From positions 1 through 42,270 of the forward strand of contig JAOAKM010000007.1 of NCBI GenBank assembly GCA_026413605.1: a stretch of DNA of 42,270 nucleotides, in the 5' to 3' direction. This DNA comes from Candidatus Nezhaarchaeota archaeon (GTDB lineage Archaea; Thermoproteota; Methanomethylicia; Nezhaarchaeales; B40-G2). A program made the position numbers and the translations under genes. Positions within the stretch are counted from its first letter, which is position 1; each line of letters starts with the position of its first letter. Positions 1 to 42,270 of this stretch are shown here, in pieces. The notes under the pieces were generated by a model that was given only the letters and a program-made list of their open reading frames with translations, did not search any database and was not told where the DNA came from.

Positions 1-1
1 C

Positions 2-220
2 TTCCAGTCTAAGGACCCCTCCCTAGCCGACGAGGCCTTAGAGACCCGCTCCCTAGTGGAGCGTATGCGCTGTCAAGTTGAAGGGGCCCTAGCTGAGCAG
101 AGCCAGCTTATCGTGCTTCACGCAGGCGCCATCCTCATAAACCTGCGCAACATAGCCTACCACGGGGGCGACATAGCCGAGGTCGCTATCAACAGGGCGG
201 TGAGGGCTAGCTCCTCCTAG
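2..220 (+). CDS. PhoU-like phosphate uptake regulator, C-terminal fragment
   Basis: Only the last 72 codons lie in the window; the gene begins upstream. The frame is open from base 2 to a TAG at 218-220. The visible protein is helical, with the run LRNIAYHGGDIAEVAINRAV, which resembles the repeated helical motif at the end of PhoU domains (R-x-A-x-H/Y-x-x-x-I-A-E). In archaea such domains occur in stand-alone PhoU or AbrB-PhoU fusion proteins that modulate phosphate transport; which type this is cannot be told without the N-terminus. It is co-directional with leuS, 51 bp ahead of it, but leuS has its own TATA-like element. Confidence 0.6.
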   Translation, partial: FQSKDPSLADEALETRSLVERMRCQVEGALAEQSQLIVLHAGAILINLRNIAYHGGDIAEVAINRAVRASSS

Positions 221-235
221 GGGGCTTCTTCAGAA

Positions 236-246
236 AAATCTTAAAG
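236..246 (+). promoter_or_regulatory. TATA-like promoter element of leuS
   Basis: The A/T-rich run AAATCTTAAAG is centred about 29 bases before the GTG start of leuS. That is the archaeal TATA-to-start-site distance, so the leuS transcript is probably leaderless. No Shine-Dalgarno sequence is visible before the GTG, which agrees. Confidence 0.5.
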
Positions 247-271
247 CTACTCCTTAAGCTAGGGTTATTTC

Positions 272-3184
272 GTGTATCAGCCACCGTCAGCCGAGCTGAA
301 CTTCAAAGCCGTCGAGGAGAAGTGGCAGCGTAGGTGGAGGGAGGCCAGGGTCTTTGAGGCGGACGTAGAGTGGGGTAGGCCGAGGCGCTTCATCACCGTG
401 GCCTACCCGTACGTAAATAGCCCCCAGCACATAGGCCACGGCCGCACCTACACCTTGACAGACGTGTACGCTAGGTTCTTGAGGATGAGGGGGTACAACG
501 TCCTCTTCCCCATGGCCTTCCACTACACGGGGACCCCCATCTTAGCCATGGCTAAGAGGCTGGCGTCTAAAGATGAGGAGCTCAGGGAGCTCTTCGTCAA
601 GGTCTACAAGGTACCCAGCAGGGTGGTCGAGACCTTCACAGACCCCTTAAGCATCGCTAAGTACTTCCACAACGAGATTAAGGAGGGCATGGTGGAGATG
701 GGCTACTCGATCGACTGGCGCAGGGAGTTCACTACGATAGACCCTGAGTACAGCCGCTTCATCGAGTGGCAGTTCCATAAGCTTAAAGAGGGGGGCTTCG
801 TTACTAAGGGCAGCCACCCCGTCGGCTGGTGCCCGTGCTGTGGCAATCCAGTCGGCCAGCACGACACCCTAGGCGACGTCGAGCCTGAGATCGGCCAGTT
901 CACGCTAATTAAGTTTAAGCTAGACGGCTTAGTCCTCCCCGCAGCTACGCTTAGGCCTGAGACGGTCTTCGGCGTCACTAACCTCTGGCTTAAGCCTGGC
1001 GTCGCCTACGTGGAGGCCGTGGTTAACGGGGAGCGCTGGCTCATTAGCCCTAGTTGCGCTGAGAAGCTTAAGCTCCTCAACTTCAAGGTCGAGGTAGTTA
1101 GGGAGGTGAGCAGCGACGGGCTAATGGGGAGGGTGGCGCTAAACCCAGCTACTAATCGCCTAGTCCCTATACTCCCCGCCGGCTTCGTCGACCTGGGCAA
1201 CGCCACCGGGGTAGTTATGTCTGTGCCCGCCCACGCCCCCTACGACCTCGTCGCCCTTAGACAGGCCGCGGGGGAAGTGGCTAGGCTAGGCTTAGACCCC
1301 GGGGGGCTTAAGCCTATCCCGATAATTAAGACCCCCGGCTACGGAGAAGTGCCCGCCGCCACGGTGGTAGATCGAGAGGGCATAGTGGATCAGGGGGACT
1401 CGAGGCTCGAGGAGGCCACGAAGGAGCTCTACCGAGCAGAGTTCCACTCAGGCACTATGACTGAGGCGGCCTACCCCTACAGCGGCTTGAGCGTCCGGGA
1501 GGCTAGGGACAGGGTTCAGAAGGATCTAGCTGAGCGTGGGGACGCAGCCTTCATGTACGAGCTCCTCAACCGCCCAGTCTACTGTAGGTGCGGGGCGGAG
1601 TGCGTGGTTAAAGTGCTTGAGGATCAGTGGTTCCTAAACTACAGCGACCCAGCTTGGAAGAAGCTAGCTCACGAGTGCGTAGACTCGATGAGCATCATCC
1701 CCGAGGGCATCAGGGAGGAGTTCAACTACGTTATAGACTGGCTTAGGGAGAAGGCCTGTGCTAGACGGTCTGGGCTGGGGACTAGGCTCCCATGGGACCC
1801 TGGCTGGATTATCGAGAGCCTCTCGGACTCAACGATATACATGGCGTACTACACGATAGCCCACGTAATTAAGAAGTGGGGGCTTAAGGCTGAGCAGCTT
1901 AGCGACGAGGTCTTCGACTACGTGTTCCTAGGCGAGCGTAGCGCTGAGGAAGTCGCGGCTAGGAGCAAGGTTCCGTTGGAGGCGCTCCGTGAAATGCGCT
2001 CGCAGTTTCTATACTTCTACCCAGTCGATAGCCGCCACTCGGGCCGGGACCTCCTATGGAACCACCTAGCGTTCATGGTGTTTAACCACGTCGCCATCTT
2101 CCCTAGGCAGCACTGGCCTAGGCAGATCGTTGTCAACGGGAGCGTGTTAATGGAGGGGAAGAAGATGTCTAAGTCCATGGGCAACATAGTCCCCCTAAGG
2201 GAGGCCGCTAGGACCTACGGCGTAGACCCGCTTAGGCTAGCGCTCATATCCTCAGCCGAGCTCCTCGCGGACGCTGACTTTAGCCCGTCGCTAGCTAGGT
2301 CCATGGAGGAGAGGCTCAGGAAGCTCTACTCCTTCACGCGCTGGGTGGCTCAGCTTAAGCCCGGGGGTAGGCTTAAGCTGGTGGATAGGTGGATGCTGAG
2401 TAGGCTCCAGCGGCGCATTAAGGAGGTCACGGAGGCCCTTGAGAAGCTCCGCGCTAGGGAGGCTTGCCACCTCGTCCTCTACGAGCTGGATAAGGACGTC
2501 CAGTGGTATATGAAGAGGAGGCAGTTAGAGCTCCAAGAGCCCGAGGGGTTGGGGGCAGTGGCGCAGGTTCTTAGGGAGGTCCTCAGCGTTCAAGTTAGGC
2601 TCCTAGCGCCCATGGCCCCCCACGTCTGCGAGGAGCTGTGGGAGATGCTTGAGGGTGGGGGGTTCGTCTCTACGGCCCCTTGGCCTGAGCCCGACGAGTC
2701 CAAGGTAGACGCGGAGGCTGAGCTAGCTGAGGAGCTAGTGGCCTCCGTCGTCGAGGACGTCAGGAGCATCCTCAACGTCTTAAAGGCGAAGCCTACGGCA
2801 GCCTACCTCTACGTAGCCTCGGGGTGGAAGTGGAGGGTGTATAGGAAGCTGGCGGAGCTAGCTGAAAAGGGTGCTGACGAGGGCTTAGCGCTGAGGGAGC
2901 TAATGTCTATCCAGGAGTTTCGCTCGATGGGGAGGGAGGCCGTCGCCTTCGTTAAGAAGGCCTACCCGCTACTACTAGAGGCATCGAGCGAGGAGAGGGC
3001 TAAGAGGAGCAAGGCTACCTTAGACGAGCTATCGGTGCTTAAGGAGGCCTCGGGCTTCTTAGAGGCAGAGCTGGGGATGAGGGTAGCGGTCTTTAGTGAG
3101 GAGGACCCCTCGAAGTACGACCCGAAGGGGAGGTCCTCCCTAGCCCTCCCCCTGAGGCCGGCGATATACTTAGACGTAGGCTAG
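272..3184 (+). CDS. leuS: Leucyl-tRNA synthetase (archaeal type)
   Basis: Cytoplasmic class I aminoacyl-tRNA synthetase that charges tRNA-Leu with leucine. The 970 residues match the usual archaeal/eukaryal LeuRS size (about 940-970). The HIGH signature is PQHIGHG at residues 51-57 and the KMSKS signature is intact at 631-635 (GKKMSKSMGN). Between them lies the CP1 editing region, with YRAEFHSGTM-type sequence near 395, and cysteine pairs (WCPCCG near 188; YCRCG near 440) typical of archaeal zinc-binding insertions. The C-terminal part is the helical anticodon-binding domain plus the archaeal extension. The start is GTG, directly after a TATA-like element, in keeping with a leaderless mRNA. 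It is convergent with mgtE, whose stop is 57 bp away. Confidence 0.97.
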   Translation: MYQPPSAELNFKAVEEKWQRRWREARVFEADVEWGRPRRFITVAYPYVNSPQHIGHGRTYTLTDVYARFLRMRGYNVLFPMAFHYTGTPILAMAKRLASKDEELRELFVKVYKVPSRVVETFTDPLSIAKYFHNEIKEGMVEMGYSIDWRREFTTIDPEYSRFIEWQFHKLKEGGFVTKGSHPVGWCPCCGNPVGQHDTLGDVEPEIGQFTLIKFKLDGLVLPAATLRPETVFGVTNLWLKPGVAYVEAVVNGERWLISPSCAEKLKLLNFKVEVVREVSSDGLMGRVALNPATNRLVPILPAGFVDLGNATGVVMSVPAHAPYDLVALRQAAGEVARLGLDPGGLKPIPIIKTPGYGEVPAATVVDREGIVDQGDSRLEEATKELYRAEFHSGTMTEAAYPYSGLSVREARDRVQKDLAERGDAAFMYELLNRPVYCRCGAECVVKVLEDQWFLNYSDPAWKKLAHECVDSMSIIPEGIREEFNYVIDWLREKACARRSGLGTRLPWDPGWIIESLSDSTIYMAYYTIAHVIKKWGLKAEQLSDEVFDYVFLGERSAEEVAARSKVPLEALREMRSQFLYFYPVDSRHSGRDLLWNHLAFMVFNHVAIFPRQHWPRQIVVNGSVLMEGKKMSKSMGNIVPLREAARTYGVDPLRLALISSAELLADADFSPSLARSMEERLRKLYSFTRWVAQLKPGGRLKLVDRWMLSRLQRRIKEVTEALEKLRAREACHLVLYELDKDVQWYMKRRQLELQEPEGLGAVAQVLREVLSVQVRLLAPMAPHVCEELWEMLEGGGFVSTAPWPEPDESKVDAEAELAEELVASVVEDVRSILNVLKAKPTAAYLYVASGWKWRVYRKLAELAEKGADEGLALRELMSIQEFRSMGREAVAFVKKAYPLLLEASSEERAKRSKATLDELSVLKEASGFLEAELGMRVAVFSEEDPSKYDPKGRSSLALPLRPAIYLDVG

Positions 3185-3241
3185 CGCGAGTCGCGAACGC
3201 GCGGGAGCTCAGCTTAGCGCTATAGATCTTAGTGGCTGGGC

Positions 3242-4654
3242 TTAAGCTGCTACCGTAGCCAGCAGGGACACAGCCACCCAGAAGTAGGTGGCCACCGTCG
3301 CTATGTCCCCGATGGTTGTTATTAAGGGCGCTGATGCCACGGCTGGGTCAACGCTAAGCTTAGCTAGCGCTATCGGTAGGAAGGCCCCCACCATATCGGC
3401 AATGTAGCAGGAGATGACTAGCGCCACGAGGACTATCGAGGCTACGTTTAGCGCCGAGCTCATGCTCGCCGTAATGAACATGACCACCCCGAAGGCTATC
3501 GCGAAGGCCATGGGCCCTAGGAGGATGAGCATGAACGTACTTACCAGCATTTCTTTAAATAGCACCCTGAGGATATCGCTCTTCGAGAGCCTAAGTTCCC
3601 CTAGAGCCAAGCCCCTCAGGATTATGGTTGAGGACTGGGCGCCTATGTTACCTGAGTTATCAGCAAGCATCGGGAGGAAGGCCGCTAAAATAGCTACCCT
3701 CTCTATAATGTCAGCGAACGAAGCGACTATGGTCCCTGTGATGGCATTCATTAAGTATAGGTAGAGTATCATCGGGATCCTCTTCAGCGTCAGCCTTAGC
3801 GGAGGCGCAGCTATGTAGCTCCCTCTAACCGTCTCTATGAAGCCTCCGTACTTCAATAGGTCCTCAGAGTACTCTGTCACCAAGACGTCTAGTACGTCGT
3901 CTAGGGTCACTACGCCTAGGAACTTCCCGTTCTCGTTTACCACAGGCACCTCCGATAAGTCGTACTTTAAGGCGGCTCTAACTGCGTGCTCCCTATCCTC
4001 CAGTACGTCTACGACCACCGGCGGCTTTTGAGCATAGGCCTTCAGTAGGCTGTCCCTGGGCTTAGTTAGGAAGGACTTTACGTCCACCCACCCCACCAGC
4101 CCGCCGCCGTCGTCCACTACGTATATGTAGTGGTGCCTATCGTAGAGCCCGAGCTTATCCCGTGAGACGTAGCTCGCTATCGCGTCGCCCACCTTGACGT
4201 TCCAGTTAAAGACGGGGACCTGAGGGGTCATGACGCTCCCGACGCTCTCTGGCGGGTACTTGAGTAGCTTCACCACTTCATCGGAGAGCTCCTTGGGCAT
4301 GGCCTCGATTATCTTGTTCCTATACCTAGGCGGCAGCCTCCTCAGCACGTCTGCGGCCTCATCTATGGGGAGGGAGCTTAGGATCTTAGGCAGCGAGCCT
4401 ACGCCTTTAACAACTAGGATCTCGTAGAGCACGTCGTCCGGTAGCTTGTCTAAGACCTCTAGTAGGCTGGTCAGGTTCGACTTAGTGAGGAGCCTGTACC
4501 TCTCATCGTCCCCCAGCCTAACTACGATTGCGTAGGCTGACGGAGGGTCTAGGGAGTCGAAGGCCTCGGCCGCCTCCTCCACACGGCCTTGGTCGATTAG
4601 CTCGCGGAGCCTCTTGTAGAGTAGCTCTAGGTCTCTCTGATTGGGGCGGCTCAT
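3242..4654 (-). CDS. mgtE: MgtE-family magnesium transporter
   Basis: Membrane channel/transporter for Mg2+ (possibly also Co2+). The 470 residues fit the family (about 450). Domain order: an N-terminal helical MgtE_N superhelix (about 1-135, with repeated LPxxEAADVLRRLPPR-type helices), a CBS pair (about 140-262, with phrases such as YVVDDGGGLVGWV and VPVVNENGKFLGVVTLDDV), a connecting helix, and five hydrophobic helices (about 290-470). The pore-region helix contains LPMLADNSGNIGAQSS, the conserved MgtE signature with an Asn-Ser-Gly-Asn core. In characterised homologues the N and CBS domains close the pore when Mg2+ is high. The ATG start is preceded by its own TATA box, so it is monocistronic; its operator region also holds a 20-bp palindrome. 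Confidence 0.95.
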   Translation of the reverse strand: MSRPNQRDLELLYKRLRELIDQGRVEEAAEAFDSLDPPSAYAIVVRLGDDERYRLLTKSNLTSLLEVLDKLPDDVLYEILVVKGVGSLPKILSSLPIDEAADVLRRLPPRYRNKIIEAMPKELSDEVVKLLKYPPESVGSVMTPQVPVFNWNVKVGDAIASYVSRDKLGLYDRHHYIYVVDDGGGLVGWVDVKSFLTKPRDSLLKAYAQKPPVVVDVLEDREHAVRAALKYDLSEVPVVNENGKFLGVVTLDDVLDVLVTEYSEDLLKYGGFIETVRGSYIAAPPLRLTLKRIPMILYLYLMNAITGTIVASFADIIERVAILAAFLPMLADNSGNIGAQSSTIILRGLALGELRLSKSDILRVLFKEMLVSTFMLILLGPMAFAIAFGVVMFITASMSSALNVASIVLVALVISCYIADMVGAFLPIALAKLSVDPAVASAPLITTIGDIATVATYFWVAVSLLATVAA

Positions 4655-4688
4655 CTCATTGCCCAGCCCCTAGCCTCAGTACGACGAG

Positions 4689-4698
4689 TATTTAAAAG
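4689..4698 (-). promoter_or_regulatory. TATA box of mgtE
   Basis: On the minus strand this reads CTTTTAAATA, a near-consensus archaeal TATA box centred about 39 bases before the mgtE ATG. That predicts a leader of roughly a dozen bases. Confidence 0.6.
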
Positions 4699-4770
4699 GT
4701 TGCCTCCTACGGCTACGCCTAGGCTCCTTCGACCCCCTCGGCGTATGGCGCCCGAGCACCACCTTAATTT

Positions 4771-4790
4771 AAGCCACCCTAGGGTGGCTT
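4771..4790. promoter_or_regulatory. Perfect 20-bp palindrome between mfnA-like gene and mgtE
   Basis: AAGCCACCCTAGGGTGGCTT is perfectly self-complementary. As RNA it can form an 8-bp stem with a CTAG loop. It lies 25 bp past the stop of the decarboxylase gene and about 80 bp upstream of the mgtE TATA box, both on the minus strand. It could be an operator upstream of mgtE or a transcript-end hairpin for the CoA operon. The minus strand after it is A-rich, not T-rich, which argues against a simple terminator. Confidence 0.5.
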
Positions 4791-4814
4791 GGCTGAGCTT
4801 TGGCCCACAGCGTC

Positions 4815-5969
4815 CTAGGGCGGCTCTCGAAGCGTCCTCCTCAAGTCCCTGATGAACCTATCTACGTGGCTCCTCCTGACGTGGGGCATGACCACTATCC
4901 TAAGGAACCCTCTAGCTGTAGATACTGCCCAGCCCAGCTGCCTTAACTTAGAGGCCACCGCCTCGGCGGGGTAGTTGTCGAAGGCTATGCCGACTACGTT
5001 CATTAAGGGCCTCCTAACCAGCCTAGCCCCATCGACCTTCTCCACCTCATTGGCGAGGTAGGAGGTGAGCTCCATGCACTTAGCGACTACCTTCCTATAG
5101 CCCTCCCTGCCCAGGTGTTTAAACAGAGCCCAGACGGCTAGAGCTGAGGCGCCCGGCCTTGTTCCAGTTAGCGTAAATAGAGTAGCCCCTCCCCCGCTTA
5201 AGTAAGGTAGGTAGGTAGCTGTAGGCTTAGCTAGATCCCAGCTTCTAAATAGGATCCCTCCCGCTGGTATGGGTGCCATCCCCATCTTGTGGGGGTCGAC
5301 GGTTACTGAGCATACTCCTGGAACCTTGAAGTCGAAGTCCGGCACTGGGTAGCCTAGCTCTCTTAGGAAGGGTAGGACGAGGCCTCCGAAAGCTGCGTCT
5401 ACGTGTAGCTGAGCCCCATGCCTCAAGGAGACCTCGCTGAGCTCCCTGATCGGGTCGACGCTTCCTAGATCTGTAGAGCCAGCTACGCCGACGACAGCGG
5501 CTACTTCCTGGCTCGCTAAGCGCTCCACGGCGCCTACGTCGACCGCCCCGTCCTCCGTCACCGGGGCCTCGATTAGCTCCATTCTAAGCATAGAGGCCGC
5601 CTTGGCTATAGACGCGTGCGCGGTGGCTGGCGCTATTACCTTACGCCTGCCCGTGGCCTCTCTCGCTGACCAGAGCGCTAGGATATTGGCCTCCGTGCCC
5701 CCCGATACTATGAAGCCTGCGTCGCTTGGGCAGTGGAGCAGCTTAGCTAGCATCGATACTGCTTCCCGCTCTATTTCAGCGGTGGCTTTGAAGAGCCCTG
5801 GGTCTCCTAGGTTCTTCTCCATGTACCTATAGAACACTTTTCTAGCGAGGGGGTGTGGCTTCGTGCACATCGAGCCCAGGATCCTCCCTGAAGAGTACGT
5901 CGCATCCTCCTTCAGCCTCTCCTTAAGCTCAGCCAGTACCTTCGAGGCCTTAACGCCCTCCTCCTCCAA
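4815..5969 (-). CDS. mfnA: MfnA-family PLP-dependent L-aspartate (or L-tyrosine) decarboxylase
   Basis: Group II PLP decarboxylase of 384 residues, the normal size of archaeal MfnA. The Schiff-base lysine is K228 in SVTVDPHKMGM; D201 in LHVDAAFGG is the conserved aspartate that pairs with the pyridine nitrogen; SGGTEANILAL (about 89-99) binds the phosphate. Family members make tyramine for methanofuran, or beta-alanine from aspartate for CoA. This is the last gene of an operon encoding pantoate kinase, phosphopantothenate synthetase and CoaBC, so beta-alanine supply is the more likely role. A dual function cannot be excluded, because the same genome makes methanopterin-type cofactors. The start is 13 bp after the upstream stop. 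Confidence 0.88.
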   Translation of the reverse strand: MEEEGVKASKVLAELKERLKEDATYSSGRILGSMCTKPHPLARKVFYRYMEKNLGDPGLFKATAEIEREAVSMLAKLLHCPSDAGFIVSGGTEANILALWSAREATGRRKVIAPATAHASIAKAASMLRMELIEAPVTEDGAVDVGAVERLASQEVAAVVGVAGSTDLGSVDPIRELSEVSLRHGAQLHVDAAFGGLVLPFLRELGYPVPDFDFKVPGVCSVTVDPHKMGMAPIPAGGILFRSWDLAKPTATYLPYLSGGGATLFTLTGTRPGASALAVWALFKHLGREGYRKVVAKCMELTSYLANEVEKVDGARLVRRPLMNVVGIAFDNYPAEAVASKLRQLGWAVSTARGFLRIVVMPHVRRSHVDRFIRDLRRTLREPP

Positions 5970-5982
5970 GGCCCCGCTCCCC

Positions 5983-6762
5983 CTACAGGAGAGAGCCTAG
6001 GCCAGCTAAGCTGCTTAGCCTAGACTTAATAGAGAGCAGGGCTTGGGAGAGCGCCCCCTCGTTATCATAGGCATCCGCTACCTTCCTCAGCTCCTCCCTG
6101 CTCCAGCTCCTCATTTCCTCGGCTAGCTTAACCATGAGCGGCACGGCTCTAACTATGTTGTCGACCACCGTGACGTTAGCAGCCTTAGCCGTCCTACTTA
6201 AGGGGTTTAGGTCCACGGCTACTACCACCTTACCCATCCTCCTAAGCGCCTCTGTGCGGTCCCCATCCTCTAATGGGACTAAGACCACGTCGGCCGCCAG
6301 TATCCCCCTAGGATCTACGCGCCTACGATGGCTGTGTAGCTCAGGTATCGTGGCTGAGGCAGCCTCGCCTACTCCTAATACCTCCTCAGCCCCCGCCTTT
6401 CTAAGCTCGCTGGCAATTAGCGCCTCTCTCTCATAGCTCCTATAGAACAGATTGACCTCCAGCCTCGCCCCTACTACTTTAGCTAGCTTAACTAAGTCCT
6501 CGGCCACGAGCGCAGCGGCGTTACCGTTAACTGAGACCACCGGCCTCTCAGCTAGCAGTAGGTAGGCTACCCCAGCCTTAGCTGCTTCAACCGCAAAGGG
6601 CTGGGTGGCTTCGCCTAGGAGGTAGTCTAGCGCCTCCCCCCTCCCGTGGGCTATTAGCCCCGCCTCAGCCACGAGCCCCCTCCTAAAGCCCTCGATTAAC
6701 CTATGCCTAATCCTCAAGGACTCAGCTCTAGGATGGCTCAGCGGGACCTCTAGCTCCTCCAT
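5983..6762 (-). CDS. 4-phosphopantoate--beta-alanine ligase (phosphopantothenate synthetase)
   Basis: Archaeal replacement for PanC: it joins 4-phosphopantoate to beta-alanine with ATP, giving 4'-phosphopantothenate. The 259 residues match the family length. Family landmarks are all present: SHPRAESLRIRHRLIEGF at the N-terminus, GLIAHGRGEALDYLLGE, PVVSVNGNAAAL, VNLFYRSYERE, LVPLEDGDRTEALRRMGK and AVDLNPLSRTA. It overlaps the end of the ketopantoate reductase gene by 13 bp and is followed by the decarboxylase that supplies its beta-alanine, so three consecutive pathway steps are translationally linked. Confidence 0.95.
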   Translation of the reverse strand: MEELEVPLSHPRAESLRIRHRLIEGFRRGLVAEAGLIAHGRGEALDYLLGEATQPFAVEAAKAGVAYLLLAERPVVSVNGNAAALVAEDLVKLAKVVGARLEVNLFYRSYEREALIASELRKAGAEEVLGVGEAASATIPELHSHRRRVDPRGILAADVVLVPLEDGDRTEALRRMGKVVVAVDLNPLSRTAKAANVTVVDNIVRAVPLMVKLAEEMRSWSREELRKVADAYDNEGALSQALLSIKSRLSSLAGLGSLL

Positions 6763-7655
6763 GGCCGCGCCTCCATCGCCTTTATCAGGAGGGTCAGCGC
6801 CTTGTTTAGAGGCGCCTCGATGCCTAGCTCCTCAGCCTCTCTAGCTATCGCTCCGTTAATGTAGTCTACCTCGGTCCTCCTCCCTTTCTCCAGGTCTTGG
6901 AGCATTGAGTTCTTATTGCCAGCGGTAGCCTTAGCTACTCTAAACGCCGCCTCTACCGGGTCTTCGCTCAGCTCCACCCCTTTCTTCGAGGCCACCATCC
7001 ATCCCTCCTCCACCACCCTCCTCATTAGCTCCCTAAGCCACCCAGCTTCGAGGAGCTCTCCGTTCCTCAGCCCGGTCAAGGCCCCTAGGGGGTTTATCCC
7101 AGCGTTAATTAGAGTCTTTAGCCACACAGCCCCCTCCATGTCCTCGACCACCCTAGCCGGCAGCCCCGACGCGTTTAAGGCGTCGGCGAACTTCTCTAGG
7201 GCTGGGTGCCCGGTGCTTATTACGGTCTCCCCGGCCCCCGTGTGTTTAACTAGGCCAGGCTCGCTTAGCAAAGCTCCGTTGTTAGTCACCGCCCTAAACA
7301 CCCTAGTTTCTAAGAGCCGCGAGGCTTCTCGCTCTACTCCAAGCCCGTTCTGAAGGCATAGAGGCACAGCTCCTAGCTTAACTAAGTGCTTGACTTGGAG
7401 CGAGGCCTGCCCGGTGTCGTACGCCTTGACCGTTATCAACACTAAGTCGAAGCCCCCCTTAATGTAGCTAGCGTCTTCGTAAGCCTCCACCCTGACGGTG
7501 AAGGAGCTCAGGGGCCCCTCTACCCTCAGCCCCCTGGCTCTCACGGCTTCTACGTGGGCCCTCCTAGCCACTATCGCTACGTGCCACCCCTGCTTAGCTA
7601 AGAAGCCGGCGAAGAGGCTGCCTATGGAGCCAGCCCCCATGACCAGGGCCCTCAA
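6750..7655 (-). CDS. panE: 2-dehydropantoate (ketopantoate) 2-reductase
   Basis: NADPH- or NADH-dependent reduction of ketopantoate to pantoate, of the ApbA/PanE family. The 301-residue protein starts with a Rossmann dinucleotide fold, with GAGSIG at residues 7-12 and ARR at the end of beta-2. The C-terminal helical domain has the conserved catalytic lysine region WLKTLINAGINPLGALTG (typically K-x-x-x-N-x-x-x-N-P-L). It sits four bases after the HPS-RraA stop and overlaps the phosphopantothenate synthetase gene, in the CoA operon. Confidence 0.94.
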   Translation of the reverse strand: MRALVMGAGSIGSLFAGFLAKQGWHVAIVARRAHVEAVRARGLRVEGPLSSFTVRVEAYEDASYIKGGFDLVLITVKAYDTGQASLQVKHLVKLGAVPLCLQNGLGVEREASRLLETRVFRAVTNNGALLSEPGLVKHTGAGETVISTGHPALEKFADALNASGLPARVVEDMEGAVWLKTLINAGINPLGALTGLRNGELLEAGWLRELMRRVVEEGWMVASKKGVELSEDPVEAAFRVAKATAGNKNSMLQDLEKGRRTEVDYINGAIAREAEELGIEAPLNKALTLLIKAMEARPWRS

Positions 7656-7659
7656 GGGC

Positions 7660-8973
7660 TCACCCTATGATCTTCTCCCACTTCTTCAACCTCAATACCT
7701 GTGAGAGCGTGCTTCCTCTACGAATCTCCTCCCTCACCCTGTTCTCCTTCTCTAAGACATCTAGGGCCCTGTTAGCTACCTCTACTGCTACCTCGCTGGG
7801 CACCACGACAACGCCGTTGTCGTCCCCAATAACCCAGTCCCCAGGCCTTACTCTAACCCCTCCGCAAGTTATCTCTACTCCTACCTCCCCGAAGCCCTTG
7901 GGGTCGCCGGCCGTAGGGCTAATGTGGCGGGCGAAGACTGGGAAGCCGAGCTTCCTTATCTCGTCGACGTCCCTCACTGCCCCGTCCACCACAACCCCCC
8001 TAATACCTTTGACTGCGCAGCTCCACGTAGCCAGCTCCCCCCAAACCGCCTTATCGCTACCCGAGGCGTCGATCACTATGACGCTGCCCGGCGGAGCTTG
8101 GTCTATGGCCTCAACGGGCTTAGCCCAGTCGCCTGGGTAGGTTCTGACAGTAAAGGCCCTCCCGGCCATCTTAGCGCCTTGGGTTACTGGCTTCACCCCC
8201 TTCATCTCACCCCTCCTATGCATGGCGTCGGAGATGTTCGGGGTCGATGCCTTTAGGAAGGCGGCCTCCAGCTCCTCCTCGCCATACTTCTTGTAGAGCT
8301 CGGTGCGCACCGGCCTCCTTGAAAGCATGGCTTGCTTAATAGCTCTGGCAGCCTCCTCAGCCCTCTCAGCCTTAGTAATCGCCCCTCCGACTATGACTAT
8401 GCTAGCCCCCAGCTCAACCGCCTTAGCCGCCGTCTCGCTATTAATCCCGCCAGCTATCGCCACCGGCACCTTGCTTCGCGAAGCTACTTTAGAGAGCACT
8501 TCGAGCGGATTTACCCCCTTCATCTGCTGGTCTATGCCCACGTGTACACATACGTAATCTACCCCGAGCTCTTCTAAGCGCCAAGCCCTCTCAACGGGGC
8601 CCTCGACGTTAAGGAGGTCCACCATGACCCTAGAGCCATACCTACGGGCAGCGTCTACGGCCTCTCTTACCGTCGAGTCGTCAGCGACGCCTAGGACTAT
8701 GACCACGTCGGCCCCGGCCTTCGAGGCCATCTCTACTTCAGCCGCCCCCGTGTCGATAGTCTTTAAGTCGGCGACGATCACCCTACCCTGAAACCTCCGC
8801 CTAAACTCCCTAACGGCGTTAAGCCCCTCGCTCTTAATTAGAGGAGTGCCCACTTCTAGCCAGTCTACTCCTCCACGCAGGGCTTCCTCAGCTACCTCCA
8901 CCGCCCTGTCTAGGTCGACGAAGTCTAGGGCTAGCTGAAGGACTGGGTTTGAGGGGCTGGGCTGCTCAATCAA
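7660..8973 (-). CDS. 3-hexulose-6-phosphate synthase fused to RraA-like domain
   Basis: Two-domain protein of 437 residues. Residues about 10-215 form an OMPDC/HPS TIM barrel with the catalytic signature VADLKTIDTGAAEVEMA (D-x-K-T-x-D), as in 3-hexulose-6-phosphate synthases, which condense formaldehyde with ribulose 5-phosphate or run in reverse to make ribulose 5-phosphate in archaea. Residues about 235-430 form a RraA/HMG-aldolase-like domain with the GVVVDGAVRD motif, whose Arg and Asp are the aldolase-competent residues, so it need not be a ribonuclease regulator. Such fusions are common in archaea. The TTG start overlaps the pantoate kinase stop as TTGA. Its place in a CoA operon is odd; see findings. 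Confidence 0.9.
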   Translation of the reverse strand: MIEQPSPSNPVLQLALDFVDLDRAVEVAEEALRGGVDWLEVGTPLIKSEGLNAVREFRRRFQGRVIVADLKTIDTGAAEVEMASKAGADVVIVLGVADDSTVREAVDAARRYGSRVMVDLLNVEGPVERAWRLEELGVDYVCVHVGIDQQMKGVNPLEVLSKVASRSKVPVAIAGGINSETAAKAVELGASIVIVGGAITKAERAEEAARAIKQAMLSRRPVRTELYKKYGEEELEAAFLKASTPNISDAMHRRGEMKGVKPVTQGAKMAGRAFTVRTYPGDWAKPVEAIDQAPPGSVIVIDASGSDKAVWGELATWSCAVKGIRGVVVDGAVRDVDEIRKLGFPVFARHISPTAGDPKGFGEVGVEITCGGVRVRPGDWVIGDDNGVVVVPSEVAVEVANRALDVLEKENRVREEIRRGSTLSQVLRLKKWEKIIG

Positions 8974-9872
8974 CAGAGCTCCACCAACCTAGCCCCCTCA
9001 TTATCTACCTCAGCCCACAGGGGCTCAATACACAGCGTTCGTCTAAACGCCCTTACTACTTCGCTTAAGTCGCTCGCCCTCGCCAGCGTAAACGCGACCT
9101 TCTTCTTTACCGATAGCCCCAGCCCCCCCGCCTCGATGACGGCTCCCGCCAGCCCTTTGAGCCAGCCGTTAATGAAGCCCACCTCCTCAGCGAACCTAGC
9201 CGAGAGCTCCATGAAGGATCGTGGGGAGGGGTTTTGGAGGAAGAGCTCTAAGGCCCGCGCCCCCACCTTATTGATGCGCTCCCTTAAGCTAGGGTGGGTT
9301 ATCATAGCCCTCGTCTCGTATACGCCGAGAGGAGCGCACACGACTACTAGGTCGTGGACCGGTATCTTCCAGACTTCTCCTACGCCAGGGCCCCCCGGCT
9401 TAACCCTAGCCTCGAGGCCCCCGATGAGCTGAGCTACGACGTCTCCTAGCCCCGTCCTGTAGACTACTTCAGCTATGTGAGCCTCCCTAGCTGCCTCTTC
9501 GCGAGTTAGCCCTAGCCTAAGCGCCTCATTAACTGCTAGCGCAGCGCTAAGCGCCCCTGCGCCGCTCGAGCCGAAGCCTGAGCCTACGGGGACGCTGAAG
9601 AAGTGGTTAACAACAACCCTGTACGGGCTATTAGCTAGCCTAAGTAAGCGGGTAACTGCTAGCTTCGTGACCTCGAAGTCCACCTTCCTGCCGCCGCAGT
9701 ACACCTCCACCTCATGCTTACTTGAGCGCTCAGCTTCGGCGAAGCTAACTACTCCTAGCTTTAATGAAACCCCCGCCCCCCTGGAGCCTACGTAGAGTGG
9801 GTTTGGGCTTGAGTCGTGGATTTCGAAGAACCCGGTTATGTGAGATGGGCTGAACGCAGCGGCCCTCCTCAA
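8970..9872 (-). CDS. Pantoate kinase (GHMP family, archaeal)
   Basis: Phosphorylates pantoate to 4-phosphopantoate, the first half of the archaeal PanC replacement. The 300-residue protein carries the family N-terminus FSPSHITGFFEI with GSRGAGVSL, then the GHMP phosphate-binding loop PVGSGFGSSGAGALSAAL at about 95-112. It begins with TTG overlapping the coaBC stop (TTGA) and ends overlapping the next start the same way, so coaBC, pantoate kinase and the HPS-RraA gene are translationally coupled. The position beside the phosphopantothenate synthetase operon members supports pantoate as substrate rather than homoserine or mevalonate. Confidence 0.94.
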   Translation of the reverse strand: MRRAAAFSPSHITGFFEIHDSSPNPLYVGSRGAGVSLKLGVVSFAEAERSSKHEVEVYCGGRKVDFEVTKLAVTRLLRLANSPYRVVVNHFFSVPVGSGFGSSGAGALSAALAVNEALRLGLTREEAAREAHIAEVVYRTGLGDVVAQLIGGLEARVKPGGPGVGEVWKIPVHDLVVVCAPLGVYETRAMITHPSLRERINKVGARALELFLQNPSPRSFMELSARFAEEVGFINGWLKGLAGAVIEAGGLGLSVKKKVAFTLARASDLSEVVRAFRRTLCIEPLWAEVDNEGARLVELC

Positions 9873-11215
9873 CTCTTAATCACCCCCCTCCTCGCTAGCT
9901 CCTGGGCCACTACGTCTAGAATGGCCTCAGCGACCTTTCTCTTCGGCGATAGGGGGACGTGCACCACCCTACGCCCTCGATCTACTATGAAGACTTCGTT
10001 CGTGTCCGCGCTAAAGCCGCAGCCTTGCTTAGCTAGGTCGTTGGCAACTATGAGGTCCATCCCAGACTCAGCTAGCCTAGAGTACGCTCTCTCAATGAGC
10101 TCCTCAACGGCCACCCCGTACTCAGCCTTAAAGCCCACGAAGACTACCTCTGGAGCTAGCTTCCTAACCGCCATCGATATCTTCGGCCTAGCCTCGAGCC
10201 TAGCCTCTATGTACTGCGAGCCCGAGGGTATCTTGTACGAGTACGTCGCAGAGAAGCCGTAGTCTAGGGGGGCTGCCGCTAGAATTACGACGTGGTAGCC
10301 ACCTTCCTTGAGCTTCCTCTCCACGGCGTCGTACATGTCCTTGGTCGTCACTACCTCGACCACCTCTACTTCGCTCGGTAGCGGTTGGCTTAGGGCGACA
10401 GGCCCTTTAACGAGCGTTACCCTCCCCCCCCTCCTCCAAGCCTCCCTGGCGAGCTCAAACCCCATCTTCCCTGAGCTCGGGTTAGTGAGGAAGCGGACAG
10501 CGTCGAGCGGCTCCCTCGTAGGGCCGGCCGTTATGAGGAACTTGACCCCCCTAAACTCCCCGGCCTTCCTAGCCATGGAAACAACTGCGCTCACAATCTC
10601 GTTTACCGAGGGCATCTTGGCCTTACCCTCCTCCCACCTAGGCTCAATGATAGCTACCCCGAACGCGCTCAGCCTCTTCAACGCCTCTTGGAAGGCAGGG
10701 TTTTGATACAGCGAAGCATGCATCACCGGCACGGCTAAAACGGGTATTTTAGAGCCCAGTGCTGAAGCGACTAAGGTCGTGGCTGCGTTGTCTGAAATAC
10801 CATAAGCTACCTTGCTCAGCGTGTTCGCAGTAGCAGGGGCTATTAGCACTAAGTCGACCCCGCCTTCTTGGGTAAGGGCTATGTGCTCTACTTCTCCCGT
10901 CAGCTCGACTACGGCCTTATTGCCGGTGGCCCACTCCATCATCGAGGGGGATAGTAGGCTAGCGGCCACCTCGGTTAAGACTGGGATTACCTCAGCCCCG
11001 AGCCTCATTAGCTCCCTCGCCAGCTCAGGGGCGCGGTAGATTGCTGCGCTACCAGTAACACAGAGGGCTATCTTAACGCCAGCCAGCTCAGATCCTCGAG
11101 AGCCCACTATGTCCTTAGAGGGATGTCTTATCGAGCTAGCCTGCACGCTACCTACAGCTTTGTAGTGGGGGGAAAAAGTTAACGTAAGTTTATTACTTAC
11201 TACGTATTTCTCCAC
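9869..11215 (-). CDS. coaBC: Bifunctional phosphopantothenoylcysteine decarboxylase / phosphopantothenate--cysteine ligase
   Basis: Makes 4'-phosphopantetheine from phosphopantothenate and cysteine. The N-terminal CoaC flavoprotein half (about 47-215) has VTGSAAIYRAPELARELMR, a catalytic-type His at H111 (HIALTQ) and LIAPATANTLSKVAYGI. The C-terminal CoaB half has ITAGPTREPLDAVRFLTNPSSGKMG at about 228-252 and KPxxD-like nucleotide-binding sequence. The long open frame starts at a GTG, but its first 23 codons overlap an A/T-rich promoter-like stretch. The archaeal family start is near SSIRHPSKDIVG, so GTG at 11146 (codon 24) is the more probable start. First gene of the six-gene minus-strand operon. 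Confidence 0.94.
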   Translation of the reverse strand: MEKYVVSNKLTLTFSPHYKAVGSVQASSIRHPSKDIVGSRGSELAGVKIALCVTGSAAIYRAPELARELMRLGAEVIPVLTEVAASLLSPSMMEWATGNKAVVELTGEVEHIALTQEGGVDLVLIAPATANTLSKVAYGISDNAATTLVASALGSKIPVLAVPVMHASLYQNPAFQEALKRLSAFGVAIIEPRWEEGKAKMPSVNEIVSAVVSMARKAGEFRGVKFLITAGPTREPLDAVRFLTNPSSGKMGFELAREAWRRGGRVTLVKGPVALSQPLPSEVEVVEVVTTKDMYDAVERKLKEGGYHVVILAAAPLDYGFSATYSYKIPSGSQYIEARLEARPKISMAVRKLAPEVVFVGFKAEYGVAVEELIERAYSRLAESGMDLIVANDLAKQGCGFSADTNEVFIVDRGRRVVHVPLSPKRKVAEAILDVVAQELARRGVIKS

Positions 11216-11312
11216 AGATAAGTATGTAGCTTACCTACTTCCTCCGCACCCTTCCTAGGCTCCTAGGCGGCTCGACGTACTTCTAGCGCCCGTGCGCCCT
11301 GCGTGGCTAAGC

Positions 11313-11319
11313 GTTTAAG
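11313..11319 (+). promoter_or_regulatory. TATA-like element ahead of the purS leader region
   Basis: GTTTAAG stands out in a GC-rich stretch and is a plausible TATA box. Transcription would begin near 11343, leaving a leader of about 165 bases before purS. A second candidate, CTAATAAG at 11450-11457, would instead give a leader of under 30 bases. The two imply different transcripts. Confidence 0.3.
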
Positions 11320-11323
11320 GAAG

Positions 11324-11400
11324 GCTCGGCGGCGAGGGCAACCCCTCAACGAGCCCCGCGGGATTGAGGCTCATCGGAGGTCTTCGATCAGCCTCGGGCT
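11324..11400. other. Strongly structured, non-coding intergenic element upstream of purS
   Basis: Two nested structures are visible. First, GCTCG (11324-11328) pairs with CGAGC (11350-11354) and encloses a GAGGG-CAAC-CCCTC hairpin (11334-11347). Second, GAGGCT-C-ATCG (11366-11376) pairs with CGAT-C-AGCCTC (11385-11395) around an 8-base loop with a single C-C mismatch; AGCCC (11352-11356) can also pair with GGGCT (11396-11400) outside it. No ORF covers the element. It lies between divergent coaBC and purS, so it could be a leader of either transcript or a separate small RNA. I recognise no known RNA family and it does not fold as a tRNA. Confidence 0.45.
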
Positions 11401-11463
11401 GTGCGTTAGCTAGCGCCTAACTACTCGATCGCCCTCCTGCGCCCATCGGCTAATAAGCCCCTA

Positions 11464-11482
11464 GCCCCTCCTCTATAGGGGC
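11464..11482 (+). other. GC-rich hairpin just before purS
   Basis: GCCCC (11464-11468) pairs with GGGGC (11478-11482) around a nine-base loop. The hairpin ends 27 bases before the purS start, next to a GATGAGGAG purine stretch that could serve as ribosome-binding site. It adds to the structured character of the 295-bp coaBC-purS intergenic region. Confidence 0.35.
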
Positions 11483-11509
11483 AGCTACTACCCCGGTTGA
11501 TGAGGAGCC

Positions 11510-11761
11510 TTGAGGTTTAAGGCTAGGGTTGAAGTTAAGCTTAAGCCTGGCTTAACAGACGCTGAAGGGCTCTTCGCGCAGAGCTCGCTACGCGACCTGG
11601 GCTTCGACGTAGAGGAGGTCAGGGTGGGTAAGGTGTACTATATTACCTTGAGCGCCGAGGGGCTGGAGGAGGCCCGTAGGGCGGTCGACTCTATGTGTAG
11701 GAGGCTCTTAGCCAACCCTGAGGTGAAGGACGACTACTTTTTTACAGTCGAGCCTGCTTAA
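11510..11761 (+). CDS. purS: Phosphoribosylformylglycinamidine synthase subunit PurS
   Basis: Small subunit of FGAM synthase, which converts FGAR, ATP and glutamine to FGAM in purine synthesis. At 83 residues it has the family size and pattern: KARVEVKLKPGLTDAEGLF at the start, then LRDLGFDVEEVRVGKVYYITL and a C-terminal MCRRLLANPEVKDDYFF helix-strand. It probably bridges PurL and PurQ in the complex. The start is a TTG about five bases after a GAGGAG stretch. It is followed 34 bp later by purL. Confidence 0.95.
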   Translation: MRFKARVEVKLKPGLTDAEGLFAQSSLRDLGFDVEEVRVGKVYYITLSAEGLEEARRAVDSMCRRLLANPEVKDDYFFTVEPA

Positions 11762-11795
11762 GACGCGTAAGCCTAGCGCGCCTTGATGGGGGGCC

Positions 11796-14177
11796 GTGCG
11801 CGTGAAGGGGGAGCTGTACATTAGGCAGCAAGGCCTACCCTTCGACCTCTTCCTGGTAAACATAGTCGAGGCGGACGACGGGTCCTTAGTGAAGATTAGC
11901 GAAGAAATGGGCTTAGCCCTGAGCCTAGAGGAGATGAGGGCTGTTAAGGCCCACTACCAACTACTGGGGAGGCTCCCCACAGACGTAGAGCTACAGACTA
12001 TTGGGCAGACCTGGTCTGAGCACTGCTACCATAAGACCTTTAAGGGCGTCGTTGAGGCGGAGGGCCGCCGCGTTAAGAGCTTGCTGAAGACCTACATAGC
12101 TAAGGTAGTTAGGGAGCTTAAGCCCTCCTGGTGCGTATCGGTCTTCGAGGATAACGCTGGGATAGTCGACTTCGGCGAAGGGTACGCCGTAGCTATTAAG
12201 GTCGAGACCCACAACCACCCCTCTGCTATCGAGCCTTTCGGAGGCGCGGCCACGGGCATTGGCGGAGTGATAAGGGACATCTTAGGAGTATGGGGCGATC
12301 CGATAGCTAACATAGACGTGCTCTGCTTCGGCCCCCTCGACTACCCCTACGAGAAGCTTCCTCGCGGTGTTAAGCACCCGCGCTACTTGTATCGTGGAGT
12401 AGTGGCCGGCATAGGGCACTACGGGAACAACATGGGCATACCTACTGTATGCGGAGCTATCCACTTCGACGAGGGGTACGTGGGGAACGTAGTAGTCTAC
12501 TGCGGCTGCGTAGGGCTGCTTCCGATAGAGAAGTACGTGAAGAAGGCTAAGCCTGGAGACTACATAGTGCTGGCGGGGGGCCGTACTGGCCGCGACGGGA
12601 TCCACGGAGTAACCTTCGCCTCGGCTGAGCTAACTGAGAAGTCTGAGGAAGTATCTAGGCCCGCTGTCCAAATACCGAACCCCATTGAGGAGGAGAGGCT
12701 GAAGCGAGCCATACTGAGGATAAGGGATGGGGGCTACGCTACAGCCATTACCGATCTAGGCGGCGGGGGAGTTTCGTGCGCCGTTGGCGAGACGGCCCAC
12801 CGCTTTAGGCTGGGCGCCCACGTATGGCTTGAGAAAGTGCCCTTAAAGTACCCCGGCATGGCCCCTTGGGAGATCTGGGTCTCAGAGTCCCAGGAGAGGA
12901 TGCTGTTAGTATCCCCGCCCGACAAGGTCGGCCTCTGCATCGAGGCGTTCAGCGACGAGGAGGTCGAGGCCGTGGCCATCGGGAGGCTCGACGACACCGG
13001 CCTGTTAAAGGTAGACTACGCAGGCTACAGGGTAGCTGAGCTCGACCTAGGCTTCCTGTTTAATCCGCCGCCCGCCCGCCGCGTCGCTGCGTGGACCCCG
13101 CCGAGCTTAGAAGAACCCCCCTTCAACCCCCCCGCGGACCTATCAGACGCCCTCCTAGCCCTCCTAGCCTCTCCTAACGTGTGTAGCAAGGAGGAGGTCA
13201 TCAGGACCTACGACCACGAGGTCAAGGGGGCTACGGTAGTTAAGCCCCTCCAAGGGATGAGGGCGGGCCCGAACGACGCCGCAGTCCTCAAGCCCCTGCC
13301 CAACTCCTGGCGCGGTGTAGCTATTTCGTGCGGGATTAAGCCCCGCTACGGCAAGATAGACCCGTACTGGATGGCGGCCTCCGCGATAGACGAGGCCATT
13401 AGGAACAACGTGGCGGTCGGTGGTAGGCGAATAGCGCTGCTAGACAACTTCACTTGGGGCAATCCTGAGAAGCCTGATAGAATGGGGGGCCTCCTACGCG
13501 CCGTGAGGGCTTGCTACCGCTTCGCTAAGGCCTTCGGCGCCCCGTTCGTTTCTGGCAAGGACAGCCTGTACAACGAGTCTCCGCTAGGGCCAGTTACGCC
13601 TACTCTATTAATCACGGCCCTCGGCATAGTGCCTGACGTTAGGAGCGCCGTCACCTCGGACCTTAAGAGGCCCGGCGACGTGCTGTACATCGTAGGCTAC
13701 ACTAGAGCTGAGCTAGGAGGCTCTGAGTACTACGCCTTGAGGGGCCTCCTAGGGTCCTCGGTCCCCAGGGTGTACATGCCTACCGCTAGGCTCATCGTAA
13801 GCAGGCTCACCGAGGCCATCGACAGGGGCTTAGTGAGGGCGTGCCACGACCTGTCTGAAGGTGGGCTCGGAGTAGCGGCCGCGGAGATGGCTATTGGCGG
13901 AGGGCTGGGCGTTGAGCTCTACTTGCCTAAAGTCCCTAGGCCCAGGGGGCTTAAGAGGGACGACTTCGTACTATTCTCAGAGTCGAATACGCGCTTCCTA
14001 GTAGAAGTAGAGGAGGATGTAGCTGAGGAGTTCTCTGCCCTCTTCAGAGGCCTCCCCCACGCTGAGGTTGGGAGGGTCGTAGGCGAGCCTAGAATAGCCG
14101 TCTACGGGGTCGGGGGTCGCCTAGTAGCTGACGTCACGCTACTCGACGCAGAGAGGGCGTGGAAGAGGAGGCTTTAA
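11796..14177 (+). CDS. purL: Phosphoribosylformylglycinamidine synthase subunit PurL
   Basis: Catalytic ATP-dependent subunit of FGAM synthase, small (stand-alone) PurL type. It contains GQTWSEHCYHKTFKG near residues 66-80 (with the catalytic His), VKVETHNHPSAIEPFGGAATGIGG and the second-half repeat KDSLYNE. The C-terminal ATP/AIR-synthase-like domain has ACHDLSEGGLGVAAAEMA. At 793 residues it is slightly longer than most stand-alone PurL (about 720-770). The start is GTG; another in-frame GTG lies two codons on, and the purine-rich GATGGGGGG precedes both. It works with PurS (immediately upstream) and PurQ (1.9 kb downstream). Confidence 0.97.
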   Translation: MRVKGELYIRQQGLPFDLFLVNIVEADDGSLVKISEEMGLALSLEEMRAVKAHYQLLGRLPTDVELQTIGQTWSEHCYHKTFKGVVEAEGRRVKSLLKTYIAKVVRELKPSWCVSVFEDNAGIVDFGEGYAVAIKVETHNHPSAIEPFGGAATGIGGVIRDILGVWGDPIANIDVLCFGPLDYPYEKLPRGVKHPRYLYRGVVAGIGHYGNNMGIPTVCGAIHFDEGYVGNVVVYCGCVGLLPIEKYVKKAKPGDYIVLAGGRTGRDGIHGVTFASAELTEKSEEVSRPAVQIPNPIEEERLKRAILRIRDGGYATAITDLGGGGVSCAVGETAHRFRLGAHVWLEKVPLKYPGMAPWEIWVSESQERMLLVSPPDKVGLCIEAFSDEEVEAVAIGRLDDTGLLKVDYAGYRVAELDLGFLFNPPPARRVAAWTPPSLEEPPFNPPADLSDALLALLASPNVCSKEEVIRTYDHEVKGATVVKPLQGMRAGPNDAAVLKPLPNSWRGVAISCGIKPRYGKIDPYWMAASAIDEAIRNNVAVGGRRIALLDNFTWGNPEKPDRMGGLLRAVRACYRFAKAFGAPFVSGKDSLYNESPLGPVTPTLLITALGIVPDVRSAVTSDLKRPGDVLYIVGYTRAELGGSEYYALRGLLGSSVPRVYMPTARLIVSRLTEAIDRGLVRACHDLSEGGLGVAAAEMAIGGGLGVELYLPKVPRPRGLKRDDFVLFSESNTRFLVEVEEDVAEEFSALFRGLPHAEVGRVVGEPRIAVYGVGGRLVADVTLLDAERAWKRRL

Positions 14178-14755
14178 TGTCCTCGAGGGCCCTCGCCCTC
14201 CACTCGCTTATAGAGAGCTGCGGAGCGTGCTCCTTCGTCGACAAGCCCATGGTTAAGTATAGGGCCTACCTCGACTGGCTTCCTGAGGAGGTTAGAGTGC
14301 TAGCTGTAGGGGAGTCTCCCCCGCCCGGCCTCAAAGAGACGGTGTTCTACAACACCTCCCGCTTCGACCTCTTTAGGAGGTGTATGAAGCTAGTGGCTGG
14401 GGTTGAGGAGGACGTCGCCCTCCTCAGCCTCTTTAAGTCTAGCGGGGTCTTCGTCACCGGGGCAGTGAAGTGCAGGCCTAGGTCGCGTAAAGACGTGCGG
14501 GAGATGGGTAGGAGCTGCCTACCGAAGCTAAGGGCTGAGCTTAAATTGCTTAGCCCTAGCAGAGTGGTTGCGATGGGGAGGACGGCCTCCTCCTCAGTCT
14601 CAGAGCTCCTCAGCGTTAAGCCCCCGGCCTCGCTAACGGAGGTGACCGCGACTAAGGTGGAGGGGGTGGAAGTTGTGTTTACGCCGCACCCAAACTACGT
14701 GTTTAGGTTTAGGAGGGGCCTAGTCCCGAGGATTAGGGAGGCTTTCTTTAAGTAG
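14177..14755 (+). CDS. Uracil-DNA glycosylase superfamily protein
   Basis: About 192 residues from the ATG. The start is chosen because ATG overlaps the purL stop as TAATG with GAAGAGGAGG a few bases upstream; an in-frame GTG six codons earlier (14159) is possible. The pattern fits the UDG-like fold: VRVLAVGESPPP (motif 1, normally GExPG), VFYN, VTGAVKCRPRSRK, RVVAMGRTASSSV and a C-terminal TPHPNYVFRF replacing the usual HPSPLN-type motif 2. An early C-x-x-C (ESCGACSF) exists, but the four-cysteine iron-sulfur set of family 4 enzymes is not clear. Substrate (uracil, hypoxanthine or none) cannot be assigned. Coupled translation with purL is probably incidental. Confidence 0.7.
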   Translation: MSSRALALHSLIESCGACSFVDKPMVKYRAYLDWLPEEVRVLAVGESPPPGLKETVFYNTSRFDLFRRCMKLVAGVEEDVALLSLFKSSGVFVTGAVKCRPRSRKDVREMGRSCLPKLRAELKLLSPSRVVAMGRTASSSVSELLSVKPPASLTEVTATKVEGVEVVFTPHPNYVFRFRRGLVPRIREAFFK

Positions 14756-16001
14756 AGCGCTCACTACTAGGCTTTCGATTAGAAGCCTTGCTTCTCTTCA
14801 ACACCTCTAGGTAGGCTTGCCTCCAGACCTCCCTAACTGGCAGCTGGAGCTCAAGGGCCACCTTCTCTACGTCGCTAAACTCAGGCTTAACGCCTATCGC
14901 CTCTCCGCTGGGCGTAGAGGCCTCTTTAACCCTAATCCTCCACGTGCGCCCCCCTACCTCTACTTCCTCCTCCCTTACGCATCGATTAGCTACGAGCCTA
15001 GGCTCTAAGCGCACCCTCACCCCTAGGGTCCCCGTCCTCTTCATGAGCTCCTCGGCTAACTCTAGTTCTCTACCTGGCTCGGCCAGCACCTTTAATTGGA
15101 GGCAGGGCCTACCCTTCTTGCCTAGCGAAGGGGTAGCGTAGACATCTAGCGCCCCGCGCTCCATTAACTCGCTGAGCGCCCTCCCAATAACCTCCCCCGT
15201 CGCGTCGTCGACAGCGGCCTCGAGGACCGCTACTTTACTCAGCGCTGGCTGAGCGAGGCTCCCAGATACTAGGCGGAGGACGTTGATGACGCCCGGGGGC
15301 TCCTTGGAGCCGGCCCCGTAGCCTATGGACTCTATCCTCATAGCTGGGTAGTGCTCAACGACCTTAGACGCTACGTTAACTACTAAGGCCACCCCCGTAG
15401 GGGTGGAGAGCTCTTCGTCCACCCAGCCCTCAGCAATAGGGTGGCCGTGGGCTCTAAGTAGCTCTAGAGTAGCTGGGGCAGGCCCCCTAACTACTCCGTG
15501 AGGCAGCTTAACCACCCCCCTGCCGACTGGTATGGGGGTGGCGTAGACGTTCCCCTCTAGGAACCCCCCTCTATCCAGTAGTAGGGCGCTGCCGACTACG
15601 TCTATGAAGGTGTCTACCTCGGCTAGTTGGTGGAGCTCTACGTCCTCCCCGCGCCCATGGACCCTCTGCTCAGCCTTAGCTAAGTCTGAGAATACTTCTT
15701 CGACTAGGCTGACTGCTCTCCTAGAGCCACCGGCCCCTAAGCAGCACTTAATCGCGAGCTTAACGGCCTCCGAGGCCCTTAACTCGCCCACCGGCTCTCC
15801 GTCTACGGCAACCCTCCTAGCCCTCACCCCCCCTCTAACGACTTCTTCTATGCTTACTGAAGCCCTCCTACCTAGGACTTCGCTAACTACCTTAGCGGCC
15901 CGCTCAACAAGCTCTACGCCCCCCGCTAGGTCTACTAGAGCGGCTAGGAACATGTCTCCAGATACGCCCGCTACCCCGCAGTCCACTAGCAGGATCTTCA
16001 T
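14748..16001 (-). CDS. larC: LarC-type nickel insertion protein (nickel-pincer cofactor synthesis)
   Basis: LarC inserts nickel into pyridinium-3,5-bisthiocarboxylic acid mononucleotide to give the nickel-pincer nucleotide cofactor of lactate racemase-like enzymes. The 417-residue protein starts with LLVDCGVAGVSGDMFLAALVDLAGG, has VELHQLAEVDTFIDVVGSALLL in place of the usual H-x-H-E-x-G-x-x-D stretch, then STPTGVALV, and a C-terminal ferredoxin-like domain from about 255 (LEAAVDDATGEVIGRALSELMERGALDVYATP). Both LarC1 and LarC2 regions are in one frame. LarB and LarE are not in the window. It lies antisense between the UDG-like gene (8-bp tail overlap) and purQ (divergent). Confidence 0.92.
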   Translation of the reverse strand: MKILLVDCGVAGVSGDMFLAALVDLAGGVELVERAAKVVSEVLGRRASVSIEEVVRGGVRARRVAVDGEPVGELRASEAVKLAIKCCLGAGGSRRAVSLVEEVFSDLAKAEQRVHGRGEDVELHQLAEVDTFIDVVGSALLLDRGGFLEGNVYATPIPVGRGVVKLPHGVVRGPAPATLELLRAHGHPIAEGWVDEELSTPTGVALVVNVASKVVEHYPAMRIESIGYGAGSKEPPGVINVLRLVSGSLAQPALSKVAVLEAAVDDATGEVIGRALSELMERGALDVYATPSLGKKGRPCLQLKVLAEPGRELELAEELMKRTGTLGVRVRLEPRLVANRCVREEEVEVGGRTWRIRVKEASTPSGEAIGVKPEFSDVEKVALELQLPVREVWRQAYLEVLKRSKASNRKPSSERST

Positions 16002-16033
16002 TAGGCGCGTCCACTTAGCTTAATACTGGCGTG

Positions 16034-16041
16034 CTTAAAGT
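16034..16041 (+). promoter_or_regulatory. TATA-like element of purQ
   Basis: CTTAAAGT lies about 48 bases before the preferred purQ start GTG at 16085. It overlaps the earliest in-frame GTG (16031), which is therefore unlikely to be the true start. Predicted transcription start is near 16065, leaving a short leader with GGTGGG ahead of the GTG. Confidence 0.45.
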
Positions 16042-16084
16042 AAGTTTCTATGTACACCGCCAAGCCGTCGGCCCGGTGGGCTTA

Positions 16085-16897
16085 GTGAAGAGGGTCAAGG
16101 CCTGCATACTTAGGGTGGGGGGTACGAACTGCGACTCAGAGACTAAGGTGGCCTTGGAGGACGCTGGAGCCGAGGCTGTAATTATGCACATGAACAAGGT
16201 CGCTAAGGAGGAGTTGTGGAAGTACCACGTGCTAGTCATCCCTGGGGGCTTTTCGTACGGAGACTATGTGAGGGCGGGGGCTATATGGGCGAAGAGGCTG
16301 ATCGTGAAGATGGGCAGGGAGCTAGAGGAGTTTGTTGAAAGCGGCAGGCTCCTGCTAGGGATATGTAACGGCTTCCAAGTCCTCGTTGAGGCGGGCTTCC
16401 TGCCAGGCTTCGAGGGAAGAAGCGAGGTACCTCAGTCCTCTCTGGCAGTAAATGAGTCGGCCAGCTTCGAGTGTAGGTGGGTCTACTTAAGAAGCGTTAA
16501 TCGTGGACGCTGCGTTTTCACTAGGCTCATTAAGGAGGGGGCCGTGCTTAGGATGCCAGTAGCCCACATTGAAGGGCGCTTCATCCTCCCCAAGGAGAGG
16601 GAGCGCGATTACCTAGAGAAGATGGTGTCGAACGACCAGCTCGTCTTTCAGTACTGCGACGAGGAGGGTAATCCGGCCAACGGAAGGTACCCCCTCAACC
16701 CTAACGGCAGCTTCTTCGACATAGCTGGGATATGCAACCCTCAGGGGAACGTAATGGGGCTAATGCCCCACCCTGAGCGCGCCTACTTCGGCTGGCAGCT
16801 CCCCGACTGGACTAGGCTTAAGGAGCCCCCGAGGTACGGGGATGGAGCGCTAGTTTTCAAGTCCCTCGTTAAGTACGCTGAAAGCGAGCTAACCTAA
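16085..16897 (+). CDS. purQ: Phosphoribosylformylglycinamidine synthase subunit PurQ (glutaminase)
   Basis: Class I glutamine amidotransferase subunit that feeds ammonia to PurL. Counting from GTG 16085 (270 residues): the family N-terminus VKACILRVGGTNCDSET is at 4-20, the oxyanion region PGGFSYGDYVRAGA at 53-66, the nucleophile C94 in LLGICNGFQVL, and MPHPERA near the C-terminus carries the catalytic His and Glu. GTG 16085 is chosen because the family begins there, GGTGGG precedes it, and the longer frame from 16031 reads through a TATA-like box. It is separated from purS-purL by the UDG-like gene and antisense larC. Confidence 0.95.
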   Translation: MKRVKACILRVGGTNCDSETKVALEDAGAEAVIMHMNKVAKEELWKYHVLVIPGGFSYGDYVRAGAIWAKRLIVKMGRELEEFVESGRLLLGICNGFQVLVEAGFLPGFEGRSEVPQSSLAVNESASFECRWVYLRSVNRGRCVFTRLIKEGAVLRMPVAHIEGRFILPKERERDYLEKMVSNDQLVFQYCDEEGNPANGRYPLNPNGSFFDIAGICNPQGNVMGLMPHPERAYFGWQLPDWTRLKEPPRYGDGALVFKSLVKYAESELT

Positions 16898-16935
16898 AAG
16901 TAGGGCCCCTTAGAGCTTAGCTAGGCTGCTCGCCG

Positions 16936-17457
16936 ATGCACTACGTCGCCAGGGGCCTAAGGCTAAGGACGATAGTACTGCTCACGCTGCTCGCCTTAAT
17001 AGCCGTACTCGCAGTAGCTAGAGCCCCAGCGCACGCCGTCCTCTTAGGGGGCCTCCTCTTCATCCCCTTGGCGATCCTACACGAGCTTACGCACTACTTT
17101 ACGGCGAGGCGCTTCAATAAGAAGGCTAGGATTAGGCTCATGCTAAGATACGGCGCCCTGGTGCTCGACTACGATAAGCTCACTAGGAACCAGTGCGTCA
17201 CGGTCGGCTTAATGCCACTGCTCGTCATAGAGGCGCCCCTAGTAGCTACATGGCTACTGCTGAGCAGCTCGCTCCTCCTCGTGCTCGCCCTGCTACACGG
17301 CGCAGGCTCCATAGTGGACGTCGTCTACAGCCTAAGGCTGCTTACTGAGGCGAGCTCGAGGTCTACGGTGAGCGTGCTCTACGACGAGGGCGGCAGGGTC
17401 GCGGGGGCTGTTGTAGAGGACCCCTCGAAGCCCCTCACGATAGTCTACCTTACCTAG
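16936..17457 (+). CDS. Membrane HExxH protein, putative zinc metalloprotease (DUF3267-like)
   Basis: 173 residues with three or four hydrophobic segments (about 11-30, 33-48, 70-80 and 87-112). The zinc-binding-type motif HELTH is at 49-53, in ILHELTHYFTARRF at the end of a transmembrane helix, the usual layout of intramembrane or membrane-embedded zincin-like peptidases of the DUF3267 type. A third ligand cannot be assigned with confidence. The C-terminal 50 residues are soluble and look like a beta-rich tail. It follows purQ by 38 bp on the same strand and may be co-transcribed, though a functional link to purines is not evident. Confidence 0.65.
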   Translation: MHYVARGLRLRTIVLLTLLALIAVLAVARAPAHAVLLGGLLFIPLAILHELTHYFTARRFNKKARIRLMLRYGALVLDYDKLTRNQCVTVGLMPLLVIEAPLVATWLLLSSSLLLVLALLHGAGSIVDVVYSLRLLTEASSRSTVSVLYDEGGRVAGAVVEDPSKPLTIVYLT

Positions 17458-17512
17458 CGCCGCGCCCCATTAACCCTTAAGACCTTCAGGCGCGAAGGTA
17501 CCTGGGGCAGGC

Positions 17513-18517
17513 TTGACCCCCCAAACTTTGCTACTAACCTACCGAGAGGTCCTGCCCCTAATAGAGATGAGGGAGGCCATCGAGAAGGTCGAGGAGGCCT
17601 TTAAGCTTAAGGCGCTGGGCAAGGTGAGGATGCCCCCGAAGCTCTACGTAGACCTGCCTGAGCACGGGGGAGACGTCAGGTCTATGCCAGTCTACGTGGA
17701 GGACTGGGGGCTCGTGTGCGTAAAGGTGGTTAACTCGCATCCACGAAACCCGAGCGAGCGTGGGATCAGGGCCGTCATGGCCATAATAGAGCTCCTAGAC
17801 CCTTCTACGGGCAGGCCCTTGGCAATAATGGATGGAACCCTACTTACAGACCTTAGGACTGGAGCTGCAGGGGCTGTAGCTGCTAAGTACTTAGCTAAGC
17901 CGAGCGTTGAGAGGGTCGGCTTCATAGGGGCCGGCCGCCAAGCCTACTCTCAGCTCGAAGCCCTCTTCTCTACCTACGGCCCCTCAATCAAGGAGGTGCG
18001 AGCCTTCGACGTAGCTAGGCCTAGGGCCCTAGAGTTCGTCAACGCGGCCCGTGGGAAGTATGGCTTAGAGGCAAGGGCCGTAGAGGACCCTAGGGAGGCC
18101 GTGGCCAGCATGGACATAGTCGTTACGGCCACTCCTTCAAGGCGCCCCGTGGTCATGAGCGACTGGGTGTCGCCCGGCACTCACTTTAACTGCATCGGCG
18201 CTGACGCCCCTGGGAAGCAAGAGCTAGATCCTAGAATCCTGCTTAGGGCTAAGCTAGTCGTAGACGATGTGGAGCAGGCCGTCCACGGTGGAGAGCCGAA
18301 CGTCCCAATAGCTCAGGGGGTGCTTAAGAGAGAGCATATCTACGCTGAGCTCGGGGAGGTCGTGGCTGGCCTCAAGCCCGGCAGGGTGGGGAGGGACGAA
18401 GTAACAGTGTTTAGCTCCACTGGGCTGGCGGTCCAAGACCTAGCAGTAGCTAAGCTAGTTTACGAGAAGGCTCTGAGGGCCGGCGTAGGCTCGCTCATAG
18501 ACCTCGTCCCTCCCTAA
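17513..18517 (+). CDS. Ornithine cyclodeaminase / mu-crystallin family NAD(P)-dependent dehydrogenase
   Basis: 334 residues, the typical length. Substrate-domain landmarks are MPPKLYVDLPEHGGDVRSMPVY and VCVKVVNSHPRNPSERG. The Rossmann part has RVGFIGAGRQAYSQLEAL (about 140-157) and DIVVTATPSRRPVV, followed by GTHFNCIGADAPGKQELD. Characterised members include ornithine cyclodeaminase and, in archaea, an alanine dehydrogenase; the sequence alone does not separate these. The start is a TTG after GGGGCAGGC. The 3' end overlaps the convergent DUF1152 gene by 23 bp. Confidence 0.88.
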   Translation: MTPQTLLLTYREVLPLIEMREAIEKVEEAFKLKALGKVRMPPKLYVDLPEHGGDVRSMPVYVEDWGLVCVKVVNSHPRNPSERGIRAVMAIIELLDPSTGRPLAIMDGTLLTDLRTGAAGAVAAKYLAKPSVERVGFIGAGRQAYSQLEALFSTYGPSIKEVRAFDVARPRALEFVNAARGKYGLEARAVEDPREAVASMDIVVTATPSRRPVVMSDWVSPGTHFNCIGADAPGKQELDPRILLRAKLVVDDVEQAVHGGEPNVPIAQGVLKREHIYAELGEVVAGLKPGRVGRDEVTVFSSTGLAVQDLAVAKLVYEKALRAGVGSLIDLVPP

Positions 18518-19520
18518 TCCTCCTAGCCCCCTCCCTCTTCAGCGTCAGCACGTCCCTACTAGTCACTCTGCCCCTCTCCTTCAGCAGCCTGTACAGGTCC
18601 CTCTCTAAGTCTAGCTCAGTATAGATGCCTAGCTCGTGGAGCTTACTATTAGCCTCCTCTAAGCTAGCTGTCGAAGCCAGGGCCTTCACCATAGGCGAGA
18701 GCTTAGCTAGGCCGGCCGGGTCTACGAAGAAGGTTAGCGAGCTAATTATGGATAGCCTAGCCTTCCTCGTGGCCCTCCTTAAGGCCCTAACTCTCCCCTC
18801 CCCCCTAAAGGCGGCTAAGGTCAGGGCGCTAGCCTCCGTCACTACCCTGTCTACGGCCTCCTGGAGCCTCGAGGCCCCCTCCCTACCCATCCCCAGGGCG
18901 CCTAGGTAGGCCCCGTGCGAAGCGACTTCGCCAAGCCTCTGGATGAGGTAGTCTAATGAGAGCTCCCCGTCCACCCCCAGCCCGTGGATCGCTATTATCG
19001 AGCGTACCCCTCGCTCCTCTAGCCTAGTTAAGCAAGCCAGCATGACTTGGTCGGCTAGCGGGCTCCACAAGTCTTCCTCGAGCCCCTTGGCCAGCACGTC
19101 CCCCCCTACGTCTACGCCGATCACTGCGCTTACCTCCGCCTCGTTAGCTAAGCGTTCCAGCTCCCTCGCCAGCTCCACTGGCCCTAGCCATAGGTCTAGG
19201 GCGAGCCCCCTCCCATTAGCGAGCCCGGCCGCCTTGGCTAACTGAGGCCTCACCACCCTCCCCTCTCTGTAAGCCGCGGTCTTCGGCGAGGCCCAGCCTA
19301 GCCCACGGTCGAGGGGCTCCAGGGGGCTTAGCTCACGTAGCGCTATAGGCCCGGGGACTGGGTCTACTGGAAAGCGCTCCCATACTACGCCCCCTATAGT
19401 CGGCTTGGCTCTAAGCATCTTCAGCCAAGAGTATACTAAGTAGGCAGAGGCTACGTCCCCTCCGCCGCCTATGCCTAGAACTAGTACTCGCTGGCGCCTG
19501 AGCTTACGTAGCTCCTCCAA
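18495..19520 (-). CDS. DUF1152 family protein
   Basis: 341 residues of unknown function. The N-terminus RVLVLGIGGGGDVASAYLVY (about 12-31) is the glycine-rich signature of DUF1152, resembling a nucleotide-binding loop; later conserved-looking stretches are AVIGVDVGGDVLAKGLEEDLWSPLADQ and IHGLGVDGELSLDYL. No membrane segments or signal peptide. It ends overlapping the dehydrogenase gene tail-to-tail and starts 15 bp after the Tes-like stop, so it is probably co-transcribed with the radical SAM gene. Confidence 0.75.
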   Translation of the reverse strand: MEELRKLRRQRVLVLGIGGGGDVASAYLVYSWLKMLRAKPTIGGVVWERFPVDPVPGPIALRELSPLEPLDRGLGWASPKTAAYREGRVVRPQLAKAAGLANGRGLALDLWLGPVELARELERLANEAEVSAVIGVDVGGDVLAKGLEEDLWSPLADQVMLACLTRLEERGVRSIIAIHGLGVDGELSLDYLIQRLGEVASHGAYLGALGMGREGASRLQEAVDRVVTEASALTLAAFRGEGRVRALRRATRKARLSIISSLTFFVDPAGLAKLSPMVKALASTASLEEANSKLHELGIYTELDLERDLYRLLKERGRVTSRDVLTLKREGARRIREGRGL

Positions 19521-19534
19521 GGCCTCTTAGACAC

Positions 19535-21034
19535 CTAGAAGTGCTTCAGCCCCTTCTTCCTAGCCTCCTCCATGCGCCTATTGAACTCCTCCCAGGTCAT
19601 TGCGAAGGCCTTCTCTATGAGCGGCCTGTGGATTGCGTTCATGCTGCAGAACGGTATTATCCTGCCGTCGGGGATGCCGTAGTGAATGACGCAGCGCTGA
19701 AGCCTCTCCATATCGAAGTTGTAGGCGTCCATGAAGTGCATCGAGGCTAGCAGTATGGACTTAAAGTGGAACTCCCTCAAGGCTTCGTAGGTGCCCGTCC
19801 TCAGGATGGGCCAGACTAGCTTACGTAGTAGCTTCCACTTCACGTAGCGTAGCGCTGAGAGCATCTTTAGCCTAGCCCTCCACTTGCGCCCCTCCTTAGC
19901 CAACTTCCAAGCCTCCTCCATCCTCTCCATGAACCCCTCGACGTCCGCCCTCCTAGTTATTGGGACTACTTCGTCGCCCTCGATGAAGAGATAGGTAGCC
20001 ATTCCACAGTGCGGGTGGGCGGTGAACTCAGCCCCGTAGCGATGGCTCCTGAGGGCGCCTACGGCCCTCGGTATGGGCACGACGAAGGGCACGGGGTACC
20101 AGTCGCTCTGCTTGACTTGCCCACCCGTCTGCTCTTCAGCCAGCCTCATTAGATCCGGTATGGTTATCCTCACCTGCTCTAACTGCTGCCTATCTATCCT
20201 CCCGCAGATAGATACCGGCTGGAAGTTGACGCACCTAACTACGTCTGCGTTCTTAGCCGCGAACTTGACGATGTCCCCCACCTGGTGGTCGTTAACCCCC
20301 CTGATTAGCGTAGGGACTAGGACGACTGCGTCGAAGCCTATCCTACGGCAGTTCTCAATAACCTTCTTCTTAACCTCTAGCAGATCCAGCCCCCTCGTCT
20401 TTAAGTACACGTCGCTAGTCACTCCGTCGAACTGAAGGTATATGGCGTTAGCGCCAGCCTCCACTAGCTCCCTACAGTAGTCTACGTCGGCTAGCCTAAT
20501 CCCGTTGGTGTTGACCTCTATGTGGTGGAAGCCCGCCTTGTCAGCGTACTCTACTAGCTCTGGAAGGTCTTCGCGCACCGTGGGCTCCCCGCCGCTAAAC
20601 TGTAGCCCTGGCGGCTTAGCCGGCTCGTTGGACCTGAAGTTGTCTATGATCTGCCTCACTTCTTCAGTCGAGGGCTCGTATACGTAGCCAGCTGCGCCTG
20701 CGTTAGCGAAGCAGACGGGGCACCTTAAGTTACAGCGGTTAGTGACGTCTATAATGGCTAGCACAGTGAACGACTTGTGCTCGCTACAAATGCCGCAGTC
20801 GAAGGGGCAGCCTTTCTCGCGCCTCGTCCGCGGGTTAGCTAGGCCATCGCCTATGTGCTCAAACTTTAGCGCTCTCTCGTACTGCTCATAGCTCGACCAA
20901 TATACATCCCTAAAGCTACCGTGCTCAGGGCACCTCTTAGAGATGTAGACTGCTCCGCCCTCTTCATAGACCTCGGCCTCCAGGGTCCTTAAGCACTCTG
21001 GACACAGGCTCCTAGTATACTTGAGGTGCTTCAA
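19535..21034 (-). CDS. Radical SAM enzyme, tetraether lipid synthase (Tes)-like
   Basis: 499 residues. The radical SAM cluster motif is C101-x3-C105-x2-C108 (CNLRCPVCFA). Extra cysteines fit the MJ0619/Tes family: C11 and C14 with C35 (CPEC...CPEH, a possible rubredoxin-like iron site) and C76, C80 and C83 (GCPFDCGICSEHKS). SGGEPTVREDLPEL supplies the GGE-type SAM site. Characterised Tes joins two archaeol chains into caldarchaeol, with additional iron-sulfur clusters. Family members differ in substrate, so 'tetraether synthase' is an inference. The TTG start, shortly after a TATA-like GCTATATCC, gives a leaderless or near-leaderless message. Confidence 0.85.
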   Translation of the reverse strand: MKHLKYTRSLCPECLRTLEAEVYEEGGAVYISKRCPEHGSFRDVYWSSYEQYERALKFEHIGDGLANPRTRREKGCPFDCGICSEHKSFTVLAIIDVTNRCNLRCPVCFANAGAAGYVYEPSTEEVRQIIDNFRSNEPAKPPGLQFSGGEPTVREDLPELVEYADKAGFHHIEVNTNGIRLADVDYCRELVEAGANAIYLQFDGVTSDVYLKTRGLDLLEVKKKVIENCRRIGFDAVVLVPTLIRGVNDHQVGDIVKFAAKNADVVRCVNFQPVSICGRIDRQQLEQVRITIPDLMRLAEEQTGGQVKQSDWYPVPFVVPIPRAVGALRSHRYGAEFTAHPHCGMATYLFIEGDEVVPITRRADVEGFMERMEEAWKLAKEGRKWRARLKMLSALRYVKWKLLRKLVWPILRTGTYEALREFHFKSILLASMHFMDAYNFDMERLQRCVIHYGIPDGRIIPFCSMNAIHRPLIEKAFAMTWEEFNRRMEEARKKGLKHF

Positions 21035-21051
21035 TAAGCCCCCCGAGCGAG

Positions 21052-21060
21052 GGATATAGC
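21052..21060 (-). promoter_or_regulatory. TATA-like element of the Tes-like gene
   Basis: On the minus strand GCTATATCC is centred about 22-25 bases before the TTG at 21034, consistent with a leaderless start. Confidence 0.4.
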
Positions 21061-21112
21061 TTACTTCCTCCTTAAAGCAGTTTCTTCAGCCGCCGTCGTT
21101 AAGGCGCTGAGG

Positions 21113-21119
21113 CTATAAG
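21113..21119 (+). promoter_or_regulatory. TATA-like element of the DUF22-like gene
   Basis: CTATAAG is centred about 36 bases before the ATG at 21152, giving a predicted leader of about ten bases. The upstream in-frame stop TAA lies inside this element, so no longer start is possible. Confidence 0.45.
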
Positions 21120-21151
21120 GGGTAGCCGCTAAGTCTCTACCGGCGTCCCCT

Positions 21152-21592
21152 ATGAGCATGAACGTCAGGTACCTGTCGAAGTCCGGCGTGGAGAGGAGCG
21201 TTAGGGCGCCTATCGAGCCGTACGAGTACATCTTAAGCACTAGGGGTAGGTGGGAGGTAATAATAGCTGATGAAGAGAAGGAGGTTAAGGCCGGGCTGTG
21301 CCAATTAGTCAAGATAAGGCCCATCGAGCTATACCCAGAGGAGATAGCGCTTCCGTGCCCAATTAATAGGCACGTGCTAGGATCCGTGGTATCTGTTGGG
21401 AGAGGGCTCGGTAGGCTTCAGCGGGTGGAGGAGCGTAGGAGGTTTGACGTGGCCGTCTTCGCGGCCATTAGGGACGGCACCATCTACCCAAGCGACCACC
21501 TAGGGGTCTTAAACATCTTCCCCCAAGCCACCCTCATAACCCGCGTAGCGCCCCCGCCTGGCTTTAGGGCTCCACCGCCACCCTACCGCTAG
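21152..21592 (+). CDS. Small conserved archaeal protein, DUF22-like
   Basis: 146 residues, no transmembrane segment. The pattern (a beta-rich N-terminus, GRWEVIIADEEKEVKAG, then VKIRPIELYPEEIALPCPINRHVLGSVVSVGRG) resembles archaeal DUF22 proteins, which lack a known function. This is from memory of the family, not a search. The C-terminus is proline-rich (APPPGFRAPPPPYR). Two candidate ATGs (21152 and 21158) exist; the first is used. It is divergent from the Tes-like gene across 117 bp and convergent with the next gene. Confidence 0.55.
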   Translation: MSMNVRYLSKSGVERSVRAPIEPYEYILSTRGRWEVIIADEEKEVKAGLCQLVKIRPIELYPEEIALPCPINRHVLGSVVSVGRGLGRLQRVEERRRFDVAVFAAIRDGTIYPSDHLGVLNIFPQATLITRVAPPPGFRAPPPPYR

Positions 21593-21597
21593 GCGCC

Positions 21598-22137
21598 TTA
21601 AGACGCGGCCGTGGAGAGGTAGCTGCCGTGGACCCTCTGCTCCCTGAACACTGAGCCTATTTTTGAGGCATTAGCTACCCCGGGCGTCGGCTTAAGCTCG
21701 TCGAGGAGCCTTCCGTACTTAGACCTAAGCTTCACAAGCTCCTTGACGCTATCCTTCGTCAACGCCCAGACGTGCCCATTAACCTCAGGGGACTCCTTTA
21801 TTAACCTCAGGACCTCCCTGCTCCTCTTGCCGTTAGCTATGTAGAAGCCCTTAGCCCCCCAGAGCTCGTACGCACGCTTGAGCGAAGCAAAGGCCTTCGA
21901 CGCCCTCACCCCACCTATTATGAATACGTGGGTAAGCCTCCCAGTGGCCTCCTCCTTCCAAGCTAGGTCGAACTTGAGCCCTCCTCGCTCCACTCTCTCG
22001 AGCGCTACTAGCCCTTGCTCTTCACCAAGCCTCCTGAGCACCTTCCTAAGCCTACGCTCCGAGGCCCTCTTGGCTATAGCTAGGCTAGCTATAGCTGAGG
22101 AGGCAGCTAGGAGGGTGAGCGTAGACTCGAGAAGCAC
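21598..22137 (-). CDS. Hypothetical protein with N-terminal membrane anchor
   Basis: 179 residues beginning with GTG. Residues 3-22 (LESTLTLLAASSAIASLAIA) form one hydrophobic segment followed by an Arg/Lys-rich stretch, so the rest is probably cytoplasmic. The soluble part alternates strands and helices (GGLKFDLAWKEEATGRLTHVFIIGG, AYELWGAKGFYIANGKRS), vaguely like a PD-(D/E)XK or Rossmann-type core, but I see no complete catalytic motif. I do not recognise a family. It ends five bases from the stop of the convergent DUF22-like gene. Confidence 0.6.
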   Translation of the reverse strand: MLLESTLTLLAASSAIASLAIAKRASERRLRKVLRRLGEEQGLVALERVERGGLKFDLAWKEEATGRLTHVFIIGGVRASKAFASLKRAYELWGAKGFYIANGKRSREVLRLIKESPEVNGHVWALTKDSVKELVKLRSKYGRLLDELKPTPGVANASKIGSVFREQRVHGSYLSTAAS

Positions 22138-22262
22138 CCCGACTCCCTGCAGGGCGTCGAAGGGCTACGGCTTTACGCTTAGCACTCCCTAGAGGACCTC
22201 GAGGTATATGTGTAGAGAAGCCGCGGAAGGGGGTGAGGCTACCTGTCTTTAGTCGCTTGTTT

Positions 22263-22269
22263 AAAAAAA
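22263..22269 (-). terminator. T-rich transcript end after the nucleotidyltransferase operon
   Basis: On the minus strand a run of seven T residues lies about 33 bases after the stop at 22302. Oligo-T runs are the usual archaeal termination signal. Confidence 0.45.
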
Positions 22270-22301
22270 TTCCCTTAACCTCCCCCTAGGAATTAGCTCG
22301 C

Positions 22302-23342
22302 CTACCTTAACACTGGCTTAAGGTAGTCCATCCCCCTAGCCTCAGGGCTCCCTATTAAGACCCTTAAGTACCTACCACGCTCTCTGTCCACTACTTCCTC
22401 TAGCTTACCCCTAGCCCTCAGCCTCTCTCCTACGTGGACTAGGTCTATGTGCAGCCCCTCGTAGCTAATTACCTCCTCAACCCCCCTGGCCTCCATCCCC
22501 CCCTTCAAGACCCTCACGTCACCCACCCTGTAGACCGCCGGCATGAAGAGCGCCTCCCCATCATCCACTACTAGCGCCTCGACTTCAACTAGGCCTAGGC
22601 CCCTACACTTAAAGTCGCGTATGCTCCCCCTAACTTCCTCCTCCACCTTGACCGGGTGGATGGAGAAGTCCCTCCCCTTAAACACCCCTCTATTCCACCT
22701 CCTCCTAGTTACCTCCAGGGCCTCGTCCCTAGATAAGTGGAAGACCCTCACCCTACGCTCAACTAGCTCCTCTAGCTTAGCCCCCTCAACCCTCCCCAAG
22801 ACCCCCTCCTCCCTTAGCTCCTCGATGGCCTCCCTTACCCTTAGAGCGGCCCCCCTCCCATAGACCACCAGGTCTATGTCCGAGAACTCTACTCTATGCA
22901 CGTCTATGAGTATTGATCCAGTGACCCCGAGGGCCGAGGTGGGCACCTTCGACTCCCTCGAAATTAACTTAGCTAGCTCTCCGGCTAATTCTTCTAGCTG
23001 ATCCTTCGGGGACCTGAGGATTTCCTGAAGCCTCTCCTCTGGCTTGAAGTGCCTCTTAACGTAAGCCAGGGGGACTGCCGACATCTTTATTCCTAGCTCC
23101 TCTACGAAGTGCACGTAGTGAGGGTAGCTCCTCTCTAGGAAGTCTAGCGTATTGAGTAGGGAGGGCACGTCGTAGTAGGGCATCATCCTACTGTAGCGCC
23201 CCTCCCTCCCCCACCTCCCGCTAGGGCTGGGGGCGTACTTTAAGTAGGCTATCACCTTGTCCTCTAGGTGGAGGTTTGAGACCACTGTGAACATTAGCCC
23301 CTCCACGGTCTCGACGTAGTCGCGGTCCCTAAACTTCCTCAC
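22302..23342 (-). CDS. Predicted nucleotidyltransferase, tandem paralogue 1 (COG1665-like)
   Basis: 346 residues. The nucleotidyltransferase-fold signature is G142-S143 followed by D155-I-D157 (GVTGSILIDVHRVEFSDIDLVVYG). The N-terminal domain (1-130) has the phrase VETVEGLMFTVVSN and KYAPSPSGRWGREGRYSRM, shared almost motif-for-motif with the next gene; the C-terminus is a beta-rich domain (VEALVVDDGEALFMPAVYRV...). The two proteins are clear paralogues in tandem. Predicted metal-dependent nucleotidyl or related phosphoryl transfer; the substrate is unknown. Last gene of a four-gene operon with DUF447 and a CitG homologue. The start is GTG. Confidence 0.8.
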   Translation of the reverse strand: MRKFRDRDYVETVEGLMFTVVSNLHLEDKVIAYLKYAPSPSGRWGREGRYSRMMPYYDVPSLLNTLDFLERSYPHYVHFVEELGIKMSAVPLAYVKRHFKPEERLQEILRSPKDQLEELAGELAKLISRESKVPTSALGVTGSILIDVHRVEFSDIDLVVYGRGAALRVREAIEELREEGVLGRVEGAKLEELVERRVRVFHLSRDEALEVTRRRWNRGVFKGRDFSIHPVKVEEEVRGSIRDFKCRGLGLVEVEALVVDDGEALFMPAVYRVGDVRVLKGGMEARGVEEVISYEGLHIDLVHVGERLRARGKLEEVVDRERGRYLRVLIGSPEARGMDYLKPVLR

Positions 23343-23402
23343 CTAGCTCACCGACCAGTAGGCTGCTATGCTGCTGAGCGCCCATCCTTAAAGAGGTAGC
23401 TG

Positions 23403-24428
23403 CTAGTCGAGGGAGATAAGGTAGTCGTCCGGGCCCCCTCCAAGGAGCAACCTGTAGCGCACCTCCCCCGACCTGCTCACCACCATCTCTAGCTTCCCCC
23501 TGGCGGCTATCAACGAGCCCTCGCCCGCTTGGTCGCAAAACCTCCCTCTAAACGAGACTACTTCGACCACCTCCTCAGCCTCCCTCCTGCCCACAGCCTT
23601 AACCCCGCTTACGCGGTAGGTGCACGGGGTGTACATAGCGTCGCTGGCGTCTACTACTTTCGCAACTACTTCAGCTGTCCCTAGGGCCTTGTACCTATAG
23701 TCTCCGTAGCGCTCCTCCACCTCTCCGCGCTCCTTAACGAACCTCACGAAGAACTCCCTCCCCCTAAACCTCCCCTGGTACACCTTCCTACGCTCCTGTT
23801 CTACGTACTTCTCGAGGGGCACCTTAGCCTCCCTAGCCGCGTAGAGCCTCTTAACGTCCTCTACGCTAAGCCTCTCAAGACCCCCTTCCTCCATCAACCT
23901 GCCCAAGGCCTCGTGCACCCTTACGCAGCTGCGCTTACCGTAGACCACTACGTCTATGTCCGAGGCCTCGGTAAACAGGCCCACCAGGATCGACCCCGAG
24001 ATCCCTAAGCTGCTCAGGGGCACGTTGGCCTCGCGGCTGAGGAGCTCCACGAAGTCTAAGGCCTCCCTCTCTAGCAGTGTTAGCTCGCTACGCGACGCAG
24101 CCATCTTTACGACCGCCTCCCTAGGGCTGTACACCCTAGATATCTTGTGGAGGGGGACGCCTTGAACCTCTTCATCAAACACCTCGTCGAAGAATACGTA
24201 CTGAGGGTACCTCTGCCTTAAGACGCTGAACTGCTCATCGAAGCTGTAGAGCCTAGAGTACCTCCTACCCCCCCTTACCCTCTCCCCGCTCGGGGACGGT
24301 AGGTACCTTAAGAAGGCTATGACGGCGCCCGGCGGGTGGACGTGCCCCTTGACCGTGAAGATTAGCCCCTCGGCCGTCTCGACGTAGTACCCCTCGATGG
24401 GACGCTCGAGGGCTATGGAGGAGCTCAC
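23403..24428 (-). CDS. Predicted nucleotidyltransferase, tandem paralogue 2 (COG1665-like)
   Basis: 341 residues with the same architecture as its neighbour: N-terminal VETAEGLIFTVKGHVHPPGAVIAFLRYLPSPSG, then the nucleotidyltransferase motif G145-S146 with D157-I-D159 (GISGSILVGLFTEASDIDVVVYG), then a beta-rich C-terminal domain with MYTPCTYRVSGV. Both copies keep the GS and DxD residues, so both are probably active and divergence of substrate or division of labour is likely. The GTG start is two bases past the stop of the CitG-like gene. Confidence 0.8.
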   Translation of the reverse strand: MSSSIALERPIEGYYVETAEGLIFTVKGHVHPPGAVIAFLRYLPSPSGERVRGGRRYSRLYSFDEQFSVLRQRYPQYVFFDEVFDEEVQGVPLHKISRVYSPREAVVKMAASRSELTLLEREALDFVELLSREANVPLSSLGISGSILVGLFTEASDIDVVVYGKRSCVRVHEALGRLMEEGGLERLSVEDVKRLYAAREAKVPLEKYVEQERRKVYQGRFRGREFFVRFVKERGEVEERYGDYRYKALGTAEVVAKVVDASDAMYTPCTYRVSGVKAVGRREAEEVVEVVSFRGRFCDQAGEGSLIAARGKLEMVVSRSGEVRYRLLLGGGPDDYLISLD

Positions 24429-24430
24429 GA

Positions 24431-25444
24431 CTAAGGCCTCTCCCCGCAGAGTATTGCTATGAAGAGCGCGGCCGTCACTATGTCTGCCGTCGAGCCAGGG
24501 TTATAGTCCTCCCCCCTAGACTTAAGCTCCCTATCCATCTCCTCGACCCTCCTAAGCCCCCTATCGCTCAGAGCCCCTCCCAGCTCCAGGGCCTCCCTAG
24601 CCATCTGCATCACTTCCTCCGCAGCCCTCATTCCCGCCTCCACGGCCCTAGGTATAGATGCCTGCGGCTCAGCCTTAGTTCCTACGCAACGGGCGATGAA
24701 GGTATCTGGGCGCGAGGCTAAGAGGAGTAGGTAGCTTTGAACTATGGCCAGCCTTAAGTCCCCCGCTTTGCCCAAGGCCTCCTGTAGAGCCGGGAGGGCT
24801 ATGTTAAACGTGGCCTCGAAGCCGTGGGAGAGCTCGTAGGCTACGCTATCCCACCTAGAGGCCTCCTCCATTACCTTGAGCAGCGTCAACCCCCTGCCCC
24901 TAAGCTTAGCTTCAAAGGCCGGGTCGGCTACGTCCGGCGCTACGCCCTCAAATACCCCTAGCCCCCCCGGGCTGGCTATGGCTATAGCCTCGTACACCCT
25001 AACCGCGTCTTCTACGGTGGCGCCTCTCACTACCTCTACGGCCCCGCGCCTCACTTCCTGAGGCTCGAGCCTCCTACCGCTGGCGAAGGCTAAGCCGGCC
25101 CCGGCAGCTAGCGGGACTAGTAGGAGGATAGTGCCTAGGTGCGTATTACCCCCCCTCTGCCAATTAACCATGTCCACCACCGCCCTCTTCACCAGCCTAC
25201 CTACGCCCACTCCCCCCGCCCCTAGCTGATGGAGCCCTACGGAGGCCCCCATGATCGCAGCCTCTCTCAAGGCGGGGCCTATGGCTATCGACCCGGCCAC
25301 GAAGTGCTCAAAGCGCTTATGAGGGTACTCTGAGAGCCTATGCACGTTCCCTGGCTTAGGGTAGGCCGAGGCCTCTAGGGCTGCGGCGAGCTGGCCAGCC
25401 CTCATTACGTCGTCGGCGAACAGCACTACTTCGTGCTCAAGCAT
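24431..25444 (-). CDS. CitG/MdcB-family triphosphoribosyl-transferase homologue
   Basis: 337 residues. It carries the family signature SAYPKPGNVHRLSEYPHKRFEHFVAGS near the N-terminus and RGGNTHLGTILLLVPLAAG (about 98-116). In bacteria CitG/MdcB moves a ribose 5-triphosphate from ATP onto dephospho-CoA, releasing adenine and making an alpha-ribosidic bond. No citrate or malonate lyase is present here, and archaeal members are usually of unassigned function. It is preceded by DUF447 (8-bp overlap), followed by two nucleotidyltransferases, and divergent from mptA-mptE-mptD. That context argues for a role in methanopterin assembly (inference). Confidence 0.85.
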   Translation of the reverse strand: MLEHEVVLFADDVMRAGQLAAALEASAYPKPGNVHRLSEYPHKRFEHFVAGSIAIGPALREAAIMGASVGLHQLGAGGVGVGRLVKRAVVDMVNWQRGGNTHLGTILLLVPLAAGAGLAFASGRRLEPQEVRRGAVEVVRGATVEDAVRVYEAIAIASPGGLGVFEGVAPDVADPAFEAKLRGRGLTLLKVMEEASRWDSVAYELSHGFEATFNIALPALQEALGKAGDLRLAIVQSYLLLLASRPDTFIARCVGTKAEPQASIPRAVEAGMRAAEEVMQMAREALELGGALSDRGLRRVEEMDRELKSRGEDYNPGSTADIVTAALFIAILCGERP

Positions 25445-26096
25445 GGCGAGCCCCCCTCGCCTTAGACAAGCTCCACCTCCAGACCGCCTCTACTACCTCC
25501 TGGTATTGAGTGTTGGGAGCCACCCGGCCCACTAGCCTTCGATAGTGCTCTATTAGCTTAATTAGCTCCTCGACGCCCGCCCCCTGCTTAACGTAAGCCT
25601 CTATCCTAGAGGCGTGCACTATAGCCTCTATTACTGCGGGAGGGGCCCTACAGTACGCTTTCGCAGGCCTGAGGCCAGCCTCGATTAAGAGGGGCCTACA
25701 CTTAACTAGGGCCCTCCCCCCCTCCCCCTCGCCTACATCCTCAACCTTCGCCTCGATAAAGCCCTGCGCCCCTCTAAGCCTCGGGGGCCTAACTGTCTTC
25801 GAGGGCTCTAGCTCGACCACTACGCAAGGTATTTTTAGGGCCGCGTAGGCGAAGAAGGCCGGGTCATCGGTTATGTTCAAGACCACCTCCCTCGTTGAAG
25901 CTAAGTTTAAGTAAGTAGAGGTTTCCTTGAAGGGCCTCAGGGCCAAGTAGTTAGACGCTAGCGTGGCGCCCATGGCTGATAGGTTGGCCCTGCCTTCACT
26001 ACTCACGGTGGAGGCTATCACTTCTACGGTGACGCCCTCAGCGAACCCGAGGTCGGCTAGCGAAGTCAGCCTCATCACCTTATATACAGTCTCCAT
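25437..26096 (-). CDS. DUF447 family protein (flavin-reductase-like split barrel)
   Basis: 219 residues, typical for DUF447. The N-terminal region (GVTVEVIASTVSSEGRANLSAMGATLA) resembles a flavin-binding split barrel, and the C-terminal helices include CRAPPAVIEAIVHASRI. Family members are often seen beside C1-carrier and methanopterin genes; no enzymatic role is established that I know of. The start ATG is 11 bp from the divergent mptA start. An ATG at codon 8 (26075) is an alternative. First gene of the operon running to 22302. Confidence 0.78.
   Translation of the reverse strand: METVYKVMRLTSLADLGFAEGVTVEVIASTVSSEGRANLSAMGATLASNYLALRPFKETSTYLNLASTREVVLNITDDPAFFAYAALKIPCVVVELEPSKTVRPPRLRGAQGFIEAKVEDVGEGEGGRALVKCRPLLIEAGLRPAKAYCRAPPAVIEAIVHASRIEAYVKQGAGVEELIKLIEHYRRLVGRVAPNTQYQEVVEAVWRWSLSKARGARHA
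26079..26087 (+). promoter_or_regulatory. TATA box of mptA, inside the first codons of DUF447
   Basis: CTTATATAC is centred about 25 bases before GTG 26108 (28 before GTG 26111), indicating a leaderless mptA-mptE-mptD message. The element lies within the beginning of the divergent DUF447 coding sequence. On the minus strand ACTTTAACA at about 26114-26122, inside mptA, may be the opposing TATA element. Confidence 0.6.
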
Positions 26097-26107
26097 ACTC
26101 CTCAGGT

Positions 26108-27061
26108 GTGGTGTTAAAGTTGTCGCTGCCTGATATTCACCGCTCTAAGCCCGCGGTGTCGATGGCGCTCAGGAAGGTGGGGGTTAAGGGGATTAAGATG
26201 CCCGTGAGCTTCATGAAGCTAGGCTCTAAGAACGTCCTCATCGTCCCCTCCTTCGACGTGTACATAGACCTACCTCCGCGTCGGAAGGGGGTGGATGCCT
26301 CTAGGAGCTATGAAGTAGTCGCAGAAGTATTCTCCACCTTCATTAAGAGGACCCGCAAGCTCGAGGACCTATGCTCCCAGATGTCGGTGGGACTCCTTAA
26401 GCGCCACGAGTACGCTACCCGCGCTGAAGTCAGGGCGAAGGCCGAGGCTGTGGTTGAGCGCCTAACCCCCGTTAGCGCGATGGTTACCTTCGAGCCGTAC
26501 AGGGTCTACGCTAAGGCGGTGTCTAGGCTCAGGGACGGGGAGGTTGAGACCCGGAGGATGGTTGGGGTGAAGGTGATAGGCGTGACCGCCTGCCCATGCG
26601 TAGCTGAAGGGGTGAGGGAGCTATCGAAGGCTGAGCTGAGCGAGGCTTTAGATAGGCATAGCGTAGACCTCAGCATCATAGACGCGCTCCCCATAGCTAC
26701 CCATATGCAGAGGAGTGAGGGCACTCTAATAATGGACTCCCCCGAGGGCCACGACGTCGATGTGCTGAAGCTAATAGACATAGTCGAAGCCTCTATGAGC
26801 TCCCCTACCTATGAGCTCCTTAAGCGTAGGGACGAGGTAGACATAGTCCTTAGGGCTGCGCGCAGCCCTAGGTTTGTAGAGGACTCCATTAGGCTAATGG
26901 CGAAGGGGGTCGTTGAGACCTTCGAGCACCTGCCGGACGACGTCAGAGTGTACTTAGCTCAGCGCAGCCAGGAGAGCATCCATAAGCACGACATGGTGGC
27001 CATGGTTAAGACTACTCTAGGGGAGCTGAGGCTCTCCCTCGTTGACGAGGGTGCGCCTTGA
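26108..27061 (+). CDS. mptA: GTP cyclohydrolase MptA (archaeal, FolE2-related)
   Basis: Fe(II)-dependent GTP cyclohydrolase that makes 7,8-dihydroneopterin 2',3'-cyclic phosphate, the first step of archaeal pterin (methanopterin or folate-type) synthesis. The 317 residues match the family. Landmarks: VGVKGIKMPVSF near the N-terminus, TACPCVAEGVRELSKAELSEA (metal/nucleotide-binding cysteines, about 158-178), PIATHMQRSEGTLIM (the T-H-x-Q-R family motif) and the acidic C-terminal half. GTG start (26108, or 26111 one codon later) follows a TATA box at leaderless distance. Overlaps mptE as TTGA. An MptB phosphodiesterase gene is not in the window. Confidence 0.95.
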   Translation: MVLKLSLPDIHRSKPAVSMALRKVGVKGIKMPVSFMKLGSKNVLIVPSFDVYIDLPPRRKGVDASRSYEVVAEVFSTFIKRTRKLEDLCSQMSVGLLKRHEYATRAEVRAKAEAVVERLTPVSAMVTFEPYRVYAKAVSRLRDGEVETRRMVGVKVIGVTACPCVAEGVRELSKAELSEALDRHSVDLSIIDALPIATHMQRSEGTLIMDSPEGHDVDVLKLIDIVEASMSSPTYELLKRRDEVDIVLRAARSPRFVEDSIRLMAKGVVETFEHLPDDVRVYLAQRSQESIHKHDMVAMVKTTLGELRLSLVDEGAP

Positions 27062-27843
27062 TCAGGGTGAGCCTAGAGGAGTGGATGCCCCTATACTACG
27101 AGATAGCGCGCGAGCTAGGCCTAAGCCCGGCTGAGGACCGTAGGGCCACCCTCCTCTTAAGCAGCTTGCTTCAGCATAGGCCGCCCTCCATAGTAGCCCT
27201 CGAACGCCTACTAGCTGGCCGTAGGGCCATAGTCTTCGGCGCGGGGCCCTCGCTCGAGCGAGCCCTCAGCTACCTAGACCTCGAGCTTATCCACGAGCGC
27301 TTCACTCTGCTAGCGGCTAACGGGGCCACCTCGGCCCTCCTTGATTACGGCGTCGTCCCGCACGTAATCTGCACCGACCTAGATGGGAGGGTGGAGGATC
27401 AGCTACGCTCTAACACTATGGGGTCTGTGGCGGTCGTCCATGCCCACGGAGACAACGTCCCCTCCCTCGAGCGCTACGTCCCCTCCCTCCCAGGCCCCGT
27501 AGTAGGCTCTACTCAAGTAGAGCCAGCTCCAGGCGTCTACAACTTCGGCGGTTTCACTGACGGAGATCGGTGCGTATTCCTCGCGCTCTGGGGGGGTGCT
27601 ACCGAGGTCTTCTTAGTGGGCATGGACCTGGGCCCCAGGGTCGGCAAGTACTCTAAGCCCTGGCTTAGTCGAGACGTAGAGGCTTGGGGGAGGAAGGCGG
27701 CCAAGAATAGGATTGCGCGCAGGCTTCTAGAGTGGCTAGCTGAGCGGAGCAGGAGCGCTAAGCTCTACGTAGTCGAAGCCTCTATTAGCGGCTTCGCGTC
27801 GATAAGCCTCCTCGAGCTAACATACCTCGTCGAGGGCTTTTAG
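27058..27843 (+). CDS. mptE: 6-hydroxymethyl-7,8-dihydropterin diphosphokinase MptE
   Basis: Archaeal replacement for FolK (DUF115 family): transfers diphosphate from ATP to 6-hydroxymethyldihydropterin. The 261-residue protein has AIVFGAGPSLERAL (about 59-72), LLAANGATSALLDYGVVPHVICTDLDGR and AVVHAHGDN, followed by NFGGFTDGDRCVFLALWGGATEVFLVGMDLG, the full family pattern. Its TTG start overlaps the mptA stop (TTGA), and mptD follows 24 bp later, so three pterin enzymes form one operon. Confidence 0.93.
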   Translation: MIRVSLEEWMPLYYEIARELGLSPAEDRRATLLLSSLLQHRPPSIVALERLLAGRRAIVFGAGPSLERALSYLDLELIHERFTLLAANGATSALLDYGVVPHVICTDLDGRVEDQLRSNTMGSVAVVHAHGDNVPSLERYVPSLPGPVVGSTQVEPAPGVYNFGGFTDGDRCVFLALWGGATEVFLVGMDLGPRVGKYSKPWLSRDVEAWGRKAAKNRIARRLLEWLAERSRSAKLYVVEASISGFASISLLELTYLVEGF

Positions 27844-27867
27844 GGGGAGGCTAGCTAAGCTTCCACC

Positions 27868-28284
27868 GTGGAGGACCCGGCTAGGAAGCTCTTCCCCCCC
27901 GACCTAACAGATCGAGAGAGAGCTTGCTTCGAGGCAGGCATAGCCCTAGCCTCCATCTTCCACCAGTTCGCCGGGACCCCCGTCTCAAGGAGCCCTCGGG
28001 TGCTAAGGGCATTAGAGAGGGCCATGGAAGCCTCCCTGTCCCTCCAGCCTTTTAGAGAGCGCGTAGAGGTGAAGATAGACGCTAGGAGGGTTAAGGAGAG
28101 AGGCAAGCCTCCCTACAGCTACTCCACGCTTAGAGGAGATGAGCTAGTAGTCAAGGTCTCGGTTAAGTATGGAGGAGCTAGGGCCGTCGCCTCTATGCGC
28201 TTCGTCCCCGAGCTGGGCTACCCGTTGATGTACATAGAGCGAGTGGAGGGGCAGCTTCTTGAAGACGGTGAGGCACATCACTGA
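27868..28284 (+). CDS. mptD: Archaeal dihydroneopterin aldolase MptD (DUF372)
   Basis: Cleaves 7,8-dihydroneopterin to 6-hydroxymethyl-7,8-dihydropterin and glycolaldehyde; a small protein unrelated to bacterial FolB. The core signature DRERACFEAGIALASIFHQFAGTPV is at about 15-39, and the 138-residue length slightly exceeds that of known members (about 120). The product is the substrate of MptE, encoded just upstream, which supports the assignment. The GTG start lies in the gap after mptE. Confidence 0.9.
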   Translation: MEDPARKLFPPDLTDRERACFEAGIALASIFHQFAGTPVSRSPRVLRALERAMEASLSLQPFRERVEVKIDARRVKERGKPPYSYSTLRGDELVVKVSVKYGGARAVASMRFVPELGYPLMYIERVEGQLLEDGEAHH

Positions 28285-28447
28285 GCGGGCCCCCTTCCTT
28301 GAAGAGTCTTCTAGCGTATGTAAGAGGTGGAGGAGCTATTCTCATCGAAGATAACTACAGCTCTTACTAAGGCTGGTTAGGAAGGCTTCGCGATAAGCCT
28401 CTGCTAATCCCTAAACAAGATCTTGTGCACGTAGGTGATAGTATAGG

Positions 28448-28499
28448 GGCCCTCTAGCAAAAGAGGCCGCGACAACCGTTACGTCCTCTAGGTTGTCGC
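28448..28499. other. Two adjacent hairpins downstream of mptD
   Basis: The first hairpin pairs CCTCT (28451-28455) with AGAGG (28462-28466), extended by GG/CC after one bulged base. Immediately next, GCGACAACC (28469-28477) pairs perfectly with GGTTGTCGC (28491-28499) around a 13-base loop. They lie 164 bp past mptD and just before the vapB-like promoter. They could form a small structured RNA or a transcript end; no T-run follows directly. Confidence 0.4.
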
Positions 28500-28521
28500 C
28501 CACTCGTCGTCAAGGATAAAG

Positions 28522-28530
28522 CTTATTAAG
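28522..28530 (+). promoter_or_regulatory. TATA box of the AbrB-like/PIN gene pair
   Basis: CTTATTAAG is centred 27 bases before the in-frame GTG at 28553. This supports a leaderless start there rather than at the GTG at 28532, which almost abuts the box. Confidence 0.5.
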
Positions 28531-28552
28531 TGTGGTGATTTTATTCCATTTG

Positions 28553-28846
28553 GTGAGTCCTGTGGAGCTCGTCAAGATCGATAAGCAAGGTAGGCTGGTT
28601 ATACCGGTTGAGTTGCGAAGAGCGCTTGGAATAGAGGAGGGGAGGGAGGTGTTAGTGAGGATTGAGAGGGGGAGGATAGTTATTGAGCCCATCTCAAGGA
28701 ATCTAGAGAGCTCTGTCGATAACTGGGTTAGGGTCGCTATGGGCGTTAACCCAAGGCCGTTTGTAGACAAGGCTGAAGAGGGCTGGAAGTGGATGAGCTA
28801 TGAATACGCAAAGAGGAAGCTTGGAATATCCAGAAGGAGTGGTTGA
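28553..28846 (+). CDS. AbrB/SpoVT-family DNA-binding protein, VapB-like antitoxin
   Basis: 97 residues from GTG 28553. The N-terminal swapped-hairpin AbrB domain has VKIDKQGRLVIPVELRRALGIEEGREVLVRIE, the classic pattern. The C-terminal 40 residues (WVRVAMGVNPRPFVDKAEEGWKWMSYEYAKRKLG) would be the toxin-wrapping tail. GTG 28553 is chosen because a TATA box lies 27 bases upstream; GTG 28532 and 28562 are alternatives. It overlaps the next PIN-domain gene, so the pair is a likely VapBC-type module that represses its own promoter. Confidence 0.8.
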   Translation: MSPVELVKIDKQGRLVIPVELRRALGIEEGREVLVRIERGRIVIEPISRNLESSVDNWVRVAMGVNPRPFVDKAEEGWKWMSYEYAKRKLGISRRSG

Positions 28847-29303
28847 CGTCGGTATAGTAGTGGTATCGCTCTTCGACAACCCTCTGAAGCCTCGAGCCAT
28901 CGAGTTCATGGCTGACGTGCTGAAGCAGAGGAGGAGGGCCGCTATACCTATCTCAGCGGTCATAGGCGCTTACCATGTAGCGACAAGGTACCTCAGGCTT
29001 CCTAGAATTGATGTGAAGCGCGTCTTGGCCGAGATGCTTTTAACTCGATCCCCCGCCCTCTACCCCCATATACCGCTAGATGTGGCTATGTATGCGCTAG
29101 ACCTCGCCACGTACTACGGCGTAGAGCCATGGGACGGCTACGTCATAGAGCTGGCCAAGAGGCTTGGGAACTCAATAGTGTATACCTTGGATGAAGAGCT
29201 CAGCAAGATTGAGGGCGTGATCGTCGTCAACCCGTTTCCTGAAGAGCTCGTCGAGCAGTACCACGAGTACGTAGGATGCTTAATGAGCCGCGGAGGACAA
29301 TAA
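28800..29303 (+). CDS. PIN-domain ribonuclease, VapC-like toxin
   Basis: 167 residues from ATG 28800. The PIN core begins at VVDVGIVVVSLFDNPLKPRAIEF (first acidic residue in VD), with WDGYVIELAKRLGNSIVYTLDEELSKI later giving the other acidic residues near the C-terminus; the central acidic residue of the usual quartet is not obvious. The true start may be GTG 28839, which would give the usual short N-terminus and cut the overlap with the antitoxin gene to 8 bp. Predicted endoribonuclease held in check by the AbrB-like partner. Confidence 0.75.
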   Translation: MNTQRGSLEYPEGVVDVGIVVVSLFDNPLKPRAIEFMADVLKQRRRAAIPISAVIGAYHVATRYLRLPRIDVKRVLAEMLLTRSPALYPHIPLDVAMYALDLATYYGVEPWDGYVIELAKRLGNSIVYTLDEELSKIEGVIVVNPFPEELVEQYHEYVGCLMSRGGQ

Positions 29304-30095
29304 GTCGTATCGCGCAGCTCTTCGCCATCAGTATCGCTACTTCCACCGCCAAGCGCTTTTAATGCTTCATCTCGCCAGCAACTTAAACGGTGCCCTAAAG
29401 TAGTAACTGGCACCTGGAATGAAGTTGATGGCTCTACGCGGCGAAGCTTACTAGGAGAACGCTAAGGCTCTATGAGGATAGCAAGCCTCTATAGTCACGT
29501 AGCCCTCAGAAATTTTAACGCGTATTGCACAGTTAGGTCTTATCTGGACAGCTACTTGATCCTTCTCGAAATCTAGTCCTACATATTGGCCCCCAAGCAC
29601 TTAGGATCTAACGTGTTACCTTTCTTTCTAACGCTTGTCATTAAGTTTCCTTTCGAACAATTATCTCACAGCGTTAGCGTTCACGTGCTCACTACGTAGT
29701 CCTAACAGATCGAGGGGAGGTTATCGAGACCCTCGCCAACGTTCATCGATAGGGAAATCTACCCGTCTTTTTCCCGCAGAGCCACGGAGGCTTAAGTGGG
29801 TGGAGGCAGGGCATGAGTAGGCTTCTCGCCGCGTCATGGATGTAGAGGCTGCGTGAAGACTTGTCTCAAAGAGGCGGTTGGGGCGTTTCACTGTCCCACA
29901 CTACCTAACTAGCTCTTAGAGCCGCTACTTAGCTTCAAGCGGCAGGAGAATTATTGAAGACGCCGCTCATAGAGGACGGCCCGGCCACGTTAATGGCACC
30001 ATCGCCCCACTGTAGAGAGGTTTATTAGTGGCCACTAACACCATATGCATGCTTACTCCTTATGTACATGAAGAGACTGTGGGTGAGCCGCTCGG
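29304..30095. other. About 0.8 kb without a convincing gene
   Basis: All six frames are broken; the longest frame (29635-29820, plus strand) has no recognisable domain and ends in PRRLKWVEAGHE. Short inverted repeats occur (GGTGCC/GGCACC near 29390-29415; CGAGGG/CCCTCG near 29711-29735; GCCGCT/AGCGGC near 29931-29953). No tRNA, CRISPR or complete insertion sequence is seen. TTTATTAG at 30021-30028 is a candidate TATA box for the TackOD1 gene. The rest may be decayed mobile or coding DNA at the edge of the accessory region. Confidence 0.5.
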
Positions 30096-31244
30096 GTGCC
30101 TGCTTCCAAACCGCTAGGCACCATTGGGATCGAAGCTGCTTCAGGGGGCTTGGTGCTCATGAAGCTCTTCAGGAGATCTAAGGGTAGGGAGGAAGGTAAG
30201 CGAGGCGGCCCTCAAGTAGGCGTAAGTCCCGCTGAGCCTCCAGCCCCCCCTACACGCTCCGTGCCTGAGGTTAAGGTGAGGGAGGGGCTGAGCGTTGAGG
30301 CGAGCCTTAAGTCCCTGAGCCAACCTTCATTATCTCTACTCAGGGACTTGAAGGCTAGAGGGGCCTCAGATAGATTTATCGACTTAGTCGATGCGCAAGG
30401 CCTCGACTTAAAGCTAGTGGAGGACCTTCATAAGAAAGGCTTAGTAGAGGTCTCTGTAAGCAGTAGGGTCTTGAAGTGTCCTAAGTGCTCCTCGAGCCGC
30501 GTTAGGACGTTCTACGCCTGCCCACACTGCAGAAGTAGGGAGGTGAATAAAGGAACGCTCTACACGCATCAGGCGTGCGGCAGCTTCTTCACCGAGGCTA
30601 AGGTTGAGGGCGAGAAATTCTACTGCCCCGTCTGCGGATCTGAGCTGAAAGAGGAGAGCTACAGCGTCGTGGGCGCTTGGTTCGAGTGCGAGAAGTGCGG
30701 AAGAGGCTTTGAGGAGCCTACTGTAAACTTCACGTGTAGCGACTGCCTCTCTGACTTCGACGTCCGCTCCTCTAGGTACGAGAAGGTGGTGGCCGTTAAG
30801 CTCACTAGCCATGGCGAAGACGCCCTTCACGTCCACGACCTCTTAAATACTGTCTGTAAAGTAGCTTCTGAGGAGGGCTACCAAGCATCTACCTTCACTA
30901 CTCTTACAGGCCTCTCGGGGATCGCCCACGAGTTCGACGCAGTATTAGTTAAGGAGGGGCGGGAGAAAGCTATATCTATCCTTAGGCCTAGCGAAGCTAA
31001 GGATGTGGAAAAGGCCCGCCAAAGCATAATCCCCCTCCTAGCCAAGTCCTACGACCTGCCAAGGGGCTCGGAGATCCTACTTATTAGCAACAACGCGAAC
31101 CTCGACGCTCAGACGCAACGCCTACTTGAGCAGTACAACATCAAGCTCGTCGAGGGGCGCAGCGAGGAGGAGGTAGCTGAAAGTATCAGGAAGAGCTTAC
31201 GAGGAGAGGGCCCTGGAGGAGGACGGGCAGGCGGCAGTCAGTAA
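30096..31244 (+). CDS. TackOD1 zinc-ribbon domain protein
   Basis: 382 residues. A basic, proline-rich N-terminus (1-60) is followed by a helical segment (65-115) and a multi-cysteine zinc-ribbon region (about 128-228) with KCPKC, YACPHC, THQACG, YCPVCG, ECEKCG and TCSDC pairs, spaced as in the TackOD1 output domain of TACK archaea. The C-terminal domain (about 230-365) has SGIAHEFDAVLV...KAISILRPS and SEILLISNNANLD, like a restriction-endonuclease fold, but the E-x-K part is missing, so catalysis is doubtful. GTG 30096 is used; ATG 30159 (MKLFRRSKG) is a plausible shorter start. It is followed by a KaiC-like gene and the pilus operon. Probable signalling or regulatory role (inference). Confidence 0.78.
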   Translation: MPASKPLGTIGIEAASGGLVLMKLFRRSKGREEGKRGGPQVGVSPAEPPAPPTRSVPEVKVREGLSVEASLKSLSQPSLSLLRDLKARGASDRFIDLVDAQGLDLKLVEDLHKKGLVEVSVSSRVLKCPKCSSSRVRTFYACPHCRSREVNKGTLYTHQACGSFFTEAKVEGEKFYCPVCGSELKEESYSVVGAWFECEKCGRGFEEPTVNFTCSDCLSDFDVRSSRYEKVVAVKLTSHGEDALHVHDLLNTVCKVASEEGYQASTFTTLTGLSGIAHEFDAVLVKEGREKAISILRPSEAKDVEKARQSIIPLLAKSYDLPRGSEILLISNNANLDAQTQRLLEQYNIKLVEGRSEEEVAESIRKSLRGEGPGGGRAGGSQ

Positions 31245-31259
31245 GCCGGTGCCCTCCCG

Positions 31260-31952
31260 ATGTCGCAAAGGGCTAGGACGTGGATGCCGGGCCTCGACGA
31301 AGCGTTAATGGGAGGCTTCCCAGAGGGCTGCGTTGTCGCTCTGCTCGGAGACACCTCTTCAACCCACGAGCTCTTCGCCAAGCAGCTCCTGTACCTACAC
31401 GTAGCCAACAAGGGCTCAGCTACGTACATATGTACTCGTAAGCCAGCGCTCGACATCGAGAAGGAGATGGCCGCGTACGGAATGGTGGCCGAGGGGGCTA
31501 AGAAAGACGGCAGGTGGGCTATAATTGAAGCACTAACTAGGTCCTCGCGCGAATCCCTCTTAGAGATAGCTAGGGCTGAGATGAAGAAGGGTAGGTGGGT
31601 AGCTATAGACTCGCTCTCACACCTGGCCTCCCTAGGTATCTATAGCCTCGAGGTTGAAGACCCACTTACTCAGAAGCCTCTCCTAGGCCTCGTAAGGGGG
31701 CTGGTTAGGGCCTCGAGGGAGGCGGGCGGAGTACACTTAGTCTTAGTCACCAAGGGGATTATGGAGCGTAGGACGGAGGCCTTAATCGAGGACTTAGTGG
31801 ACTTTGTAATAGACTTTAGCTACGACCTAGCCCCTGGCAGAGTGGCCCACAGGCTCTTCGTGAAGAAGGCTGGAGCTCCAATCAATACCCCGGTTATTAG
31901 CTTCAGAGTGGCTAAGGAGGGCATAGTCATAGAGACAGCGGTTAGGGTATAG
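31260..31952 (+). CDS. KaiC/ArlH-like RecA-family protein with degenerate P-loop
   Basis: 230 residues. The N-terminus TWMPGLDEALMGGFPEGCVVALLGD is the usual KaiC-family opening, but the P-loop reads GDTSSTHEL (residues 30-38) and lacks the GK(T/S) needed to bind ATP phosphates. A Walker-B-like aspartate remains in GRWVAIDSLSHLAS, and the beta-strand order with VHLVLVTKG and a C-terminal VKKAGAPIN strand pair is normal. Such a protein may bind nucleotide weakly or act as a scaffold. ArlH of archaella is the nearest functional parallel. It starts 15 bp after the TackOD1 gene and is convergent with the pilus operon. Confidence 0.78.
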   Translation: MSQRARTWMPGLDEALMGGFPEGCVVALLGDTSSTHELFAKQLLYLHVANKGSATYICTRKPALDIEKEMAAYGMVAEGAKKDGRWAIIEALTRSSRESLLEIARAEMKKGRWVAIDSLSHLASLGIYSLEVEDPLTQKPLLGLVRGLVRASREAGGVHLVLVTKGIMERRTEALIEDLVDFVIDFSYDLAPGRVAHRLFVKKAGAPINTPVISFRVAKEGIVIETAVRV

Positions 31953-32039
31953 GCACTATAGCTTAGCCGTAGATACTGTGGACCGCTGCCGGTCGTAATC
32001 ATCGGGCTAGCCTCCTCGGTAGAGCGTAATCGACTGCGG

Positions 32040-32906
32040 CTAGATTAGGAAGTTAAAGGCGACTATATTTATGGCGCACAGCGCGAAGCTATGTATAAGC
32101 CCATACCTCACTGAGCCGTAGACGAGCTTGCCTACAACGAGACCTGCGAACAGCCCCTCCATGAAGCCCCCGTAGTACAGAATAGCTTTGTAGAACGATG
32201 TCTCCCTCATCGCGGCTAGGAAGGGGGCGCCAGCGGCCTTTGAGACCTCTATCATAGGTATGAAGAACTGGTGTATTAGCATATAGGAGACGGCTATGAA
32301 TATGAGGACGCTGACGTATAGGATCATGCCGTACGGCTTTAAGTTAGTAGCCCTCTCGCCCTCGTACTCATCGTAGGCCTCGTAGACCCTCCTAGCTGAG
32401 TCTAGGACCTCTGCCATTAGCCCCCCGCTCCTAGAGGCTTCTACTAGTAGGGCGCTGGCCATTACTAGCTTAGGGCTCTTAAGTCTCTCAGCCAGCCCCC
32501 TAACGGCCTCCTCGAAGTCCATGCCGAGCTGCATCCTCACTAAGCACCGCCTAACCTCACTAGCTAGCGGCCTAGTCACAGTCTTCTCTACGACTTCAAG
32601 GGCCCTGCTCAATATCATCCCAGACCTAACTCCACTAGCTAGCCCGCTAAACATGCTAACTAGCCCCTTCTCGGCCTCCCTAACCCACCTATAGCTCATG
32701 TACTCGATGAAGCCTGGGCCTGCGATAGACACGAGTATGCCGATCATGAGCATGTTAATGACGTTCAAGCTAATCGGGACGAAGTAGGGGGGCCGAGGTA
32801 CATATAGCCCAGCCCATAGAGGGTAGAAGATTAAGGACAAGCCTAGGGCGAGCGAGACCCCCCACGCAACAGCCTTAAACCTGCTGTTGAGGAAGAGCAG
32901 GTACAA
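32040..32906 (-). CDS. Type II/IV secretion F-type (TadC-like) membrane protein, second copy
   Basis: 288 residues with hydrophobic segments at the N-terminus (about 10-32 and 42-65) and C-terminus (about 190-212, 235-260 and 265-285), flanking a cytoplasmic helical T2SF domain. The domain has the motif LASGVRSGMILSRALEVV, then RCLVRMQLGMDFEEAVRGLAERLKSP and SGGLMAEVLDSARRVYE. This is the inner-membrane platform of type IV pili. TTG start, one base after the stop of the first TadC-like gene, so the two form a heterodimeric platform as usual in archaeal pili. Last gene of the operon. Confidence 0.88.
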   Translation of the reverse strand: MYLLFLNSRFKAVAWGVSLALGLSLIFYPLWAGLYVPRPPYFVPISLNVINMLMIGILVSIAGPGFIEYMSYRWVREAEKGLVSMFSGLASGVRSGMILSRALEVVEKTVTRPLASEVRRCLVRMQLGMDFEEAVRGLAERLKSPKLVMASALLVEASRSGGLMAEVLDSARRVYEAYDEYEGERATNLKPYGMILYVSVLIFIAVSYMLIHQFFIPMIEVSKAAGAPFLAAMRETSFYKAILYYGGFMEGLFAGLVVGKLVYGSVRYGLIHSFALCAINIVAFNFLI

Positions 32907-32907
32907 G

Positions 32908-33813
32908 CTAGACCCTCGCCAACATGGAGTCGAGTATTATCAAGAACACTAGGGAGAGCGCTGGAATCCCTACGAGGATCAGGAAGAACATAAATACGTT
33001 CGGGTCCAGCGCTAAGATAGTGCCTCCGAGCATTGAGATGATGACCCCCATTATCACTAGCGCGATAGGCATCACTATTACGAAGGCCACGTAGACCTCG
33101 CCTAAGAGCGCTAAGCTATGAATAAGCCTCCTCAGCCTATCTCTCTGAGCCCTAAGTAGCCCTTCTGCCTCGAGGGATAGGAAGCTCCTCACATCCCCGC
33201 TGGTTAGAATTACTCCTAGTAGCCCCCTAACTAGCTTATTGAGCGATGCACTAGGCGAAATCCTCAACGCGTCCTCTAGAGCGGCAGTTGAATCCATCCC
33301 CAGTAGTTTAACGTTTCTCACAACCCGCCTAGCGAACCTCGTCAAGAGCGGGTTTATGTTAACATCAGCCACCCTCTCAAATATAGCCTCGACTGGGAGG
33401 CCTGCTGAAGCCATGGCCAGCATGAAGTTCGCTGCGTGGGGGAGGGCGGGCTCCACGATGCTCCTCCACATAAACGACTTATAGAAGGGGGTGGCTATGT
33501 AGGCTGCTATTGTTAGCATCGAGGCTATGAACGAAGGAATTAGGCTCAGCAGCAAGCTAGTTGTTAGTGTGAAGTTCAGGACTAGGTAGTGGATTAAAAA
33601 GGAGGCGGCGAAGGTAACTATCGCAGCTAACAGAGCGGTGAAAATAGATAGTGATAAATAGGCCCTGAGAGGAATGGTGAAGCCGGCCCTCTCGTAGGTA
33701 GTTCTCAAGTCCTTTAAGTAGCTCTCGAGGCTCTTAGCTAAGCTCTTAAAGAGGAAGTAGCTAGCCTTCACCCAAAAGTCGCTGCCGCCCTTAGGCTTAT
33801 TTCGCTTTACCAA
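32908..33813 (-). CDS. Type II/IV secretion F-type (TadC-like) membrane protein, first copy
   Basis: 301 residues. A cytoplasmic basic N-terminus is followed by two adjacent transmembrane helices (about 48-72 and 76-105), a T2SF domain (MASAGLPVEAIFERVADVNINPLL... ILTSGDVRSFLSLEAEGLLRAQRDRL) and two or three C-terminal helices (about 240-300). It corresponds to the first platform protein of archaeal type IV pili. The TTG start overlaps the end of the ATPase gene by 7 bp (TTGGTAA), indicating coupled translation. Confidence 0.87.
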   Translation of the reverse strand: MVKRNKPKGGSDFWVKASYFLFKSLAKSLESYLKDLRTTYERAGFTIPLRAYLSLSIFTALLAAIVTFAASFLIHYLVLNFTLTTSLLLSLIPSFIASMLTIAAYIATPFYKSFMWRSIVEPALPHAANFMLAMASAGLPVEAIFERVADVNINPLLTRFARRVVRNVKLLGMDSTAALEDALRISPSASLNKLVRGLLGVILTSGDVRSFLSLEAEGLLRAQRDRLRRLIHSLALLGEVYVAFVIVMPIALVIMGVIISMLGGTILALDPNVFMFFLILVGIPALSLVFLIILDSMLARV

Positions 33814-35297
33814 GGCGCATTCACTTCTGCCATCCTATATACGCTCGAGGGAGACTTGTGGTACGCTCTCACAACTTCAGAGACCTTCTGGAAGTCTCTA
33901 TACTTACGCCTATACATCCACCTTAATACTACCTCCCTCCTCTTAAGCTCCTCTTGGACTTCTTCAACACTGACCTGGAGGCTCTTAGCTATCTTCTCCA
34001 AGACGTAGCTCCTTCCTGTAAACGTAAAGGAGTCCTTGGCGGGATACCACCTATACGCTGGGCTTATCATCACTTCGTTCGTAGTAGGGTCTAGGCCTAC
34101 GACCTCTACGACCTCCACTACCCTCCTAACCACTTTATCTCCAACCCTGACCCTCCTCAGGAAGCTTATGGAGTTTATGAGCGGTATTAGGGCCCTCGGC
34201 ACGTCCATAGGCTTGGTCTCAAGCCTCTTCACCGCGGCGTCTATGTTCTCGGCGTGTATCGTGCACAGCCCTCCGTGGCCCACCGCTAAGGCCTGGAAGA
34301 ACGTGTAGGCCTCCTCTCCGCGTATCTCGCCCACGATTATGTAGTCTGGCCTCTGTCTAAGAGCAGACTTCAGTAGGTCGAAGAGAGAGACCTCCTGTAC
34401 TCCAGGCTGGAGGGAGGGCCTAGTTATCATCGGTATCCAGTTCTCGTGGAGCAGCCTAAGCTCCGGCGTCTCCTCGATAGTCACTACCTTCGCCTCGGGC
34501 CTAATGAAGGTGGTCACGGCATTGAGCATAGTGGTCTTGCCGCTGGCGGTAGGCCCAGCCATCATCGCCGACCGAGCGTTCTCGACGATTAGCCATAGGT
34601 AGGCGGCGACCTCAGGCGAGAGGGTGCCGTAGTCTATGAGGTCTATGATGGTGAAGGGCTCCGCCCTGTACTTCCTTATCGTAAACGTCGAGCCCCTCCT
34701 AGAGACCTCGCCTAGGGTCAGGTGCACCCTGAAGCCCTCAGGAAGAGACCCCTCAACTATCGGCCTAGCCACGGTTATCTGCTGAGAGGCCTTGTAGGCC
34801 AGCCTACGTATGAAGGAGTCGAGCTCCTCAGGGCTCTCGAAGACGACGTTAGTCCGCATGGACTCGAACCTAGTGTGGAAGACGTAGACTGGGACCTTGA
34901 CTCCGTCGCAGCTTACGTCCTCGACGTTAGGGTCCCTCATTATCGGATCGAGCTTACCGTACCCCAGCAAGTCCCTCACTAAGTAGTACATAATCTTCCC
35001 GAAGGACTCGTCCCTCACCGGCAGCTTGTAGCGCTTAACGATCTTCTCAACCCTCCTCCTCAAGTAGTCGGCGTCTATCTTGCCGCTGAGCCTATCGGCC
35101 TCTGAATCAGCTTCGTATCGAAGAACCTCCTTAACCTCCTCCATGACCCTAACCTCTTCTTCACTAAGCACTGGCTCGATGACCTCATACCTCAGCTCAC
35201 CAGTCAATGGGTCGGCCACTACGCCCACGTAGGCATACGGAGGATTAACTAAGTAGAGCTGCCTATACCGCTTCCCTGGAAGCTCAGCCTTGCTCAA
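33807..35297 (-). CDS. Type IV pilus assembly / secretion ATPase (PilB/TadA/ArlI family)
   Basis: 496 residues; a hexameric ATPase that drives pilin assembly at the inner membrane face. Walker A is GPTASGKTT at 248-256. The Asp box (VVTIEETPEL), Walker B (RPDYIIVGEIRGEEAYTFFQAL) and His box (GLCTIHAENIDAAVKRLE) follow. The N-terminal half has LLGYGKLDPIMRDPNVEDVSCDG, typical of archaeal GspE-type ATPases. TTG start after GAGGGGGC. Its downstream neighbours are two TadC-like genes and upstream are two pilin-like genes, so this is the core of a pilus machine rather than a DNA-transfer system. Confidence 0.93.
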   Translation of the reverse strand: MSKAELPGKRYRQLYLVNPPYAYVGVVADPLTGELRYEVIEPVLSEEEVRVMEEVKEVLRYEADSEADRLSGKIDADYLRRRVEKIVKRYKLPVRDESFGKIMYYLVRDLLGYGKLDPIMRDPNVEDVSCDGVKVPVYVFHTRFESMRTNVVFESPEELDSFIRRLAYKASQQITVARPIVEGSLPEGFRVHLTLGEVSRRGSTFTIRKYRAEPFTIIDLIDYGTLSPEVAAYLWLIVENARSAMMAGPTASGKTTMLNAVTTFIRPEAKVVTIEETPELRLLHENWIPMITRPSLQPGVQEVSLFDLLKSALRQRPDYIIVGEIRGEEAYTFFQALAVGHGGLCTIHAENIDAAVKRLETKPMDVPRALIPLINSISFLRRVRVGDKVVRRVVEVVEVVGLDPTTNEVMISPAYRWYPAKDSFTFTGRSYVLEKIAKSLQVSVEEVQEELKRREVVLRWMYRRKYRDFQKVSEVVRAYHKSPSSVYRMAEVNAPW

Positions 35298-35393
35298 GCC
35301 CCCTCAACTTTAATTAGTTTGCTGGCGCATTCTAATAGGCTTACGTCTTAATTAAAGCAGTGAGGTTAGTGGAGAGCTGAGCGTTAGGGCGTA

Positions 35394-36338
35394 TCAACGA
35401 GGAGGCAGCTCTATGACCAATGCCAGCTTCGCCACTTCCTTCACAACGACCAGCGTATCACCGACCCTGTAGCTAATGTAGGCCTCGATATTAACCCACC
35501 TGGTGCCCTTGAGGTCTTCCAAGGCGGGGTGTTTTTTATCAAACCTATAGCGTTGACAGATAGGCGAGCTTTCACCAACGTCTAGAAGTATGGGTAGGGG
35601 CGTAGACCCCTCAAGGGTAAAGGCCCCTGTTATATCGCGCCTCGTCTTGTTGTCATAAAACTTCAGCTCCACTTTAGTAATGGTTATCGCGAACTCTAAG
35701 TGGGATCTCTGAATAACATATATGTGGAATGCATCCTTGCCAGCAATATCTCCAGGCGGTGGGCAGTCTGGCGTGAAGATGACGAAGTGGATCATCCTAG
35801 GCAGCTCGTACTCTACCCTCGTTAAGTCTACTACGGCGATCGCCTTATTGCCCCTACTTGAGACTAGCGAAACCTCGTAGACCTTGCCAGGCGTTAAGTA
35901 GAGCTCACGCCCAACATTGTACGCTTTCTCCGCTGGATTGAGGAATATCTCTATGGGGAACCACGCATGCACATTGTCAGTTACGTTGTTCACCCAGAGC
36001 TGTACAAGGCGTACGCCTATAGGCCCCTGGTTCTCTACTGTTAAATTTAGCCTGCCGCCCGACACCCTGTGGGAGCTTATGACGAAGCGCTCCTGAATCC
36101 TCTCCCAGTCCTCTACTGCCATCTTGTGCGCCGTGGAGTAGTATAGGTTGAACTGATTGAGCATGAAGAGGAGGGTGGCGAAGGCCCCCATGAAGATGGC
36201 CACGAAGAAGACGGTGCCCACGATAGTCCCAAGGCCCTTAGAGGGAGCGGCCGCGCGCCTAGGGCTAGGCCTCACAGCCTTAAGACCGCCCCTGCGCCTA
36301 GCCGTCAAGCCAACACCTCCCCCGGGCCCCGCCGCCAA
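35394..36338 (-). CDS. Large pilin-like / class III signal peptide protein
   Basis: 314 residues. After a basic Pro/Ala/Arg-rich N-terminus (about 1-35) comes SKGLGTIVGTVFFVAIFMGAFATLLFMLNQF, a type IV pilin-like hydrophobic helix preceded by KG, where a prepilin peptidase could cut. The rest is beta-rich, secreted-looking sequence (LNLTVENQGPIGVRLVQLWVNNV, VYEVSLVSSRGNKAIAVVDL). TTG start; later TTG/GTG codons (11 and 22) could shorten the unusually long leader. No other member is recognised by name. It is probably a minor pilin, initiator or adhesin of the neighbouring pilus. Confidence 0.7.
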   Translation of the reverse strand: MAAGPGGGVGLTARRRGGLKAVRPSPRRAAAPSKGLGTIVGTVFFVAIFMGAFATLLFMLNQFNLYYSTAHKMAVEDWERIQERFVISSHRVSGGRLNLTVENQGPIGVRLVQLWVNNVTDNVHAWFPIEIFLNPAEKAYNVGRELYLTPGKVYEVSLVSSRGNKAIAVVDLTRVEYELPRMIHFVIFTPDCPPPGDIAGKDAFHIYVIQRSHLEFAITITKVELKFYDNKTRRDITGAFTLEGSTPLPILLDVGESSPICQRYRFDKKHPALEDLKGTRWVNIEAYISYRVGDTLVVVKEVAKLALVIELPPR

Positions 36339-36433
36339 ACGCAGCCTCAGCGCTCAACCCACACACCTCCCGCCGGCAGCCCTGGGAGGTCGCCCACTCC
36401 AATCGCTTCGCAGAGCGCCGGCTAGCCACAGCG

Positions 36434-36862
36434 CTAGCGGCTAGGCGACTTAGCCTCAACAACCCTCTCACCACCTAGGTCAGTAACTACCTTAATCCTG
36501 TACACAGCCCCCCTCGCGTAGCGAAAGCTAGCCCTAACCCACTTAGTCCCGCCCACCTCTACTTCCACGGGCTCATCGATACTTACAGCCGTATCGTTAA
36601 CGTACATCCCCACAACCTTAATGGGGGCGGGGCCGTGGTTGAAGACAGCCACTAACAGCTTCTCACCATGAAACCAGGCATCAACTATGGAGAACCTCTC
36701 CCTCAACATCCTCGCCTCGACGAAGAACTCGTAGGAGGCGATTCTTTGAGAGAGCCCAAAGGCCCCCATGCTGTAGGTAAATACTAATAGCGAGAGGGAA
36801 ATAACTACAAGTAGCAGAATTAAGCTAGCTATTATTTCACTAACACCGCTCCTCTTAACCAT
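36434..36862 (-). CDS. Archaeal type IV pilin-like protein
   Basis: 142 residues. The N-terminus MVKRSGVSEIIASLILLLVVISLSLLVFTYSMG is a class III (pilin) signal peptide: a short basic leader, a cleavage-type site around SG/VS, a glutamate at about the fifth mature position, and a hydrophobic helix. The rest is a small beta domain (KLLVAVFNHGPAPIKVVGMYVNDT). ATG start with a TATA box at about 31 bases, so this is probably the first gene of the pilus operon running to 32040. Confidence 0.78.
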   Translation of the reverse strand: MVKRSGVSEIIASLILLLVVISLSLLVFTYSMGAFGLSQRIASYEFFVEARMLRERFSIVDAWFHGEKLLVAVFNHGPAPIKVVGMYVNDTAVSIDEPVEVEVGGTKWVRASFRYARGAVYRIKVVTDLGGERVVEAKSPSR

Positions 36863-36890
36863 TAAGCTCTCAAATAACCACGCACGAGAC

Positions 36891-36900
36891 CTTTAAAAAC
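36891..36900 (-). promoter_or_regulatory. TATA box of the pilus operon
   Basis: On the minus strand GTTTTTAAAG is centred about 33 bases before the pilin ATG at 36862. It predicts a very short leader, and the promoter probably serves the minus-strand pilus genes. Confidence 0.55.
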
Positions 36901-37370
36901 TTAAACGTAGTCCTGTTACTGCCTCTCCTCCTCAATAGCAGCTTAAGAGGCAGGGCCTAGGTATAGACCTGATGATCAATGGGCATCAATATCGCTTTAA
37001 TTGCTAAGGCCTAGAGCTAGGCCACTGATAGATAGTAGCTAGGATCATTAACGAGCGGCTGATCATTAACCATAGGGAGGGAGTTAAACCGCATACTTGT
37101 AACGTCTGCGCTACATAGTAAAGACGCCACTAGACCTTTCAGTCTGCCATGCATCCCAAAGGGCATCCTGGTTATATCACGTTCACTAGGTCAGCAGAGA
37201 CTTGGTGCTAGGGTCGTTTGGATAGCAAGCCCAACGGCCTCTCAGTCCGTAATGTGCCAGAGAGGGCGGGTTGACTAGGATTAAGGCAATCACGCAACTA
37301 GCACATTAGCGCTTAAGGTTTCCATGCGAGCGTCATCATCGAGTATGCACTGTATTCCGAGTGCGCTATC

Positions 37371-37378
37371 TTTAAATA
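37371..37378 (+). promoter_or_regulatory. TATA box of the plus-strand pilin gene
   Basis: TTTAAATA is followed about 25 bases later by GAGGTGA (37401-37407) and then ATG 37412, so the ribosome-binding site sits close to the 5' end of the message. This decides the start in favour of 37412 over the upstream in-frame TTATG-region codon at 37379. Confidence 0.65.
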
Positions 37379-37411
37379 GTGTCCTTATGCTTGCACCTCA
37401 GAGGTGACTTA

Positions 37412-37855
37412 ATGAGTAAGCTTCGTAGAGGAGTATCGCCAGTAATAGCTACACTGCTGCTAATAGTAATAGCTGTTGCCTGCGCAGCAATACTCTACAC
37501 GTGGGCAATGGGATATGCATCAATGAGGCCAACGGCACCTGAAGTGGCAGAGAAGCTAAAAATAGAGACAGGAAACCTAACTAGAGTTGGTAGAGATGCA
37601 AGGGCGGTGATATACGTTAGAAACATCGGCGGCGCAGCCAGCAATATTACTCACGCCTACTTACTCAACGCGGCGGGAGAGTTAATTAACGGGACAGCAA
37701 TAACCCCGCCAGTCAGCATCTCGCCTGGTGCAGTAGCTGCTGTCAGAGTGACCTGGAGAGGGGCTATTACTGTTAGCACAGGCTATACATACATGGTTAG
37801 GTTGATCACCGCTCTGGGTAACGAGATAAACATTGAGCTTAAGGCATTGCCATAA
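37412..37855 (+). CDS. Type IV pilin (archaellin/pilin N-terminal domain)
   Basis: 147 residues from ATG 37412. The N-terminus MSKLRRGVSPVIATLLLIVIAVACAAILYTWAMGY is the classic archaeal pilin class III signal: RRG-V-S-P-V-I-A-T followed by a hydrophobic helix. The body is a small beta-rich domain with possible N-glycosylation sequons (N-L-T, N-I-T, N-G-T). It is transcribed away from the pilus operon by its own TATA box with a good ribosome-binding site, and is followed by a strong T-run. That suggests a separately and highly expressed major pilin. Processing would need a PibD-like peptidase encoded elsewhere. Confidence 0.88.
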   Translation: MSKLRRGVSPVIATLLLIVIAVACAAILYTWAMGYASMRPTAPEVAEKLKIETGNLTRVGRDARAVIYVRNIGGAASNITHAYLLNAAGELINGTAITPPVSISPGAVAAVRVTWRGAITVSTGYTYMVRLITALGNEINIELKALP

Positions 37856-37869
37856 TTATCGTAGCAAAC

Positions 37870-37887
37870 TTTTTTTTTTAAAAAAAA
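37870..37887. terminator. T10-A8 tract after the pilin gene
   Basis: A run of ten T then eight A begins 15 bases after the pilin stop. Oligo-T is the archaeal termination signal; the T/A symmetry would serve both strands and may also form an intrinsically bent or rigid DNA segment. Confidence 0.65.
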
Positions 37888-38358
37888 GAGGAAGTCCTTG
37901 CTGGTTCGGCCTCACAGCCTTTCGCCTCTCCTGTAAGGACGGGACATTAGCTCTTAGGCCTCCTCTATTATTTGAATTAACAATCATCATAGCCTATGGT
38001 CATATCAATTAAGAGAATCGAGGTCCCAAGCACTAAATAAACTACCTCTCAGCTTCCTCAAGGACCTCCGCACCTCTCTAAGGGAAAATTGGTGCTAGAA
38101 GAACTAAGCCTAGCTGCCCATGGCTAGGCCTTAATTAACACGCCACCTTAGTCGTGAGTAGCCATGAGAGATAAAGCTTAGTAAACACTCTTCGAGAAGA
38201 ACTTAACATTCTTATAGTCCTTGTCGCTACATATTTGAGATTTTCGCGTCAATAAGCGCGTGATCTGCTAAACGGTGGTTGGAAATATACTAGACTTGGG
38301 AGGTAGGCTTAGAGAGCCTGAACGTCACGCTTAGGCTAACCTTTATACCAGGAATAAA
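37888..38358. other. Intergenic region without gene
   Basis: About 470 bases, A/T-richer than the coding DNA around it, with stops in all frames. The only clear structure is an imperfect hairpin AAGCCTAG (38106-38113) with CTAGGC (38124-38129). The core TAGGCC/GGCCTA words resemble those in the palindrome at 37008-37023. I see no RNA gene. Confidence 0.4.
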
Positions 38359-38910
38359 CTAATAGGTATGTTGCGCTGCCTGTCTGCTTTCACCCACGCC
38401 CCTCATAAATCCCTCGAATATATTTTGCCTAGGTACTTCGAGCTCCCCTGAGAGCCAAGACTTAATGAGTGGTTTAGCGTCTGGTATGGGGCCTACGTAA
38501 GTTAGTAGCATCCTTCCTTTGAGAGCCTCTACTTGTATTAGCTCCTCCTCATCCTCCTTCCTCACGAAGTAGGAGGCTATTTCGCTTCCCTGAGCAGCTT
38601 CTCTAAATTCCTCCCAAGACTTAAACCTAAGCATGAGTAGCGGCCCCTGAGGAAGAGGCGGCTTCTCTTCAATAAGCTTGGCGCGCTCTAGCTTAGCCTT
38701 AGCTTCAATCATGCTTAGCTTCTCTTCCAGCCCCCCGATCCTCTTAGCTAGGCCTTCTAGGGCTGAGAGCTTCTCTATGAGCTTCTTGAGCTCATTGACT
38801 AGCTTATCTAGCTCTTTTTCATGTTCCTTAAGCACGTTTATAACTAAGTCTAGGGCGTCGAGCGCGTTCCCATGGTTCTTGCTCAAGCCCTCCTCCTCAG
38901 GCCTAGCCAA
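38359..38910 (-). CDS. Coiled-coil protein of unknown function
   Basis: 183 residues. About 20-85 is a continuous heptad-type coiled coil (LVINVLKEHEKELDKLVNELKKLIEKL... GLEEKLSMIEAKAKLER). The C-terminal 95 residues form a mixed domain (LLMLRFKSWEEFREAAQGSEIASYFVRKEDEEELIQVEALKGRMLLTYVG). No signal peptide or transmembrane helix. TTG start, a dozen bases downstream of the predicted transcription start. I do not recognise a family. The position between a pilin and a winged-helix regulator suggests a link to the pilus island, but this is only context. Confidence 0.65.
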   Translation of the reverse strand: MARPEEEGLSKNHGNALDALDLVINVLKEHEKELDKLVNELKKLIEKLSALEGLAKRIGGLEEKLSMIEAKAKLERAKLIEEKPPLPQGPLLMLRFKSWEEFREAAQGSEIASYFVRKEDEEELIQVEALKGRMLLTYVGPIPDAKPLIKSWLSGELEVPRQNIFEGFMRGVGESRQAAQHTY

Positions 38911-38945
38911 AGTAATATTCTTCTCGTCTACGTCTTATTACGAGT

Positions 38946-38954
38946 GTATATAAG
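38946..38954 (-). promoter_or_regulatory. TATA box of the coiled-coil gene
   Basis: On the minus strand CTTATATAC is centred about 40 bases before the TTG start at 38910, predicting a leader of roughly 12 bases. Confidence 0.55.
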
Positions 38955-39009
38955 TCTGGCGTATCTTAAGTACGCGCCTACTTTAGCTAGCACTGTGAGC
39001 TTTAGGTGT

Positions 39010-39300
39010 CTAGGCAGCCTCTCTTATTACTAGCTTCTCTACCCTCACCATCTCCCTCAGCCTCACGAAGTAGTTCAGCGCTATTAGTCCGCGCTCAGTT
39101 ATGTAGTACTTTCCCCCCCTTCCTTCAACTCCTTCGCTTACTAGTCCTTGGCTAATTAGTAGGTCTAGGTAGCCCTTGAGGGCGGCGTGGTTGACGTTCG
39201 CCTCCAATGATAGGCGTGTTGTGCCCATCGGCCTCTTAGCCAAGGCGCTAAGTATGTCTAAGCAAGTCTCGAGCTTAGACCTCCTCGACGGGGGCGGCAT
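39010..39300 (-). CDS. Winged-helix DNA-binding protein
   Basis: 96 residues. After a short basic N-terminus, SKLETCLDILSALAKRPMGTTRLSLEANVNHAALKGYLDLLISQGLV is a helix-turn-helix with a recognition helix, followed by a GRGGKYYITERG beta-wing. The C-terminus ends in an amphipathic helix (FVRLREMVRVEKLVI) suited for dimerisation. It matches small archaeal winged-helix regulators. ATG start with a TATA box (CTTTTATGTA on the minus strand, 39331-39340) about 35 bases upstream. It may regulate the neighbouring coiled-coil and pilin genes. Confidence 0.82.
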   Translation of the reverse strand: MPPPSRRSKLETCLDILSALAKRPMGTTRLSLEANVNHAALKGYLDLLISQGLVSEGVEGRGGKYYITERGLIALNYFVRLREMVRVEKLVIREAA

Positions 39301-39369
39301 GCCTTAATCCACGCTGGCCGGCGAGAGGGTTACATAAAAGCGTTACGCCTTAAGCCTCGACACCCTGCA

Positions 39370-39636
39370 GGCTGCCTTTGCTCTATTATTGGCGCCCGCT
39401 GCTTTAAGCAATATCTCTATGAGCTCTCCACGCTCACTCGGACTTTGTCGAGGGCCTCTTCAGCCCTAGCTCTTAATACCTTTAACGCGCACTCTACCCC
39501 TCGCCCCCCTCAGTTAGCCTCACTACCTCCCTCAGCCCCTCTACGCTCAGCTCAGTTTTCGAGAGGAGCTCCCTAAGCCTCTCTGAACCCCCTTAGACCT
39601 TAGAGCTCTTAGCACTGGTAGTGGCGAGCTCTAGTG
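39370..39636 (-). pseudogene. Decayed duplicate of the polyprenyl synthase 3' end
   Basis: This stretch aligns colinearly with about 40710-40985, the last 90 or so codons of the intact polyprenyl synthase gene on the same strand. A 43-base block around 39539-39582 is identical, and homology extends with substitutions and small indels on both sides down to the synthase stop. The copy carries in-frame stops (for example TAA and TAG near 39590-39610) and frameshifts. Similarity ends near 39636, within a few bases of the MNT stop. The copy therefore abuts the HEPN/MNT module that separates it from the parent gene. Confidence 0.85.
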
Positions 39637-40056
39637 AGGACAGGGGCGATTAGGCGACTTAATCCACACCCTCCCCGCCTTGACGTAGGACTTCTTTGCG
39701 TACGCGATTAGCTCCTCTACGCTGGGAGTCGAGCGGAGCACGATGCCCTCCACTAGGGCTGATAGCGCTAGAGGGTTCCCTCTCTCAACCATTCTCCTGA
39801 GCTCTTCGGCTGTGTAGATGAAGACGTCTACTCTCGGGGGGCTGGCTTCAGCTGCTAGCTTAAACCTATCTATTACGCTAACGTCCTTTGAGTCCGGGCT
39901 TACAATTAAGAGGTCTACGTCGCTCCACTCCCCTCCTCCACTCCTGGCCCATGAGCCGAAGACTATGGCAGCCTCTACCTTCAACATCTTCGAGAGCCTA
40001 CTGATGGCCTCCTCTACAGCCCTAGCCCAAGGTCTTTTAGGCGCTTCTCCACCCAC
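39631..40056 (-). CDS. MNT-type minimal nucleotidyltransferase (HEPN/MNT antitoxin)
   Basis: 141 residues. The nucleotidyltransferase motif is G34-S35 (IVFGSWARSGGG) with D46-V-D48 and a third aspartate in PRVDVFIY near 76, so the catalytic triad is complete. In characterised HEPN/MNT pairs the MNT protein AMPylates the HEPN toxin and neutralises it. The start lies inside the end of the HEPN gene (43-bp overlap); the true start may be further in. The last residues (SPNRPCPH) abut the decayed synthase copy, so the C-terminus may have been altered by the rearrangement. Confidence 0.85.
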   Translation of the reverse strand: MGGEAPKRPWARAVEEAISRLSKMLKVEAAIVFGSWARSGGGEWSDVDLLIVSPDSKDVSVIDRFKLAAEASPPRVDVFIYTAEELRRMVERGNPLALSALVEGIVLRSTPSVEELIAYAKKSYVKAGRVWIKSPNRPCPH

Positions 40057-40427
40057 TCCATAATCACCTCGCAGCTCTCTATTGCCCTCTTCGCCGTTGG
40101 CTCATCGTAATACATGCCGGGGTAGCCAGAGTCGAAGGCGCTGGGGTACCTTGATGGTATGTAGTGCCTATCGAGCTCCCTGGCCTTTACGTACAAGCCC
40201 TCTGCGACCGCTTCGCAGTCCTTAATGGAGTCCAAGAGCTCGACGACGCTGTGCCCCCAGGAGCTCCTGCCGTGAGCGTATAGGAGGGCCTTGACCGCCT
40301 TCTCAGCGGCTTGTTGAGCCTGAAAGCAGGCCCACTCATAGCTCTCGTTGGCTAGACTGTTGCGAGCAGCTTTAAGGTCCCTGAGTGCTTGTAGAAGCCG
40401 CCTCTTAGCCTCCTCAATGACCTCCAT
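40014..40427 (-). CDS. HEPN-domain protein (HEPN/MNT toxin)
   Basis: 137 residues, all helical. EWACFQAQQAAEKAVKALLYAHG (about 31-53) is the HEPN helix pair, and R83-x4-H88 (RELDRH) is the RNase-type R-x4-6-H motif, so the protein is probably an active ribonuclease. The later YPGMYYDEPTAKRAIESCEVIMEWV is typical of HEPN partners of MNT proteins. GAGGGA precedes the ATG. The MNT gene follows with overlap; the pair is a likely toxin-antitoxin or defence module. Confidence 0.88.
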   Translation of the reverse strand: MEVIEEAKRRLLQALRDLKAARNSLANESYEWACFQAQQAAEKAVKALLYAHGRSSWGHSVVELLDSIKDCEAVAEGLYVKARELDRHYIPSRYPSAFDSGYPGMYYDEPTAKRAIESCEVIMEWVEKRLKDLGLGL

Positions 40428-40524
40428 GTCCCTCAGGAGGAAACTAGCACTGAATGAGATAAGCTTAGCCCCCTATGAAGACCTATGGTGGCTGGCTACG
40501 GTGCTAAGCAACTGTTTTAGCAGA

Positions 40525-40552
40525 GCTACTTCACTAAGCTTAGTGGAGTAGC
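40525..40552. repeat. 28-bp inverted repeat between HEPN and polyprenyl synthase
   Basis: GCTACT-T-CACTAAG is followed directly by CTTAGTG-G-AGTAGC: 14-bp arms with no spacer and one T/G pair that would be G-U in RNA. It lies about 100 bp upstream of the HEPN ATG and about 155 bp after the synthase stop. It could be an autoregulatory operator of the HEPN/MNT operon or a hairpin at the end of the synthase transcript. A second small inverted repeat (GCTAA/TTAGC, near 40503-40521) adjoins it. Confidence 0.6.
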
Positions 40553-40706
40553 TTAGCGTAGCTAGTCCTCGGCTGGGCCCTCCTAATTGATAAGCCTAGT
40601 AGCTCTTAAGGAGCCCCGTGGGCCTCTTGGCAGGGCGCTAGGCGCGTCTGAAGACGCCCCGAGTTTTAGTTTAAACCTCCTCGCTAAGGAAGGTGTTTCT
40701 AGCTAA

Positions 40707-41708
40707 TTAGGCTCCTTCGATCAACGGCGGCACCGTCGCCTTGAGCAGTATCCTTAAGCCCTCTACGTCCCCCCTTACTTCATCGAGGGCCTTCTCAGCC
40801 TCCGCGCTGAGCTGCCTTAAGACCTCTAGCGTGTACCTAACTCCTCCGCCCCTCTCAGTTAGCCTTACCACTTCCCTCAGCTCCTCTACGCTCAGCTCAG
40901 TTTTCGAGAGGAGCTCCCTAAGCCTCCCCGAGGACCTCCTAGACCTTAGGGCCCTTAGCACCGGTAGCGGCAGGCTCTCGTAGAGCACTCTATTCTTAAG
41001 CTCAACGCGATACTCTAGCAGGTCCTCTAGGTCGTCCCTAACGATAGCCATCATCCCGAGCCTCCTACCGAACCTTCCGAGCGCCTCGCGCTGCTGCTCA
41101 CCCCCCTCGCCGATGGCCGCTCCGAGCCTAGCGTAGGCCTCTACGTCCGCCGCCTTCTTCTCTACTAGCTTTAAGTACTGCGGGACGGCGACGTCCAGGC
41201 GCCTCACGAAGCCTAGCTCCATGGCCTCAGCCTCCCCCAGCTCGAAGATCAGCCTCATTATCCTCTCGGCCTCCCCTCCCCCCAACCCCATCTCGCTTAG
41301 CGTAGACGCTAGCCTCCAAGCCCCTCCCACCAACAGGGCGTCGCCCAGCAGCATAGTTACCTCTGGGCCGAAGAGGCCTAGGATAGTCTTTCTACGCCTA
41401 GGCCCCCTAGTTATTGAGCGGTCTATTATGTCGTCGTGTAGGTCGAAGCCCCCGCTCAGCAAGATGAGCGGGGCGGCCGCTCTAAGCGCCTTCTCCACGT
41501 CCCCTCCGACGGCCCTACAGCTGAGCGCTACTATGGCCGGCCTAGCTAAGTCCCTCCACCCAGCCCTAAGCTTATCTAGGGCCTTCCTAACGCTAGGGGC
41601 AGCTATCTCCCACTCTTCAGCTATCCTCCACGCTTCTCTTAGAGCCCTCCCCCCGAGCTCCTCTACTATCCTCCACGCCTCCCTTAAGACCTCCTGCCTA
41701 GCCGCCAC
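40707..41708 (-). CDS. Polyprenyl (isoprenyl) diphosphate synthase
   Basis: 333 residues. The first aspartate-rich motif is D92-D93-I-I-D96 (LHDDIIDRS, followed by RGPRRRKTIL) and the second is D225-D226-L-E-D229 (VRDDLEDLL), so both Mg2+-diphosphate sites are intact. Family members make geranylgeranyl or longer prenyl diphosphates for archaeal lipids and quinones. It differs from a textbook GGPP synthase in details (no FARM-type residues examined here), so chain length is open. The N-terminus has a seven-codon tandem repeat (LREAWRI-x-EE twice). GTG start overlapping the end of the MFS gene. A decayed copy of its 3' end lies at 39370-39636. Confidence 0.88.
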   Translation of the reverse strand: MAARQEVLREAWRIVEELGGRALREAWRIAEEWEIAAPSVRKALDKLRAGWRDLARPAIVALSCRAVGGDVEKALRAAAPLILLSGGFDLHDDIIDRSITRGPRRRKTILGLFGPEVTMLLGDALLVGGAWRLASTLSEMGLGGGEAERIMRLIFELGEAEAMELGFVRRLDVAVPQYLKLVEKKAADVEAYARLGAAIGEGGEQQREALGRFGRRLGMMAIVRDDLEDLLEYRVELKNRVLYESLPLPVLRALRSRRSSGRLRELLSKTELSVEELREVVRLTERGGGVRYTLEVLRQLSAEAEKALDEVRGDVEGLRILLKATVPPLIEGA

Positions 41709-42270
41709 CCCCTGCGCTCGGCCTCTTGAGGCCTAGTGACATCAGCGCCCCTGCGAAGGACACTAGGCAAGCGGTTAGGAAGGGGGCCTGGAAGCCCCCC
41801 GTGCTAACTATGAGGTGCCCCCCTACGTATGGGCCGATGGCCTGGCCTATGCCGAAGAAGAGACTGACGAAGCCCGCGGCCGCGGCCCTCAGCTCAGGCC
41901 TAACGTAGTCTGCGGCTGCTACGATAGCCACCGTGGGAACGCTCCAAGCAGCTACTCCGAATAGGGTGGCTGAGGCGTAGAGCCCGTACGGAGGGACGGC
42001 TAGGGCGAAGAGGAGGTACGATAGAGCGAGGACGGTGTAGGCCAGCGACATCCCGTGCCTCCTGCCTAGAAGGTCTGAGACCCACCCCCAGAGGACTCCG
42101 CTTATAATGCTAAGCGCGCCGGCGATGAACCAGAGCCCTCCTGCCTCAGCCGGGGCCCACCCGAACGCCTTACGTAGGTAGTGCGCGAAGTAGGTGACGT
42201 ATATTATGTACGAGAAGCCGTACATGAAGTAGGTCAGGCCCACCATCCAGACCCTGCTCGACCTATACAC
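41698..42270 (-). CDS. MFS transporter, C-terminal half (gene runs off the window)
   Basis: 190 residues with six hydrophobic helices, starting at the window edge with a transmembrane segment equivalent to helix 7 of a 12-helix MFS protein. The open frame's first codon is not a start. The loop GWVSDLLGRRHGMSL is the conserved G-x-x-x-D-x-x-G-R-R cytoplasmic loop (helix 8-9 repeat), and GIGQAIGPYVGGHL matches the helix 11 pattern. The overall style suggests a YbfB/YjiJ- or sugar/acid-type permease; the substrate cannot be assigned. The stop overlaps the polyprenyl synthase start by 11 bp. Confidence 0.8.
   Translation of the reverse strand: MYRSSRVWMVGLTYFMYGFSYIIYVTYFAHYLRKAFGWAPAEAGGLWFIAGALSIISGVLWGWVSDLLGRRHGMSLAYTVLALSYLLFALAVPPYGLYASATLFGVAAWSVPTVAIVAAADYVRPELRAAAAGFVSLFFGIGQAIGPYVGGHLIVSTGGFQAPFLTACLVSFAGALMSLGLKRPSAGGGG

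Follow-up and report, generated by a model that had tools for sequence, protein, structure and literature searches.

Methanopterin carries one-carbon units in methanogenesis and in much of methylotrophy, and its ribose-phosphate tail is very probably made by a tight operon of four genes in an archaeal genome. Genome evidence shows that the three protein families encoded by the operon, namely a CitG homologue, nucleotidyltransferases (NTases) and DUF447, belong to methanopterin biosynthesis. This assignment holds because co-occurrence across genomes, conserved operons and a comparison with bacteria all point to it. The preliminary description of this DNA had named these families as candidate late methanopterin enzymes; their membership of the pathway stands on the same three grounds, and the chemistry that it gave to each step is carried forward below in conditional form. 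We know of no genes assigned to three late steps of the pathway, which are the opening of the ribofuranose, the addition of the alpha-ribose phosphate and the linkage of 2-hydroxyglutarate.

The analysed window is the whole 42,270-nucleotide stretch of DNA, which is contig 7 of an archaeal genome of 1.4 Mb that is 95.6% complete. The genome is taken to be from Thermoproteota, as the phylum sample in which it falls includes crenarchaeal and Bathyarchaeota-type genomes. Open reading frames and Pfam matches identify the minus-strand operon of DUF447, CitG and two intact NTase paralogues, and the following features are used in the analysis:

22302..23342, minus strand: NTase-B, a paralogue of NTase-A (40% identical) with the active-site motif intact
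23403..24428, minus strand: NTase-A, of the CitG-adjacent subfamily, with a predicted polymerase beta-type domain and a C-terminal OB-fold-like domain
24431..25444, minus strand: CitG homologue (PF01874)
25437..26096, minus strand: DUF447 protein (PF04289 and PF20766), first gene of the operon
26108..27061, plus strand: mptA, GTP cyclohydrolase (TIGR00294 equivalog, over its cut-off)
27058..27843, plus strand: mptE-like 6-hydroxymethylpterin diphosphokinase (PF01973)
27868..28284, plus strand: mptD, archaeal dihydroneopterin aldolase (PF04038)
5983-6762 (PF02006) and 9869-11215 (Dfp): archaeal CoA biosynthesis genes in the window
19535-21034: tetraether lipid synthase Tes (NF045702, 643 bits)
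G000:C5:5589-6617, on another contig of the same genome: third NTase paralogue

Within the operon, 60 bp separate NTase-B from NTase-A and 2 bp separate NTase-A from CitG, while CitG and DUF447 overlap by 8 bp. The DUF447 and mptA genes are divergent, with start codons 11 bp apart. A CitG homologue and two intact tandem NTases beside mptA-mptE-mptD are thus present as first described, with open reading frames and Pfam families in agreement, except that DUF447 and not CitG begins the operon, CitG being the second gene. The radical SAM gene at 19535 was considered as a pterin methylase and rejected, as its 643-bit match to NF045702 identifies it as Tes.

Co-occurrence was assessed by searching 111 Thermoproteota genomes for five families: NTase, CitG, RFAP synthase (with a threshold of 80 bits), DUF447 and Mch. 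A second NTase search of these genomes, using a 26-sequence profile at E<=1e-5, finds the family in 52 of them. Counting genomes with both families, the first only, the second only and neither, CitG and NTase give 45/1/7/58 (p=2e-22), and the sole CitG genome without an NTase at this threshold (G020) has a marginal match at 8e-5. Counting by taxonomic family, with a less sensitive single-sequence NTase search, gives 18/1/3/13 (p=5e-6). The corresponding counts against the presence of either RFAP synthase or Mch are 50/2/5/54 for NTase and 45/1/10/55 for CitG, and those for RFAP synthase against DUF447 are 35/5/2/69. All five families are absent from 53 of the 111 genomes, including the small, complete genomes of family f9, which serve as a negative control. 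Co-occurrence of CitG, NTase and DUF447 with methanopterin genes, proposed as a check in the preliminary description, is therefore strongly positive, since RFAP synthase or Mch is present in 45 of the 46 genomes with CitG and in 50 of the 52 with an NTase. Outside this phylum, CitG is found in 117 and NTase in 112 of 120 Methanobacteriota, nearly always as one copy each. A set of 32 named CitG genomes, picked mostly for having no NTase adjoining CitG, were searched for the NTase, which was found in 30 at E<=1e-3; 29 of these are secure and one (G124) is marginal at 1.7e-4.

Two groups of genomes depart from the general pattern. Eight genomes (G001, G016, G024, G032, G051, G056, G059 and G085) have CitG, NTase and Mch but no RFAP synthase match that reaches 80 bits, which suggests that their RFAP synthase has diverged or been replaced. 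Four others (G011, G048, G100 and G106) have Mch and none of CitG, NTase, RFAP synthase or DUF447, and perhaps take up the coenzyme or use another carrier.

Gene order was evaluated in 80 named CitG loci, all archaeal, which are the top 80 among more than 585 matches to a consensus-led CitG alignment. An NTase lies within 300 bp of CitG in 37 of the 80, and 58 have at least one neighbor from a set comprising NTase, DUF447, Mch, formylmethanofuran dehydrogenase (Fmd), Mtd, the GHMP kinase of RFAP-synthase type, pterin-binding synthase, RimK and F420 ligase. With family names taken from one representative per cluster, the commonest neighbors in these 80 loci are NTase (45), DUF447 (15), Mch (14), formylmethanofuran dehydrogenase subunits (11-13), pterin-binding synthase with DUF6513/DUF4346 (11), RimK (9), the RFAP-synthase-type GHMP kinase (9), an F420-ligase-like protein (8) and Mtd (6). 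The recurring neighbors of CitG thus form a near-complete methanopterin and methanofuran set. At six loci (L102, L106, L115, L122, L127 and L138), genes for pterin synthase, RFAP synthase, DUF447 and NTase are arranged divergently from CitG. Among Thermoproteota, the NTase is within 2 kb of CitG in 16 of 46 CitG genomes, one of which (G095) has as its neighbor a divergent match without the motif, and coordinates place RFAP synthase next to DUF447 in 14 genomes. An F420-ligase-type protein (PF01996) also recurs near CitG (L106, L127, L138, L092, L096, L116, L135 and L148), and a role in late glutamylation of methanopterin is possible for it.

The third line of evidence comes from bacterial clusters for tetrahydromethanopterin (H4MPT). 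On plasmids of Azospirillum and Paraburkholderia, CitG lies inside the H4MPT cluster between mch/myfB and fae, with a RimK ligase gene also adjoining, and DUF447 is found on the same plasmids, both families being present on 14 plasmid records. In a search confined to plasmid records, two different NTase queries gave no match in Pseudomonadota and matched only plasmids of Streptomyces. Many of the latter carry a distant NTase homologue (L066:9902-10999) beside a phosphotransferase and methyltransferases. The bacterial CitG occupies the position of orf7 in the ‘archaeal-like’ H4MPT cluster of methylotrophs (Methylosinus), between mch/orf5 and fae, and is apparently orf7; Orf7 is not known to have an assigned biochemical role. 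Genes of the methylotroph cluster are reported to be essential on methanol, and the dephospho-H4MPT of Methylorubrum extorquens is without phosphate and 2-hydroxyglutarate (PMC8141765). This structure comes from M. extorquens and not from the strains of Azospirillum, Rhizobium and Paraburkholderia whose plasmids were searched, and the absence of NTase from those plasmids fits it. Since CitG and DUF447 accompany the bacterial clusters, they track the part of the coenzyme common to both groups, whereas the NTase, with no match on the Pseudomonadota plasmids, tracks the part that bacteria lack, judging from M. extorquens.

The DUF447 protein matches DUF447_N at 1.9e-17 as well as DUF447_C, and is related to solved archaeal proteins (2iml, 2nr4 and 3b5m) that we take to be FMN-binding. 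It is a candidate for a flavin-dependent enzyme that reduces the ribofuranosyl ring, and the reduction of ribofuranose to ribitol fits because the family is found with the bacterial clusters and adjoins RFAP synthase. DUF447 belongs to the methanopterin module too, and its presence with H4MPT clusters on bacterial plasmids makes this earlier step a better fit than formation of the phosphodiester.

In methanopterin, the 5-phosphate of an alpha-linked ribose forms an ester with 2-hydroxyglutarate. The favored and rather probable reading is that the operon serves late (tetrahydro)methanopterin biosynthesis with the following steps and substrates. MptA, MptD and MptE would supply the pterin, and RFAP synthase together with a pteroate-synthase-like enzyme would form the aryl ribofuranoside. 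DUF447, as a flavin-type protein, would probably help to open the ribofuranose by reduction, giving 1-deoxyribitol. The CitG homologue, as the proposed alpha-(triphospho)ribosyl transferase for the deoxyribitol intermediate, would then move the ribose of ATP as 5-triphosphoribose to the ribitol 5-OH, with loss of adenine and inversion from beta to alpha. Finally, the hydroxyl of (S)-2-hydroxyglutarate would attack the alpha phosphate of the triphosphate in the active site of an NTase, releasing diphosphate and leaving the phosphodiester; NTase-A is proposed for this joining of ribose 5-phosphate to 2-hydroxyglutarate. The chance is about even that the tail is built in this way by the strategy used for the citrate lyase prosthetic group, in which CitG-type triphosphoribose transfer from ATP precedes NTase-type phosphodiester formation, that this replaces the step from 5-phosphoribosyl-1-diphosphate (PRPP) in the published pathway, and that bacteria with dephospho-H4MPT keep CitG without the NTase.

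The main objection to ATP/CitG chemistry is that cell-extract work by White reportedly identified PRPP as the ribose donor, with ATP needed for the 2-hydroxyglutarate step. This report is not decisive because crude extracts interconvert PRPP and ATP. It favors an explanation within the same pathway, in which PRPP provides the ribose, the NTase nucleotidylates ribose 5-phosphate or 2-hydroxyglutarate much as CofC/CofD do in F420 synthesis, and CitG and the NTase paralogues transfer the activated forms. Many genomes have several motif-intact NTase paralogues, and the NTase domain weakly resembles poly(A) polymerases and Cid1, which use nucleotides; both observations are compatible with nucleotidylation. 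Set against them, CitG belongs to a family of triphosphoribosyl transferases that use ATP, the alpha linkage follows from inversion at beta-configured ATP, and one NTase is enough in Methanobacteriota. This explanation is judged unlikely, while being the strongest of the alternatives.

The number of NTases also weighs on the proposed pathway. Nearly all Methanobacteriota with an NTase have one copy, whereas most NTase-bearing Thermoproteota have 2-5, and copies range over 2-6 in Thermoproteota and Asgard archaea, which counts against the proposal. The Thermoproteota sequences split into four subfamilies, A-D. Methanogens manage with a single NTase, so the second copy must serve some other role, and NTase-B is perhaps a heteromer partner or makes a further modification of the tail. 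Of the early suggestion that two NTases act as late methanopterin enzymes, the placement of the family in the pathway holds and the need for both in making standard methanopterin does not, given the single copy of Methanobacteriota.

NTase-A and NTase-B are 40% identical over 337 aa. They have no match in NCBIfam, and in Pfam they match only the generic NTP_transf_2 family (PF01909), at 8.4e-05 for NTase-A and just under the cut-off at 6.6e-04 for NTase-B. The G-S...S-D-x-D motif is intact in both and invariant in 171 of 171 relatives; the position of E236 is E or D in 164 of the 171 and could be a third catalytic carboxylate. The GS...DxD motif and the predicted polymerase beta-type domain are shared with the COG1665-type archaeal nucleotidyltransferases, the label first given to these genes, which are not known to have an assigned function. 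The likeness to the CitX/MdcG holo-ACP synthases is an analogy of chemistry, in that a triphosphoribosyl donor would give up diphosphate as the phosphodiester forms; the acceptor proposed here is 2-hydroxyglutarate, in place of the serine of a carrier protein.

The predicted structure of NTase-A (pLDDT 95) has no Foldseek match among PDB structures at E<=1e-3, and the NTase profile, searched against PDB sequences, brought up no relative either. The best weak Foldseek matches are to OB-fold single-stranded DNA-binding (SSB) proteins (E ~5e-3, covering the C-terminal domain only), and the NTase domain matches poly(A) polymerases and Cid1 at E values of 0.02-0.3. Such an SSB-like domain joined to a polymerase beta-type domain, and the distant homologue on Streptomyces plasmids, might indicate that the NTases modify RNA or some other metabolite and are mere neighbors of methanopterin genes. 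This is improbable in view of the almost complete co-occurrence of the NTase with CitG and RFAP synthase in different phyla, the conserved operons, and the absence of the NTase from the 53 sampled Thermoproteota without any of the five families, which presumably still process RNA.

The CitG homologue matches PF01874 at 231.3 bits against a cut-off of 27 (E=2.3e-68) and shares this family with the CitG/MdcB triphosphoribosyl-dephospho-CoA synthases over nearly its full length. Enzymes of the CitG type use ATP as donor; adenine is expelled, and the 5-triphosphoribose that remains is alpha-linked. Unlike those synthases, the homologue has methanopterin gene neighbors and scores far below the lyase equivalogs of NCBIfam (61.7 of 282 bits for TIGR03132 and 42.1 of 272 for TIGR03125). 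CitX (PF03802) and CitF (PF04223) were searched for in the 95.6% complete genome with E. coli as a positive control for both, and neither was found, in accordance with the original remark that no citrate lyase genes account for CitG; archaeal controls with CitG match neither family. A citrate lyase role for CitG is rejected on the missed equivalog cut-offs and the absence of CitX and CitF. Production of 2'-(5''-triphosphoribosyl)-3'-dephospho-CoA by CitG and its attachment to a protein by the NTase, as for citrate lyase or malonate decarboxylase, would suit the family name and the CoA genes in the same window, and is most improbable given cut-offs missed by >200 bits, the absence of CitX and CitF here and in the CitG-bearing archaeal controls, and the fact that CitG tracks methanopterin genes.

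Other observations that bear on the proposed late methanopterin pathway come from lineages without Mch and from haloarchaea. Crenarchaeal families that lack Mch (f8, f14, f19, f24 and f32) also have CitG and NTase, which counts against the proposal, though RFAP synthase is present there. Family f24, taken to be Sulfolobales, has the gene order DUF1464-NTase-CitG-small calcineurin-like phosphoesterase, in which the NTase keeps its motif, and the S. acidocaldarius control has CitG, RFAP synthase and DUF447 without Mch. Archaea of this kind probably make methanopterin-like pterins. The small calcineurin-like phosphoesterase, which adjoins CitG in f24 or the NTase in f8 (L186-L189 and L194-L196), is a candidate phosphatase that would take the 5-phosphate off the ribitol ahead of ribosylation. 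Haloferax volcanii is reported to use folate and is stated to lack methanopterin-specific enzymes (PMC8305020). Its CitG counts against the proposal given the reported folate use, although the H. volcanii control gives matches for CitG, DUF447, RFAP synthase (over cut-off) and Mch, which contradict the stated absence of the enzymes. Adjacent CitG and DUF447 genes are also seen in haloarchaea, as on a Natrinema plasmid (L065:5944-7388), and haloarchaea may make a dephospho-methanopterin-like coenzyme.

Three families are now pointed to for late steps of methanopterin biosynthesis, together with predictions of which organisms should have each of them and which should lack it. If the proposal is true, the CitG annotations of archaea and methylotrophs would be explained by something other than CoA chemistry.
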